Source: Candidatus Thiothrix putei | GTDB taxonomy: Bacteria; Pseudomonadota; Gammaproteobacteria; Thiotrichales; Thiotrichaceae | Direction: 5' to 3' | Length of the DNA stretch: 64,000 nucleotides | NCBI GenBank assembly: GCA_029972225.1 | Contig: CP124756.1 | Location: 2,524,001 to 2,588,000, forward strand | In this document: one piece after another, positions 1 to 64,000 of the stretch | Layout: every line of letters starts with the position of its first letter | Numbering within the stretch: the first letter of the stretch is position 1 | Notes under the pieces: model-generated | Seen by the model: the letters and a program-made list of their open reading frames with translations, nothing else | Told to the model about the DNA's origin: nothing | The model's database searches: none | Translations under genes and position numbers: made by a program

Positions 1-432
1 CACTTGCACTTGCTGCATTCCAGCTTCCGCCATTACGTCGGGCGTGATTTGGCGGATTTACCTTGGCAAGGTGAAAGTACAGTCAATACCCTCGATACTG
101 CGCCGTTTGTGTTGCTCTCACACAATACGGATGCTGACCCAATCTTCACTTACGGCAATCAGAAAGCGCTGGAAGTATTTGAAATGGATTGGGAAACGCT
201 CACTCAATTGCCCTCGCGCTACTCTGCTGAAGCGTTAGTACGCGAAGAGCGCGAACACTTGCTGCAAACCGTTGCCCGCCAAGGCTACATCGACAATTAC
301 GCGGGGGTGCGCATTTCCAGCACTGGGCGACGTTTTTTGATTCACCAAGCCATTGTGTGGAACTTGCGGGATGCGCACGGCAACTACGCGGGGCAGGCCG
401 CTTACTTTGATCATTGGGAATTTCTGCCTTAA
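1..432 (+). CDS. MEKHLA domain-containing protein (5' end outside window)
   Basis: The frame is open from the first base of the window, so the start is probably upstream; the first in-window alternative start is a TTG at 4. The product resembles the MEKHLA domain, a PAS-like module found alone in bacteria and at the C-terminus of some plant transcription factors. Visible hallmarks are LDTAPFVLLSHNT, DPIFTYGNQKALE, LPSRYSAE and GVRISSTGRRF, ending GQAAYFDHWEF. The domain runs to the stop codon, so this is the whole domain or nearly so. Its ligand and role are not known to me. The next gene is on the same strand about 75 bp downstream and has its own ribosome binding site. Confidence 0.8.
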   Translation, partial: HLHLLHSSFRHYVGRDLADLPWQGESTVNTLDTAPFVLLSHNTDADPIFTYGNQKALEVFEMDWETLTQLPSRYSAEALVREEREHLLQTVARQGYIDNYAGVRISSTGRRFLIHQAIVWNLRDAHGNYAGQAAYFDHWEFLP

Positions 433-507
433 AAGCTCACGGGTAGGTCTATACTCTAAGGCTCAATAACATCGGGCAACCCGCCAAGCGGACAAGGAGA
501 TATAAGT

Positions 508-2778
<2,271 letters not shown>

Positions 2779-3111
2779 CTATACAGCAGATTTACACCAC
2801 CCGCCCAACAAACGCCCAACTTCTTCCAGCAAACGGCTGGCGTGTTCAAAGCGGCGTGTGTCCAGTAGCGTTAGGTCGTGGCTGAGGCGCAAGTAAAAAC
2901 GTAGCTGTTTGAGTTTTACATCCGCCTGTTTGAGGGCGTTGGTTTGTTGCGTCTTATCGGTTGCCTGATACAGGCATTCCATGAAATCCATCGCCGTGGT
3001 TTGCAGGCGTTCGGTGACAACAAAGCGTTGAGTGCGAGGAAATTTAACGGTTTGGGGAATTAGCCAACGGATAAAATCGTAGCTTTTGGCAAATAAAGGG
3101 GATTCTTTCAT
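2779..3111 (-). CDS. avd: Retroelement accessory protein Avd
   Basis: A 110-residue, highly helical protein matching the four-helix-bundle Avd family that binds the DGR reverse transcriptase and the template RNA during mutagenic cDNA synthesis. Supporting features are the small size, basic character (many Arg/Lys on amphipathic helices, for example KQLRFYLRLSHDL) and the ATGA overlap with the stop codon of the reverse transcriptase gene upstream, indicating translational coupling. In Bordetella phage BPP-1, Avd is essential for mutagenic retrohoming; the same role is inferred here. The C-terminus (RLLGGWCKSAV) is short and not conserved in any way I recognise. Confidence 0.87.
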   Translation of the reverse strand: MKESPLFAKSYDFIRWLIPQTVKFPRTQRFVVTERLQTTAMDFMECLYQATDKTQQTNALKQADVKLKQLRFYLRLSHDLTLLDTRRFEHASRLLEEVGRLLGGWCKSAV

Positions 3112-4202
3112 GCAGCTTGGCGCCCGCTTCCCGTTACCTTGCGCACGGGTACAGGCTTGGCAAACAAACTACGCCGCAAACCCCACGTATCGGCGCGTTT
3201 CACGTGCGCCACCCAACCCTGAATACGCTGGTTCAAATCTTCACGGCTTAACTCACCTCGCGCATATTCGCGGTAATAACGCTGTAAACGCCGTTGGAAA
3301 TTCACCCCATTTTTGCGCTTGAGGCGGCGATGGTCGGTATAAAGGCGGAAGCCGAGAAACGGGATACCACTGGTAACGGGATAGACCGTGCTGGATTTTT
3401 CATGCAACGCAAGGCGCAAGCCAAACAGGAATTCGCGGATGGCGGTTTTCCATTGCCACAATTGCGCTTTGCTATCGGCAAACAGCAGAAAATCATCCAC
3501 ATAGCGGACATAACCCCGACAACCTAATTCACGCTTCACAAACTGATCAAGTTCGTTAAGGTAAACATTCGCCCAAAACTGGCTGGTGAGGTTGCCGATG
3601 GGTAGCCCACGCGGACGGTTGACGGCGAACAGATCATCGCTGGGAAAATACACCATCTGATATTCACCCGTGAGAATGCCTTCACCGCTTTTGACGATTT
3701 GGCGCATCAGCCAACGGATTTTTTCGTCGGTGATTTTGCGGTAGAGCAGCGATTCCATCACTGCGTGGTCGATGCTGGGGAAGAATTGGCGCAGGTCACA
3801 TTGCAGCACGTAGGGGTAACGCCGCATCAGGGTTTGGGCTTTGTCGATGGCGGCGTGTGTGCCTTTGCCCTTGCGGTTGGCGTAGGAGTCGCCGATAAAG
3901 GTATTGTCGTAAATCGCTTCGGTGATGTTGTGTAGGGCGTGATGCACTACCCGATCACGGAATGGCGCGGCGGATACCAGCCGTTTTTTAGGGTCGCGGA
4001 TGTAGAAAGAATAGTATTCGCCCGGTTGCCACGTCTGGTCAGTTAATTCGCGTTTTAGGCGGATCAACTCATCGGCAAGGTTCATCTCGAAGCTGGCGGC
4101 AGCGGGACAGCCACGCTTGCCCTTCGCGGCTTTTTGCCAAGCAGCGTAGAGGTTGCTGAATTCCAGCAATTGTGGATACAAATTATCAAATACTTTTGCC
4201 AT
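3108..4202 (-). CDS. DGR reverse transcriptase
   Basis: A 364-residue reverse transcriptase. Motifs in order: VVHHALHNI (86-93) and GDSYANRKGKGTH (104-116) in the fingers, LQCDLRQFFPSI (133-144) carrying the first catalytic Asp, GLPIGNLTSQF (199-209), catalytic YVDD (234-237) and FLGFRLY (282-288). The SQ ending of the GLPIGNLTSQ motif, where retroviral and most group II intron enzymes have QG, is the diagnostic DGR feature linked to adenine-specific infidelity. There is no maturase or endonuclease domain, which argues against a group II intron enzyme. It copies the template repeat RNA into cDNA that replaces the VR. The gene lies 158 bp downstream of the VR-bearing gene and overlaps avd by 4 bp. 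Confidence 0.96.
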   Translation of the reverse strand: MAKVFDNLYPQLLEFSNLYAAWQKAAKGKRGCPAAASFEMNLADELIRLKRELTDQTWQPGEYYSFYIRDPKKRLVSAAPFRDRVVHHALHNITEAIYDNTFIGDSYANRKGKGTHAAIDKAQTLMRRYPYVLQCDLRQFFPSIDHAVMESLLYRKITDEKIRWLMRQIVKSGEGILTGEYQMVYFPSDDLFAVNRPRGLPIGNLTSQFWANVYLNELDQFVKRELGCRGYVRYVDDFLLFADSKAQLWQWKTAIREFLFGLRLALHEKSSTVYPVTSGIPFLGFRLYTDHRRLKRKNGVNFQRRLQRYYREYARGELSREDLNQRIQGWVAHVKRADTWGLRRSLFAKPVPVRKVTGSGRQAA

Positions 4203-4215
4203 AACTTTTGCGCGT

Positions 4216-4230
4216 CGCCGCTACGCGGCG
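4216..4230. promoter_or_regulatory. Hairpin just upstream of the reverse transcriptase start
   Basis: A perfect 6-bp stem CGCCGC (4216-4221) and GCGGCG (4225-4230) with a 3-base loop lies 13 bases before the reverse transcriptase ATG on the minus strand. It sits in the 158-bp gap between the VR and the reverse transcriptase gene. It could modulate reverse transcriptase translation or act as a target-site hairpin of the sort found downstream of VRs in other DGRs, although here it is about 120 bp from the VR end. The function is inference. Confidence 0.4.
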
Positions 4231-4353
4231 TTCGTTACCCAACTTCACCGTTATCTCATTGAACCAACAGCCTGCCAAACTGAACGTTTTAGTATTCAGA
4301 AGAGCAGGAATCAGCAGTCAGCATACCAGTACCCAGCACCTCAGCATAGCCAG

Positions 4354-4478
4354 GGAGAACTCAACAACCTAACAACAAACGAAAACCCAGATTGAGGTCC
4401 CGAATGTCAGGATGATACCTGTAACGAATCGCGCACCGCACGAAGTCGGCAGAATAGTACCAAGAACCCCCGCGAGTT
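4354..4478 (-). repeat. DGR variable repeat (VR)
   Basis: 125 bp that align without gaps to 7674-7798 (offset exactly 3320). There are 13 mismatches at 4395, 4396, 4399, 4400, 4404, 4408, 4417, 4423, 4443, 4444, 4450, 4456 and 4459. In every case the TR has T on the plus strand, that is A on the coding strand. The VR encodes residues 895-932 of the NACHT protein, ends beyond its stop codon, and changes 10 residues relative to the TR: 901, 902, 904, 906, 913, 915, 918, 919, 921 and 922. One further change is silent (CGA to CGG). The last 41 bp on the coding strand are identical in both repeats and would contain the initiation of mutagenic homing sequence. Confidence 0.97.
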
Positions 4479-7159
4479 ATCTTATAATCAATTTTATCTA
4501 TCAAGTTGCGTTCATTTTCCTGCCTTTCCCATTCGGCGTAGGTAAATTCAGGGCTACCAAAATCACTCCCCCAACGGCTGCTTGTCCACTCCCAGACATT
4601 GCCACTCATATCATGCAAGCCAAATGCCTTACCCGCTGGAAACATTCCCACTGCTGATGTACGCTTTAATTCGGTATCCTTATAGTTGCCCAGTTTAGGG
4701 TCAGGGTCAGATCCCCACGCATAACGTAAATCTTGCTTCCCACGCGCTGCATACTCCCATTCCGCTTCGGTGGGCAAACGAATTTTCAAGCACTCAATCT
4801 CACCCTCAGGCTTTACATCATCAAGCAAGTCATTCAGCCACACGCTGTAAGCCAGCGCCTCAAACCACGACACCCCAACAACTGGGTGATTATCCAGATT
4901 CCACTGTTTGTCATTCCAGTAATACGGCTGGAAGCGTTTTTTATCGTTTTTCAGCCACTTCCTGTAAGCCTCCCTACTGTCTTCAGGAAATGTCTCCAGC
5001 AGATTTTCACCGACCATTTCCCCGGCAAGCCACAAACCAGCGGCTTCCGGCAGTCTTTCGTGCCAAAAGGCTTGATCTTCGTACATCCCAGCTTCGATAA
5101 AACAACGGTATTGGGCATTGGTGACAGGATAACGGCTGATGAAAAAGCGCGGTAACGTGACATCGTGGGCTGGTTTTTCATCGTCATAACCTTCATCCCC
5201 TTCTGTCCCCATACGGAATGTACCTGTTGGGATTTCCTGCCAGTCAATGTCGGGGACGGTGCGCTGATTATCCTGCGTTTTTTTCACTGTGACACCGGGA
5301 CGTGTATCGCCAATATCGCTAAGGATGCGCCCTGCTTTAGCGCGATCCTGCATGTCTGCTTCACCATCACGCATCAGGTCAACTAAACCATGCCGAATCT
5401 TCTGTGTTATCGCGTTACCTAGCGGGGCTGCCCCCACATCGTTCAATACCTCACCCGCAAACAACACATACTGCGATTCGCCGATAGCCAACAGTTTTTC
5501 CAGAATCGCTTTCGCTTTCTTCTGATCAGAATTCACCGCAGCGATAACACCCAATGACAACAGCAGGGTTTCTTTCCAATGTTCCGCTTGACCTAACAGT
5601 TCGGGGATTTTTTCAAACAATACCTCTTTTTCTTCCAATGCCAGCCCAAAACCTGCCAAGTATTCCTCAAACGTCAAATGGATAAAGCCGTATTGCTGAT
5701 GCCCTCTCTCAATCAGCAGATTGGAATATTCATGAACGGATACCAGAAAACCCTTGGCTTGTTCAACAGCTTCGCGTTTGGAATACTCCTCTTCGGTTCG
5801 ATAATACCGCTCCAAATAAGCGCGTATCGCTGTTTCGTTGATCAAACCACCCTGCGGATTGGTTTCACGCAAATGCAATGCCAGTTTTGCCAGCAAACTT
5901 TGTGTGGAACTCAGGTCAATATCGGGGCCAATCTGCCGACCGTCAAGATTACGGTTTTTCTTCCAACTGCCCAGCAATGTCCGCATATAGAGGCTATACA
6001 ATTCAACCCGACGGTGCGGCAAGGTTACGCCCAATCGCTTAATAAGTGCCAACATCGAAGCCAATAAGGGGTTACTGGCAAGCCGCCGGATTCCCTCGTT
6101 ATGCTCAACGACTTGTAACAGGGTTTGTAACTCCTGCTCTGCCAAACGTCGGGCATGGGCGTTATCTTTGCCCTGCGCCCATGCCAATTCCACCGCCAAG
6201 GTAAAGACGTTGAAAAAACGCCCAATTTCTTCGCCATTCCAGTCATTCAATGCCACCGTCTGCCAACGCGGATCACTCAAAGGACAGTCACGGTAGCCCA
6301 CAAAACGGCTAGTAACGACCATACGATTACCGCTTTTCCGGTCACTTTGCGGGCTAGGAATCCATACCCGCACAAAATCTTCTACCAGTGAAACCACTTG
6401 CCCACGATTGTCACCCACCTCATCCAAGCCATCCATCAGAATAAAGGCTTTACCCTGTTCCAGCGCCGTATCAAACAGAAGACGTAATTTGTTGCCCTGT
6501 AACTGTGTTAACTTACCTTGAAAATACTGGGGCAGAAAATCTTGAAAGCTGATGTTTTGACGTTCCAAGGCTTCACTGTAAGCATTCAGCGGCAGCAAGA
6601 TAGGCAACGGCGCATCCTCACGTTGTGCCAACCCTAACGCCAAACGCTTCATGCTGGTGGATTTGCCGCTACCGGGATCACCCAAGATCACCAATGCCTG
6701 TTGCCCATTGATCCATTGTTCCACGGGCAACGCGGCAGCATCCGCCCGTAAGATTTCTTGTTCTATCTTGTCAGGGTCTACATCTGATACAGCCTTTGAA
6801 CCACAATAATAACGCCCCGCCTTGCGATGCCAAGACTCACCATCCGGCGTATCCAGACGGGCGCGGAGTGGCACATACACCGATTCAAGCTTAACCCCAA
6901 CCGCCCCAAAGTTTTTTGCTGCCTCAACAATGCCATCCATGCCCTTGAAACTTAAATAATTGTAGGCTTCGACAATATAGCGGCGGTAGATAGCAAGCTG
7001 CTGTTGCAATTCCTCATCGCTAAACTGCGGGCTGGCGTGTTCACCGTAGATATTGATGACCAGCTTTTCGATGGTGTGTTTGTCACCCTGTACGAAGTCC
7101 TGATCGACTTCGACCTTATCCTTGAAAATCGTACCCGCTTTATCCAGCATCTCTGCCAC
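4361..7159 (-). CDS. NACHT NTPase with variable FGE/C-type-lectin-like domain (DGR target)
   Basis: A 932-residue STAND-type sensor candidate. Residues 15-30 form a short Val/Asp/Lys motif. Residues 50-75 (YRRYIVEAYNYLSFKGMD) resemble the segment common before NACHT domains. The NACHT module has Walker A GDPGSGKST (160-168), Walker B FILMDGLDEV (239-248) and sensor region VVTSRFVGY. A helical region (about 350-620) follows. Residues 637-932 are a formylglycine-generating-enzyme-like domain (GTFRMGTEGDEG, YPVTNAQY, RLPTEAEWEYAARG, GNVWEWTSS, RGGSW, LGFRLL), the fold that carries VRs in many DGR targets. By analogy, ligand binding by the variable C-terminus would trigger NTP-dependent oligomerisation; the signal and output are unknown. 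The start overlaps the upstream membrane protein gene by 20 bp; an alternative ATG lies 3 codons in. Confidence 0.93.
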   Translation of the reverse strand: MAEMLDKAGTIFKDKVEVDQDFVQGDKHTIEKLVINIYGEHASPQFSDEELQQQLAIYRRYIVEAYNYLSFKGMDGIVEAAKNFGAVGVKLESVYVPLRARLDTPDGESWHRKAGRYYCGSKAVSDVDPDKIEQEILRADAAALPVEQWINGQQALVILGDPGSGKSTSMKRLALGLAQREDAPLPILLPLNAYSEALERQNISFQDFLPQYFQGKLTQLQGNKLRLLFDTALEQGKAFILMDGLDEVGDNRGQVVSLVEDFVRVWIPSPQSDRKSGNRMVVTSRFVGYRDCPLSDPRWQTVALNDWNGEEIGRFFNVFTLAVELAWAQGKDNAHARRLAEQELQTLLQVVEHNEGIRRLASNPLLASMLALIKRLGVTLPHRRVELYSLYMRTLLGSWKKNRNLDGRQIGPDIDLSSTQSLLAKLALHLRETNPQGGLINETAIRAYLERYYRTEEEYSKREAVEQAKGFLVSVHEYSNLLIERGHQQYGFIHLTFEEYLAGFGLALEEKEVLFEKIPELLGQAEHWKETLLLSLGVIAAVNSDQKKAKAILEKLLAIGESQYVLFAGEVLNDVGAAPLGNAITQKIRHGLVDLMRDGEADMQDRAKAGRILSDIGDTRPGVTVKKTQDNQRTVPDIDWQEIPTGTFRMGTEGDEGYDDEKPAHDVTLPRFFISRYPVTNAQYRCFIEAGMYEDQAFWHERLPEAAGLWLAGEMVGENLLETFPEDSREAYRKWLKNDKKRFQPYYWNDKQWNLDNHPVVGVSWFEALAYSVWLNDLLDDVKPEGEIECLKIRLPTEAEWEYAARGKQDLRYAWGSDPDPKLGNYKDTELKRTSAVGMFPAGKAFGLHDMSGNVWEWTSSRWGSDFGSPEFTYAEWERQENERNLIDKIDYKITRGGSWYYSADFVRCAIRYRYHPDIRDLNLGFRLLLGC

Positions 7160-7481
7160 CGTGAATTACCTTGTCACGCCCCACAAGGTCGCCCCTCACA
7201 TCAACCTTGCCGTGAAAGGTAGTGCTGGTTGTGGAAGTATCCGTACTTTGAGGGCTGGTTTCTGATTTCCCCTCAATAAACACTTTAACAGCGGTGAGAA
7301 TACCACCGAGAATTCCCAACACCTTAGCGCCAGTCTCGACCAACCAAGTAATCTGTTCCCGACCTGCTTGATCAAGCGTCAAAATATGCTGAGTCAAAGC
7401 AAAAATGTCATCCGCAAAATAAAACGCCACACCAGCCAATAAAGCAAATACCCAAATAACGATAATCAAACGCCACGTCAT
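7140..7481 (-). CDS. Small membrane protein of the DGR operon
   Basis: I place the start at the ATG at 7481 because GGAGG lies 8 bases upstream; an in-frame ATG at 7529 would add 16 residues without a comparable site. The 113-residue product has a transmembrane segment at about 4-22 and a second hydrophobic helix at about 53-69. A Ser/Thr-rich linker (73-88) is followed by a C-terminal stretch KVDVRGDLVGRDKVIH (92-107). That stretch resembles residues 15-30 of the NACHT protein encoded next (KVEVDQDFVQGDKHTI). Translational overlap and the shared motif suggest that it anchors the NACHT sensor at the membrane or is its effector. It belongs to no family I can name. Confidence 0.72.
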   Translation of the reverse strand: MTWRLIIVIWVFALLAGVAFYFADDIFALTQHILTLDQAGREQITWLVETGAKVLGILGGILTAVKVFIEGKSETSPQSTDTSTTSTTFHGKVDVRGDLVGRDKVIHGGRDAG

Positions 7482-7673
7482 CACGATTTCCTCCACATCC
7501 ACCACCATAAAAACCCCGCACCGCGCCACTCAAGACAGGATGCGGGAAAGTTTCGCTATTTGACCGGAGGGCAAACCGTCGCGATCCGGGTCGGGACAAG
7601 CTGGCTGTTGGCATTGCACCACCGTCGGCTATCCGTGGATACACCGCACTGCCGGGTACAAGCCGTTGACTAT

Positions 7674-7798
7674 GGAGAACTCAACAACCTAACAACAAAC
7701 GAAAACCCAGATTGTTGTTTCGATTGTTAGGATGATTCCTGTTACGAATCGCGCACCGCACGTTGTCGGTAGAATTGTTCCAAGAACCCCCGCGAGTT
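7674..7798 (-). ncRNA. DGR template repeat (TR)
   Basis: The non-coding donor copy of the VR, 125 bp, read on the minus strand. Its conceptual frame is rich in AAC and AAT codons (W-N-N-S-T-D-N ... [15 protein letters not shown]), exactly the codons that adenine mutagenesis diversifies best. Between the Trp and the conserved Leu there are 26 adenines, of which 13 are substituted in the VR. It lies upstream of the target operon rather than between target and reverse transcriptase. It would be transcribed as the 5' leader of the operon or as a separate RNA. The 190 bp between TR and the membrane protein start (7482-7673) contain no convincing gene and may be the structured spacer needed for cDNA priming. 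Confidence 0.95.
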
Positions 7799-7877
7799 GC
7801 CCCAACCCGCCGTTAATCTGACCGATAAACGGTGATTTTGCAAACACTAATTGCCAAACAAATCGCTGTCATCTACC

Positions 7878-7891
7878 ATGATAACCATCAT
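7878..7891. promoter_or_regulatory. Candidate VapB operator
   Basis: A short inverted repeat, ATGAT (7878-7882) and ATCAT (7887-7891), lies 18-31 bases upstream of the vapB start. Antitoxin-toxin complexes of this class typically autorepress by binding palindromes in the leader. The assignment rests on position and symmetry only. Confidence 0.3.
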
Positions 7892-7908
7892 CAAACCGGA
7901 GATTTACC

Positions 7909-8139
7909 ATGCCGCAAACAGCCAGATTATTCATGTCAGGGCGTAGCCAAGCGGTACGCCTACCCAAACAATTCCGTTTTCAAGGTAACGAAGTCTTCAT
8001 TCGGCGCGTTGGTGATCAAATTATCCTCTCACCCAAGCCTGCAAGCTGGGACGATTTTTTCAACGACACGCAACGTCCCACCGCCGATTTCATGGCTGAA
8101 CGGGTAGATTTGCCACCGCAAGAACGGGTGTTGTTCTGA
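7909..8139 (+). CDS. vapB: AbrB-fold antitoxin VapB
   Basis: A 76-residue antitoxin. The N-terminal half has the swapped-hairpin DNA-binding pattern of VagC/VapB proteins (ARLFMSGRSQAVRLPKQFRF, then EVFIRRVGDQIILSPKP). The C-terminal half (SWDDFFND ... DFMAERVDLPPQERVLF) is the usual toxin-wrapping tail. GGAG lies 7 bases upstream of the start. The stop codon shares one base with the vapC start (TGATG), so the pair is translationally coupled. It would neutralise VapC and repress the operon. Confidence 0.93.
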   Translation: MPQTARLFMSGRSQAVRLPKQFRFQGNEVFIRRVGDQIILSPKPASWDDFFNDTQRPTADFMAERVDLPPQERVLF

Positions 8140-8540
8140 TGAAACGTTACATGCTAGACACGGATACGAGCAGCTACATCATTAAAAATCGCCCTGCGCA
8201 AGTTGCTGAGCGTTTCCGCACCCTAAAAATGGAGCAGCTCTGCATTTCCGTCATTACCTACGCAGAATTGCTATACGGTGTGGAATGCTCATCCTCAGAA
8301 CGGGTAAACCGCCCCATCATCGAAAATTTCGTCGCGCATCTGGATGTATTGGATTGGGATAAAGACGCAGCCGACCACTATTCTCGCGTCCGTACCCAAC
8401 TGGAGCGCAACGGTACACCCATCGGCGGCATGGATATGCAAATCGGTAGTCATGCCCTCAGCCAAGGCATTATTTTAGTCACCAACAATACGCAGCACTT
8501 TGAACGGATTATCGGTCTGCAACTCGAAACGTGGGTGTAA
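8139..8540 (+). CDS. vapC: PIN-domain ribonuclease toxin VapC
   Basis: A 133-residue PIN-domain protein with the acidic active-site set Asp7 (MLDTDTSSYII), Glu43 (YAELLYG) and Asp99 (GGMDMQIGSHAL), plus TNNTQHF near the end. VapC toxins are Mg-dependent ribonucleases that usually cut initiator tRNA or rRNA; the target here cannot be told from sequence. It is coupled to vapB. Its last 66 bp overlap the 3' end of the convergent tilS, which is unusual and suggests that the cassette arrived next to tilS and one or both C-termini were remodelled. Confidence 0.93.
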   Translation: MKRYMLDTDTSSYIIKNRPAQVAERFRTLKMEQLCISVITYAELLYGVECSSSERVNRPIIENFVAHLDVLDWDKDAADHYSRVRTQLERNGTPIGGMDMQIGSHALSQGIILVTNNTQHFERIIGLQLETWV

Positions 8541-9761
8541 ACCGATCAACCGCTCCCCCACATACACCAACGGCAAGCGCTCTCGCTCCCACGGCGGTAC
8601 ACCCCACTCTTGCAACAAATGCTTAAGACTATGATACCCGCCGCGCTCTGGCAGATACACGCTTTCCCCACCCTGTCGAAAACGTACCGTCACGACTTCA
8701 GGATACCCCGCCCCCGCCACCAAGGCGCGCCCCAGCGACGCAATCACCAACGGCTCGCGCGTATCCCACACAAATACTTGCTTAGGGTCATGCGCAGACA
8801 ATGGCAACATTGCATACACATCATCCCGATAACGGCGAACTTCACAACTATCCCAGTGCACACACGGCGTAGCATCCGCCCGCGCTTGCAACACATCGTG
8901 CAACACTTGACGCAGCTTTTTCTCTTCCGGCAAACGAAAACCGCGCTGTGCTAACCATTCGCGCAACACCGCTTTTTGCATTGACGGCTCTTCTGCCAGC
9001 AACTTACTCACTGACAACGTATTAGGCTGTTTTCCTTGCATCAACTGGAGCTTATCGCGCAAAAAACCAGCCAATAAGGTACGGCTTTCACCCTGCAACC
9101 GCGCCGCCCGCGCCAAGGTCTTACCCGCCGCAGACCAACGCTGTTCCAGCAACGGCATCACCTGATTGCGCAAAAAATTGCGATCAAAGCGGCTGTCTAG
9201 ATTGCTAGGGTCATCTATAACATTCAACCGATGTTGTTTCGCATACGCCGCCAATTCCGCACGGCTACATCCCAATAACGGTCGCCCCAAAAAACCCATC
9301 GCGAAAGTGCGAATTTCCGGCATTGCCGCCAACCCATCCACGCCACTTCCGCGCAGCAAATGCAGCAACAAGGTTTCCGCCTGATCATTCTGATGATGCG
9401 CGGTCAACACAAGTTCACCCGCTTGCAAGTGTTTGCTGAAAGCTGCATACCGCGCCGTCCGCGCCACCGCTTCCACACTTGACCCCGCCGGAATTACCAA
9501 TTGCAAGGTTTCAACCAGCAGTGGCATTTCCAAATCGGCACACACCGCATGGCAATGCGCCGCCCATGCCGCAGACATCGCCTGCAAACCGTGATCAATG
9601 TGCAGGGCGCGAAAGGATAAATGAGGGTATTGCCCGCGCAGACCCGCACAGGCGTGAAGCAATACATGCGAATCCAGCCCTCCACTGAAACCAATCAGAT
9701 AACTAGGTGCTGGATGTTGTTGAAAAAACCGTAATAAATGCTCAGCAGGGGCGCATGGCAT
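8475..9761 (-). CDS. tilS: tRNA(Ile)-lysidine synthase TilS
   Basis: Converts C34 of tRNA-Ile(CAU) to lysidine using ATP and lysine, which changes codon reading from AUG to AUA. The PP-loop SGGLDS is at 26-31. The N-terminal ATPase domain includes LTAHHQNDQAET and LRGSGVDGL, followed by the substrate-binding and C-terminal domains (VPPWERERLPLVYVGE). At 428 residues it is of normal family length. The final 20 or so residues, after LIGLHPRFE, are encoded inside the vapC overlap and may not be ancestral. The gene ends the minus-strand run beginning at accA, 9 bp downstream of it. Confidence 0.96.
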   Translation of the reverse strand: MPCAPAEHLLRFFQQHPAPSYLIGFSGGLDSHVLLHACAGLRGQYPHLSFRALHIDHGLQAMSAAWAAHCHAVCADLEMPLLVETLQLVIPAGSSVEAVARTARYAAFSKHLQAGELVLTAHHQNDQAETLLLHLLRGSGVDGLAAMPEIRTFAMGFLGRPLLGCSRAELAAYAKQHRLNVIDDPSNLDSRFDRNFLRNQVMPLLEQRWSAAGKTLARAARLQGESRTLLAGFLRDKLQLMQGKQPNTLSVSKLLAEEPSMQKAVLREWLAQRGFRLPEEKKLRQVLHDVLQARADATPCVHWDSCEVRRYRDDVYAMLPLSAHDPKQVFVWDTREPLVIASLGRALVAGAGYPEVVTVRFRQGGESVYLPERGGYHSLKHLLQEWGVPPWERERLPLVYVGERLIGLHPRFELQTDNPFKVLRIVGD

Positions 9762-9770
9762 ACGCCCTCC

Positions 9771-10724
9771 CTATTCCTCAAACTGCCCAAAGCCCATAAT
9801 GCGCTGATAACGTTTATCCAGCAGCTTATCGAGGTTCATGGTTTTAAGATTGCGTAAATTAGCCTCTAACGCTTCACCGATATGTTGCGCCGCTGCTTCC
9901 ATATCACGGTGCGCTCCGCCCAATGGCTCAGGAATAATCTGCTCAATTAAACCCAACGATTTCAGACGATCGGCGGTAATGCCCATCGCATCCGCCGCAT
10001 CCGCCGCTTTTTCAGCGCTTTTCCACAAGATCGACGCGCAACCTTCCGGCGAAATCACCGAGTACGTCGCGTATTGCAACATCATCACCCGGTCGCCCAC
10101 CCCAATGGCTAATGCACCGCCCGAACCGCCTTCGCCCACCACGGTACAAATAATCGGGGTACGCAATTTCGCCATTTCGTACAAATTGCGGGCAATCGCC
10201 TCACTTTGACCGCGCTCTTCCGCGCCGATACCGGGGTATGCGCCGGGCGTGTCGATAAAGGTAATAATCGGCAGTTGGAATTTTTCCGCCATCCGCATCA
10301 AACGCAAGGCTTTGCGATACCCTTCTGGTCGCGGCATACCGAAGTTGCGCTTGATATTTTCATTGGTATCGCGGCCTTTCTGATGCCCAATGACCATCAC
10401 TGACTGACCACGAAACCGTGCCATGCCGCCAATAATCGCCTTATCATCGGCAAAGGCACGATCACCGTGCAATTCTTTGAAATCCGTGAATAAATAACGG
10501 ATCAAGTCCAGCGTATACGGGCGTTTGGGATGACGCGCAAGCTGCGAAATCTGACGCGGGGTCAGTTTGGAAAAAATGGAACGTGTCAACGAGGCAGCTT
10601 TTTCTTCCAGCTTGCCAATCTCTTCGCTCAGGTTAATTTCAGCGTCACCGACGTAACGCAGCTCTTCGATCTTCGCCTGTAATTCGGCAATCGGTTGTTC
10701 AAAATCCAGAAAATCCGGGTTCAT
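9771..10724 (-). CDS. accA: Acetyl-CoA carboxylase carboxyltransferase subunit alpha
   Basis: The 317-residue alpha subunit of the carboxyltransferase that moves CO2 from biotin to acetyl-CoA, giving malonyl-CoA in the committed step of fatty acid synthesis. Recognisable stretches are [19 protein letters not shown] at the start, then [37 protein letters not shown] and the oxyanion region [14 protein letters not shown], ending [14 protein letters not shown]. Length and both termini match family norms. accD lies elsewhere. The gene is followed 9 bp later by tilS, a common gammaproteobacterial neighbour. Confidence 0.97.
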
Positions 10725-10795
10725 GCCTGTTGTTTATCCGTTGACCCATGTAATCAAGCGGTTAATTTTACAGTGCTTGCACCCAGATTACGACT

Positions 10796-11566
10796 TTAAA
10801 AATACTGTTCTGTGGTGATATGCCCCGGCTTGTGGCGCAAATGGCGCTGCATCCCGCGATTGCCCAGCAAGGCTTTCATATCATTGAGCATATTATGGTT
10901 GCCGCACAGCATGACGTGGGTATCGTCGGCGGTAATGGTTGTGCCTGCCGTTTGTTCCAATGTGCCAGATTCTAGGTGAGTGGTAATCCGCCCTTCCAGC
11001 CCGTGCGCATTGGCTTCGCGGGTCACACAGCTAATAAAACGGAATTGCTCAGGGTGTTGTGTGGCAAACGCTTGGATCAACTCGGCATAAGCCAATTCCT
11101 TCACCAATGGCACACCGTGTACCAACACGATTTTCTGGAAACGCTGCCAAGGCTGCGCGGTTTTGAGAATCGACAAATAAGGCCCTAAACCTGTACCCGT
11201 CGCAATCATCCACAGATTCGGCACGGCGGGAATTTCATCCAACACGAAAAAGCCTTTGGCAGGTTGCGAAATTTCGAGGCTATCACCCGGCTGCAATCGT
11301 GCTAAAGCGTTCGAGAGTTTACCGTTGGGGACGATATTGTAGAAAATTTCCAACGCTTCTTCATCAGGCGCATTGATTAGCGAGTAGGATTTCGCCACCA
11401 GCTCGGTAGCCTCACCTGTGGTGATAGGTAGTCGCAAAGTGACGAATTGACCCGCTGTAAACGGTAGCGCTTCTGTGCGAATACGCAAGGTCAACAAACG
11501 CTCCGTCCAGCGCTGATTGCTCAGTACTTCAGCGTTGTGCCAGGTGGTGCGAATGATTCCGGTCAT
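10796..11566 (-). CDS. fpr: Ferredoxin--NADP reductase
   Basis: I choose the ATG at 11566, preceded by CTGGAGGC, giving 256 residues, the usual length; a longer frame from 11647 would add 27 residues lying inside the upstream gene. FAD-binding motif KSYSLINAP and NADP-binding region ATGTGLGPYLSIL are visible, with the terminal HITTEQYF. The enzyme exchanges electrons between NADPH and ferredoxin or flavodoxin, for example in oxidative stress defence or Fe-S assembly. The start overlaps the 3' end of the FAD dehydrogenase gene by 38 bp, so the two are probably co-translated. Confidence 0.9.
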   Translation of the reverse strand: MTGIIRTTWHNAEVLSNQRWTERLLTLRIRTEALPFTAGQFVTLRLPITTGEATELVAKSYSLINAPDEEALEIFYNIVPNGKLSNALARLQPGDSLEISQPAKGFFVLDEIPAVPNLWMIATGTGLGPYLSILKTAQPWQRFQKIVLVHGVPLVKELAYAELIQAFATQHPEQFRFISCVTREANAHGLEGRITTHLESGTLEQTAGTTITADDTHVMLCGNHNMLNDMKALLGNRGMQRHLRHKPGHITTEQYF

Positions 11567-13169
11567 GGTGAGCCTCCAGCATTTGAGTAGCCAATGCCTC
11601 CGCGACGCGGATACCATCCACGCCTGCCGAGAGAATTCCGCCAGCATAACCCGCGCCTTCGCCAGCCGGAAAAAGCCCTTTAACGTTTAGGCTTTGCAAA
11701 TCTTCACCGCGCGTCATGCGCAGTGGCGAAGACGTGCGCGTTTCCACCCCGGTTAACACCGCGTCATGCATCGAAAAGCCTTTGATTTGCCGTTCAAAGG
11801 CTGGCAAGGCTTCCCGAATCGCCTCAATCGCGTAACCCGGCAAACTGGTTGCCAAATCGGTCAAATGCACACCCGGCTGATACGATGGCTCCACTGAACC
11901 CAATTGCGTCGAAGCTCTGCCCTTGAGGAAATCCCCCACCAATTGCCCCGGTGCAGAATAATCGCCGCCGCCCAATTCGTAAGCACGGGATTCCCATTGG
12001 CGTTGAAATTCCATCCCTGCCAATGGATTGCCGGGGTAATCGCTTGGCGTAATACCGACCACAATCCCTGCATTGGCATTGCGTTCCGCCCGCGAATACT
12101 GGCTCATGCCATTGGTAACAACCCGCCCGACTTCAGAGGTAGCAGCCACCACTTGCCCGCCCGGACACATGCAAAAACTGTACACCGAACGCCCGTTTTT
12201 GGCGTGATGTACCAGCTTATAATCCGCCGCACCCAGCAATTCATTGCCCGCATGTTTACCAAACCGTGCCTGATCAATCAGCGTTTGCGGGTGTTCAATC
12301 CGAAAACCGAGGGAAAACGGCTTCTGCTCCATAAACACGCCGCGCTCATGCAACATTGCAAACGTATCCCGCGCACTGTGTCCCAGCGCCATAATCACCT
12401 GATCGACTCGCAATTGTTCACCACTCGCCAGTGTCAAGCCACGCACCTGACCGGCTTCGATCAAAATATCGGTCACTTGCTGCTGAAAACGGATTTCACC
12501 GCCTAAGGCTTCAATCTGCGCACGCATGTTTTCCACCATTTTCACGAGGCGAAACGTGCCGATGTGTGGCTTGCTAACGTAGAGGATTTCTTCGGGAGCG
12601 CCCGCCTTGACGAATTCAGTCAAGACTTTACGCCCGTAGTGCTTGGGATCTTTGATCTGGCTGTAGAGTTTGCCATCGGAAAACGTGCCTGCCCCGCCTT
12701 CGCCGAATTGCACATTGGATTCAGGATTTAGCTGATTTTTACGCCATAATGCCCAAGTATCTTTGGTGCGTTCGCGGACTTTTTTACCACGCTCCAGAAT
12801 AATCGGGCGCAAGCCCATTTGTGCTAACACCAAACCTGCCATTAAGCCGCACGGACCAAAACCGACAACAACAGGGCGAATATCAGGTGCTTCTTGCACA
12901 TGCGCCACAAAACGGTAAGTCGTATCAGGGGCAATTTTAACGTGCGGATCATCTGCAAACGTAAGCAATATTGCCGCCTCATCCGCTAGCGTTGCATCTA
13001 TAGTATAAACCAACACAATCGCGTCACGCTTGCGGGCATCGTAACCACGCTTGAAAACAGTGAAACTTAACAAGTCAGGCGGCGCAATACCTAAACGTTC
13101 GGTAATAGCCACAGGCAAAGCATCGGCGGGGGATTCCAGCGGCAGGCGCAATTCGGTGATACGTATCAT
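11529..13169 (-). CDS. FAD-dependent dehydrogenase (COG2509-like)
   Basis: The start is set at ATG 13169 (MIRITELRLPLES); the longer frame to 13247 runs through a terminator hairpin. The 546-residue protein has an N-terminal ferredoxin-like segment (about 1-95) before the dinucleotide-binding motif VVVGFGPCGLMAGLVLA and then ERGKKVRERT and NVQFGEGGAGTFSDGKL. These are typical of the uncharacterised FAD-dependent dehydrogenase family that relatives place with ferredoxin or geranylgeranyl-reductase-type flavoproteins. The C-terminal part has GLFPAGEGAGYAGGILSA, the second FAD contact. The substrate is not known. It overlaps the ferredoxin-NADP reductase gene, which suggests a shared electron-transfer role. 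Confidence 0.85.
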   Translation of the reverse strand: MIRITELRLPLESPADALPVAITERLGIAPPDLLSFTVFKRGYDARKRDAIVLVYTIDATLADEAAILLTFADDPHVKIAPDTTYRFVAHVQEAPDIRPVVVGFGPCGLMAGLVLAQMGLRPIILERGKKVRERTKDTWALWRKNQLNPESNVQFGEGGAGTFSDGKLYSQIKDPKHYGRKVLTEFVKAGAPEEILYVSKPHIGTFRLVKMVENMRAQIEALGGEIRFQQQVTDILIEAGQVRGLTLASGEQLRVDQVIMALGHSARDTFAMLHERGVFMEQKPFSLGFRIEHPQTLIDQARFGKHAGNELLGAADYKLVHHAKNGRSVYSFCMCPGGQVVAATSEVGRVVTNGMSQYSRAERNANAGIVVGITPSDYPGNPLAGMEFQRQWESRAYELGGGDYSAPGQLVGDFLKGRASTQLGSVEPSYQPGVHLTDLATSLPGYAIEAIREALPAFERQIKGFSMHDAVLTGVETRTSSPLRMTRGEDLQSLNVKGLFPAGEGAGYAGGILSAGVDGIRVAEALATQMLEAHHDRNHSHHLAQR

Positions 13170-13204
13170 GGGGCTTGGTCGGTGCGCTAATAACGTTAAT
13201 ACAA

Positions 13205-13240
13205 AAAAGCCCTTACAGACATCGACCTGCAAGGGCTTTT
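13205..13240 (-). terminator. Terminator downstream of tRNA-Ser
   Basis: A perfect 10-bp inverted repeat, AAAAGCCCTT (13205-13214) and AAGGGCTTTT (13231-13240), with a 16-base loop. On the minus strand it ends in a U-rich tail and lies 35 bp after the tRNA and just before the FAD dehydrogenase gene. It would end the csrA-tRNA transcript. The A-rich other side could also let it act bidirectionally. Confidence 0.75.
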
Positions 13241-13274
13241 GATACAATCATGTCAAAAACACGACGTATGAATA

Positions 13275-13365
13275 TGGCGGAGAGGGCGGGATTCGAACCC
13301 GCGATGGGCTTTTGGCCCATACTCCCTTAGCAGGGGAGCGCCTTCGGCCTCTCGGCCACCTCTCC
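13275..13365 (-). tRNA. tRNA-Ser(GCU)
   Basis: A class II tRNA on the minus strand. The acceptor stem GGAGAGG pairs with CCTCTCC, the D-arm begins TGGCCGAGAGG, and the anticodon stem-loop CTCCC-CTGCTAA-GGGAG gives anticodon GCU, which reads AGC/AGU serine codons. A long variable arm (TATGGGCC..GGCCCATC type) and the T-arm GCGGG-TTCGAAT-CCCGC follow. CCA is encoded. The position downstream of csrA matches the conserved gammaproteobacterial arrangement. Confidence 0.98.
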
Positions 13366-13417
13366 GGTACTGATTGAAGGCGGCAAGGATACCTTCAAAT
13401 GTGATTAACGTAAAGCC

Positions 13418-13618
13418 CTAATTTGCATTTTCTTCAATCGCCAACGGCTCAAGGTGTTCGTGCCGAATGCGTTCAAAGATTTCTTCGCGGTGTACGGCAA
13501 CATCTTTCGGTGCATTGATCCCCAAGCGAACTTGATTACCCTTTACCCCTAAGACCGTAACGCTGATATTATCCCCAATCATGAGGGTTTCCCCTACCCT
13601 CCGTGTTAGAATCAACAT
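13418..13618 (-). CDS. csrA: Carbon storage regulator CsrA
   Basis: The start is set at ATG 13618 because CsrA universally begins [15 protein letters not shown] lies 10 bases upstream, and the longer frame from 13657 has no support. The 66-residue product has the RNA-binding face LTRR near the N-terminus and [10 protein letters not shown] near the C-terminus. It binds GGA in hairpin loops of mRNA leaders and controls carbon flux, motility and biofilm functions post-transcriptionally. The location between lysC and tRNA-Ser is the standard order. The 200 bp between the lysC terminator and csrA presumably hold its own promoter, but I see no strong consensus. Confidence 0.97.
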
Positions 13619-13824
13619 ATCGCATAATCTCCATATTGCTGCATTTATGTATCCCAAAAGCCCCGTGATAGTCCTAAAGCATCATCACAGTCGTTGGTAG
13701 GGTCAACCATCCCATATTAGCACTTAACTGAGGCTTAACTATTTGCATGAAAGTTGCATTTTTACCAATGTCTTATTTATACAACAAACATTAAATAAAT
13801 CACCTAAAAGCTTCATCTATAGGC

Positions 13825-13865
13825 AAAAAAACCCACTGGGCAGAGCCTGCCGCAGTGGGTTTTTT
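13825..13865 (-). terminator. Rho-independent terminator of lysC
   Basis: AAAAACCCACTG (about 13826-13837) pairs with CAGTGGGTTTTT (about 13853-13864) around a GC-rich loop. The A and T runs on either side would give a U-tail on both strands. It lies 18 bp after the lysC stop codon on the minus strand and separates lysC from csrA. Confidence 0.85.
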
Positions 13866-13883
13866 CAACAATTTATTCAGAAA

Positions 13884-15116
13884 TCAAGCGGCTGTTTGCG
13901 CCAAGCCAAACGCTTGGTGCAACACACGTACTGCGAGTTCCAAATATTTTTCATCGACAACGACCGCGACTTTGATTTCAGACGTGGAAATCATGCGGAT
14001 ATTAATGCCCTCGTCTGCCAGTGTTTTGAACATCTTGCTGGCAACCCCGGCATGAGAACGCATTCCCGCACCCACAATAGCTACCTTGGCAATATTTTCA
14101 TCGCCTGTGCATTGCTTGGCTCCCAAGGTTTCGCCGGTTTTACACAGAATGTCACGCGCTTTCGCGTAATCATTTTTGTGTACCGTGAAGGTGAAATCGG
14201 TCGAACCATCGGAACCAATGTTTTGCACGATCATATCGACTTCGATATTAGCATCCGAAATCGGCCCCAGAATCTGGTAAGCAACACCGGGGCGATCCGG
14301 CACACCCGTTACCGTCAATTGAGCTTCATCACGATTAAACGCAATCCCACGGACTGAGACTTCTTCCATTACTTCTTCCTCACGAGTGACCAGCGTGCTT
14401 TTGCCCTGACCAAATTCGTCAAAGCTGGACAGCACACGGATAGGCATATCATATTTGTAGGCAAATTCAACCGAACGAATTTGCAGCACCTTGGAGCCTT
14501 GGCTGGCCATTTCCAGCATTTCTTCCAAGGTCAGGCGCGGAATGTGACGCGCTTTGGGTTCGACACGCGGGTCGGTGGTGTAAACGCCATCCACGTCGGT
14601 GTAAATCTGACATTCGTCGGCTTTTAACGCCACTGCCAAAGCCACGCCCGTGGTATCCGAACCGCCGCGCCCTAAGGTGGTAATGCTGCCATCTTCGGTC
14701 ACACCTTGGAAACCTGCTACCACCACCACTTTGCCGTCAGCCAAATCCTTACGGATCGGTTCGGCATCAATGTCGCGGATACGCGCTTTGGTGTGCGCAT
14801 CATCGGTCAAAATGCGGACTTGCGCCCCGGTGTAAGAACGCGCCGGTTGGCCTTTCTTTTCCAACGCCATCGCCAGCAAGCCAATCGTGACTTGTTCGCC
14901 GGTGGACAGAATCGCGTCTTTTTCGCGCTCCGAACCTTGTGGGTTAATGGCGTTGATGAGCGCGACCAGCTTATTGGTTTCGCCCGACATCGCGGAAACC
15001 ACCACGATGACATCATTGCCCTGTTGTTTCCAGCGGATTACCCGGTCAGCCACAGCCTCGATACGCTCAGGTGTGCCAACCGATGTACCGCCGTATTTCT
15101 GTACGATCAGTGCCAT
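13884..15116 (-). CDS. lysC: Aspartate kinase
   Basis: A 410-residue monofunctional aspartokinase that phosphorylates aspartate at the entry to lysine, threonine, methionine and diaminopimelate synthesis. It has KYGGTSVG at 7-14, STGEQVTIGLLAMAL, GRGGSDTTGVALAVAL and DVDGVYTTDPR for the kinase core. Tandem ACT domains from about residue 260 (VTGVPDRPGVAYQIL and AIVGAGMRSHAGVA) bind the feedback amino acids. Length and ACT layout match the Pseudomonas-type enzyme, usually inhibited by lysine plus threonine. It lies 32 bp after alaS and is followed by a terminator. Confidence 0.97.
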   Translation of the reverse strand: MALIVQKYGGTSVGTPERIEAVADRVIRWKQQGNDVIVVVSAMSGETNKLVALINAINPQGSEREKDAILSTGEQVTIGLLAMALEKKGQPARSYTGAQVRILTDDAHTKARIRDIDAEPIRKDLADGKVVVVAGFQGVTEDGSITTLGRGGSDTTGVALAVALKADECQIYTDVDGVYTTDPRVEPKARHIPRLTLEEMLEMASQGSKVLQIRSVEFAYKYDMPIRVLSSFDEFGQGKSTLVTREEEVMEEVSVRGIAFNRDEAQLTVTGVPDRPGVAYQILGPISDANIEVDMIVQNIGSDGSTDFTFTVHKNDYAKARDILCKTGETLGAKQCTGDENIAKVAIVGAGMRSHAGVASKMFKTLADEGINIRMISTSEIKVAVVVDEKYLELAVRVLHQAFGLAQTAA

Positions 15117-15148
15117 TGTTTACTGTTTACCTTCAAAACACTTCTAAA

Positions 15149-17761
15149 TTAAACCCGTTCGGCAACCCAGCCCTGTACGCTGGCTAACGCGGCAGGCAAT
15201 GCTGCTACATCCGTGCCGCCGCCTTGAGCCATGTCCGGGCGACCGCCGCCTTTGCCACCCAGTTGCGTGGCAACAAAGCCCAGCAAATCACCGGCCTTGA
15301 CTTTGGCGGTTTCGTCTTTGGTGACACCTGCCACCAGACTGACTTTGCCGTCCGCTACCGTGGCGAGAATCACCACCGCTTTGCCCAGTTTGTTTTTCAA
15401 CTGGTCAACAGTGTCGCGCAAGGATTTGGGATCAGCCCCTTCCAGATGCGCCGCAAGGACGCGCATTCCGCCCACGTCCACCGCTTGATCGGCAAGGTTG
15501 GAACCGGCTTGGGAAGCCATTTTGCTTTTAAGCTGTTCCAGTTCCTTTTCGAGAGCGCGGCTTTTTTGCAGCATTGCATCGAGCTTGTCTGTCACTTCCA
15601 ACGGATTGGATTTGAGCAAACGCGCCACATTATCCAAACGGCTGGTCACGTCAGCAAGCCATGCCAGCGCATTCGCGCCAGTCACAGCTTCGATACGGCG
15701 CACACCGGCGGCAACCCCACCTTCGCTGACGATTTTGAACAAGCCGATGTCGCCAGTACGATTAACGTGGCAACCGCCGCACAATTCCGTGGAGAAACCG
15801 ATTTTCAAAACACGCACTTCGTCGCCGTATTTTTCGCCGAACAATGCCATTGCACCGGCTTGCTTGGCGGCTTCCATGTTCATGACTTGCGCAGAAGTGG
15901 CAGCATTGGCGCGAATTTCACGGTTGACGATGGCTTCTACCTCAGCAATTTGCTCGGCGGAAACCGGGTCAGGTTGCGAGAAGTCAAAGCGCAAACGGTC
16001 GGGTGTCACCAATGAGCCTTTTTGCTCAACGTGCGTACCCAATACTTGGCGCAGGGCGGCGTGCATTAAGTGCGTGGCGGAATGGTTGAGAATGATGGCT
16101 TGGCGGCGTTCGGCATCCACTTCGGCAGCAACGTTTACGCCAACAGCCAATGTGCCGGATTCCAGCGTACCGATATGAATAAACGTCGCGCCCTGCTTAC
16201 GGGTATCGGTAACGCGGAATACCGCATCCCCCGTGTGCAACACACCCATATCGCCCACCTGACCACCGGATTCTGCATAGAATGGGGTGTGATCCAGCAC
16301 GATGCGCCCTTCATCACCGGCTTGCAGGCTCGTCACCGCTTCGCTACCACGGAACAGCGCGGTAATGGTGGACGTTTCTGCCAATTGCTCGTAACCGTGG
16401 AATGCCGTTGCGCCACTCACATCCAGCTTGTCGCCATAATCCGCGCCGAATTTACCGGCAGCACGGGCGCGTTCGCGTTGCGCATTCATTGCTGCTTCAA
16501 ACCCGGCTTCGTCCAGCTTGAGGTTGCGTTCGCGGGCAATATCACCCGTCAAGTCCACCGGGAAACCGTAAGTGTCGTACAACTTGAACACGGTTTCGCC
16601 GTCAATGGTGTCGCCGGACATGCCCGCAATCGCTTCTTCCAGAATCTTCATACCCTGTTCGAGGGTTTCGGCAAAGCGGCGTTCTTCTTTTTCCAACGCC
16701 TGTTCGACCAAAGGCTGGGCAGCGGCAAGCTCAGGGTAAGCTTTGCCCATTTCATCCACTAACGGCTGTACCAGCTTGTGGAAAAACGGTGCTTCCATAC
16801 CTAGCTTGTAACCGTGGCGGATAGCGCGGCGAATAATCCGGCGCAACACATAACCACGCCCTTCATTCGACGGCAATACCCCATCCACAATCAAGAAGGA
16901 GCAAGAACGGATATGATCCGCAATGACCTTCAATGACGGGCTATTCGGGTCGGCATTTTTCGCCAGTTCCGTGCCTTTTTTGAGCAGCGTTTGGAACAGG
17001 TCGATTTCGTAATTGCTGTGAACGCCTTGCATCACCGCCGCCAGACGTTCCATGCCCATACCGGTATCAACGGAAGGTTTCGGCAGCGGACGCATTTCGC
17101 CATCCTTGGTGCGCTCATACTGCATGAACACCAGATTCCAAATCTCGATGTAGCGGTCGCCGTCCTCTTCCGGTGTTCCCGGTGGCCCGCCCCAAATATG
17201 CTCGCCGTGATCGTAGAAAATTTCGGTGCAAGGCCCACACGGCCCGGTATCACCCATCTGCCAGAAATTGTCGGAAGCATAACGTGCTCCCTTATTATCG
17301 CCGATGCGGGTAATGCGATCGGTTGGCACACCGATTTGCTGCGCCCAAATGTTATAGGCTTCGTCATCGTCTGCGTAAACCGTCACCCACAGCTTGCTTT
17401 TGGGCAATTTCAGCACTTCAGTGAGGAACTCCCACGCATAGTGAATCGCATCGTGTTTGAAATAATCCCCAAAACTGAAGTTGCCGAGCATTTCAAAAAA
17501 GGTGTGGTGACGTGCGGTGTAACCGACGTTTTCCAAGTCATTGTGTTTGCCGCCCGCACGCACGCAACGCTGCGAAGTCGTCGCACGGTTATAGGCGCGT
17601 ATATCGTCGCCCAAAAACACGTCCTTGAATTGCACCATGCCTGCATTGGTGAACAGCAAGGTCGGGTCATTGCCCGGTATCAACGAGCTGGACGGGAGGA
17701 TTTCATGGCCTTTGCTGGCAAAAAAATCGAGAAAATGTTGTCTGAGTTCAGCAGTATTCAT
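15149..17761 (-). CDS. alaS: Alanine--tRNA ligase
   Basis: A full-length 870-residue class II synthetase. The catalytic core starts at the N-terminus ([48 protein letters not shown]), followed by the tRNA-recognition region. The editing domain carries the zinc ligands NHSATHLMH and CGGCHV. The C-terminal C-Ala domain has [11 protein letters not shown]. It charges tRNA-Ala and clears mischarged Ser and Gly. It sits between recX and lysC as in other gammaproteobacteria. A 47-bp gap after recX may hold a promoter or the recA-recX terminator, but no clear hairpin is visible. Confidence 0.98.
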
Positions 17762-17808
17762 CGAAAATCCTTTGGTTGAAACCTCCCACTTCAGGGGAAT
17801 ATACTGAT

Positions 17809-18276
17809 TTAAAATTCGCTCTCATGGGCGTGGATTGAAACGAAAGCAGCTTTAATCGCATCGGTATAAAAACCGCGCCCGGCAAGAAATCGAGATTGCC
17901 GGGCGCGTTCCTTGTAATCAGCCGGGATTTCCCCGCCAAATTTTTTGATCCGTTGTTCACAGGCCAGATCGTGCCAGTCGACATCGGCTTCTGCCAACGC
18001 CTGAGCAGCCGTGGTGTCATCCACGCCATGCTCACGTAATTCATAGTTAATCCGCTGCGGGCCACGCCCCCGCGAGATTGACGAACGGACAAAAGCAGCC
18101 GCGTAACGGGCATCATCCAGATAACCCAGCGACTGCAATTTATCCAAGAGCGCGTTCAGGCTGATAGTATCGCACTCGCAACGCTGACGCACTTTTTGCG
18201 CGAGTTCATGGCGGGAATGCTCACGCTGCGCCAACAAGCGCACCGCTACCGTTTCGCATTCCCGCCCGTTAGTCAT
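17809..18276 (-). CDS. recX: Recombination regulator RecX
   Basis: A 155-residue, all-helical protein of tandem three-helix RecX repeats ([39 protein letters not shown], shown only in part by the motif GYLDDARYA, and later [17 protein letters not shown]). RecX caps or destabilises RecA filaments. The start codon shares one base with the recA stop (TAATG-type junction at 18276), so the ratio of the two proteins is set by translational coupling. Length and order are normal. Confidence 0.95.
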
Positions 18277-19331
18277 TAAACAACGTCATCAAGACCGGCA
18301 TCGCTGTCGGCTTCTTCGGTAACGGTGGCGGCAAAACCGGGCGCATTCATGCAGGCTTCACGGATGGCTTTTTCAATTTCAGCCGCCGCTGCCGGATGCT
18401 CTTTCAGGTAATTGCGGGCATTATCCTTACCTTGACCGATTTTGTCGCCATTGTAGCTGTACCATGCGCCAGCTTTGCCGATCAGCCCTTGCTTGACACC
18501 GAGGTCAACCAATTCACCTTCGCGGGAAATGCCTTCGCCGTACAGAATTTCAAATTCGGCTTGTTTAAACGGTGGCGCAACCTTGTTCTTGACCACTTTA
18601 ACGCGGGTTTCAGAGCCAGTGACTTCCTCACCTTTCTTGATCGAACCGATGCGGCGAATATCGAGACGCACGGAAGCGTAGAATTTCAGCGCATTACCAC
18701 CCGTCGTCGTTTCCGGGTTGCCAAACATGACACCGATTTTCATCCGAATCTGGTTGATGAAAATTACCAAGGTGTTGGAACGCTTGATATTACCGGTGAG
18801 TTTGCGCAGAGCTTGTGACATTAACCGCGCTTGCAAGCCGACGTGGGAATCGCCCATATCGCCTTCAATTTCCGCTTTTGGAGTCAACGCCGCTACCGAG
18901 TCAACGACTACCACATCAACCGCGTTGGAACGCACCAACATATCGGCGATTTCCAAGGCTTGTTCGCCGTTGTCTGGCTGGGAAACCAGCAAATCGTCAA
19001 CGTTAACGCCGAGCTTTTGCGCGTAAATCGGATCAAGAGCGTGTTCCGCATCGACAAAAGCCGCCGTGCCGCCCATTTTTTGGCATTCGGCAATCACTTG
19101 CAGCGTCAGGGTGGTTTTACCGGAAGATTCCGGGCCGTAAATTTCGACGACACGTCCCTTAGGCAGACCGCCGATGCCGAGGGCAATATCCAGCCCCAAC
19201 GAGCCGGTAGAAATCACTTCGATGTCGCGGGCAGCACTGGAGTCGCCCATGCGCATCACCGCGCCTTTACCAAACTGACGTTCAATCTGGCCTAGGGCGG
19301 CGGCGAGGGCTTTCTTTTTGTTCTCGTCCAT
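18276..19331 (-). CDS. recA: Recombinase RecA
   Basis: A 351-residue RecA. Walker [10 protein letters not shown] is at 66-74, Walker [13 protein letters not shown], the L2 and L1 loop regions contain [17 protein letters not shown] and [19 protein letters not shown], and the acidic C-terminus ends [10 protein letters not shown]. It forms filaments on single-stranded DNA, promotes strand exchange and triggers LexA self-cleavage. AAGGAGTG lies 7 bases before the ATG. I looked for an SOS box in the 100 bp upstream and found no CTGT-N8-ACAG match, so a LexA site, if present, is diverged. Confidence 0.98.
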
Positions 19332-19443
19332 GCGGACACTCCTTAATAAAGGTAAATTCTGTGTGGGTGGTATGAAAGCGGGGATTATTTCATAACGGGT
19401 CGCTGCAAGCCAATGCCGAAAGATGAACGTCGGGCATTTATGG

Positions 19444-19449
19444 TATAAT
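19444..19449 (+). promoter_or_regulatory. Extended -10 promoter for the Uma2 gene
   Basis: TATAAT at 19444-19449 is preceded by TGG, an extended -10 (TGnTATAAT). It lies 55 bp before the chosen Uma2 start. No good -35 box is present, as is common with extended -10 promoters. Confidence 0.5.
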
Positions 19450-19503
19450 CAGCGGCTTGAAGCAGCAGCAAACCGTCTCATCACTCGATCGGGAGAACAG
19501 CCC

Positions 19504-20145
19504 ATGTCAGTTGCCCATCAATTAGACACACAACAGCGTTACACCTATCAGGATTACCTGCGTTGGCCTGATGAAGTGCGTTATGAATTGCTGGACGGTG
19601 AACCGGTGATGATGTCTGCGCCTAGCACGATGCATCAACGGGTTATTCGCGAACTGGTACGCCAAATCGGCAATTTTTTGTTGGGTAAATCTTGCGAAGT
19701 TTTTCCTGCACCGTTTGATGTTTGCCTTGCCGCCGCTGATGCTGCGGATGACCAGATCAACAACGTGGTGCAACCTGACATCAGCGTGATTTGTGACAGC
19801 AACAAAGTCCATGACAAAGGGTGCAAAGGTGCGCCCGATTGGATCATTGAGGTGCTGTCCCCTTCCACTGCCTCCAGAGACCTGATCCATAAGTTGCGGT
19901 TGTATGAACGCTACGGGGTGCGGGAATATTGGGTGGTGCATCCAATAGACCGGGTGGTGATGATGTGGCAGTTGTGCGCCGATAGCGGGCGTTATGGCGC
20001 GGTACTGATCGAAGAAACGCAGGGTACGCAAACGTCTGCGCTGTTTCCCGATTTGGTGCTGGAATGGGATGTGCTGTTTCCTCCGCCAGAACCGCCGGTT
20101 TATGTGAAAGAGCCACCGCCGGGAGTTTATTATTCGCGGTCATAG
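19504..20145 (+). CDS. Uma2 family (DUF820) putative nuclease
   Basis: The start at 19504 is supported by GGGAG 9 bases upstream; a longer frame from 19423 reads through the promoter. The 213-residue product is an Uma2/DUF820 protein with a PD-(D/E)XK-like fold. It shows YELLDGEPVMMSAPS near the N-terminus, then QPDISVI, PDWIIEVLSPST and LRLYERYGVREYWVVHP. The family is expanded in cyanobacteria and filamentous bacteria, often as orphan genes near mobile DNA; no function is established. A Pro-rich tail (PPPEPPVYVKEPPPG) follows the domain. Confidence 0.88.
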   Translation: MSVAHQLDTQQRYTYQDYLRWPDEVRYELLDGEPVMMSAPSTMHQRVIRELVRQIGNFLLGKSCEVFPAPFDVCLAAADAADDQINNVVQPDISVICDSNKVHDKGCKGAPDWIIEVLSPSTASRDLIHKLRLYERYGVREYWVVHPIDRVVMMWQLCADSGRYGAVLIEETQGTQTSALFPDLVLEWDVLFPPPEPPVYVKEPPPGVYYSRS

Positions 20146-20151
20146 GCTTTT

Positions 20152-20652
20152 TTACGCCACCCCCATACCCGCAAACCCGCGCACATCCTCCAGCAACTGC
20201 TCCAGCAAACTTGTGGGTAACTCCAGTGCCTGCGCCAGCGCGATTGAACGCATCACCAAAGCCGCTTCCTCGTATGCAAGCCAGCCGTTTGGTACGGCTT
20301 CGGCATACACCCACACACCCGCCTGTGCCGCCTTGGGCGCACGCTCCAGATTGCCCCGTGCTGCTGCGGTGTTCAACACCGCCTCCAGCAGCAATTCCAG
20401 CGGCACATTGGTCATGCCTTGCTCCAACAGCAATTCAGCCGCACGAAATTTTTCTTGTGCCTTCAACAGCAAACGCGGCACGGGTGGCTCCTCTGCTTCC
20501 ACCGTTGTTGCCGCATCATAATACGGCTGAGCATCTTTCAGCGGGGAAGCAGCCCCCAACCGTTGCAAGCTGCGTAAGGTACGCGGGTCAAGCAAAGCTA
20601 CCGGAATGTCACCACCCATGCGAACCCCGCCGCCGCCAACAAATACGGTCAC
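20152..20652 (-). pseudogene. C-terminal remnant of an unidentified helical protein
   Basis: The last 155 or so residues of a larger protein. The sequence from about GGDIPVALLDPRTLRSLQRLG onward is genuine-looking. The first 10 residues of the open frame (rich in Gly and Val) are antisense to a phaC remnant, so the original gene was cut at about 20625. The C-terminal 100 residues are helical (LLLKAQEKFRAAELLLEQGM, LLLEAVLNTAAARGN, LLEQLLEDVRGFAG) and resemble HEPN-like or regulatory tails of helicases, but I cannot name the family. It is convergent with the Uma2 gene, 6 bp away. It probably has no function now. Confidence 0.5.
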
Positions 20653-20818
20653 TGGGTCAATGAAACGCTAGACGACAATGCGGATGATTGGCTGTTTGAT
20701 GCCAACAAAGTAGACATGTCCTGGTGGCATGATTGGAATCGCTGGGTAGCAACGTTCTCCAGCGAAGAAGTCGATGCGCGTATTCCCGGCGCGGGCAAAC
20801 TGGAAGTACTGGGTGATG
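20623..20818 (+). pseudogene. phaC: phaC C-terminal remnant (polyhydroxyalkanoate synthase)
   Basis: The frame reads NPAAANKYGHWVNETL, DDWLFDANKV, SWWHDWNRWV and then runs into IS66 sequence, reaching a stop at 20836. It corresponds to the C-terminal part of class I PHA synthases (Cupriavidus pattern INPPAKNKRSHWTNDAL ... GSWWPDWTAWL ... PGRYVK), with the final PGxYVK lost to the IS. Everything upstream of the conserved Asn-Pro is missing because the reading frame meets the oppositely oriented helical-protein remnant. It shows that PHA synthesis genes once lay here; a working copy may exist elsewhere. Confidence 0.7.
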
Positions 20819-22342
20819 GTAAACGGTCATTCTAGCCCGTCGTTGACATCCGCAAACAAATCCGAGCGCAATGGCTTATCCGCAAACCGTTGTTTCCAAC
20901 ATCTTGGCGTAAGGTCTTGCACCTGAGAAGCGGGATGCTCACTAACGCGCAACAGAACATCCATCAGATAGACATACGGGTTAATGTCATGCAGGCGGCA
21001 GGTGGTGATCAGGCTTTGGATGATGCCCACGTGTTCCGCGCCGAGTTCTGTCCAGCAGAACAACCAGTTTTTCCTGCCCATGGGGATGGGCCGCAGGGCG
21101 CGTTCGATGTGGTTGGTATCCATTGGCACGTCGGGATCTTCCAGAAACACGCGCAGTTCGTGTTCGCGGCGGATGACATAACCAAGGGCTTTGGTCAGCG
21201 GGTTGGAGGGGACTAAATCGGTACGTTGTAATTGGGTTTGGCACCATTCAAAGAACTGGTCGACCAACGGCTTGCTGTGGGTGAGGCGGTAGGTACGTTT
21301 GGCTTCCCCGTCGAGTTTTTTCTCGTTAATCTGGGCTTCGTGCTGATAGAGTGCCGCGATAGTGTCAAGGGCTTGGCGTACTGCTTGTGGTTCAGTAGTT
21401 TCGGCGGCAATGAAGGTGCGACGGCTGTGTACCCAGCATTGGGCATGGGTAATCTTGTCATTGGCGTTGACGTAACTGGCATAAGCACGGTAACCGTCGC
21501 TGAGCAGTGTGCCGCTGAACTGTTGGCGAAGAGTCTTTTCAATGTGTTGCCGCCCACGGCTGGCGGAGAAGGTGAAGACGATTTCGTCCTGATCCCCGTA
21601 CAGCGGCCAGAAGTAGCCTTGCTTCATCTTGCCGTTGCCTGCGGGGCTGGCTTTGATGGGGGTTTCGTCCATCGTCAGCAGCTTGCTTTGCAGTACGCTG
21701 GCGAGTTGCGCTTCGGCAATGGGCTTGAGCAGGTCGATGGCACGTTTCACCGCATTGGTCAGCGTCGTGCGGCTGAGGGTGATCCCCGCCTGGGTCAGGC
21801 GTTGGTGCTGGCGGTACAACGGCAGGTGGTACTGGAACTTGTCCACCAACATCCCCACCAAAAAGCTGACATCGGTGACACTACGTTCCAGCACGTTGGC
21901 GGGTGCAGGGCTGGGAAGTGGTGGGTTGCTGAGCGAAGCCGAAGCACTGCCCTTGCGTTTGATCACGGGGCGCTCGTATTGCAGGATGAGGTAGCTGGCA
22001 GGGCGTTGCGCCACCCGATGGGTCACCTGGGTGCCGATCACCTCATACTGGTCAGCCTCTTCCCCCTGAAGTTCCGGCGGGGTGAGGTGAATCACCTTGA
22101 CCGGGACATCGGCGGTAAAGCGTAACCCGCTGTCATTCACGCAGTCATCGGGGCGCAGCTTGGGGGCTTTGCCGCGTTGGTAGGTGACGGTAATGCTTTC
22201 ACCCTCGGGTGCGGCAACCGGGGTGGCGGCGGGGGCAAACAACGGCAACTGCGCCACCGGTATCTCAACCGGACGCTTTTCCGATTTGCTGCCAAAGACC
22301 TGTTGCCTGAACCACGCCAATTGACGTTTTAGTTCAGCTATA
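20819..22342 (-). mobile_element. IS66-family element, copy 1, 5'-truncated
   Basis: The right terminal repeat GTAAACGGTCATTCTAG starts at 20819. The sequence then follows the two complete copies (28958-31331 and 32868-35262) nearly base for base until about 22342, where it stops inside the first codons of tnpC. tnpA, tnpB and the left terminal repeat are missing. An IS630-like element begins exactly at the break, so that element or a linked deletion removed the rest. Confidence 0.93.
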
Positions 22343-22356
22343 CCAGTCCGTGCCAT
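20827..22356 (-). pseudogene. IS66 transposase TnpC, N-terminally truncated
   Basis: 509 residues. From ELKRQLAWFRQQVFGSKSEK to the C-terminal ADVNDGLE it matches the complete TnpC copies. The first 35 or so residues, the coiled-coil leader, are replaced by MARTGIA derived from the neighbouring IS630-like element. The DDE-type catalytic region is retained (LTMDETPIKASPAG, TLLSDGYRAYASY and NHIERALRPIPMGRKNWLF). With no TnpA, TnpB or left end it cannot move on its own, though a product could still be made. Confidence 0.9.
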
Positions 22357-23507
22357 AAAATAGTTTTTTTGATCAGGGAAATATGGTTAGATGACTGGTA
22401 ACAAAAGCAGCCATGAGTAATGTATGACATTAAAAATCACTTTCACTGAGGATGAGATAGCGGAGCTGTTCTACTGGAAGGAGCGCCATCCTCATCCCAG
22501 AGTCCGTAAGAAAATGTCCGTGCTGTACCTGAAATCCCAACAGTTGACGCATAAGGAAATCAAACGATTGGAAAGGATTACAGAAGCCACGCTGCTTGCC
22601 TACCTAAACGCCTACCTACAACCTAACGGTTTAGAAGCTCTTAAAGAAATACGATTCAATAAACCACAGAGTGATTTGATGGCATATAAAGACAAGATTG
22701 AAGCCTATTTTCGTGAATATCCCCCCGCAACCAGCAAGGCGGCAGCCGCTAAGATTGAGGAGCTGACAGGCATCAAACGCAGTGAGGACAGGGTACGTGT
22801 CTTTATGAAGAAAATAGGGATGGACATCCATAAAGTGGGGATGATACCCGCCAAAGCTGATGTGGAAGCACAAGAAAAGTTCCTGGAAAATGAACTAAAA
22901 CCGCGCATTCAGGAGGCTAAGGAGGGCAAACGCGCCCTTTTTTTGTCGATGCCGCCCACTTCGTGTTAGCACCGTTTCTGGGGTTTTTGTGGTCATTTTC
23001 CCGCGTATTCATCAAAGCCCCCTGTGGTCGACAACGCTACAACGTATTGGGCGCACTCAATGCGATAACGCTACAACTCATCACGATCACTAACGACTCC
23101 TATATCAACGCTAACAGCGTGTGTGAATTATTGGAAAAAATTGCAGCGTTAGCACTCAAAATACCGATCACTTTGGTCTTGGATAATGCCAAGTATCAAC
23201 GCTGTGAAGCCGTGTTTGCCTGTGCGAAAAGGCTCAATATTGAACTATTATTTTTACCGACCTATTCACCCAACCTCAATCTGATTGAACGGTTGTGGAA
23301 GTTCGTCAAGAAAAAATGCTTGTACTCGAAATACTATGATAAGTTTCCCGCTTTCAAGGCGGCCATCACCAACTGTCTCGACAAGCTGGATACCGATCAC
23401 AAGAAAGAACTGACCCAGTTGATGACAACAAATTTTCAAACCTTTAAAAATGTTCAGGTCTTGACGCTGTAAGGTATAGAGCCGGAGGATACGTCAGCAC
23501 GGACTTC
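22343..23507 (+). mobile_element. IS630-like element
   Basis: It is bounded by short inverted repeats with core AGTCCGTGC (22345-22353) and GCACGGACT (23497-23505), just outside the transposase reading frames. The left boundary coincides with the break in IS66 copy 1 after CTATA, compatible with the TA target of this family, but I could not confirm a duplicated TA on the right. Exact ends are therefore approximate. Confidence 0.6.
22424..23472 (+). CDS. IS630-family transposase (needs -1 frameshift)
   Basis: Two overlapping frames, 22424-22969 and 22963-23472, join by a -1 shift on the run of seven T at about 22938-22944. The fused product is 349 residues, the usual IS630 size. The N-terminal part has helix-turn-helix regions (KEIKRLERITEATLLAYLNAY). 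After the shift the DDE triad appears: FVDAAHFV (first Asp), LVLDNAKYQ (second Asp), and FLPTYSPNLNLIERLWKFVKK (Glu). The slippery run could allow programmed frameshifting, as in other IS elements, or mark a dead copy. Confidence 0.85.
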
Positions 23508-23511
23508 CAAC

Positions 23512-23877
23512 TTGCAGCAAACTAATACCAACGGTTATAAGTTCCAAGGCACTGCCGCGCAGTATGTTCTGGCACAACAAATAGTGCAAAATTGGGGCGC
23601 TGGTGGTGCGGCTTATTTGCCAACCCGTGAATATCAAGCCCTGTTGCGGGCATTGTTGGCACAGTTTCCGTACCGTTTGGATACCAACTTTGCCAAACTT
23701 GACCGCATTGCTCACCCGGCTATTGAGCGTTTTAAGACGGAGATTTATGCGGCTGACTTTCAGGGGCGTACCGTTGGGGAGTGGAATCGTTTGCTTGCCA
23801 AGGGTGACGATGCCAGCATCAGTGCGATACTGGCGGCGCAATTCGGTATCCAGCCCAATGGTAACGTGGTGCGCTGA
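23512..23877 (+). pseudogene. Unidentified protein, probable C-terminal remnant
   Basis: 121 residues from a TTG codon; the frame continues upstream only to the IS630-like element, where it hits a stop, so the N-terminus was probably lost to that insertion. The sequence (AQYVLAQQIVQNWGAGGAAYLPTREYQAL cannot be matched to a family by eye; shorter motifs are FPYRLDTNFAKLDRI and FGIQPNGNVVR) is well-formed and has normal codon use. It ends 3 bp before the convergent methyltransferase gene. Remains of a cognate restriction enzyme are one possibility, without positive evidence. Confidence 0.4.
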
Positions 23878-23880
23878 TGC

Positions 23881-24957
23881 TTAAAACAGAGTGGACTGGC
23901 GCGGCATGAAGCGTTCCAGACCAAGTTGGAAATAAGTCGGGTCGAGTTCCCCGGCAAAGGCTTTGCGTCCGGCGCGTTTTGCTGCCAATGATGCTGAAAA
24001 CAAACCGCCGAACGGTTCCCACACTACGTCGCCTGCGTCGCTGGCGGCTTCAATGATCATGCCCATCAAGTCCAGCGGTTTTTGGTTGAGGTGGGCGGCT
24101 TTGCCACTGATTTCGGGGACGCGGATGCGTTCTGCGCCTTTGAGGGGATTGCGTTCCCAGACGTTGGTGAAACCCATGGGGCAGTGGAATTTGCTGCGTT
24201 GGCTTGCCCATTCGTCGGCGGTCATCGGACGTATGCCGTCGCGGGAGAAGTAGGGGCGACCTGCCGGGTTGCCATGCTGGTTGGCGTAAATTGCCATTTT
24301 GGCGAAGGTTTCTGGCGGTGGCGGATACCAGAGGTGGCCTTGGTCGAGGTATTTGCGGGTGGCTACGTCCTTGACTTCGCAGGCGGTGTTGGCTTGGCGC
24401 AGGGTCAATCCGGTGCGTTTCCATTCGCGGTAGAGCCATTGCTGCAAGCTGAGGTTGTCGAGCCGTGCTTCAAACACGTATTGGACGCACATTTCGGTGA
24501 CGACGGGGAAGCGGCGGATTTTGGCGGTGTTGACGTTGCCTGCGATGTGGGCTTTGCCTTTGTTCCAGACATTGGCGTTGACGTAACGCCAGCCGTGGCG
24601 TTCCAACGCGGGGTGGACGCTTGCCCAGCCGATTTCGGAGTTCCAGAACCAGAGGGTGGTTTGCGCGGTGGCGTGTTGGCTCCATGCCCGAATGTGCGGT
24701 TCGTACCATGCGGCGATGCCAAGATGGTCGGAGGTGTCGCCTTCAAAGCCGAGGATGCCATACGCGCCGTCGGAAACGATGACGGTTGGGGTGTCCCATT
24801 GGGCGTAGTGGTTGAGGCTGTCGCCGAGGTGGAGGCTGACTTGCCCGTCTGTCCAATGCGTGTGGGTGGGAAGGCTGTCGAGGGTGACAGCTTTACCGCG
24901 TCCGACAGTGCCGGGGGATGGGGTGTTCTTTGCCTTGAGTGCTACCGATGCGGACAT
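23881..24957 (-). CDS. Site-specific DNA methyltransferase (beta-class order)
   Basis: 358 residues. The catalytic motif IV is SDGAYG (62-67), a variant of (S/D)PPY seen in one subgroup of N4-cytosine/N6-adenine enzymes. SAM-binding motif I is near the end, DVVWEPFGG (310-318), followed by AFAGELDPTYFQLGLERF. Motif IV before motif I means the beta-class order. Between them lie LWFWNSEIGWASVHP, RRFPVVTEMC and a target-recognition stretch. The recognition site is unknown. No intact restriction enzyme adjoins it. It is 15 bp after a 58-codon gene and a PIN toxin gene on the same strand, forming a probable three-gene operon. Confidence 0.85.
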   Translation of the reverse strand: MSASVALKAKNTPSPGTVGRGKAVTLDSLPTHTHWTDGQVSLHLGDSLNHYAQWDTPTVIVSDGAYGILGFEGDTSDHLGIAAWYEPHIRAWSQHATAQTTLWFWNSEIGWASVHPALERHGWRYVNANVWNKGKAHIAGNVNTAKIRRFPVVTEMCVQYVFEARLDNLSLQQWLYREWKRTGLTLRQANTACEVKDVATRKYLDQGHLWYPPPPETFAKMAIYANQHGNPAGRPYFSRDGIRPMTADEWASQRSKFHCPMGFTNVWERNPLKGAERIRVPEISGKAAHLNQKPLDLMGMIIEAASDAGDVVWEPFGGLFSASLAAKRAGRKAFAGELDPTYFQLGLERFMPRQSTLF

Positions 24958-24972
24958 AAACCCGTACAGCCC

Positions 24973-25149
24973 TTACGCCGCTTGTGGCTGGATGCGTGGT
25001 TTACGCGGCATACGGGTGACGGCTTTGCGACCTGCCTGTGCTTGACGCTGGCGCATTTCTTCACAGATTTTGTGCAGGTCGTAGCCTAGTCGTTTGGCGT
25101 ATTCTTCACGGATGCGGTGGATTTCTTCCACAATCGGGTCTTGTAACAT
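24973..25149 (-). CDS. Small protein partner of the PIN gene (putative antitoxin)
   Basis: A 58-residue ORF (MLQDPIVEEIHRIREEYAKR ... RMPRKPRIQPQAA). It starts 2 bp after the PIN gene stop codon and ends 15 bp before the methyltransferase start. The N-terminal helix is charged and amphipathic and the tail is basic and Pro-rich. Small proteins of this look are commonly found beside PIN genes; an antitoxin role is inferred from position only. Confidence 0.6.
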   Translation of the reverse strand: MLQDPIVEEIHRIREEYAKRLGYDLHKICEEMRQRQAQAGRKAVTRMPRKPRIQPQAA

Positions 25150-25151
25150 GG

Positions 25152-25625
25152 TTAGTCCCTCATCAGCTCAAGTGGGGTGCAGATAACGGGCGGTTCGTAG
25201 CCTGCTGCCCGGCAAATCCATTCGATTTTCGGGCGAGTAATGGCATTGGCAATGTGTTTGCAGTTCCACGTCAACAGGTAGTCAATCCCGTGTATGGTGG
25301 AAACTGCAATGTGCAATGCATCCAGTTTTGCCTTTTCGGGTAACGCCGCACCCGCCAATAGTCGTTGTGCCAAGGGTTCAACTTCGCTGGAAATGTCCAG
25401 TTCCGGCAGGTTCTGGATGGCGGCAAGCCTGCGTTCCGCAGCATCCGCGTTACCACTGGCGCATTCTGCCATGACGAATTCCGAAATGAACAGGTCATAG
25501 TCAAATCGTACCGTATCCCACCAGTTGCGGGTTGCCTCTTGGTGGGCAGCCATCAGCAGGCTTGGATTGCGCCATGCTGTCAGGTAGCTGGGTATGGTGG
25601 TTTCGATGTAAACGCTTGGTTTCAT
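25152..25625 (-). CDS. PIN-domain protein, VapC-like
   Basis: 157 residues with the PIN-like pattern KPSVYIETTIPSYL at the start (Glu in place of the usual first Asp), EFVMAECASGNADAAERR, KLDALHIAVSTIHGIDYLLTWN with an acidic residue in the DALH motif, and NCKHIAN before the C-terminal helix. This subgroup typically acts as a ribonuclease toxin. It is the first gene of an apparent operon with a 58-residue partner and the DNA methyltransferase. No promoter is obvious in the short AT-rich leader. Confidence 0.75.
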   Translation of the reverse strand: MKPSVYIETTIPSYLTAWRNPSLLMAAHQEATRNWWDTVRFDYDLFISEFVMAECASGNADAAERRLAAIQNLPELDISSEVEPLAQRLLAGAALPEKAKLDALHIAVSTIHGIDYLLTWNCKHIANAITRPKIEWICRAAGYEPPVICTPLELMRD

Positions 25626-25740
25626 GAGGAACAGTATACACCAGACGGGATTTGTCGGGATTATTTCAGTGCTTTATTTTTGGCTATAAATTGGGTTAAG
25701 CTGTCAGTCATGTTGCGTAAGTTGTACAAGGGGCGATCAC

Positions 25741-25869
25741 TGGCGCAAGCGTAAGGGCTTTGCCGAAATCCGCTTGCCGGATGGCTCATTGCATCAGGCT
25801 GAAATCCATTGGTACGAAGCCAGCGGAATTGGCAAGAAAGAATTCAAAATCAAATACTTCATCGAGTAA
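25741..25869 (+). pseudogene. C-terminal remnant of a small DUF protein
   Basis: The frame reads WRKRKGFAEIRLPDG, HQAEIHWYEASGIGKKE, FKIKYFIE and stops at 25869. It resembles the end of small conserved hypothetical proteins that occur next to a second short gene in filamentous bacteria and cyanobacteria. The expected N-terminus cannot be traced upstream: the frame there is Cys-rich and has no start. Confidence 0.45.
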
Positions 25870-25874
25870 TTGTT

Positions 25875-26096
25875 ATGTCTGGACACACATTCGCCATTTG
25901 CATCAAGAACGAAGATTACGAAGCGTCACTGGAACTGCGCAAGTTGTACGAAGTGCTGCCTGACCCGAAGAGTGAGCAGTTGGGGATGGTTCGGGTGGTG
26001 GATGAGTCGGGCGAGGATTATTTGTACCCGCAAGCGTTTTTTGTGCGGATTAGCTTGCCTGAAATGGTGGAAGAACAGGTTCTGCTGGCGGCGTGA
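25875..26096 (+). CDS. Conserved small hypothetical protein
   Basis: 73 residues from ATG 25875, 5 bp after the preceding remnant: MSGHTFAICIKNEDYEASLE, then LRKLYEVLPDPKSEQLGMVR and VVDESGEDYLYPQAFFV. It forms an alpha/beta pattern without recognisable catalytic residues. Proteins of this type are found in tandem with DUF-type partners in accessory regions. The longer frame upstream (25809) overlaps the remnant and is unlikely. Function unknown. Confidence 0.6.
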   Translation: MSGHTFAICIKNEDYEASLELRKLYEVLPDPKSEQLGMVRVVDESGEDYLYPQAFFVRISLPEMVEEQVLLAA

Positions 26097-26173
26097 TTGT
26101 GAAAACAATCAGGCAAGATTCGCGACAAGCCAAAGAAGAACCGATTGGATATTTTTACTGAGTGAGGAAAACG

Positions 26174-26599
26174 ATGGGATATTGTAAATATTGTAAGCGG
26201 GATCTAGCTCCAACTGCGAGAACGTGTCCGAATTGTGGAAATGCCGATTTCGCAATTGAGGAGCGTAAATGGTATGCCTACTATGTTCCAAAGTGCGAAG
26301 CATGTGGTGGTAGTGGATTGATTACTAGACACAGCACTCAAAGACGGGGACAAGATGGGTATGTTTCGCGTACTGATACTTTTGAATGTTCTTTCTGTTC
26401 TGGTGACCGTATACATGCTCGACACGGCTATATAAAAGTATGTCAAGAGATTTCTATACAGGATACTAAGAGTGGATCGGTAACTTATAGGGAAGGAGAC
26501 TGCTTTTTCATCCGAAGTGGAACGATAGGGATACCAGGCACAAAGATGTATCTCACTGATGCTACCGCTAATTCTTTAAAAGCACAGAGATTTTTCTGA
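26174..26599 (+). CDS. Zinc-ribbon protein
   Basis: 141 residues from ATG 26174, with GAGG 7 bases upstream; a GTG at 26162 is an alternative. The N-terminus is a zinc ribbon (CKYCKRDL then CPNCGN). A second metal site has DnaJ-like CEACGGSGL and CSFCSGD. The C-terminal 50 residues form a beta-rich part (REGDCFFIRSGTIGIPGTK). Its base composition is lower in GC than that of neighbours, suggesting recent acquisition. No function can be assigned. Confidence 0.65.
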   Translation: MGYCKYCKRDLAPTARTCPNCGNADFAIEERKWYAYYVPKCEACGGSGLITRHSTQRRGQDGYVSRTDTFECSFCSGDRIHARHGYIKVCQEISIQDTKSGSVTYREGDCFFIRSGTIGIPGTKMYLTDATANSLKAQRFF

Positions 26600-26671
26600 T
26601 TTTTAGTCACAACTCTACCAAGCCCAATAGCTGCCTGTTGGTGGGATTGCCGTTTTACCTAATGGGTTAGG

Positions 26672-28148
26672 TCAGGCGGCAATCTCCCCCATCAACTTAA
26701 TAACCCACTCCTCCCGCTCCTCCACGGTCGGGAGTTCAATCTCAAACCGCAACTTATCCTGCCCATCCAGCTTAAACACCCACGGGCGTTTCTGGATCAG
26801 CGTAATCACCTTCATCGGGTCAATATTCGGTTTGTCGTCGAAGATAATCCGCCCGCCCTTGACGTGCATATCCAGCTTGCGGATGCCCAGTTCCTGTGCC
26901 AGCAGTTTGACCCGCGTGACGCTGAACAGCGTCTTGGTCGGCTCTGGCAGCAGCCCGAAGCGGTCGATCATTTCCACCCGCAATTCGTCGAGTGCCGCCT
27001 GCGATTCCGCGCTGGCAATGCGTTTGTAGAGGATCAGTCGCGCATGGACATCCGGCAAATAATCGTCCGGGATCAGCGCAGGCGCACCCAATTCCACCGT
27101 GGTGCGGCGGCTGGTGGCGCTCAATTCCGGCACTTTGCCCGACTTCAACGCCTTCACCGCCCGTTCCAGCAGGTCGTTGTAGAGGTTGAAACCGATTTCC
27201 TGAATCTGCCCGCTTTGCCCTTCGCCGAGCAATTCGCCCGCGCCGCGAATCTCCAAATCGTGCGTCGCCAGCGTGAAACCGACCCCCAGTTCTTCCAGCG
27301 ATTCAATCGCTTCCAGCCGCTTGACCGCATCCGGCGTGAGCGCGGATTTCGGCGGCGCAATCAAATAAGCATAAGCGCGGTGGTGCGAACGCCCGACCCG
27401 CCCACGCAACTGGTGCAACTGCGCCAGCCCCAGCTTGTCGGCGCGGTTGATCAAAATCGTGTTGGCGGTCGGCACGTCGATGCCGCTTTCAATGATGGTG
27501 GTCGCAATCAGAATCTGGAAACGCTGGTGGTAAAAATCGCTCATGATGCTTTCCAGATCGTTCGCCCGCATCTGCCCGTGGGCATGGCGCACCGTCACAC
27601 CGGGCAACATTGCGCTCAGTTCCTGCTCCACCTTGTCGATGGTTTTGACCTCATTGTGCAGCACGTACACCTGCCCGCCGCGTGACAATTCCCGCGCACA
27701 CGCCTCCTGAATGATGGTCTTGTTCCACTCGCACACAAAGGTTTTGATCGCGTGGCGTTGCGTCGGCGGGGTAGCAATGATCGACAAATCGCGCAAGCCC
27801 GACAGCGACATATTCAGCGTGCGCGGAATCGGCGTCGCGGTCATGGTCAACATATCGACATTGGCACGCAGCTTTTTCATCTGCTCCTTGTCACGCACCC
27901 CGAAGCGGTGTTCTTCGTCGATAATCACCAGCCCCAGTTGCTTGAAATGCACATCGTCCTGCAACAGCTTGTGCGTACCGATCACAATGTCGATCTTGCC
28001 GGAGGCGAGTGCCTCCAGTGCCTTGCTGGTTTCCTTGCCGGTCTTGAAGCGCGACAGCGATTCGATATTGAACGGCCAATCGGCAAAACGGTCACGGAAA
28101 TTGTTCAAATGCTGCTGTGCCAGTAAGGTCGTCGGCGCAATCGCCATT
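26672..28148 (-). pseudogene. mfd: mfd C-terminal half (transcription-repair coupling factor), 5'-truncated
   Basis: About 492 residues covering the end of helicase domain 1, domain 2 and the C-terminal regulatory domain of Mfd. Motifs present are [48 protein letters not shown] and QLRGRVGRSHHRAYAYL, with an intact C-terminus. The UvrB-like module, the RNA polymerase interaction domain and the Walker A motif are missing. Similarity stops at about 28148, where AT-rich unrelated DNA begins. An ATG formed at the junction (28156) gives an open frame, but the product cannot be a working translocase. A second degraded copy lies at 35263-35984. Confidence 0.93.
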
Positions 28149-28176
28149 AGCTTCATATTTCCACATAAAAGTCAAT

Positions 28177-28190
28177 GTGGAAATTTCCAC
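28177..28190. promoter_or_regulatory. 14-bp perfect palindrome at the mfd breakpoint
   Basis: GTGGAAATTTCCAC is a perfect palindrome. Another TTTCCACAT lies just left at about 28158-28166, so three GTGGAAA half sites cluster within 35 bp of the mfd breakpoint. It may be the end of the foreign AT-rich segment or an operator for the gene downstream. The rest of 28191-28463 is AT-rich and shows no gene. Confidence 0.35.
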
Positions 28191-28463
28191 CTATTATATT
28201 TCTGGAAAAACCTATAAGTTTTGCAACAAGGGGTTGAAAAAAATACAATTAAAGAATATAATTTGTTTATTAAATATTAATTATTTTTAATTGAAAATAG
28301 TTCAATTTTGCGGTGAATGTATTATTTATATTGGTGGGAAAACTGTCTGATTGAGGGTAACACTAATACAAAGTAGTGATGTTAAGCATCATAGAGATGG
28401 TTGTTGCTTTTGTGTGGATTTTTAAAATGTGTTTTGTATTTAATAAGGAAAAGGAATGTTATT

Positions 28464-28957
28464 ATGATTAATAAAGTGTATCTTAGTGTTTTGGTTGGGT
28501 TATCATTGGCTATTCCAAACATTACAATTGCCAATCCACCTAGCAAAAAAGTACATTCACCAGAACAAATTGAGAAATTCAAAAAATACATAGATGACCT
28601 CTATGATAAAAAAGATATAGTTGACACGTTCCAAAACTCTGCGGGGCAGATTATTGATTGTGTCAAAATCGAAGGTCAGCCATCTCTCAAAGGGAAAGGA
28701 TTAAAAAATAAAGATATTCCTCGGCAACCAACAATTGTCCCTCTTGATTTGAATCCTTCTGTTAACTCAAGTGATCCGATGTTCAGTGATATACCCTCAG
28801 ATGATAGAGGCTGTCCTGTAGATAGTGTTCCGATTGTACGTCTAAGTTTAGATGTATTGACTAATTTCGATGATATAGCTTCATTTCATAGGAAATATCC
28901 AAAAGGTAAAAAAGATATATTATCTGGAGATGTATCTGCGCCTGCAACAGCGGCGGC
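28464..28957 (+). pseudogene. Neprosin-like secreted protein, 5' part, broken by IS66
   Basis: The start ATG at 28464 follows AAGGAA; a signal peptide is visible (INKVYLSVLVGLSLAIPNI, cleavage near IAN-PP). Then come IIDCVKIEGQPSL, DRGCPVDSVPIVRLSLDVL and SFHRKYPKGKK, the pattern of the N-terminal activation region of bacterial neprosin-family proteins (DUF239 glutamic prolyl endopeptidases). The frame enters IS66 copy 2 after SAPATAA. Joining across the 8-bp target duplication restores the frame to AAYEAHYYGHASRSV at 31332 onward. The gene is clearly more AT-rich than its surroundings, a sign of transfer. Confidence 0.7.
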
Positions 28958-28965
28958 GTAAACGG

Positions 28966-30585
28966 TCATTCTAGCCCGTCGTTGATATCCGCAAACAAAT
29001 CCGAGCGCAATGGCTTATCCGCAAACCGTTGTTTCCAACATCTTGGCGTAAGGTCTTGCACCTGAGAAGCGGGATGCTCACTAACGCGCAACAGAACATC
29101 CATCAGATAGACATACGGGTTAATGTCATGCAGGCGGCAGGTGGTGATCAGGCTTTGGATGATGCCCACGTGTTCCGCGCCGAGTTCTGTCCAGCAGAAC
29201 AACCAGTTTTTCCTGCCCATGGGGATGGGCCGCAGGGCGCGTTCGATGTGGTTGGTATCCATTGGCACGTCGGGATCTTCCAGAAACACGCGCAGTTCGT
29301 GTTCGCGGCGGATGACATAACCAAGGGCTTTGGTCAGCGGGTTGGAGGGGATTAAATCGGTACGTTGTAATTGGGTTTGGCACCATTCAAAGAACTGGTC
29401 GACCAACGGCTTGCTGTGGGTGAGGCGGTAGGTACGTTTGGCTTCCCCGTCGAGTTTTTTCTCGTTAATCTGGGCTTCGTGCTGATAGAGTGCCGCGATA
29501 GTGTCAAGGGCTTGGCGTACTGCTTGTGGTTCAGCGGTTTCGGCGGCAATGAAGGTGCGACGGCTGTGTACCCAGCATTGGGCATGGGTAATCTTGTCAT
29601 TGGCGTTGACGTAACTGGCATAAGCACGGTAACCGTCGCTGAGCAGTGTGCCGCTGAACTGTTGGCGAAGAGTCTTTTCAATGTGTTGCCGCCCACGGCT
29701 GGCGGAGAAGGTGAAGACGATTTCGTCCTGATCCCCGTACAGCGGCCAGAAGTAGCCTTGCTTCATCTTGCCGTTGCCTGCGGGGCTGGCTTTGATGGGG
29801 GTTTCGTCCATCGCCAGCAGCTTGCTTTGCAGTACACTGGCGAGTTGCGCTTCGGCAATGGGTTTGAGCAGGTCGATGGCACGTTTCACCGCATTGGTCA
29901 GCGTCGTGCGGCTGAGGGTGATCCCCGCTTGGGTCAGGCGTTGGTGCTGGCGGTACAACGGCAGGTGGTACTGGAACTTGTCCACCAACATCCCCACCAA
30001 AAAGCTGACATCGGTGACACTACGTTCCAGCACGTTGGCGGGTGCAGGGCTGGGAAGTGGTGGGTTGCTGAGCGAAGCCGAAGCACTGCCCTTACGTTTG
30101 ATGACCGGGCGCTCGTATTGCAGGATGAGGTAGCTGGCAGGGCGTTGCGCCACCCGATGGGTCACCTGGGTGCCGATCACCTCATACTGGTCAGCCTCTT
30201 CCCCCTGAAGTTCCGGCGGGGTGAGGTGAATCACCTTGACCGGGACATCGGCGGTAAAGCGTAACCCGCTGTCATTCACGCAGTCATCCGGGCGCAGCTT
30301 GGGGGCTTTACCGCGTTGGTAGGTGACGGTAATGCTTTCACCCTCGGGTGCGGCAACCGGGGCGGCGGCGGGGGCAAACAACGGCAACTGCGCCACCGGT
30401 ATCTCAACCGGACGCTTTTCCGATTTGCTGCCAAAGACATGTTGCCTGAACCACGCCAATTGGCGTTTCAATTCAGCTATATCCTGTTTCAGGGCAGCAT
30501 TTTCCTCACGCAACGCCAGCATTTCCGCCACAATCGGCGGCATGGGAACGCTGGTGTCAGACGGGGTGGATGGCTTTAAAATCAT
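28966..30585 (-). CDS. tnpC: IS66 family transposase TnpC
   Basis: A 539-residue DDE transposase with an N-terminal coiled coil (MLALREENAALKQDIAELKR), a zinc-binding-like region, and the catalytic core (LLAMDETPIKASPAG, TLLSDGYRAYASY, NHIERALRPIPMGRKNWLF). The N-terminal coiled coil is 7 residues, one heptad, shorter than in copy 3. Its start overlaps the end of tnpB by 4 bp. It probably needs TnpA and TnpB for efficient transposition. Confidence 0.96.
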   Translation of the reverse strand: MILKPSTPSDTSVPMPPIVAEMLALREENAALKQDIAELKRQLAWFRQHVFGSKSEKRPVEIPVAQLPLFAPAAAPVAAPEGESITVTYQRGKAPKLRPDDCVNDSGLRFTADVPVKVIHLTPPELQGEEADQYEVIGTQVTHRVAQRPASYLILQYERPVIKRKGSASASLSNPPLPSPAPANVLERSVTDVSFLVGMLVDKFQYHLPLYRQHQRLTQAGITLSRTTLTNAVKRAIDLLKPIAEAQLASVLQSKLLAMDETPIKASPAGNGKMKQGYFWPLYGDQDEIVFTFSASRGRQHIEKTLRQQFSGTLLSDGYRAYASYVNANDKITHAQCWVHSRRTFIAAETAEPQAVRQALDTIAALYQHEAQINEKKLDGEAKRTYRLTHSKPLVDQFFEWCQTQLQRTDLIPSNPLTKALGYVIRREHELRVFLEDPDVPMDTNHIERALRPIPMGRKNWLFCWTELGAEHVGIIQSLITTCRLHDINPYVYLMDVLLRVSEHPASQVQDLTPRCWKQRFADKPLRSDLFADINDGLE

Positions 30586-30956
30586 GGGCTTATTGTACCA
30601 GAATGTGGCTGCACAGGATACTGGTAACGCTTGAATTGTCTGGATTTTTGCACCTCAATGCCCGCCAAAATCAACTGCAAATCCGTCCGGGTCAGTTCGC
30701 GCTGCCCGCTGGTTGTCGGCTGCACCCGGTATTGGCCCTGCTCCAGGCGTTGGCTCCATAAGCAATAGCCGCTGGGTTCAAAATAGAGGATCTTCATCTG
30801 GGTTTTACGTAGGTTCACAAACACGAAATAATGCCCACTCAGGGGATTTTGCCCTAACTGGTTTTTCACCAAAGCGGTCAGCCCCGTAAAGCTTTTGCGC
30901 ATGTCGGTGGCTTGGGTGCATAGCCAGATGCGGGCGGTGGCTGCGGGGGCAAACAT
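30582..30956 (-). CDS. tnpB: IS66 accessory protein TnpB
   Basis: 124 residues of the IS66 ORF2 family: WLCTQATDMRKSFTGLTALV, HYFVFVNLRKTQMKILYFEP, GYCLWSQRLEQGQY. The family is required for transposition of IS66 elements, with an unclear biochemical role. Start and stop are tightly packed between tnpA (1-bp overlap) and tnpC (4-bp overlap), so the three are translated together. It differs from copy 3 at one residue near the end (GTISP versus GIISP). Confidence 0.95.
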   Translation of the reverse strand: MFAPAATARIWLCTQATDMRKSFTGLTALVKNQLGQNPLSGHYFVFVNLRKTQMKILYFEPSGYCLWSQRLEQGQYRVQPTTSGQRELTRTDLQLILAGIEVQKSRQFKRYQYPVQPHSGTISP

Positions 30957-31246
30957 CAGCGTTGGCTCAGGCGTAGTTCAACACCATTCCCCAAACTCAG
31001 CACAATGTGCCAGCCTTGCCCCAGCGCGGCATGACCCGCCGATAATGCTCCCAAGTCGATGAAGGTATTGGCGGGAACGGCTGGTTCCTCCACGCCATCT
31101 GCGGAGCGTAGACGCTGCCGCCATTGGCAAAAACTGGCGTAACCGATACTGTGCTGTTCACAAAATGCCGGGGCGGATAAGCCGCTGGCTTGCCATTGGC
31201 TAATGAGGGTTTGCCATTCGCTGGCGCGGCGGTGAGGGCGTTTCAT
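30956..31246 (-). CDS. tnpA: IS66 accessory protein TnpA
   Basis: 96 residues with the helix-turn-helix pattern of IS66 ORF1 proteins (EWQTLISQWQASGLSAPAFC, SIGYASFCQWRQRLR), followed by a short beta-rich tail. It is identical to the copy 3 protein. Spacing to the left terminal repeat is 85 bp, which would contain the promoter. It is probably the sequence-specific DNA-binding component. Confidence 0.94.
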   Translation of the reverse strand: MKRPHRRASEWQTLISQWQASGLSAPAFCEQHSIGYASFCQWRQRLRSADGVEEPAVPANTFIDLGALSAGHAALGQGWHIVLSLGNGVELRLSQR

Positions 31247-31331
31247 TGAGGTTTCCTTCGGTTGTTCAGGTTGGAAACCAGTTTAGGACGTGGAAATCGC
31301 GAGGGCTAGACGTGCTGAAATGGTCGCTTAC

Positions 31332-31429
31332 GCGGCGGCTGCATATGAAGCACATTATTATGGTCATGCGAGCAGGTCTGTTGCCAATATGGGAGCGGAA
31401 AGTTACATTAATATATGGAATCCTGCGGT
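31332..31429 (+). pseudogene. Neprosin-like gene, middle fragment between two IS elements
   Basis: In frame with the 5' part once IS66 copy 2 and one target repeat are removed: AAYEAHYYGHASRSVANMGA, then ESYINIWNPAV. The HYYGHASRSV and INIWNPAVE stretches correspond to the start of the neprosin catalytic domain. The ISKra4-like element interrupts it after CCTGCGGT. The last five bases of the gene reappear at 32863-32867 (completing PAVE) before IS66 copy 3. The catalytic domain beyond that is absent from the window. Confidence 0.65.
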
Positions 31430-32853
31430 GGGTGTGAACAAAAGTGCGGTAAACCTCATGCCGCCTCAGCGGTGTTTCGCCAATAATGCTTCCATTGCTG
31501 GTTTCCCCGCATGACCCTCAACGCCAACATATCCGCCGCATTATCACTTTTCCACCATGCCCCCGATTTTTTTAAGCGTTGCTGGATGATGTAACGGTGT
31601 GCACTTTCTATTTCGCCCGACCCCACGGGCAATCCGAGGGATTTTGCTGTCGGGTAATCCAGTTGCTCAATGCGGTTGCTCAGGTAACGGTGACAAGCTC
31701 GTACTGGGGCGTTACTGTCTTCTACCGTTTCTGCTTCGAGGAAAGGTTTCAGTGTGTCGATGACCGCTTGAGCTTGACCATCCTGTAGGGCTTTTTTCTG
31801 TTTGGCAAACCATTTATCCTTGTCCTTGAGGCATGAACAGCTTGCGGATGCTGCTGATAGGTATTCACAAACATGATAAAAATCAATCAGGTAATGTCCT
31901 TGTGTGCCAAATTGTTCATCCACTTGACGGTTGATCCAGCTTGCCCCATCACCCACCGCATGGAGGAACGTGCTTTTTCCAAATCCAGCACGGCAGGCGG
32001 TGTCGAATAAGATTTTTCCAGCATCTTCTACCGTGCCACCGAATATTGCGCCAAACGTTGGCGTAGCACTGCCTTTGGCGTGGGCAAGACACAGGCGGGC
32101 TTCTTTCCAGCTTTCCTTTTTGCCTTTGCGCTTGTCGGGGGCTGTTTCGTCAATCTCGACGATGGGGATCATGCTGCCGTCCATTTCGGCAATGACATAG
32201 GCTTTTCCCAACGTGCTTGGATAGTCTTTTATCAACACTTGGGATTCATGGATGCGTTTGGCGTGACCTTCGGTGATGTGTCGGATGCTGGTGGATGCCA
32301 GCCGTATCCCGTAATGTTCTTCTAATTTATCAGGCACTTGAGCAAATGAACAGTCCGCCCCAAAGTCCGTCACCGCCCGTTGCAGCGGGAGCGAACAGCC
32401 TCGGCAAACAACCTCGGCACTCTGGCTAAAGGGGCGGACACGCTTGCCGGGAATCCGGTAGACCGGTTCGCTTATGTGGATTTTTCCGTAGGTCGTGTGC
32501 CAATGACAGTTTTTTTTCCACTCTTTACATACTTCCCAATGCCTTCTTCACAGGCTGGGGCTGTGCATTTTTCTACACGTTTGTTTGCCCATGCAGTGAT
32601 CGCATCATTTCCCATTTGGCGCAGTTCTTCTATCACCCGCTGTTCGGCGTCTGCTGCTTTGATAATGTCATCACCGGCATTTTCAACCACCTCGATTAGC
32701 CCTTCCATCCGAGCTTTTAATGCGGGGTTGCGGTTCAAGGCTTCTAAAAGTTTTTGGTCGCGGGAGCTAACTGTCAACATGGGAAAGTCCTTTTTCTCTG
32801 GTTTTAGGGGATGCCATCTTAGTCTACAGGACACCGCACTTTTGTTCACACCC
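31430..32853 (-). mobile_element. ISKra4-family element, complete ends
   Basis: 1424 bp bounded by perfect 21-bp inverted repeats that begin GGGTGTGAACAAAAGTGCGG (31430-31450 and 32833-32853). A 9-bp target duplication TCCTGCGGT flanks it (31421-31429 and 32854-32862). It inserted into the neprosin-like gene. One transposase is encoded, with an internal -1 frameshift site. Confidence 0.95.
31456..32780 (-). CDS. ISKra4 family transposase (needs -1 frameshift)
   Basis: The start at ATG 32780 follows AGGA. The first frame (to 32472) and the second frame (ending 31456) join by a -1 shift at a run of eight A on the minus strand (32510-32517), giving 441 residues, normal for ISKra4. The first part is helical with a zinc-knuckle-like CTAPACEEGIG. 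After the shift come CRGCSLPLQRAVTDFGADCS, EMDGSMIPIVEID (first Asp), VGDGASWINRQVDEQFG (second) and LPVGSGEIESAHRYIIQQRL (Glu). The A run may permit programmed slippage or may be a disabling indel. Confidence 0.88.
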
Positions 32854-32952
32854 TCCTGCGGTTGAAAGTAAGCGACCATTTCAGCACGTCTAGCCCTCGC
32901 GATTTCCACGTCCTAAACTGGTTTCCAACCTGAACAACCGAAGGAAACCTCA

Positions 32953-33243
32953 ATGAAACGCCCTCACCGCCGTGCCAGCGAATGGCAAACCCTCATTAGC
33001 CAATGGCAAGCCAGCGGCTTATCCGCCCCGGCATTTTGTGAACAGCACAGTATCGGTTACGCCAGTTTTTGCCAATGGCGGCAGCGTCTACGCTCCGCAG
33101 ATGGCGTGGAGGAACCAGCCGTTCCCGCCAATACCTTCATCGACTTGGGAGCATTATCGGCGGGTCATGCCGCGCTGGGGCAAGGCTGGCACATTGTGCT
33201 GAGTTTGGGGAATGGTGTTGAACTACGCCTGAGCCAACGCTGA
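32953..33243 (+). CDS. tnpA: IS66 accessory protein TnpA
   Basis: 96 residues, identical to the copy 2 TnpA: a helix-turn-helix protein (WQTLISQWQASGLSAPAFC, SIGYASFCQWRQRLR). The stop codon overlaps the tnpB start by one base. The 85 bp between the terminal repeat and the start are also conserved between copies. Confidence 0.94.
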   Translation: MKRPHRRASEWQTLISQWQASGLSAPAFCEQHSIGYASFCQWRQRLRSADGVEEPAVPANTFIDLGALSAGHAALGQGWHIVLSLGNGVELRLSQR

Positions 33244-33617
33244 TGTTTGCCCCCGCCGCCACCGCCCGCATCTGGCTATGCACCCAAGCCACCGACATGC
33301 GCAAAAGCTTTACGGGGCTGACCGCTTTGGTGAAAAACCAGTTAGGGCAAAATCCCCTGAGTGGGCATTATTTCGTGTTTGTGAACCTGCGTAAAACCCA
33401 GATGAAGATCCTCTATTTTGAACCCAGCGGCTATTGCTTATGGAGCCAACGCTTGGAGCAGGGGCAATACCGGGTGCAGCCGACAACTAGCGGGCAGCGC
33501 GAACTGACCCGGACGGATTTGCAGTTGATTTTAGCAGGCATTGAGGTGCAAAAATCCAGACAATTCAAGCGTTACCAGTATCCTGTGCAGCCACATTCTG
33601 GTATAATAAGCCCATGA
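33243..33617 (+). CDS. tnpB: IS66 accessory protein TnpB
   Basis: 124 residues, matching the copy 2 TnpB except near the end (GIISP in place of GTISP). Core motifs TDMRKSFTGLTALV and FVFVNLRKTQMKILYFEPSG are intact. It overlaps tnpC by 4 bp (ATGA). It is required with TnpA and TnpC for movement of IS66 elements in general. Confidence 0.95.
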   Translation: MFAPAATARIWLCTQATDMRKSFTGLTALVKNQLGQNPLSGHYFVFVNLRKTQMKILYFEPSGYCLWSQRLEQGQYRVQPTTSGQRELTRTDLQLILAGIEVQKSRQFKRYQYPVQPHSGIISP

Positions 33618-35254
33618 TTTTAAAGCCATCCACCCCGTCTGACACCAGCGTTCCCATGCCGCCGATTGTGGCGGAAATGCTGGCGTTGCGTGAGGAAAAT
33701 GCGGGGTTACGTGCAGACAATGCCGTCCTGCAACAGGCAGTTTCTGAATTAAAACGCCAACTGGTGTGGTTCAGGCAACAGGTCTTTGGCAGCAAATCGG
33801 AAAAGCGTCCGGTTGAGATACCGGTGGCGCAGTTGCCGTTGTTTGCCCCCGCAGTCGCCCCAGTTGCCGCACCCGAGGGTGAAAGCATTACCGTCACCTA
33901 CCAACGCGGTAAAGCCCCCAAGCTGCGCCCGGATGACTGCGTGAATGACAGCGGGTTACGCTTTACCGCCGATGTCCCGGTCAAGGTGATTCACCTCACC
34001 CCGCCGGAACTTCAGGGGGAAGAGGCTGACCAGTATGAGGTGATCGGCACCCAGGTGACCCATCGGGTGGCGCAACGCCCTGCCAGCTACCTCATCCTGC
34101 AATACGAGCGCCCGGTCATCAAACGTAAGGGCAGTGCTTCGGCTTCGCTCAGCAACCCACCACTTCCCAGCCCTGCACCCGCCAACGTGCTGGAACGTAG
34201 TGTCACCGATGTCAGCTTTTTGGTGGGGATGTTGGTGGACAAGTTCCAGTACCACCTGCCGTTGTACCGCCAGCACCAACGCCTGACCCAAGCGGGGATC
34301 ACCCTCAGCCGCACGACGCTGACCAATGCGGTGAAACGTGCCATCGACCTGCTCAAACCCATTGCCGAAGCGCAACTCGCCAGTGTACTGCAAAGCAAGC
34401 TGCTGGCGATGGACGAAACCCCCATCAAAGCCAGCCCCGCAGGCAACGGCAAGATGAAGCAAGGCTACTTCTGGCCGCTGTACGGGGATCAGGACGAAAT
34501 CGTCTTCACCTTCTCCGCCAGCCGTGGGCGGCAACACATTGAAAAGACTCTTCGCCAACAGTTCAGCGGCACACTGCTCAGCGACGGTTACCGTGCTTAT
34601 GCCAGTTACGTCAACGCCAATGACAAGATTACCCATGCCCAATGCTGGGTACACAGCCGTCGCACCTTCATTGCCGCCGAAACCGCTGAACCACAAGCAG
34701 TACGCCAAGCCCTTGACACTATCGCGGCACTCTATCAGCACGAAGCCCAGATTAACGAGAAAAAACTCGACGGGGAAGCCAAACGTACCTACCGCCTCAC
34801 CCACAGCAAGCCGTTGGTCGACCAGTTCTTTGAATGGTGCCAAACCCAATTACAACGTACCGATTTAGTCCCCTCCAACCCGCTGACCAAAGCCCTTGGT
34901 TATGTCATCCGCCGCGAACACGAACTGCGCGTGTTTCTGGAAGATCCCGACGTGCCAATGGATACCAACCACATCGAACGCGCCCTGCGGCCCATCCCCA
35001 TGGGCAGGAAAAACTGGTTGTTCTGCTGGACAGAACTCGGCGCGGAACACGTGGGCATCATCCAAAGCCTGATCACCACCTGCCGCCTGCATGACATTAA
35101 CCCGTATGTCTATCTGATGGATGTTCTGTTGCGCGTTAGTGAGCATCCCGCTTCTCAGGTGCAAGACCTTACGCCAAGATGTTGGAAACAACGGTTTGCG
35201 GATAAGCCATTGCGCTCGGATTTGTTTGCGGATGTCAACGACGGGCTAGAATGA
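33614..35254 (+). CDS. tnpC: IS66 family transposase TnpC
   Basis: 546 residues. The N-terminal coiled coil reads ENAGLRADNAVLQQAVSELK, 7 residues longer than in copy 2 and different in sequence over that segment, whereas the remainder is nearly identical. Catalytic motifs LLAMDETPIKASPAG, TLLSDGYRAYASY and NHIERALRPIPMGRKNW are intact. The stop codon lies 8 bp inside the right end of the element. This is the best candidate for a working TnpC in the window. Confidence 0.96.
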   Translation: MILKPSTPSDTSVPMPPIVAEMLALREENAGLRADNAVLQQAVSELKRQLVWFRQQVFGSKSEKRPVEIPVAQLPLFAPAVAPVAAPEGESITVTYQRGKAPKLRPDDCVNDSGLRFTADVPVKVIHLTPPELQGEEADQYEVIGTQVTHRVAQRPASYLILQYERPVIKRKGSASASLSNPPLPSPAPANVLERSVTDVSFLVGMLVDKFQYHLPLYRQHQRLTQAGITLSRTTLTNAVKRAIDLLKPIAEAQLASVLQSKLLAMDETPIKASPAGNGKMKQGYFWPLYGDQDEIVFTFSASRGRQHIEKTLRQQFSGTLLSDGYRAYASYVNANDKITHAQCWVHSRRTFIAAETAEPQAVRQALDTIAALYQHEAQINEKKLDGEAKRTYRLTHSKPLVDQFFEWCQTQLQRTDLVPSNPLTKALGYVIRREHELRVFLEDPDVPMDTNHIERALRPIPMGRKNWLFCWTELGAEHVGIIQSLITTCRLHDINPYVYLMDVLLRVSEHPASQVQDLTPRCWKQRFADKPLRSDLFADVNDGLE

Positions 35255-35262
35255 CCGTTTAC

Positions 35263-35984
35263 TTTGTAGAGGATCAGCCGCGCATGGACATCCGGCAAAT
35301 AATCGTCCGGGATCAGTGCAGGCGCACCCAATTCCACCGTAGTGCGGCGGCTGGTCGCGCTCAGTTCCGGCACTTTGCCCGATTTCAACGCCTTCACCGC
35401 GCGTTCCAGCAGGTCGTTGTAGAGGTTGAAACCGATTTCCTGAATCTGCCCGCTTTGCCCTTCGCCGAGCAATTCGCCCGCGCCGCGAATCTCCAGATCG
35501 TGCGTCGCCAGCGTGAAACCGACCCCCAGTTCTTCCAGCGATTCAATCGCTTCCAGCCGCTTGACCGCATCCGGCGTGAGCGCGGATTTCGGCGGCGCAA
35601 TCAAATAGGCATAAGCGCGGTGGTGCGAACGCCCGACCCGCCCGCGCAACTGGTGCAACTGCGCCAGCCCCAGCTTGTCGGCACGGTTGATCAAAATCGT
35701 GTTGGCGGTCGGCACGTCGATGCCGCTTTCAATTCAGCACGTACACCTGCCCGCCGCGTGACAATTCCCGCGCACCAAATCGCGCAAGCCCGACAGCGAC
35801 ATATTCAGCGTGCGCGGAATCGGCGTGGCGGTTATGGTCAGCATATCGACGTTGGCACGCAGCTTTTTCATCTGCTCCTTGTCGCGCACTCCGAAGCGGT
35901 GTTCCTCGTCGATAATCACCAGCCCCAGTTGCTTGAAATGCACATCGTCCTGCAACAGCTTGTGCGTGCCGATCACGATGTCGA
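35263..35984 (-). pseudogene. mfd: mfd fragment with two internal deletions
   Basis: Nearly identical to 27025-27990 of the first mfd copy but missing about 165 bp (equivalent to 27494-27658, junction at 35733) and 85 bp (equivalent to 27700-27784, junction at 35775). The right side is cut by the IS66 copy 3 end, the left side joins a PIN toxin gene. [21 protein letters not shown] and LRGRVGRSHHRAYAYL are recognisable in two frames. It is a dead relic; together with 26672-28148 it shows an mfd segment was duplicated here. Confidence 0.92.
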
Positions 35985-36362
35985 TTACATTTTGTCTAAA
36001 TTGATGCCTAAAAATCGAAAATCTTTCAGATTGAACGTGAACAGCGTCAAGTTGTGGCGTTGGGCTGTAGCGGCAATGAGTGCATCGGCAAGGTGCAGGG
36101 TGTGCGATAAGCCATATTCTCTAACCCAGTGGCGGGCTGTTGTGGATATGGTTTCGTCAATATCGAGAATAGCGATGCCCAAGATATCCAGCAGTTTTTG
36201 GTGTTGCTGGAGTTCACGCTTGTTGCGTACACCGTAGGCGATTTCCATATCCGTGACGGCAGAAATACACATTTTCCCTTTGTTCCCGTTGAGAAAAGCA
36301 GACACAGCAGGATTTGCGCCTCGGTAATGTTCGATCAGGATGCAGGTATCAATCAGGATCAT
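35985..36362 (-). CDS. vapC: PIN-domain toxin VapC
   Basis: 125 residues: [15 protein letters not shown] with the first Asp, [14 protein letters not shown] with the conserved Glu, [24 protein letters not shown] with the third acidic residue, and [13 protein letters not shown] at the end. The toxin fold is complete. The stop codon is exactly at the junction with the mfd fragment, so the last few residues could have been altered. It overlaps its antitoxin gene by 4 bp. Probable role: RNA cleavage when the antitoxin is depleted. Confidence 0.92.
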
Positions 36363-36610
36363 AGGGTGTAACGTGGTTTTCTGGCGTCGCGCAGGTATTC
36401 CTCAGTGCTGGGCATATCCTGACGGTTTGCCCACATACCGAAACCGGGCAGGGGTTCTTCTTCTTTGCTGGGTGTTTCCTGAGTGGTAGCAGCAAGTTTT
36501 TTCAGTTTGGCTTGCAGGTATTCGAGAAAATCCAGCACTTCCCGCGCTTGTTCTTCTGGCAGGGTCTTGGCGCGTTCGTAGATGATGTCGGCGGTGGTTA
36601 TGGTGTTCAT
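36359..36610 (-). CDS. Antitoxin (DUF2281/VapB-like)
   Basis: 83 residues. N-terminal MNTITTADIIYERAKTLPEE and QAREVLDFLEYLQAKLKK form the helical start seen in DUF2281 antitoxins; the C-terminal half (GFGMWANRQDMPSTEEYLRD) has the toxin-binding signature with the W-x-x-R-x-D-M pattern. It lies upstream of, and overlaps, the PIN toxin gene, as usual for these operons. GGAGGCAACC precedes the start. Confidence 0.87.
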   Translation of the reverse strand: MNTITTADIIYERAKTLPEEQAREVLDFLEYLQAKLKKLAATTQETPSKEEEPLPGFGMWANRQDMPSTEEYLRDARKPRYTL

Positions 36611-36764
36611 GGTTGCCTCCGTTGGTGTCTTCTTGCGATTGTAGCGAAATGAGGGGCAAACAGCACTATGATCGACGGGTGGTAATAGTCAACCGCTGTA
36701 AGGCTTATTATACTTGCGTTTAATTTCCTATACCCAAATAACTAACTACAATAAGGAAAACACC

Positions 36765-37439
36765 ATGAACTCCGTCTTTCAGAGAGTCAAACAGGCTGCG
36801 TCGGCTATACAGACCGCCAAGACTATCGCTGCGGTAGTCAGCCAATCTCCGGTCATCCCGATACCGCAACAAGCCCTGAATCTCGTGCTTCCCTACCTGT
36901 ATAAAGATATTCCTGAAGTGCAATCCATGCAGTTGAGCATCCATGACGGGTACTTTTGTGCAGAGATCCGCGTCAAAAAGTGGCTGGAAGTGGAAACTAC
37001 CCTGCGGTTCGAGATCGTGAGTGCAAAGCTGACGGCAGACGAGCAATACATCCAACTACGCCAAATGGAAAAAACCAGCCTTTACAGCGATAGTTTCATT
37101 GGCAAAATCGCGTTGGCTATTGTTGAGGCGATATTTTTCTCATTAGTCAAAACTGATCCTGTGCATTATGCGGCGAACAAACAGGATGGCATTGCGGTGC
37201 AAGATGGGATCTATGACATCAATCTGGGGCAGTTGGGGTTGAAAGATTGGTTGGCACAACATCCGAAAACTGAAACCTTCTTGAAGTTTGGTGGTATTGG
37301 TGAAATTCGCTGTGTTGAAGGTGCGTTTCAGGCTGTGCCAGTGTTGGATTTGAGTGTGCCGAGCCAGTATTTGACCAAGTTTACAAGTCAATTCGTAACT
37401 ACTCAGTCTCCTAAAAAATCAGCTACACTATCGGTATGA
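36765..37439 (+). CDS. Hypothetical protein, C-terminus replaced by IS sequence
   Basis: The start at ATG 36765 is preceded by AAGGAAA. The 224-residue protein has a helical N-terminus (FQRVKQAASAIQTAKTIAAV), a beta-rich middle (VQSMQLSIHDGYFCAEIRVK, TTLRFEIVSAKL), a hydrophobic helix (IGKIALAIVEAIFFSLV, about 110-126) and another beta region. Its last 14 residues (TQSPKKSATLSV region) come from the terminal repeat of the adjacent IS element, so the natural end was lost, probably by only a little. I do not recognise the family; the layout could suit a membrane-associated lipid-binding-like domain, but this is a guess. Confidence 0.6.
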   Translation: MNSVFQRVKQAASAIQTAKTIAAVVSQSPVIPIPQQALNLVLPYLYKDIPEVQSMQLSIHDGYFCAEIRVKKWLEVETTLRFEIVSAKLTADEQYIQLRQMEKTSLYSDSFIGKIALAIVEAIFFSLVKTDPVHYAANKQDGIAVQDGIYDINLGQLGLKDWLAQHPKTETFLKFGGIGEIRCVEGAFQAVPVLDLSVPSQYLTKFTSQFVTTQSPKKSATLSV

Positions 37440-38858
37440 ACCAGCTACCCCGCCCAACACGAGAAAGTCTCCAGCAGTTAAGCCACGCCGAATTGGTGGA
37501 GTTAGTGTTGACGCTGTTTGACCGTATTGATCAGTTGACCGCCCGCGTGAATGAGCTGGAAGCACAGCTCAACAAAAACAGTAAAAATTCACACAAGCCC
37601 CCGTCATCGGATGGACTGAAACGCCAACCCGCACAGCCGCGTCAGCTTGGACAACGCCCAAAAGGTGGCCAGCCAGGTCATAAAGGGCATAGCCTCGTGA
37701 TGCACCCATCACCCGATCACGTGGAATATTACGGTGTTGCCGGGCATTGCGACTGTGGTTTGCCGCTAACCGAAGCCCTGATTGAGACAGGTGAATGTCG
37801 GCAACAGTGGGACATTCCCGAACCCCAAATCGTGGTCACGGAACACCGCCAACTGATTTGCACGTGTGGTTGTGGCAAGGTTCATAAAGGCGAATTCCCG
37901 GCAACACTCGCCCCTTACATCAGTTACGGCGCACGTTTAAAGGCCTATACGGTGGGTTTGGTACAAGGTCATTTCATTTCGCTGTCACGGGCAAGCGAGA
38001 TTGTATTCGACCAATACGGTGTTAAGCCTTCCGATGGCAGTGTGCAGCACTGGATCGGTCAGGCGAGTGAAAACCTGACGGCCACTTATACAGCTATTCA
38101 GAACACCATTAGTAGCAGCGACGTGGCTCACTTTGATGAAAGCGGAATGCGGGCGCAAGGCAAAACCCAATGGTTGCATGTAGCCGCAACACCCGAAGCC
38201 GTTTACTACACTGCCCATGCACGGCGCGGATACGAGGCCATGACAGCGGCGGGAATCCTGCCGGTATTCCAAGGCGTTGCGGTTCATGACCATTGGAAAC
38301 CGTATTTCCGCTTTGATCAGGTGGTACACAGCCTTTGTGGGGCGCATCTGCTGCGGGAGTTGAACTACTTTGATGAAACCCTCAAACATCAATGGCCTGC
38401 ACAACTCAAACAGGTCTTGATTGATGCTAAGACCGCAGTGGCTGAAGCAAAAGACGCGCAACAAACGGCATTGTCGCTGGAGCAAATGACTGAACTCAAG
38501 CAACGTTATGACCAATGGGTGAATCACGGACTGTTGATTTTCCCTGAACAACCTAAAATCAACCCTAAACAAGGCAAAGCCAAACAAGACCCCGCCAGAA
38601 ACTTGTTATGCCGTCTACGTGACTTCAAGGATTCGGTGTTGCAGTTCATTCAGCGGTTTGATGTACCGTTTGACAACAATCTGGCTGAACGAGCCGTTCG
38701 ACCCGTCAAAGTTAAACTCAAGGTGGCGGGTGGATTCCGCGCAATGGGCGGTGCGGAGGCTTTTTGTGTTATCCGTTCCGTGTGGGAAACCGACAAGATT
38801 CAGGGGCGAAATCCGTTTGAGTCTCTCAGAGCGGTTTTTGGATAGACTGAGTAGTTAC
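37395..38858 (+). mobile_element. IS66-family element, ISBst12-like (single gene)
   Basis: 1464 bp with perfect 15-bp terminal repeats GTAACTACTCAGTCT (37395-37409) and its inverse (38844-38858). It encodes only a TnpC-type transposase, as in the ISBst12 subgroup. The flanking octamers GTCAATTC and GTTTTTTC agree at only 5 of 8 positions, so no target duplication can be claimed. Confidence 0.92.
37436..38845 (+). CDS. IS66 family transposase (ISBst12-like)
   Basis: 469 residues. N-terminal coiled coil (LVELVLTLFDRIDQLTARVN) and the basic segment NSKNSHKPPSSDG are typical of the family, followed by a zinc-binding region (HCDCGLPL, ICTCGCGKVH). The catalytic core shows SSDVAHFDESGMRAQGKTQW, VAVHDHWKPYF and PFDNNLAERAVRPVKVKLKV. 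The C-terminal helix ends with FESLRAVFG. It is intact and could be active. It is unrelated at DNA level to the three larger IS66 copies. Confidence 0.95.
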   Translation: MNQLPRPTRESLQQLSHAELVELVLTLFDRIDQLTARVNELEAQLNKNSKNSHKPPSSDGLKRQPAQPRQLGQRPKGGQPGHKGHSLVMHPSPDHVEYYGVAGHCDCGLPLTEALIETGECRQQWDIPEPQIVVTEHRQLICTCGCGKVHKGEFPATLAPYISYGARLKAYTVGLVQGHFISLSRASEIVFDQYGVKPSDGSVQHWIGQASENLTATYTAIQNTISSSDVAHFDESGMRAQGKTQWLHVAATPEAVYYTAHARRGYEAMTAAGILPVFQGVAVHDHWKPYFRFDQVVHSLCGAHLLRELNYFDETLKHQWPAQLKQVLIDAKTAVAEAKDAQQTALSLEQMTELKQRYDQWVNHGLLIFPEQPKINPKQGKAKQDPARNLLCRLRDFKDSVLQFIQRFDVPFDNNLAERAVRPVKVKLKVAGGFRAMGGAEAFCVIRSVWETDKIQGRNPFESLRAVFG

Positions 38859-38883
38859 GTTTTTTCATGAAAGGATTATACTC

Positions 38884-39855
38884 ATGCTGATGCCATTGCT
38901 TGCAGTGTTAGCTGGTTTTGCGTTACTCATGTGGAGTGCCGATAAGTTTGTTGATGGTGCTGCGGCCACAGCCAAACATTTGGGGGTTTCTACCTTGTTG
39001 ATTGGTATGGTGGTTGTAGGTTTTGGAACCTCTGCCCCAGAAATGGTGGTTTCTGCTTTTGCTGCTTTGGATGGTAAACCAGCTCTTGCGCTGGGGAATG
39101 CTTATGGCTCTAATATTATCAATATCACGCTGATTTTGGGGTTTTCAGCAGTATTTGCCATCATTGCGGTGCATTCTAGTATTGTGCGTAAAGAAATGCC
39201 GATTTTACTGGCTGTGACCTTATTGGCAGGTTGGCAGTTGTGGGATGGGGAGGTCAGTCGCGCTGATGCCATTGTATTATTACTATTGCTTTTTACCATT
39301 ATGGGGGGGATGGTGTATTCAGCCAAGCGCAGCAAGCAAGATGCCCTAAGCGCGGAAATGGCAGAAGAACTGATTGAGCATCCGTTAACGTTGAAAGCTG
39401 CCGTGATGTGGTTGGTGGTTGGCTTATTATTGTTAATGGCAAGCTCGAAAATGTTGGTATGGGGCGCAGTAAGTATCGCTCAAGGATTGGGTATTAGCGA
39501 GTTGATTATTGGTTTGACTATTGTGGCGTTCGGTACGTCGCTACCGGAATTGGCAGCGTCTATTGCAGCAGCCCGTAAGGGTGAGGCAGATTTGGCACTG
39601 GGTAATGTTGTCGGCTCTAACTTGTTCAATACACTGGCAGTGGTGGGGATTGCGGGGTTAATTGCACCCATTCAGGTGGCTCCAGAAGTACTGAGTCGTG
39701 ATTGGGGGGTGATGTTAGCCGTGACGTTTGGCTTATTCATTATGGCTTATGGTTTCAGGAAGCCGGGGCATCTAACACATTGGGAAGGTATTCTATTACT
39801 CAGTATGTACGTGGGGTATACCGGTTGGTTGGTGTACGCGGTGTTGTCGCCTTAA
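38884..39855 (+). CDS. Calcium/sodium antiporter (YrbG-like, CaCA family)
   Basis: 323 residues with about ten transmembrane helices and the two inverted alpha repeats of the CaCA superfamily: GFGTSAPEMVVSAFAALDG (with NAYGSNIINI) in the first half and AFGTSLPELAASIAAARKG (with NVVGSNLFNTL) in the second. The paired Glu/Asn residues bind Ca2+/Na+. It exports calcium in exchange for sodium, or the reverse. A start-region hairpin is not visible; the leader includes AAAGGATT upstream of the ATG, with the IS66-type element ending only 25 bp before. Confidence 0.94.
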   Translation: MLMPLLAVLAGFALLMWSADKFVDGAAATAKHLGVSTLLIGMVVVGFGTSAPEMVVSAFAALDGKPALALGNAYGSNIINITLILGFSAVFAIIAVHSSIVRKEMPILLAVTLLAGWQLWDGEVSRADAIVLLLLLFTIMGGMVYSAKRSKQDALSAEMAEELIEHPLTLKAAVMWLVVGLLLLMASSKMLVWGAVSIAQGLGISELIIGLTIVAFGTSLPELAASIAAARKGEADLALGNVVGSNLFNTLAVVGIAGLIAPIQVAPEVLSRDWGVMLAVTFGLFIMAYGFRKPGHLTHWEGILLLSMYVGYTGWLVYAVLSP

Positions 39856-39937
39856 AACTTGACCTGTGCCCTACACCCCCGCTTCGATAAGCGTTAAACT
39901 CGCTTTCTTTTGAGGTTGACCCCAAGCGGAGACAGGA

Positions 39938-40729
39938 ATGCAGCAAGATTTATTGGCTTATGTGCCATCTGAGAGTGCTTTGCAAGAGCGCGTGATTTTG
40001 GTCACGGGTGCTGCCGCAGGCATGGGCAAAGCGATTGCTAAAGCTTGTGCACAATATGGCGCAACGGTCGTCATGCTCGACAAAGAAGTGCGTCGCGCGG
40101 AGGAAACCTACGACGAAATCGTCAACGCAGGCTACCCCGAACCGGCGCTGTATCCGCTGGATATGCAAGGTGCTACCGCCAAAGATTACTACGATCTTGC
40201 TGAAAACATCCGTGAACAATTAGGGCGTTTGGATGGGGTGATGCTGAATGCGGCATGGCTGGGGGCATTTACGCCGATCAGCCACTACGACACAGAACTG
40301 TGGTCGAAAATGATCATGGTGAATTTGCACGCTAATTTTCTGCTGACGCACGCTTGTTTGCCGTTACTCAATGCAGCGGCTGACCCGGCGATTGTGTTTG
40401 CGGGGCATACGTCGAATAAAGCGTTTTACGGCGCATTTGGGGTGGCAAAAGCCGGAATGACTGCGTTTTGCGATATTTTAGCGGCGGAATATGATGACCC
40501 TGCGCATTTTATCCGAGTGAATACGGTGGATACGGGGCCTGCACGTACCAGTATGCGTACCCTGAATTTCCCCGGTGAAAATCCCCAGAGTGTGGCGCGT
40601 CCTGAAGCGTTGGTTGCGCCTTACCTGTACTTTCTTGGCGCTGATGCGGGCAAACGCACCGGTGAGCATGTGGTGTTTGCGCGTCAGCCGGGTGAGGCAC
40701 GTTGGGCGGGGGAGGCAGTGGCAGCGTAA
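39938..40729 (+). CDS. SDR family protein, YciK-like
   Basis: 263 residues, aligned by eye with E. coli YciK ([55 protein letters not shown]). The Rossmann motif TGAAAGMG is at 23-30 and NAA in place of NAG follows. The usual catalytic Tyr of Y-x3-K is Phe167 before Lys171 (AFGVAK), and the Ser is also not clearly placed, so the active site looks degenerate. A non-catalytic or altered role is possible. The stop codon shares a base with cmoA, implying translational coupling to the tRNA-modification pair. Confidence 0.85.
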
Positions 40730-41457
40730 TGCAACGTGATTCCATCTACGCACTCCCGCAAGGACAAGTGATTGATTTTGCTTTCAATGAAGCGGTCGCG
40801 GATGTTTTTCCTGATATGATTCGCCGTTCTGTACCGGGGTACGAGACGATCATTGGCTTGTTGGGGGTAATTGCTCGTCGTTACGCTCAACCCAATAGTC
40901 AGGTTTACGATCTCGGTTGTTCATTGGGTGCGGCAACTTTGTCGATGGCATCGCAAGTGCGGGCAGATGGGGTGCGCTTTGTATGCGTGGATAATTCGGT
41001 GGCGATGACACGGCGCTGTGAGCAAATCTTACAACGGCATTTGCCAATGGGGCAGTTTCAGGTGGAATGTGCGGATATTCAGGCAATTTCTTTGGAAAAG
41101 GCGTCGGTGGTGGTGCTGAATTTTACGCTGCAATTCCTTAAGCCTGCCGAGCGTTTGCTGATGTTGTGTAAAATTTATGAGGGTTTATTGCCGGGCGGTA
41201 TTTTGATTTTGTCGGAGAAGCTTCAGTTTGCGGATGCGTCAGAACAGGCGTTATTGACGGATATTCACTTGGAATTCAAGCGTGCCAATGGGTATAGCGA
41301 GCTAGAAATTAGCCAGAAACGTTCCGCGTTGGAAAATGTGCTGATTCCCGATACGTTTGAGCAGCAAGTGGAGCGCTTGCAAGCAGCGGGATTTTCCCAA
41401 ACCGTCAAGTGGTTCCAAGGTTTTAATTTTGCTTCCTTATTAGCGGTGAAAGTGTGA
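40729..41457 (+). CDS. cmoA: Carboxy-S-adenosyl-L-methionine synthase CmoA
   Basis: The start ATG at 40729 overlaps the preceding stop (TAATG); a frame from 40702 is less likely. 242 residues. It makes carboxy-SAM from SAM and prephenate for wobble-uridine modification. Family signatures: [63 protein letters not shown], and the C-terminal [15 protein letters not shown]. cmoB follows with a 4-bp overlap. Confidence 0.97.
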
Positions 41458-42431
41458 ACGGGTTGGATTCACTCTACGCTTTCTTGCAAACATCGCGTCT
41501 CGCGCCTTGGCTGAATACGTTGCCTGAGCAACTGGATAGTGCGCTGCACCATTCGCACGGTAAGTGGGAGGAGTGGCAGGCAGCGTTGGCAAATGCGCCG
41601 TTATTGCCGACTCAGCATATTGATTTCAATAGCCGTGCCGTGACGTTGGGGTCAGCCGCTGAAGTTGATGCACCGATTCAGGCGCAATTGCATACCGTGT
41701 TACAAGCCTTGATTCCTTGGCGCAAAGGGCCTTATGAGCTGTTTGGCATTAAAGTGGATACCGAGTGGCGGTCGGATTGGAAATGGGAGCGGGTATTGCC
41801 GCATCTGAGTCCTTTACCCGGTCGGCTGGTGTTGGATGTGGGGTGCGGCAGCGGTTATCACCTCTGGCGTATGCGAGGTGCTGGGGCAGAAGCGGTGATT
41901 GGCATTGACCCCACTTTATTGTTCCTGACCCAGTTCCAATTCATGCAACGTTATGCCGGTGAGCATCCTGTGTGGATGTTGCCGTTGAAAAGTGAAGATT
42001 TGCCGGATTTGCAGCAAAAAGGTTTCGACACGGTGTTTTCGATGGGTGTGTTGTACCACCGCCGTGATCCGTTGGGGCATTTGCAGGAATTACGCCGTGC
42101 CTTGCGTGCAGGCGGTGAGTTGGTCTTAGAAACCTTGGTGGTGGACGGTGATGAACACACGGCGCTAATGCCACATGACCGTTATGCCAAAATGCGCAAT
42201 GTTTGGTTTATTCCTTCTGTACCAATGTTGTGTTTGTGGTTGAAACGGCTGGGATTCACCCATATTCGTGTGGTAGATGTTACCCCAACCAGTACACAAG
42301 AGCAGCGTTGTACCGCGTGGAGTAAAGGCGAATCATTAGTGGACTTCCTTGATTCCACAGACATTACGCGGACAGTAGAGGGGTATCCCGCTCCGATAAG
42401 GGCTACGCTTATCGCTAATACACCCGCGTGA
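41454..42431 (+). CDS. cmoB: tRNA U34 carboxymethyltransferase CmoB
   Basis: 325 residues from a GTG start that overlaps the cmoA stop (GTGA). It transfers the carboxymethyl group from carboxy-SAM to 5-hydroxyuridine at tRNA position 34, forming cmo5U, which widens wobble reading. Motifs: [29 protein letters not shown], the SAM site [30 protein letters not shown], and [14 protein letters not shown]. Length and order match other gammaproteobacteria. Confidence 0.97.
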
Positions 42432-42483
42432 TCTGGTCAAGGCAATATCACTAAATTACAATATGATTAAGCATTGAAATAAA

Positions 42484-43185
42484 GTGAGCCAAGTGGATAC
42501 GCTATTGCAAAAACTAGGGTTTATGTTCGCGATGGGCAAAACCAATCGCCTGCAACAACAACTAGCTCGTCGTATGGGGCAGGCATACCAGCGCTTTCGC
42601 CACAGTTGGGGCGGTTTGTTGCTGGATCCGTATTTGCGGGATGGGGGAAATTACCGTTATCGGCGCTATTCGGTATTTCACTGGAAAAATAACGCTTTAG
42701 AGGTCTTACCTCATGAGCCGCATTATCAAAGCAGTCACTACAACCGTGTGCATGGCGGTTTTAATCGCCACTTCCGCGCATGGTTACCCACTACTTTGAA
42801 AAACCCGGCGTTAAAAGAAATTGTGCGTTGGGCAACACAGCAATTTTCGCGTAGTCCAGCAGAATTGTGGCGTATCCAGGCACATCAATTCCGTATTATT
42901 GCCCGCCCTGAGCAACAGGGTAAGCCGACACCTGAAGGCATCCATAAGGACGGTGCAGAGTATATTCTGATCATGATGATGGATCGGCACAATGTAAATG
43001 GCGGTGTGAGTCGTATTTACGACAATGCCATGCAGCCTTTAGCGGAAGGAACCTTGGCACAAGCAGGGGATTTGGTATTGGTGAATGATCATGCCGTTTA
43101 CCACGGGGTAACGGAGATTAGCCCCGCAGACCCAACACAACCCGCATGGCGAGATGTGTTGGTGTTGACGTTCCACAAGGCTTAG
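42484..43185 (+). CDS. 2OG-Fe(II) dioxygenase family protein (PF10014-like)
   Basis: 233 residues from a GTG or nearby start. It resembles the BsmA/2OG-Fe dioxygenase family: HQFRIIARPEQQGKPTPEGI then HKDGAEYILIMMM, with His154, Asp156 and distal His207 (VYHGVTEI) as candidate iron ligands. Members include free L-amino-acid hydroxylases (such as isoleucine dioxygenase). The substrate here is unknown. It ends 3 bp inside a convergent lipoprotein gene. The first 50 residues are helical and basic. Confidence 0.82.
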   Translation: MSQVDTLLQKLGFMFAMGKTNRLQQQLARRMGQAYQRFRHSWGGLLLDPYLRDGGNYRYRRYSVFHWKNNALEVLPHEPHYQSSHYNRVHGGFNRHFRAWLPTTLKNPALKEIVRWATQQFSRSPAELWRIQAHQFRIIARPEQQGKPTPEGIHKDGAEYILIMMMDRHNVNGGVSRIYDNAMQPLAEGTLAQAGDLVLVNDHAVYHGVTEISPADPTQPAWRDVLVLTFHKA

Positions 43186-43757
43186 CCGGGGCCTTCAAAG
43201 TATTTCCAGGGGTATTGGAGATCGTTCTTGATGGTACTCCAATACAAGTCGCCAGAATTGCGCCATGGGTCAAGCAAAATACCGGTTTCAAACGGCTTGC
43301 CTTTGGCGGTGACAATCAGGGTACTGTGTTCGCGCCATGGGTTGCCTTTGTAGGCGACTCCCCAATACAGGTCGAAAGTCTTTAGGTTTTTGGTACGCAT
43401 CCGCGCTCGCATGGCTCGCGCCCAATCCACGCACAAACCTGCTTTGCGCTGTTTGGAGTTACGCAAGGTATTATGGAACACCGGTGGCCATGTTAACCCC
43501 CAATCATTCGCTAAATACATGGGGTATACAAAAGCATCATGGGCAACCGATTGTGCTTCTCGCGGGTCGACAATAGTAGGGTCAAGCGCAATCAGTGCTT
43601 GGTTTAATTCGTCGATACGCTGCTTCATCTTGGGTGTCAGGTTTTGCAGGCGTGGATTACCGTCAGAGGTAAGCGTTACATTATCGTACTGGACGGCACA
43701 GCCACTGACGGCGAACATGATTAGCAATAAGCTAATCAGTCGTTTACTATCAAACAT
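43182..43757 (-). CDS. Lipoprotein with papain/transglutaminase-like catalytic triad
   Basis: 191 residues. The signal peptide ends in a lipobox (FAVSGC, Cys20), so the protein is lipid-anchored in the envelope. A Cys-His-Asp order typical of papain-fold and transglutaminase-like hydrolases is visible: GLCVDWARAMRARM (Cys109), REHSTLIVTAKGKP (His144) and ILLDPWRNSGDLYW (Asp163). This is a probable cysteine peptidase or related enzyme; the substrate is unknown. It lies 3 bp downstream of ubiG in the same orientation, but a functional link is unlikely. Confidence 0.75.
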   Translation of the reverse strand: MFDSKRLISLLLIMFAVSGCAVQYDNVTLTSDGNPRLQNLTPKMKQRIDELNQALIALDPTIVDPREAQSVAHDAFVYPMYLANDWGLTWPPVFHNTLRNSKQRKAGLCVDWARAMRARMRTKNLKTFDLYWGVAYKGNPWREHSTLIVTAKGKPFETGILLDPWRNSGDLYWSTIKNDLQYPWKYFEGPG

Positions 43758-43760
43758 TAA

Positions 43761-44471
43761 TCACATTTCCTTCTTAAAATACATGAGATAATTAACATTT
43801 ACGTCTTTTCCTAAACGATAACTTTGGAATAGCGGATTGTATGTCATCCCCGTGATATTCCGCAGTTCTAAGCCGACAGAACGCGCCCAGCGTTCGAGTT
43901 CAGAGGGCTTGATGAATTTGGCGTATTCGTGTGTGCCCTTGGGCAGCATCTTCATCACGTATTCTGCGCCTAAAATCGCAAACGCAAACGCTTTGGGGTT
44001 GCGGTTGATGGTGGAGAAGAATACATCGCCACCGGGTTTGACCAGTGTGGCACACGCGGCAATCACTGAGGCAGGGTCGGGAACGTGTTCTAGCATTTCC
44101 ATGCAAGTGACGACATCAAATGACGCTGGTGCGGTTGCTGCCATGTTTTCGGCGCTAATTTGCCGGTAAGTGACTTCCACTTGCGATTCTAGCGCGTGGA
44201 GTTCAGCAACTTCGAGCGGGGTTGCGCCCATGTCAATGCCGGTCACGTTTGCCCCGCGTTGCGCCATGCTTTCCGCCAGAATGCCGCCACCACAGCCAAT
44301 GTCGATGACGGTTTTGCCGCTGATGTGCGCGTGGTCGTCGATGTAGTTCAGACGTAAGGGGTTGATGTCGTGGAGCGGTTTGAATTCGCTGTCTCGATCC
44401 CACCAACGCCAAGCGAGGTCTTCAAATTTGCGGATTTCATTGGGGTCGACATTGGGTGTGGTATGGGTCAT
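43761..44471 (-). CDS. ubiG: Ubiquinone biosynthesis O-methyltransferase UbiG
   Basis: The start is placed at ATG 44471 ([20 protein letters not shown]), with GGAG upstream; the longer frame to 44609 lies in the mtaD gene. 236 residues, family length. It carries out both O-methylations in ubiquinone synthesis. Motifs: [63 protein letters not shown]. It overlaps the upstream deaminase gene by 4 bp (ATGA). Confidence 0.97.
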
Positions 44472-45811
44472 GAGGTTTCTCCAATTTTTTGTTGCCAGCA
44501 ATGCGCTTTGGCAATCAGGGTGGCGCTGTCCAGCGTAGTCAGTTGGCGATTGATCATCAGTGCTTTGCCTGCTACCCAGGTGTGTGTGACTTGTTCGCGG
44601 CTGGTGCAATATACCAAGTGTGAAACAGGGTCGTATAGGGGGCTGGATTCGAGTGTGCCAAGGTCAACGGCAATCATGTCGGCGGATTTGCCAACCTCCA
44701 GCGAGCCAATCTTTGAATCCAAGCCTAGGGCTTTTGCACCATTGATGGTTGCCATGCGTAAGGCTTGGGTGGCGGGTATGGCACTGGCATCTTGGGCGAC
44801 AGCTTTGGCAATCAGGGCAGCGGTGCGCATTTCACCGAGCATGTCCAAGTCGTTGTTACTGGCATTGCCGTCAGTGCCAAGTGCGACATTGACACCTGCT
44901 GCGGTGAGTTTTGCGACCGGGCAAAAGCCACTGGCAAGTTTTAGGTTGGATTCTGGGCAGTGAATGACGTGTACGCCTTTGGTCGCGAGTAAGGCAATGT
45001 CTTCATCATTTAATTGCGTCATGTGGACAGCGAGGAAATGTTTGTCAAGTAGGCCTAGTTGCTCCAAGCGCGTGAGGGGGCGTAACCCCGTTTGTGCTTG
45101 TGCTTGCTGGACTTCAAATGCCGTTTCGTGCACATGCATGTGAATAGGCACATCGAGTTCGCAAGCGAGATGCCGCACTTTATGCAATGGCTCATCGGAG
45201 ACGGTATATGGGGCATGTGGGGCAAAAGCGGTGGTTAGCAACGGTTTTTCTTGCAACTGGTCATGCAAGGCTAAGCCTTTTTGCAGGTATTCCTCAACAC
45301 CGCTGCCCCAACGCGTGGGAAAGTCGATGATGATCATGCCAATGCAGGCACGGATTCCGCTTTCATCTGCCGCTTGTGCCGCAGCTTCGGGGAAGAAATA
45401 CATGTCGTTGAAACAGGTTGTACCGGAACGGATCATTTCCGCTATGGCAAGTTGAGCACCGTTGTAGACAAATTCAGCATCTGCCCAACGGGCTTCCGCA
45501 GGCCAAATGTGATGTTGTAACCAGTCCATCAGGGGTAAGTCATCCGCCAGACCTTTGAGTAATGACATAGCGACATGGGTGTGTGCGTTCACCAGCCCCG
45601 GCAGTAACGCTTGTTGTGGTAATGCGACAGTTTGTCGGGGCATATAGCATTTTTCTGCCTCAGAAGTGGGCATAATGCCCACAATCCTGCTATCATCCAC
45701 TGCTATAGTGTGGTGTCGCAAAACCTGATTACCTGAATCAACAGTGATAATCCATTCAGGTGTAATGAGTAAATCAATTTCCATTGTCATTGGGTGTTGT
45801 AAGATTGCCAC
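44468..45811 (-). CDS. mtaD: 5-methylthioadenosine/S-adenosylhomocysteine deaminase
   Basis: A 447-residue amidohydrolase of the TRZ/ATZ branch. Metal ligands: NAHTH (His77, His79), [22 protein letters not shown] and [15 protein letters not shown]. It deaminates methylthioadenosine or S-adenosylhomocysteine. It is divergent from mtnA, only 17 bp away if the first ATG is used; the ATG at 45790 (MTMEIDLL) would leave more room for the two promoters and is plausible. The pair mtaD/mtnA indicates methionine salvage through methylthioinosine. Confidence 0.92.
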
Positions 45812-45828
45812 GGTAAAGCAACCTATTT

Positions 45829-46884
45829 ATGCCGAAAATCATCATGAGTCAACACGATTCGATCCGTGCCGTAGAGTGGAAAGACAATCATCTGGTGTTA
45901 CTTGACCAGCGCAAACTGCCGCATAACGAGCAGTATGTGCAGCTATACAGTGCCGAAGATACCGCTGAGGCCATTCGGAATATGGTGGTACGTGGTGCGC
46001 CAGCGATTGGGATTGCCGCTGCTTATGCGGCTGCGATGGCTGCTAGAAAATGTTACAAACAGTATCCGCAAGATTGGCGTAAGCGTTTAAGTGCGGAAAT
46101 CGACATTCTGCAAAACTCCCGCCCAACGGCTGTCAATCTCATGTGGGCGTTAAAGCGCATGTGTGATTTAGCCGATACTGTGGAAGGCGACCCGGAAGAA
46201 CCATTGCTGGCGCTGGCACAACAAATTCATCAAGATGACATTAATGCTAATTACCGCATGGGTGAATTGGGTAGTGCATTGATTCAGCCTTCTCATGCTG
46301 TATTGACCCATTGCAATACAGGTTCATTGGCAACCGGCGGCTATGGTACAGCATTAGGCGTTATTCGCAGTGCTTATAGCAATGGGCAAATTGAACATGT
46401 GTATGCTGATGAAACCCGCCCTTGGTGGCAAGGCTCGCGTCTGACAGCCTGGGAATTGGTGAAGGATAAAATTCCTGCACATTTACTCTGCGATGGTGCA
46501 GCGGCACACTTGATGAAACAGGGTAAAGTGTCGTGGGTCATCGTTGGCTCTGACCGTATCGCGGCGAACGGTGATGTTGCTAATAAAATTGGTACGTACA
46601 GCCTTGCGGTGAATGCGCGTTACCACGGTGTAAAATTCATGGTAGTTGCCCCGACCAGCACCATTGATTTGGCAACCCTGAGTGGTGATGCTATTCCTAT
46701 TGAAGAGCGCTCTCAGGAAGAAGTCTTGAACGTTGCAAATCAGCGCATTGCTGCTTACCACACGCAGGCTTGGAATCCTGCTTTTGATGTAACGCCTGCT
46801 GCGCTGGTTGATGCACTGGTTACGGAAAAAGGGGTTATTTTGAACCCCGATGCTGCAAAAATTGCTGCATTGATGGCTGCTTAA
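45829..46884 (+). CDS. mtnA: S-methyl-5-thioribose-1-phosphate isomerase
   Basis: 351 residues. It converts methylthioribose-1-phosphate to methylthioribulose-1-phosphate in methionine salvage. Signatures: [53 protein letters not shown] with the catalytic Cys, [19 protein letters not shown], and [20 protein letters not shown] with the catalytic Asp. An internal ATG at 45844 ([12 protein letters not shown]) may be the true start, which would widen the gap to the divergent mtaD. Confidence 0.96.
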
Positions 46885-46900
46885 ATCCATTCATACATCC

Positions 46901-48157
46901 CTAAGCCGTTTTAGCCAAACCATACATACGTTGGTGTAAACAGCGGTTTAGGTGTTGTATATCGGTATCTAGCCGGTAACGTTCTTGCCATTCGGTCTGA
47001 CGGAAAGGGCGTTCGCTGACAGGTAATGCTGCACACTCATAGCTTTTACCAGTCACTGTTTTAATGCTCATCACACTTACCGCTTGCTGAAAATAACGTT
47101 GATAAAGGTGTTCGGGTAAACGTTGTTTTAATAGCGGCTCTTCGGGCAAGTGCTGTTCGGTGAGTTCGAGGTGTGATAGTTGTGCATAAGGGTAAAACTC
47201 TTGTTGTTCATACAGGAATTGCTTAGCAACCCGGTCAAAATACCCTCGCCCCATGAGTAAGCCTCGCTGGGTTAAGATCCACAGATGCAGGTATTGCACA
47301 CGGTACACACTGTATCCCTTGCGCTTATAGGGATCATCCTGCATCGCAACAAGGGGAATATGCTGATCGTCTAGCAAGGTGTGCCTGATTTCTGTATGTT
47401 GTTGCGCAGCCAAGGGTAGTTGTAGATAGCCCCAGCTTTCCATTATAAAACCTTCCCAGCGTTGTTGGCGTAACGTTTGTGACAAATTGCTGCATTCTGC
47501 TGGCGGCAGTACATACAGCAAGGTGTTGTGAAACAGTTTTGCTACAGCTTGCTGATATTCCGTGTTGAGTTGTGTCAGCATGGCAGGTGGCGGTAAGCTT
47601 TCAAGCTGGTGGGCGATACTTTCCTTTTGTATATCCAACGCCTGCATTTTATCGAGATGTTTACCTAACAGTTGTTGAGTGGCGCGAATCTTACGCTCCG
47701 ATGCATACCAGTATCCTGCCAGTGCTAGGATAGGCACACTCGGCAATAGAAAATGACCGCGCATTACTAACAAAATAATAACGATAAATGTCGCCATAAA
47801 CAGAATCAGGCGTGGTGAATTCAAATGAAATAAGCTTTGTTTTAAAACTTCTAATTGTTCATCTAATTGTTTTTGATAGTTTATTTGCGGTAGTTTCCAT
47901 GGGTCTGGCTCATAAAAAACACGCCAGCGTTCGCAATAGGCTTCTTCTGAGTTTGTTTTGAGTAACTCTTTGGCGTCGTGATTACCGCACGCATGGTTAG
48001 AGAAAATCGGGTAAGTTAGCACTTCATGATCGAACTGCTGATAGTCCAGTTTAGTGTTTTCCTGTGTTTTGGCATCTTGTTGTTGCTTGCATTGTTCCCG
48101 AAATTCTCGCAGCATGTATTGGCTCATCGCCATGCTCTGGTATTCATTATCAGTCAT
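46901..48157 (-). CDS. Hypothetical membrane protein with coiled coil
   Basis: 418 residues, no family recognised. The N-terminal 110 residues are hydrophilic. Two transmembrane helices lie at about 116-132 and 135-152 (LILFMATFIVIILLVMRG and a Pro-containing second helix), followed by a coiled-coil-prone segment at about 155-215. The C-terminal half is soluble and aromatic-rich (WEGFIMESWGYLQLPLAA, GLLMGRGYFDRVAKQFLYEQ). The topology suggests an inner-membrane protein with two cytoplasmic domains. It is convergent with mtnA (16-bp gap) and divergent from xerD. Confidence 0.65.
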   Translation of the reverse strand: MTDNEYQSMAMSQYMLREFREQCKQQQDAKTQENTKLDYQQFDHEVLTYPIFSNHACGNHDAKELLKTNSEEAYCERWRVFYEPDPWKLPQINYQKQLDEQLEVLKQSLFHLNSPRLILFMATFIVIILLVMRGHFLLPSVPILALAGYWYASERKIRATQQLLGKHLDKMQALDIQKESIAHQLESLPPPAMLTQLNTEYQQAVAKLFHNTLLYVLPPAECSNLSQTLRQQRWEGFIMESWGYLQLPLAAQQHTEIRHTLLDDQHIPLVAMQDDPYKRKGYSVYRVQYLHLWILTQRGLLMGRGYFDRVAKQFLYEQQEFYPYAQLSHLELTEQHLPEEPLLKQRLPEHLYQRYFQQAVSVMSIKTVTGKSYECAALPVSERPFRQTEWQERYRLDTDIQHLNRCLHQRMYGLAKTA

Positions 48158-48251
48158 TATTTTAGCCCTTTGGATATTCGTAGAGTTTGTTCACATTTCA
48201 CTCTCTTGTCATAAGACCATGAAACCTGAAAAAAAATCCCTACCCGCTATC

Positions 48252-49157
48252 ATGCGTATAAATTGCCTGAATCAAGCATTAATTGATCGTTTTTTGGACG
48301 CTTTTTGGTCAGAACGCGGGGTGAGCCGAAATACACTGACCAGCTATGAACGTGACTTACGTTTGTTATGCCATTGGCTAGATGAACGCAGTGTGGCGTT
48401 AGATCAGGCAGAACGTGGTAACTTATTGGAATATTTAGCCATTCGGGTACGTGATGGTGCAAAAGCAGCGACGACCGCCCGCTTATTGTCCAGCTTGCGG
48501 CGTTTTTACCGTTGGCAAGTACGCGAAAACTTGCGTAAAGATGATCCCACCGCGCAGATCGAAGCGCCCAAACAAGGTCGGCATTTACCGCATACGTTGT
48601 CAGAAGAAGAAGTCGATGCCTTGTTACAAGCACCTGATATTGGTAATCCGCGTGGTTTGCGTGATCGGGCGATGCTGGAATTGTTGTATGCCACCGGCTT
48701 GCGGGTGTCTGAATTGGTGGGAATTCGTTTAAATGAATTATCCCTGCAAAATGGTGTTATTCGCATTACCGGCAAAGGCAATAAGGAACGTCTTGTGCCG
48801 ATGGGGGAAGAAGCGCATGACTGGATACAAACGTATTTGCGGAATGCGCGGGGCTTGTTGATGCAAGGTAAGGATATTGCCGAACAAGTGTTTGTCACTA
48901 CCCGTGGCAGTGGCATGACCCGGCAGATGTTTTGGGTGCTGATTCAGCGCTATGCGTTAGAGGCAGGGATTGTTAGGAATATTTCCCCGCATACCTTACG
49001 TCACGCTTTTGCCACGCATTTGTTGAACCATGGGGCGGATTTACGGGTCGTACAAATGCTGTTGGGGCATAGTGACCTTTCAACCACGCAAATTTATACT
49101 CATGTGGCACAGGCACGATTGCAGGATTTGCACCGTCAACATCACCCGCGTGGTTAA
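48252..49157 (+). CDS. xerD: Tyrosine recombinase XerD
   Basis: 301 residues from ATG 48252; an ATG at 48219 would add 11 residues, and neither has a good ribosome binding site. The chosen start aligns best with E. coli XerD. It resolves chromosome dimers at dif with XerC. The N-terminal SAM-like domain contains RNTLTSYERDLRLLCHWL. The catalytic residues are in ATGLRVSELVG (Arg), GKGNKERLVPMG (Lys), HTLRHAFATHLLNHGADLRV (His, Arg) and GHSDLSTTQIYTHV (His, Tyr). dsbC follows, as in many gammaproteobacteria. Confidence 0.94.
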   Translation: MRINCLNQALIDRFLDAFWSERGVSRNTLTSYERDLRLLCHWLDERSVALDQAERGNLLEYLAIRVRDGAKAATTARLLSSLRRFYRWQVRENLRKDDPTAQIEAPKQGRHLPHTLSEEEVDALLQAPDIGNPRGLRDRAMLELLYATGLRVSELVGIRLNELSLQNGVIRITGKGNKERLVPMGEEAHDWIQTYLRNARGLLMQGKDIAEQVFVTTRGSGMTRQMFWVLIQRYALEAGIVRNISPHTLRHAFATHLLNHGADLRVVQMLLGHSDLSTTQIYTHVAQARLQDLHRQHHPRG

Positions 49158-49279
49158 GGGACTGTAATGTGGGGAAACGTATACACGCTATAGTCAGCCA
49201 TGATAAGGTATCATCCACTATCTGATTAAAGAATAAGCATTTTTTTACTGTAAGATTTTCATTCAGGAATAAAGAAACC

Positions 49280-50020
49280 ATGTACAAGAAAATGATTCTG
49301 GGCGCACTGATCGGTATTGCGCTCGCAACGACTGGGGCAATGGCTGACGATGTGCCTGCGGATCTGGGCGAAAAGCTGAAGCCGATGTTTGGCGGTCAAG
49401 CACCGGACTCGCTGAAAACTACCCCACTTGCCAATCTGTTTGAAGCCAAATTTGGCGGCGAAATCATCTACGTGAGTGGTGATGCGCGTTATGTGTTTGC
49501 GGGTGAGTTGATTGACGCGCAAACCAAGTCCAGCCTGACTGAAGCGTCGCGTTCTGCCGACCGTGTGGCGGTTGTCAAAACGATTGATGCAGGCAAAAGC
49601 ATTGAATTCAAAGCCAAGGGTGAAGAAAAGCATGTGTTGTATGCATTCACTGACGTGGATTGCCCATTCTGCGTGAAGTTACACAAAGAAGTACCCGCAT
49701 TGAATGAAAAGGGTGTTACGGTGCGTTACTTAGCGTATCCGCGTGCGGGTGTCGGCTCACCTGCCTACAAAAAGATGGCGAATATCTGGTGTGCCGATGA
49801 TAAGCAAGCCGCGATGAACCAAGTGAAAAATGACGGCAAAGAAGTAGCAGCGAAAGAATGCACCAATCCAGTGGCTGAGCAGTTTGAACTGGGGCAAAAA
49901 CTGGGTGTAAATGGTACGCCAGCATTACTGACCATGGACGGTATGATGATTCCGGGCTACCGTCCGGCTGATCAATTAGCCAAAATGTTGGATGACGCGA
50001 AAGCAGCGGCGGCAAAATAA
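49280..50020 (+). CDS. dsbC: Thiol:disulfide interchange protein DsbC
   Basis: 246 residues. The signal peptide (KKMILGALIGIALATTGAMA) directs it to the periplasm. The N-terminal dimerisation domain ends at about residue 85, and the thioredoxin-fold domain has the active site CPFC (Cys128, Cys131) and the cis-Pro loop GVNGTPALL. A second cysteine pair (Cys in NIWCADD and KECTNP) matches the structural disulfide of DsbC. It isomerises wrong disulfides in periplasmic proteins. A start preceded by AGGAATAAAG supports the coordinates. Confidence 0.95.
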   Translation: MYKKMILGALIGIALATTGAMADDVPADLGEKLKPMFGGQAPDSLKTTPLANLFEAKFGGEIIYVSGDARYVFAGELIDAQTKSSLTEASRSADRVAVVKTIDAGKSIEFKAKGEEKHVLYAFTDVDCPFCVKLHKEVPALNEKGVTVRYLAYPRAGVGSPAYKKMANIWCADDKQAAMNQVKNDGKEVAAKECTNPVAEQFELGQKLGVNGTPALLTMDGMMIPGYRPADQLAKMLDDAKAAAAK

Positions 50021-50029
50021 ATATTCTGG

Positions 50030-50093
50030 AAGGGCGTATGCAATACGCCCCTACCCAAATTCCCTGTAGGGGCGTATTGCATACGCCCTCTTC
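50030..50093. repeat. Large inverted repeat between dsbC and mutS
   Basis: AGGGCGTATGCAATACGCCCC (about 50033-50053) pairs with GGGGCGTATTGCATACGCCCT (about 50072-50092). Each arm is itself nearly palindromic (GGGCGTATTGCATACGCCC type), so several foldbacks are possible. It lies between the convergent ends of dsbC and mutS and probably acts as a two-way terminator, but the doubly symmetric design looks like a dispersed repeat element. Confidence 0.7.
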
Positions 50094-50097
50094 ATTT

Positions 50098-52704
50098 TTA
50101 CGACAACAACTTCCTCAACCGATACAATTCGTCTAGCGCTTGGCGCGGGGTGAGTTCATCCGGGTCTACGGCGGCTAAAGCCGCTTTCACTTTTTCGGCA
50201 ATTTCATCTTTCGGTTCGGTGGGTGTGCCAAACATCAACGGCAAGGTTTGTCCGGGTTGTGGGGCTTGCTGACTGTGTTTTTCTAACGACACCAGTTTCT
50301 TTTTGGCTTGGGCGATAATGCTTTTGGGGACACCGGCCAATTGCGCCACTTGTAAGCCGTAGCTTTGGTTGGCTGGGCCATCTTTCACCGCGTGTAAAAA
50401 TACGATCTTGTCGCCATGTTCTATCGCATCAATGTGGACGTTGACGATGGTGCTGATTTGTTCGGGCAATACCGTCAGCTCGAAGTAGTGGGTAGCGAAC
50501 AGGGTGAAAGCCTTGCGATCCCGCGCTAGGTATTCCGCAAACGCCCAAGCCAGTGACAGGCCATCGAATGTGCTGGTTCCGCGTCCGATTTCGTCCATTA
50601 GCACTAGACTGTGGGCGGTGGCGTTGTTGAGGATATTGGCGGCTTCGGTCATTTCCACCATGAAGGTGGAACGCCCGGTGCTTAAGTCGTCGTGTGCGCC
50701 GATGCGGGTGAAAATACGGTCGATATTGCCAAGACGGGCGGTTTGCGCGGGGACGTAGCTGCCGATGTGTGCTAGTAATACGATTAGGGCAATTTGGCGC
50801 ATGTAGGTCGATTTGCCGCCCATATTGGGGCCGGTGATCATTAACATACGGCGGCGCGAATCCATGTACAAATCATTCGGCACGAAGGGGTTGTCGAGGG
50901 TGCGTTCCACGACGGGGTGGCGTCCGCCTTCGATTTGGATGCCAGCGCCATCGACCAGTGCGGGGCAATTGTAATTCAGGGTGTTAGCGCGTTCGGCGAA
51001 GTTGCTCAAAACATCAAGTTCGGCGATGGCTTGCGCACTGTTGCGGATGGGGTTGAGGTGTTCCAGCAAGTCGCCTAACAGGTTGTCGTAAATGGCTTTT
51101 TCGCGGGCAAGCGCACGTTCGCGGGCGGAGAGCACCTTGTCTTCAAACTTTTTCAGTTCGGGCAGAATGAAGCGTTCCACTCCCTTAAGGGTTTGGCGGC
51201 GAATATAGTCGGCAGGGATGCGGCTTAATTGGCTTTGCGGAATTTCGACGTAATAGCCGTGAACGCGATTGTAGGCAACTTTGAGATTGTTGATGCCGGT
51301 GCGGACTTTTTCGCGGGCTTCGAGATCCAGCAGGTATTGGTCGGCGTTTTCGCTTAAGTTGCGCAATTCATCAAGTTCGGCATCGAAACCTAGGGCGATT
51401 ACGCCGCCGTCGCGGATCACCACGGGCGGGTTGTCGATGATGGCACTGTCGAGCAGGTAGCGCAGTTCCGCGTGTAAGTCGATGTTGGTTTGTAATTGCT
51501 GGATGTGCGGGTTATCGATGGTGTTGATCAAGCCGTGAATGCGCGGCAATACGTGCAAGGAGCTGCGTAGGGTGGATAAGTCACGCGGACGTGCCGAACC
51601 CAGCGCGATGCGACTGGCAATGCGTTCGATGTCACCGATACCGCGCAAGGTTTCCAGCAAGGTTTCGTAGCGGTATTGGTCGAGCAATGCGCCAACGGCT
51701 TGGTGGCGGTTGCGCAGGGTGAAACGATCCCGCAGCGGTTTGTTGAGCCAACGGCGTAGCAGGCGGCTGCCCATGCTGGTGGCGGTTTTGTCGATGACTG
51801 AAATCAGGGTATTTTTGTGTTCACCGCTGATGCTGTATTCAAGTTCTAGGTTACGGCGGCTGGCAGCGTCAAGAATGATGCCTTCGTCGCTGAGTTCCAC
51901 AGTGAGACTGTTGATGTGGGGCAGAGCTGTACGCTGAGTTTCTTGCACGTAGTTGAGCAATGCGCCCGCAGCGGCAATCGCGAGTGGCAGGTGATTGCAG
52001 CCGAAACCGTCGAGATCGTGTACCCCGAATTGGCGTAGCAGCAGGCGTTTGGCAGTGTCGGGGTCGAAGTGCCATTGAGGGCGTGGAGTGGAAATGCGGT
52101 TGCGGGCGAAGGCGGGTTTCCAGTCTTCGTCGTGCAAGATTTCAGCGGGTTGCAGGCGTTCGATTTCGTTGTGCAGGGTGGTGTCGGAATCGGCTTCTTG
52201 TACGGTGAAGCGTCCGGTGCTGAGGTCGATGGCGGCGATGCCGTAAGAAGCCCCCCCCTTCCCCAGCCCTTCCCCCGCAAGGGGGGCAGGGAGTGAAGAG
52301 CGGTGGATGGCGACTAGGAGGTTGTCGCGGCGGTCGTCGAGGAGGTAGTCGTCGGTGACAGTGCCCGGGGTCAGCAGGCGGGTGATTTTGCGTTCGACCG
52401 GGCCTTTGGATTTGGCAGGGTCACCGACTTGTTCGCAAATGGCGACGGATTCACCGACTTTAAGGAGTTTGGCGAGGTATTGTTCGACGGCGTGGTAGGG
52501 AACGCCTGCCATGGGAATCGGTTCACCCGCCGTTGCGCCGCGTGCGGTGAGGGTGATGTCGAGCAAGGCAGCGGCTTTTTTGGCGTCGTCCATGAACAGT
52601 TCGTAGAAATCCCCCATACGGTAAAACAGAAGGATGTCAGGGTATTCCGCTTTGATGCGGAAATATTGTTGCATCATGGGGGTGTGCTGCTGTTCTTTGC
52701 TCAT
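50098..52704 (-). CDS. mutS: DNA mismatch repair protein MutS
   Basis: 868 residues. It recognises mismatches and starts repair with MutL. The mismatch-binding motif is [11 protein letters not shown] (27-37; Phe-x-Glu), and the ATPase has Walker [10 protein letters not shown], Walker [17 protein letters not shown] and ATHYFELT. The C-terminal domain is present ([15 protein letters not shown]). Between mismatch-binding and connector domains, after VAIHR, about 18 residues rich in Pro/Gly/Leu ([15 protein letters not shown], roughly 136-153) are extra compared with typical MutS and are encoded by a GC-rich hairpin repeat. Otherwise length and order are normal. Confidence 0.97.
52248..52298. repeat. 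GC-rich hairpin insert inside mutS
   Basis: CCCTTCCCCCGC and its near complement GGGGGGCAGGG fold around a short loop at about 52265-52290. Read on the mutS strand it gives [14 protein letters not shown], a peptide like the NLPLSGEG segment of the element in tadA. It sits at a variable domain boundary of MutS, where an in-frame insertion is likely to be tolerated. Confidence 0.6.
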
Positions 52705-52799
52705 AACTCATCGGGGCTGCTGGATTAAGCAGGGGAGTTTAGCAGTAATCGGCTGGGGGCGTGAATGGCAATCAAGAAGGCTTTTTCTTAGTTCCCCTC

Positions 52800-52828
52800 G
52801 CCCCTTGTGGGATGAACCTGCAAGGGGC
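52800..52828. terminator. Hairpin between acnB and mutS
   Basis: GCCCCTTG (52800-52807) and CAAGGGGC (52821-52828) form a perfect 8-bp stem with a 13-base loop, 30 bp after the acnB stop codon on the minus strand. No long U-run follows. It may terminate the TCA operon or be another dispersed GC-rich repeat like the one in mutS. Confidence 0.5.
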
Positions 52829-52857
52829 TGGGTATGGGGCTGTGGGTTAGGGGTTCT

Positions 52858-55461
52858 TTAACCCGCCACTACCGGAATCGGCACAACTTTCACCGCCGCC
52901 TTCTGGTAGTTTTCCATCTTGTCGAAGTTCAGGTAACGGTAAATGTCAGCCGACATGCTATCCAGCTTATTGGCATATTCCATGTACTCTGCAACCGTTG
53001 GCAATTTACCCATAACAGCCGCCACCGACGCAAGTTCCGCCGAAGCCAAGAACACGTCAGTGTTAGTCCCCAGACGATTCGGGAAGTTACGAGTGGACGT
53101 AGACACGGCAGTTGAACCTTCCTGAATCCGTGCCTGGTTGCCCATGCACAGTGAGCAGCCCGGCATTTCCATCCGCGCACCCGCACGACCGTAGATATTG
53201 TAGTAACCTTCGTCACTCAACTGGGCTGCATCCATCTTGGTTGGTGGTGCAATCCACATACGGGTTGGGATTTGCTTGTTGGCAGCATCCAACAGCTTGC
53301 CTGCCGCACGGAAGTGACCGATGTTGGTCATGCAGGAACCGATGAAGACTTCATCAATTTTGCGACCCGCTACTTCAGACAACAGACGCGCATCATCCGG
53401 GTCATTCGGCGCACACAGGATAGGCTCTTTGATCTCATCCATATTGATTTCGATCACAGCCGCGTATTCTGCATCTGCATCAGCACGCATCAGGCTGGGG
53501 TTCGCCAGCCACTCTTCCATCTTGCCGATACGGCGTTCGATGGTGCGTGGATCGCCATAACCTTCTGAGAGCATCCATTTCAGCATGACGATGTTGGAAC
53601 GCAGGTATTCAGCAACCGAGGCTTCAGAGAGCGCAACCGTACAGCCAGCAGCAGAACGTTCAGCAGAAGCGTCAGACAGTTCAAATGCCTGTTCGACAGT
53701 CAGGTGATCCAGACCTTCGATTTCCAGCACCGTGCCGTTGAACACGTTTTTCTTGCCTTTCTTTTCAACCGTCAGCAGACCCATTTGGATCGCTTTGTGT
53801 GGAATAGAGTGCACGAGGTCACGCAAGGTGATGCCCGGTTGCATTTTGCCAGTGAAACGTACCAACACAGATTCCGGCATATCCAATGGCATAACCCCTG
53901 TCGCAGCCGCAAACGCCACCAAACCAGAACCCGCTGGGAAGGAAATACCAATCGGGAAACGGGTATGGGAGTCGCCCCCCGTACCAACGGTATCCGGCAA
54001 CAACATGCGGTTCAACCACGAGTGGATAACGCCATCACCGGGGCGCAACGAAACACCGCCACGGGTCATAATGAAATCTGGCAACGTGTGATGCGTTACC
54101 ACGTCAACCGGCTTAGGGTAAGCCGCCGTATGGCAGAAAGACTGCATCACCAAATCCGCCGAGAAGCCCAAGCAAGCCAAATCTTTCAGCTCGTCACGGG
54201 TCATCGGGCCGGTAGTGTCTTGTGAACCCACGGTAGTCATTTTGGGTTCGCAGTACATACCGGGGCGTACACCCGGCAGACCGCACGCCTTACCGACCAT
54301 TTTTTGCGCCAGTGTGTAACCTTTGCCAGTATCAGCAGGCTGTTCAGGCGTGCGGAACAAATCAACCGCTGGCAGACCCAGTGATTCACGCGCTTTCGCC
54401 GTCAAACCACGCCCGATGATCAAGTTAATACGACCACCCGCACGCACTTCGTCCAACAACACTTGGGTTTTCAGACTGAAGGTGGAAATGACTTCATCCG
54501 TACCGTGACGCTTAGCAACGCCCTCATACGGATAAACATCAATCACGTCGCCCATGTTCATTTGGGCAACGTCCATCTCAATCGGCAGTGACCCGGAATC
54601 TTCCATTGTATTGAAGAAGATCGGCGCAATTTTGCTACCAAAACAGTAACCGCCCACACGCTTGTTCGGAATCCCCGGCATATCATCGCCAAAGAACCAC
54701 AGCACGGAGTTGGTGGCAGACTTACGTGAAGAACCCGTACCTACCACGTCACCGACGTAAGCCACGGGGAAACCTTTCGCTTTCACCGCTTCGATTTGCT
54801 TCAAAGGACCAACCGAACCCGGTACTTCCGGCTCAATACCGTCACGCGGCATTTTCAACATCGCGTTAGCATGGAGTGGAATGTCAGGGCGTGACCATGC
54901 ATCCGGTGCTGGCGACAAATCGTCAGTATTGGTTTCGCCGGGAACCTTGAAGACCGTGACGGTGATTTTTTCCGCCACTTCAGGCTTGGAAGTGAACCAT
55001 TCGCCCGCTGCCCAAGATTCCATGACTTTTTGTGCAGACGCATTGCCCGCTTGCGCTTTGGCTTCCACGTCGTGGAACGCATCAAACATCAGCAAGGTGT
55101 GTGACAGTGCTTTCGCCGCCGCCTCAGCCGTTGCAGGCACATCCAACGCCGCAATCAACGGTTGCACGTTGTAACCACCCAACATCATGCCGAGAACTTC
55201 AACCGCACGCACTGGGCTAATCAATGCACAACTGGCTTCACCCTTAACGATGGCGGCAAGGAAACCGGCTTTCACATAAGCGGCTTCGTCGACACCCGCC
55301 GGAACGCGGTTTTCCAGCAAATCCACCAGAAACGCTTCTTCGCCTGTCGGAGGGTTTTTCAGTAATTCCACCAGTGCAGCGGTTTGCGCCGCATCCAATG
55401 GCTTAGGCGGGATGCCCTGAGCGGCGCGTTCAGCAACGTGTTGGCGATATTCTTGCAACAT
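52858..55461 (-). CDS. acnB: Aconitate hydratase B
   Basis: 867 residues, the normal AcnB length. It isomerises citrate to isocitrate using a [4Fe-4S] cluster and, without the cluster, can bind mRNA. The N-terminal HEAT-like domain ([16 protein letters not shown]) is AcnB-specific. Cluster and active-site regions: [48 protein letters not shown] and [12 protein letters not shown]. It lies 29 bp after gltA and closes the minus-strand TCA run. Confidence 0.97.
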
Positions 55462-55490
55462 TTTCTATAGACTCCTCAAAACAACAAAAC

Positions 55491-56795
55491 TTATCTTTCA
55501 TCCACTGGAACATATTCGCGGCGTTCCGCACCCACGTACAACTGGCGTGGACGACCGATACGCGACTCCTCATCACCCATCATTTCATCCCACTGTGAAA
55601 TCCAGCCGATGGTACGTGCCAGCGCAAACATCACCGTAAACATGCTGACCGGAATCCCCATGCTCAGGAATATAACACCAGAATAGAAATCGACGTTCGG
55701 GTACAGGTTACGCGCTTTGAAATACTCATCGTTCAAGGCCACCTGTTCCAGCTCACGCGCAATCGCAAACAGTTTCTGGTTCGGGTCATTGGCGGGCAAG
55801 CGATCCAGAATCTCATTCGCCAATTCACGGATAATCCGGGCGCGTGGATCATAGTTTTTATACACGCGATGCCCGAAGCCCATTAAGCGGAAACGGTCAT
55901 TTTTGTCTTTAGCGCGGTCTACCCAATGCGACAAGGGCAAGCCAGACTTTTCAATGTCACGCAACATAGTGATCACGGCTTCGTTCGCACCGCCGTGCGC
56001 AGGCCCCCACAAGGACGCAATCCCCGCTGCCACCGCTGCAAACGGGTTCGCTTCCGAACTGCCCGCCAAACGCACGGTTGAGGTTGAGGCATTTTGCTCA
56101 TGGTCAGCGTGCAAAATCATAATGACTTCCAACGCTTTCACATGCAACGGGTCAGGCGTATACGGTTCAGTCGGCACGGAGAACATCAGGTGCAAGAAAT
56201 CTTCCGCATACGACAATCTATTGCACGGGTAGACAAACGGCAAACCCACGGAATAACGGTAGCTCCATGCCGCAATCGTCGGCATTTTCGCAATCAAACG
56301 GTGCGCAGAACGCTTACGTTGTTCTGGGTCATGAATATTCATGTCATCATGGTAGAACGCGGACAACGCCCCCACAACCCCAACCACGGTTGCCATCGGA
56401 TGCGCATCGCGACGGAAACCCCGGAAGAAATACTGTACCTGATCATGCAACATGGTGTGGCGCGAGATCATGTACTCAAAATCTGCCAACTCTTGCTTGG
56501 TGGGCAAGGTTTTATTCAGCAGCAAATAGCAGACTTCCAAAAAGCTGCTGTGTTCTGCCAACTGCTCAATCGGATAACCACGGTAGAGCAGCGTGCCTGC
56601 ATCCCCATCCAAATAGGTAATTTCACTGGAACAACTCGCCGTTGACATAAAACCGGGGTCATAGGTGAAATACCCCAGTTCCTTGTACAGTTTACGGATG
56701 TCAATGGTTTTGACCCCGATGCTAGGCTGAAGTACATCCAACTCGACTTGTTTGCCAGTGGTGTTATCAGTAATGGTGACAGTTTGTTTGGTCAT
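55491..56795 (-). CDS. gltA: Citrate synthase
   Basis: The start is placed at ATG 56795 ([16 protein letters not shown]) with TTGGAGTG upstream; the frame to 56858 adds 21 doubtful residues that overlap sucD. 434 residues, the hexameric NADH-sensitive type by length. Catalytic His and Asp lie in [30 protein letters not shown] and [15 protein letters not shown]. It condenses acetyl-CoA and oxaloacetate. Its place between sucD and acnB in one direction suggests co-expression of the oxidative TCA steps. Confidence 0.97.
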
Positions 56796-56823
56796 GCAGG
56801 CACTCCAAAAAATTAACGAAAAC

Positions 56824-57699
56824 TTATCCTTGCAGGGCTGCGAATGCAGCAGCGACACCCTTCCCTAGTTCAGCCGGAGACTGAACAGTATACACGCCCG
56901 CATGTTGCAGTGCAGCATACTTTTCCTGCGCCGTGCCTTTCCCACCTGCAATAATCGCACCAGCGTGACCCATGCGCTTACCCTTAGGTGCGGTAACGCC
57001 TGCAATGTAAGAAACCACGGGTTTGGTGACGTGCGCTTTAATGAATTCCGCTGCTTCTTCTTCCGCTGAACCGCCGATTTCGCCACACATTAAAATGACT
57101 TCGGTTTGCGGGTCAGCTTGGAACAAGGTCAGCGCATCAATGAAGCTTGTGCCCGGAATGGGGTCGCCACCGATGCCGATACAAGTACTTTGACCCCATT
57201 CGCCGGTTTGCTTGACCGCTTCATAAGTCAGCGTGCCGGAACGTGACACAATGCCAACACTGCCCGGTTTATGGATGTGACCCGGCATAATGCCGATTTT
57301 GCATTCGCCCGGTGTAATGATACCGGGGCAGTTGGGGCCAATCAGACGCACGCCAAGGCTATCCACCACCACTTTCGCATCCAGCATATCCAGCGCCGGA
57401 ATGCCTTCGGTAATGCACACGATCAGCTTGATACCCGCGTAAGCCGCTTCAATAATCGAATCTTTGCAGAATGCTGCCGGAACGTAGATCACGCTGGCAT
57501 CCGCGCCGGTCGCTTCCACCGCTTCGCGCACGGTATTGAACACCGGCAAACCTAAATGCGTTGTGCCACCTTTACCCGGTGTAATCCCGCCGACCATTTT
57601 CGTGCCGTAAGCAATCGCTTGCTCAGAGTGGAAAGTTCCTTGCTTGCCGGTGAAACCTTGGCAAATGACTTTGGTGTCTTTATTGATTAATACGCTCAT
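56824..57699 (-). CDS. sucD: Succinyl-CoA synthetase subunit alpha
   Basis: 291 residues. The alpha subunit binds CoA ([19 protein letters not shown]) and is phosphorylated at the catalytic His in [10 protein letters not shown]. Other motifs are [31 protein letters not shown] and [14 protein letters not shown]. With SucC it makes ATP or GTP from succinyl-CoA. The start overlaps the sucC stop by 4 bp (ATGA), indicating balanced synthesis. Confidence 0.98.
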
Positions 57700-58865
57700 G
57701 CGGCATCTCCTACGGCAGCAACGATTTTACGGGCAGCATCGCCAAGATCGCTTGCAGCAATCACAGCCAAGCCGCTATTAGTCAGCAATTCAGCACCTTT
57801 TTCGGCATTATTGCCTTCCAAACGCACTACAACAGGGACAGAAACGTTAACTTCTTGCACCGCTTTGATAATCCCTTCGGCAATCAAATCGCAACGCACA
57901 ATGCCACCGAAGATATTAATCAGAATGCCTTTAACCGCAGCGTCGGACAGAATGATCTTGAAAGCCGCCGCTACCCGTTCAGCCGTTGCGCCACCGCCTA
58001 CGTCGAGGAAGTTAGCCGGTTGACCACCGGACAGTTTGATAATGTCCATCGTCGCCATTGCCAAGCCTGCGCCGTTGACCATGCAACCGATATTGCCTTC
58101 GAGTGCGACGTAGTTCAGTTCCCACTCGTCCGCTTCCAGTTCGCGGGCATCTTCCTGGGATTTGTCACGCATCGCTACCAGTTCAGGCTGGCGGTAGAGC
58201 GCGTTGCTGTCTACATTCACTTTGCCATCGAGACACAACAAGTTGCCTTCAGCCGTGACTACCAGCGGGTTTATTTCGACCAGAGACAGGTCTTTTTCCT
58301 TGAACATTTTGCCCAAGCCAACCAGCAATTTGGTGAATTGCCCAATCTGTGCGCCTTGCAAGCCTAAGCCGAAGGCGAGTTCACGCCCTTGGTAAGGCAT
58401 CACGCCAACCAGCGGATCAACCATCGCTTTGAGGATTTTTTCTGGGGTTTCGTGCGCAACCTTCTCGATTTCCATGCCGCCTTCGGTGGAGGCCATGATC
58501 ACGATACGGCGGCTGGAACGGTCGAGGACTGCGCCGAGGTACAATTCGCGGGCGATATTGCAGGTTTCTTCCACCAGAATGGTGTTGACGGGTTGACCAT
58601 GTTTGTCAGTCTGATAAGTAACCAGGTTTGTGCCCAGCAAGCTGGCTGCAAAGGTGGCTGCATCAGCCGGAGTCTTAACCAGTTTCACGCCACCGGCTTT
58701 GCCGCGTCCACCTGCGTGGACTTGCGCTTTGACCACTACTGTCGCCGTGCTTAAAGAAGCCGCTGCTGCTTCGGCTTCCGCCGCTGTGGAGGCGATTTTG
58801 CCAGTGGGTACAGGCATACCGTATTGGCTAAAAACCGCTTTGGCCTGATATTCGTGTAAATTCAT
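57696..58865 (-). CDS. sucC: Succinyl-CoA synthetase subunit beta
   Basis: 389 residues with the N-terminal ATP-grasp domain ([38 protein letters not shown]) and the CoA-ligase domain ([33 protein letters not shown]). Nucleotide specificity cannot be read with confidence. It follows lpd after a 113-bp gap that holds two hairpins and perhaps an internal promoter. Confidence 0.98.
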
Positions 58866-58889
58866 CCTCAGTTTTCCTTTGGTAGTTCA

Positions 58890-58953
58890 CCGCGAAAACG
58901 CGGGTTATAATCGTACAAACGCCACGTATCTGCGTGCAGCAGACCGTGGCGTT
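58890..58953 (-). promoter_or_regulatory. Hairpins between lpd and sucC
   Basis: Read on the minus strand, AACGCCACG (58945-58953) pairs with CGTGGCGTT (58918-58926), and CCGCG-TTTT-CGCGG (about 58890-58904) forms a second tight hairpin just before the sucC leader. Neither ends in a strong U-run, so processing or RNA stability is a likelier role than termination. An ATTATAA sequence between them may be a weak internal -10. Confidence 0.4.
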
Positions 58954-58978
58954 AAAGCGTAGGGGTTAACGGTGTGGC

Positions 58979-60421
<1,443 letters not shown>

Positions 60422-60426
60422 CTACC

Positions 60427-61635
60427 TCAAACATCCAACACCAAGCGAACCGGATTTTCAACCAATTCCTTGATGGTTTTGAGGAAGGTAACAGCACCTT
60501 GACCGTCGACGATGCGGTGGTCATACGAGAGAGCCACATACATCATCGGGCGAATAACGATCTGATCATTGACAACGACAGGGCGCTTCTGGATCGCGTG
60601 CATCCCCAGAATCGCGCTTTGAGGAGGGTTTAGAATTGGGGTTGATAGCAACGACCCAAAAACGCCCCCGTTGGTTATAGTGAACGTACCACCAGTCAGA
60701 TCGTTCATATCCAGCTTACCTTCACGGGCTTTAGCAGCGTAACCAGCAATGCCGGATTCGATGTCAGCCAGACCCATGTTTTCAGTGTTGCGCAGGATAG
60801 GCACGACTAGTCCGCGATCAGATGACACGGCAATCCCAATATCGCAGAAGCCGTGGTAAACAATGTCATTGCCATCAATCGAGGCATTGACTTCAGGGAA
60901 ACGTTGCAGCGCGACAGCGGCTGCTTTCACGAACAGAGACATAAAGCCCAGTTTCGCTTTGTGTTTTTTCTCGAATGCGTCTTTGTATTCAGTACGCAGA
61001 TCCATCAACGGCTTCATGTCGATTTCGTTGAAGGTAGTCAGCATCGCAGTGGATTGCTTGGCGTACATCAGGCGTTCGGCGATGCGGGCGCGGAGGCGGG
61101 TCATGGGAACGCGCTGTTCCATGCGAGCACCGGAAGCAGTAACGGCAACAGTTGGTGCAGGTGCGGCGGCGACTGGAGCAGCAACAGGAGCTGGTGCGGC
61201 AGCAGGTTTCGCGGCAACAGCGGCTTGCACGTCTTCTTTGAGGATACGGCCTTGCTTGCCAGAACCGTCAACATCAGCAGCAGTGAGGTTGTTTTCTGCC
61301 ATCAGTTTGCGGGCAGCGGGAGCGGTTTGTGGTTCAGTGCTTGCTGCTGGAGCAGAAACCACAGGAGCTGCTTCGGCTTTTGGAGCAGCGGCAACTGCGC
61401 CAACGGTCATACGACCCAACAACTGGCTGCTAATGACGGTTGCACCCGCTTGTTGGACTATTTCGGTGAGGACACCATCAGCAGGAGCAGGTACTTCCAG
61501 TACCACTTTGTCTGTTTCGATTTCAACCAGTACTTCATCCTGTTTGACACTGTCACCGACTTTCTTGCTCCATGTTACCACGGTAGCGTCGGCGACGGAT
61601 TCCGGCAGTACCGGGGTCAGAATTTCACTGCTCAT
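60427..61635 (-). CDS. sucB: 2-oxoglutarate dehydrogenase E2 component (dihydrolipoyl succinyltransferase)
   Basis: I use ATG 61635 ([20 protein letters not shown]), with AAGGATG upstream; a GTG two codons earlier is possible. 402 residues: an N-terminal lipoyl domain with [12 protein letters not shown] (the lipoyl-Lys), an Ala/Pro-rich linker, a peripheral subunit-binding domain ([20 protein letters not shown]), a second linker and the catalytic domain with [15 protein letters not shown] and the active-site [15 protein letters not shown]. sucA is not next to it in the window, which is unusual because sucA normally precedes sucB. Confidence 0.96.
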
Positions 61636-61670
61636 CTGCACACATCCTTAGCTTTTGACTAATCTTATTA

Positions 61671-61733
61671 ATTGTCGACATTATAGGGTTTTTTATGTGT
61701 AAGATCAATTGAAAAAACGTCACATTGTCGACA
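61671..61733 (-). promoter_or_regulatory. sucB promoter with two TGTCGACA operator-like sites
   Basis: On the minus strand TTGATC (61703-61708) and TATAAT (61680-61685) are separated by 17 bases, a strong sigma70-type promoter 45 bp before sucB. Two copies of ATTGTCGACA followed by TTA or CTA flank it: one at 61671-61680 touches the -10 and start point, the other at 61724-61733 lies upstream of the -35, 53 bp apart. TGTCGACA is a perfect palindrome. The layout (about five helical turns) suggests cooperative repression by looping or a dimeric regulator. The regulator is unknown. Confidence 0.75.
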
Positions 61734-61743
61734 CTAAAAACAC

Positions 61744-61765
61744 AAAAGACCCCGTAGGGTCTTTT
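61744..61765 (-). terminator. Rho-independent terminator of pnp
   Basis: AAAAGACCC (61744-61752) and GGGTCTTTT (61757-61765) pair around a CGTA tetraloop. It lies 27 bp after the pnp stop codon on the minus strand and ends in a U-run. It insulates sucB from pnp. Confidence 0.9.
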
Positions 61766-61792
61766 GCTGAGTATTAACGAGGCGAAGAAAAC

Positions 61793-63886
61793 TTACTCGC
61801 CTTCGCCCACCGCTTTCATGCTCAAGCGCATCCGACCTTGGCGGTCGATTTCGATGACTTTGACTTTAACCGTATCGCCTTCATTGACGAAATCGGTCAC
61901 GCGCTCGACACGCTCATCGCTGATTTGTGAAATATGCAGCAAACCGTCTTTGCCCGGCAGAATGGTGACAAATGCACCGAAGTCCATCAGACGCACGACT
62001 TTACCGGTGTAAACCTTGTTGAGTTCGACTTCGGCAGTAATCGCTTCGATCATGCTGCGAGCTTCGTAAGCTGCTTTCGCATCAATTGCCGCAATCTTGA
62101 TGAAACCTTCGTCGTTGATGTCAACACTTGCGCCAGTCGCAGCGGTAATAGCACGGATGGTTTCGCCACCTTTACCGATGACTTCGCGGATTTTGTCCGG
62201 GTTGATTTTCATGGTGACATAACGTGGTGCGTATTCGGATACTTCATCACGCGGCGCTTCCAGCCCTTTCGCCATTTCACCCAAGATATACAAACGCCCC
62301 GCTTTGGCTTGTACCAAGGCTTGCTGCATGATTTCTTTGGTAATGCCGGTGATTTTGATGTCCATTTGCAGCGCGGTAATACCGTCAGCGGAACCTGCTA
62401 CTTTAAAGTCCATATCGCCAAGGTGATCCTCATCACCAAGGATGTCGGACAATACCGCGAAACGCTCGCCTTCCTTGATCAAGCCCATCGCGATACCCGC
62501 CACAGGAGCTTTCAACGGCACGCCTGCGTCCATCATCGACAAGGAACTACCGCACACACTCGCCATCGAGCTAGAGCCGTTGGATTCAGTGATTTCAGAC
62601 ACGCAACGAATGGTGTAAGGGAAATCGTCAGTAGTCGGCACCATCGCCTTCACGCCACGCTTGGCAAGACGACCATGACCAATTTCACGACGCTTAGGTG
62701 AACCGAAACGACCGATTTCACCCACGCTGTACGGCGGGAAGTTGTAATTAAACAGGAAGTTATCTTTGTATTCGCCAGTAATCGCGTCGATCACCTGTGC
62801 ATCGCGTTCTGTACCCAACGTGGTCACAACCAATGCCTGTGTTTCGCCACGCGTGAACAGCGCGGAACCGTGGGCACGCGGCAATACGCCAACACGCACG
62901 GTAATTTTACGCACGGTATCTAGGGTGCGACCATCAATACGTGGTTTGCCATCAAGGATGCTGCCGCGCACGACTTTCTTTTCAGCGTTTTTGAATTCGC
63001 CTTTGATTTCGTCAGCCGTGAAGCCCTCTTCGCCCTCTTTCGCTGCCAGTTTCTCAATCAGCGCATTCTGCACTTCATGGATACGGGCATAACGCGCTTG
63101 CTTGTCAGCGATTTGGAAGGCTTCAACCAGATCCGCCGAACAAGCCGCTTCTACTGCATCTGCCAATGCGGTATTGGCTACCGGTGCAGTCCAATCCCAT
63201 GCGGGGGTAGCCACTTCAGCCGCCAATTCTTTGATGGCGTTAATAGCAACTTGCATTTGTTCGTGACCGAACATCACCGCGCCCAACATCACGTCTTCGC
63301 TGAGTTCATTCGCCTCAGATTCAACCATCAGCACGGCACAATCCGTGCCTGCAATCACCAGATCCAAATCCGACGTGAGCAAGTCTTCTTTGGATGGATT
63401 CAGCAAATAGCCGCCGTCACGGTAGCCCACGCGAGCGGCACCGATAGGGCCTTGGAAAGGCATACCGGAAAGTGCCATGACCGCTGATGCACCCAGTAAC
63501 GCCGGAATGTCAGCGCTGACAGAAGGGTTCATGGAAACCACGGTGGCAATCAATTGCACTTCGTGAGTGAAGCCTTCTGGGAACAGCGGACGCAATGGAC
63601 GGTCGATCAAACGTGCCACCAGCGTTTCTTCTTCGGTAGCACGCGCTTCACGCTTGAAGAAACCACCGGGGATGCGACCGGCTGCGTAAAATTTTTCTTG
63701 GTAATCAACCGTCATTGGGAAGAAATCGCGACCGGGCACAGTTTCTTTGCTGCCAACGACAGTGACCAGCACGCTGGTGTCATCCATTGTGATCATGACG
63801 GCGGCGGTGGCTTGTTTGGCGATTTCGCCGGTTTCGATAGTGACGGTGTTATTGCCGTATTGGAAAGTCTTGGTGATTTTTGCCAT
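61793..63886 (-). CDS. pnp: Polyribonucleotide nucleotidyltransferase
   Basis: 697 residues. Two RNase PH-like domains (early region [21 protein letters not shown] is seen as [19 protein letters not shown]; second core region [20 protein letters not shown] and [20 protein letters not shown]), then a KH domain with the GxxG loop ([15 protein letters not shown]) and an S1 domain ([25 protein letters not shown]). It degrades RNA phosphorolytically in the degradosome. AAGGAAC precedes the ATG. The upstream 5' leader contains a hairpin (63948-63994). rpsO is expected just beyond the window. Confidence 0.97.
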
Positions 63887-63947
63887 GACGTTGGGCGTTC
63901 CTTTGATAGGTGTTATTACAATTGCAAATGGAGTGTCACGGGCAGGC

Positions 63948-63994
63948 TGTTGATAAAGATTCGGAAGTGAGCGTGATACAAACCTTTATCAACA
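63948..63994 (-). promoter_or_regulatory. Hairpin in the pnp leader
   Basis: TGTTGATAAAG (63948-63958) and CTTTATCAACA (63984-63994) form a perfect 11-bp stem with a 25-base loop, about 62-108 bases upstream of the pnp ATG. In E. coli a leader stem-loop is cut by RNase III and then used by PNPase for autoregulation; the same is likely here. Confidence 0.6.
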
Positions 63995-64000
63995 ACCTTC

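Follow-up and report, generated by a model that had tools for sequence, protein, structure and literature searches.

Diversity-generating retroelements (DGRs) that diversify putative NACHT/STAND-FGE antigen sensors (Dore et al., 2024; PMC10907252) are the closest described systems to the locus reported here and share with it the target architecture, a reverse transcriptase (RT) with an accessory protein, and adenine mutagenesis. KAP and other NTPases are also found among the DGR targets in the covered parts of that paper, which describes modular targets, so that the modularity of DGR targets is already known. The position of the template repeat (TR) is not discussed in the parts of the paper covered here, and the word "promoter" is absent from its main text. 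In the DGR of the Bordetella phage BPP-1, according to the sections considered (PMC12875486), the components follow the order avd-TR-spacer-RT, and the structured spacer recruits RT-Avd and primes cDNA synthesis. A reconstituted BPP-1 DGR with the TR-RNA on its own strong promoter, and with more RT too, was 35-fold more active (PMC12875486). Variable component order is known from the DiGReF survey, whose authors, in the part covered, argued from it for separate transcription of the TR; its group 1 has the TR upstream of the RT, as in the present locus, and its subgroups may include the order TR-VR-RT, where VR is the variable repeat (PMC3521204). Our search of the DGR literature gave no statement of a TR ahead of the target operon, with the reservation that Figure 7 of DiGReF may already draw TR-VR-RT, and no DGR paper naming Thiothrix. 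The TR-first frame around a modular sensor is the part for which we found no published description.

The window, a 64,000-nt stretch of the Candidatus Thiothrix putei genome (contig CP124756.1), carries a DGR that is transcribed from the minus strand in the order TR, spacer, membrane gene, target with VR, RT and Avd (Table 1). It differs from the sensor DGRs of PMC10907252, as far as the covered parts describe them, in that TR and spacer stand ahead of the whole target operon. As in BPP-1, a TR and then a probably structured spacer precede a coding gene; in contrast to BPP-1, the spacer leads into the target operon, with the RT 3.5 kb away (PMC12875486, sections considered). The first-pass annotation had placed the TR 5' of the entire operon and on the strand of the RT, which agrees with our coordinates: 3.47 kb separate the TR end from the RT start (4202).

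Table 1. Features of the TR-first DGR and its upstream neighbour (window coordinates).
Feature	Coordinates	Strand	Basis
VapBC-type toxin-antitoxin pair, divergent	7909..8540	+	MazE-type antitoxin and PIN (Pfam); VapC
DGR template repeat (TR)	7670..7798	-	125-129 nt match to VR; 13-15 mismatches, all at TR adenines
Probable structured spacer RNA (Sp), helices P1, P2, P3 and terminal P4	7509..7669	-	identity with L024 and consensus fold
CAAATA motif, 5' of P4, common to many DGR spacers	7557..7562	-	motif picked after spacer inspection
Terminal spacer hairpin P4	7514..7547	-	match to covariance model R1 and folding
T-tract after P4 (TTTTT), intrinsic-terminator-like	7509..7513	-	sequence reading; T enrichment across the family
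Small protein with N-terminal membrane segment, first operon gene, 113 aa	7140..7481	-	segment by eye
DGR target, 932 aa: NACHT NTPase and C-terminal FGE-sulfatase (C-type-lectin-like)	4361..7159	-	Pfam
Variable repeat (VR), target C-terminus	4350..4478	-	TR/VR alignment
DGR reverse transcriptase (RT)	3108..4202	-	IGNLTSQ and YVDD motifs
Avd accessory protein	2779..3111	-	NF033474 5.8e-31; PF22296 2e-21

The range 7482-7798 divides into the TR (129 nt) and a gene-free spacer of 188 nt (7669-7482). Since the best start of the membrane gene is the ATG at 7481, with a Shine-Dalgarno sequence GGAGG at 7494-7490, the spacer is the leader of this gene, whose product gave no Pfam match above cut-off. 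The target matched NACHT (2.8e-7; 30.9 bits against a cut-off of 26.7) and FGE-sulfatase (1.1e-59, residues 642-929) in Pfam and hence joins a NACHT NTPase domain to a sensor (FGE) domain, the combination that marks STAND/NACHT anti-phage defence proteins. A comparison of the target with PADLOC (E 0.001) matched no described defence system, and the NCBIfam model EruA reached merely 19 bits against a cut-off of 1000. The RT alignment contains both DGR motifs, (I/V/L)GxxxSQ and YxDD, as defined in the covered part of PMC3521204, and Avd scored 106.9 bits with NF033474 (cut-off 80). On the upstream side, the VapBC-type pair bounds the possible TR promoter region to 7799-7908.

Over 125 nt, TR (7674-7798) and VR (4354-4478) differ at 13 positions, all 13 at TR adenines (8 A to T, 4 to G and 1 to C); with adenine accounting for 30 of the 125 TR letters, a simple binomial estimate for adenine-only mismatches is about 5e-10. 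A DGR finder extended the pair to 7670-7798 and 4350-4478, where 15 of 15 mismatches are at a template adenine. As judged from this signature, the minus-strand segment 7670-7798 is a genuine DGR template repeat. The VR lies in the FGE fold at the C-terminus of the target, as is characteristic of a DGR. The TR codons before the stop hold 28 adenines, 26 of them in codon positions 1-2, and no codon is convertible to a stop; adenine mutagenesis would allow about 10^15.5 proteins. A DNA search of the whole 4.28-Mb genome (E 0.001) returned the TR and VR copies only and therefore no second TR for this DGR, neither next to the RT, where it would have spoken against the layout proposed in the first-pass annotation, nor elsewhere. 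In the two other loci with this layout, L024 and L025, 21 of 23 and 20 of 20 mismatches are at TR adenines. Because the TR/VR differences fall on adenines in all three loci, retrohoming very probably worked in the TR-first layout.

The order TR-VR-RT is rare: it occurs in 3 of 88 DGR loci with a detectable TR/VR pair (the window, L024 and L025; 57 + 30 + window, sets not de-duplicated against each other), and the remaining 85 have another order, in line with the earlier expectation that TRs usually sit elsewhere. A TR beyond the fetched stretch would be missed in this survey. The first set comprised the nearest 80 of at least 569 RT relatives in genome contigs and was restricted to pairs on the RT strand, with tandem-repeat pairs beyond 2400 in L101 dropped; 57 loci had a pair (23 had none), none in the order TR-VR-RT, and VR-RT-TR (26) and VR-TR-RT (21) were commonest. 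The second set, searched at looser thresholds, consisted of 38 loci, drawn from the same genus, family, class and phylum (two of these loci from the own genome) and from two plasmids. Here 30 loci had a pair and 8 had none; TR-VR-RT was found in L024 and L025 only, and in L043 the TR is on the strand opposite to the RT.

L024 (same genus, 97%) and L025 (same family, 74%) also carry the closest RTs among the matches listed, and all other RT searches gave at most 59% identity among the matches listed. RT relatives in phages and plasmids were below 60% identity only, and viral contigs yielded none. In a quick maximum-likelihood search over 87 RTs, with SH-aLRT as the sole support measure, the three TR-first loci form one group (100), with L056 from a Chromatiaceae MAG as sister (96) among other RT-Avd loci. 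Outside the clade, L056 thus has the closest RT on the tree; its Avd follows the RT as in the window, but its TR stands after Avd (VR-RT-Avd-TR) and not in front. Avd follows the RT in the window, L024 and L025, as in most VR-RT-TR loci. Because the RT tree nests the TR-first clade inside a VR-RT-Avd-TR group, TR and spacer most likely moved together from behind Avd to the front of the operon, which amounts to a circular permutation.

The window and L024 share the same chromosomal site, and the flanks align at 79-82% on both sides. We take the neighbouring genes to be tilS and accA on one flank and tadA on the other; next comes a transglutaminase-elicitor gene (Pfam). Between the two loci the VR-RT-Avd block is 90% identical and starts at 4480, within 2 nt of the VR 5' edge (4478); the high identity of the VR follows from retrohoming itself. 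From the TR-spacer block to the VR-RT-Avd block, alignable DNA is limited to patches of 25-76 bp. The two NACHT-FGE proteins are 34% identical, and L024 has an N-terminal extension in place of the window's separate membrane gene. In L025 the target region encodes a KAP NTPase and an FGE protein instead of a NACHT-FGE fusion, and the neighbouring genes differ as far as the short contig shows (by eye). The simplest reading of these alignments is that both ends of the mutagenesis engine stay in place and the sensor between them is replaced. Rapid divergence in place was considered as well and is disfavoured by flanks of 79-82% and a VR-RT-Avd block of 90% beside a patchy target; exchange is preferred.

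Some further differences were seen at these loci. At the place of the VapBC-type pair, L024 (4067-4372) retains 84 bp of the antitoxin region (86% identical) and has a short open reading frame with no match in Pfam. In L025 the KAP NTPase frame stops 51 nt before the start of the FGE protein (9117-9167), which may reflect a split gene or an error of the draft assembly, given that the window and L024 have NTPase and FGE in one protein. In the window, about 96 bp (2650-2745) absent from L024 lie in frame within the first codons of the gene that we take to be tadA and look like an inserted palindromic repeat. This insert overlaps a weak match to MIR848 (32.8 bits against a gathering threshold of 90), which was the sole match of Rfam 15 in window positions 2000-10000 at E up to 1; no family matched the spacer.

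In the TR-spacer region, window positions 7515-7811 and L024 positions 4358-4654 are 95% identical over 297 bp, the highest value among the long aligned blocks, and this conservation begins about 13 nt ahead of the TR and stops at P4. Folding the three TR-first spacers to a consensus gives 45 pairs, of which 8 are changed on both sides, and the single-sequence fold of the window spacer is no better than that of shuffles (z -0.17). At their 3' ends the spacers of many other DGRs are built alike, with a CAAATA-like motif, then an A-rich linker and finally a GC-rich hairpin.

The covariance analysis suggested in the first-pass annotation was made with a covariance model, R1, trained on 36 DGR spacers from which the three TR-first loci were excluded on purpose. 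The underlying motif list was written after inspection of the spacers, and the P4 pairing is therefore partly by construction; 50 of 72 spacers gave a row. For R1, 41 of the 50 were prepared, excluding the TR-first three, L053, L030, L042, L007, and L084 and L103 (fewer than 8 pairs), and 36 of the 41 were used, with L052, L068, L098 and L115 left out for long loops and L090 as a near-copy of L089. As a control, a score of at least 20 was reached by 87.5% of 40 loci (the 50 minus 10 with tails under 95 nt), compared with 3.75% of 800 dinucleotide shuffles, and 30 of the 40 exceeded all 20 of their own shuffles. The L025 hairpin did not rise above shuffles in a simple stem scan (4 of 20 as good). 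Covariation of P4 in the training alignment A2 was 0.537 versus 0.182 in shuffles (0 of 500); A2 is the fairer basis, as alignment A3 was fitted to the model and its counts lean to R1.

R1, although untrained on them, has its best match at the spacer 3' end in each TR-first locus: 16.1 bits in the window (7511-7573, E 0.0077), 21.8 bits in L024 (E 1.7e-4) and 14.8 bits in L025 (E 0.018). L024 also contains a chance-looking match of 15.3 bits, which makes the low end of the R1 scores rough. Taken with the 95% identity over 297 bp and the consensus fold, the model matches suggest that the spacer is probably a structured RNA, as the first-pass annotation had proposed for the gene-free sequence after the TR. 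Over 86 loci R1 gave 56 matches in 55 loci at E up to 0.01. It recovered 34 of its 36 training loci and matched 21 of the 50 loci on which it had not been trained, including a near-copy of a training locus; judged by position, each of these 21 has at least one match within about 1.1 kb of an RT. The sister locus L056 has no R1 match. Two of 17 further loci were matched, both at places matched before, and two of 18 family-level and plasmid loci, of which one had been used in training; R1 covers part of DGR diversity only. As an observation in its own right, the spacers of 55 DGR loci give the template RNA a 3' end made up of CAAATA and a hairpin that shows strong covariation.

A whole-genome R1 scan that kept 150 of 528 candidates listed 10 sites; the window spacer was absent from them and weaker sites were present, and it was probably dropped at the first look. 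At 16 bits its genome-wide E would be near 0.5, which is not significant. The best match in the genome (39.3 bits, E 7e-8) belongs to a spacer outside the training set, in a second DGR (L036 7000-8760; G000:C1 about 2119028-2120759, outside the window). This DGR looks degraded: its RT consists of two separate fragments, one with an internal stop codon, and the opposite strand holds a 136-nt copy of the TR region at 89% identity. A third RT-like fragment (L037; G000:C1 3164000-3180000) is accompanied by a weak 60-nt TR/VR-like pair with 15 adenine and 2 other mismatches, seen at looser thresholds only.

Whether the TR RNA is simply the 5' leader of the target mRNA, as the first-pass annotation had it, depends on the end of the spacer. 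P4 (7547-7514) with its tail folds at -19.9 kcal/mol and is followed directly by TTTTT (7513-7509). The distance from this T-tract to the Shine-Dalgarno sequence is just 14 nt and to the ATG 27 nt, which leaves no room for a promoter wholly 3' of P4 and the T-tract; L024 and L025 likewise have their first start codon near P4 (by eye). Over 58 loci, T is enriched in the 10 nt after P4 relative to what lies further on (p = 2e-5), with T counts of 6, 5 and 5 in the three TR-first loci. At least 5 T in these 10 nt are found in only 16 of 55 loci besides the TR-first ones, and L024 is without an unbroken T-tract after P4 (TCCCTTTC), for which reasons P4 may have been kept for RT binding rather than termination. 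Termination is at most part of its role. P4 also stands 5' of the RT gene in 32 loci of other DGRs (by a coordinate rule in a script). A terminator scan limited to short uninterrupted stems missed P4 and found no site in the window or L024; in L025 it placed a site at the spacer end (10181-10167, sense strand; 1 found, 0.4 expected).

A sigma-70 scan of the sense strand from the upstream neighbour of the TR to the first start codon gave no site in any of the three loci, the best crude promoter scores before the operon were within those of shuffles in all three, and the window's single sense-strand match (7411-7383) falls within the membrane gene. A promoter-like TTTGCA-N17 pattern before the TR was seen in two of the three loci only and with a poor second hexamer, and is not claimed. 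Sequestration of the Shine-Dalgarno sequence by the spacer was suggested by a single fold and dropped, the duplex energies being no better than those of shuffles in the three loci. Taken together, the 5' position of the TR on the same strand and the lack of promoter room fit the leader proposed earlier, while the hairpin and TTTTT at its end do not: a terminator of the TR transcript's own before 7481, named in advance as evidence against a leader, is nearly present in P4 and TTTTT (7547-7509), and a simple uninterrupted leader is not the best reading because the spacer ends in this way. The sequence rather points to transcription that enters through the TR and would be partly stopped at P4. 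Outside support comes from published work on Nostoc punctiforme (PMC12691664), BPP-1 (PMC12875486) and the DiGReF survey (PMC3521204).

We therefore favour, with a probability of about 0.5, the reading that TR and spacer were relocated as one unit and that the TR-spacer RNA mostly ends at P4 while the rest of transcription reads through into the operon. This unit, a single RNA of some 300 nt (about 7811-7509), would have left its place after Avd for the head of the operon. Transcription would start upstream of the TR, and most transcripts would stop at P4 and the T-tract and yield a discrete TR-spacer RNA, which RT-Avd would use in mutagenic retrohoming to the VR, 3.2 kb further downstream. 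The remaining transcripts would read through and encode the membrane protein, the target, RT and Avd. The direction of the relocation, the promoter position, termination, read-through and the coupling of template supply to target expression are all inferred here. A bolder version, which we regard as possible but doubtful, would make the TR-spacer RNA both template and attenuator, with P4 setting how much template RNA is made relative to mRNA for target, RT and Avd, a ratio possibly sensed through RT-Avd binding to the spacer. The cassette, with TR-spacer at one end and VR-RT-Avd at the other, would then also be a platform for receptor exchange, with the repeats flanking and guiding swaps of whole sensor modules.

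Instead of a partly terminated leader, the TR-spacer could be a small RNA gene with its own promoter and terminator, the operon promoter overlapping the spacer or P4 and the order being incidental. P4 with TTTTT does resemble a terminator, the DiGReF authors inferred separate TR RNA transcription in the part of their paper covered (PMC3521204), and in Nostoc punctiforme the TR-RNA is, according to the sections considered, very highly expressed, with RT and Avd below neighbouring genes (PMC12691664). Against it, the T-tract and the Shine-Dalgarno sequence of the window are only 14 nt apart, and promoter-like scores before the operon never exceed shuffles in the three loci; we hold a separate gene to be rather unlikely. 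At the other extreme, one uninterrupted polycistronic transcript would carry the TR RNA as its 5' leader, used in cis or after processing, with P4 as an RT-Avd binding element. The same strand, the lack of an intervening gene, the recurrence of the layout, the missing unbroken T-tract of L024 and the 32 loci in which P4 precedes the RT, and must be read through if the transcript is common to both, all suit such a transcript. The TTTTT right after a strong hairpin in the window and the T enrichment across the family speak against it, and we judge it quite improbable.

Finally, the layout may have arisen neutrally when a cassette was duplicated and then partly lost, the TR being the trailing TR of a lost upstream cassette and the order having no regulatory role; this is compatible with either of the two preceding accounts, so that the estimates do not add up to one. 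Related loci have the order VR-RT-Avd-TR, of which the window order is a circular permutation, and component order is variable among DGRs (PMC3521204, part covered). Against such an origin, the layout has outlived 26% RT divergence and the replacement of the sensor gene, and no remnant of an upstream cassette is seen: each of the three stretches has one Avd match, and G007 and G045 have a single RT match apiece at E 1e-30, although the L025 contig stops 77 nt before the TR and shows little upstream sequence. We consider it unlikely. The relocated, partly terminated TR-spacer unit remains our preferred reading.

In this layout the template would have to be transcribed before the target, which makes the relation between the two testable at one hairpin. 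The window and L024, being syntenic, clearly illustrate a constant mutagenesis engine that encloses an apparently exchanged, defence-like sensor, and for some DGRs the P4 model is a tool for locating where the template RNA ends. With a stop-like hairpin just before the first gene, one RNA may serve as both mutation template and gene switch.
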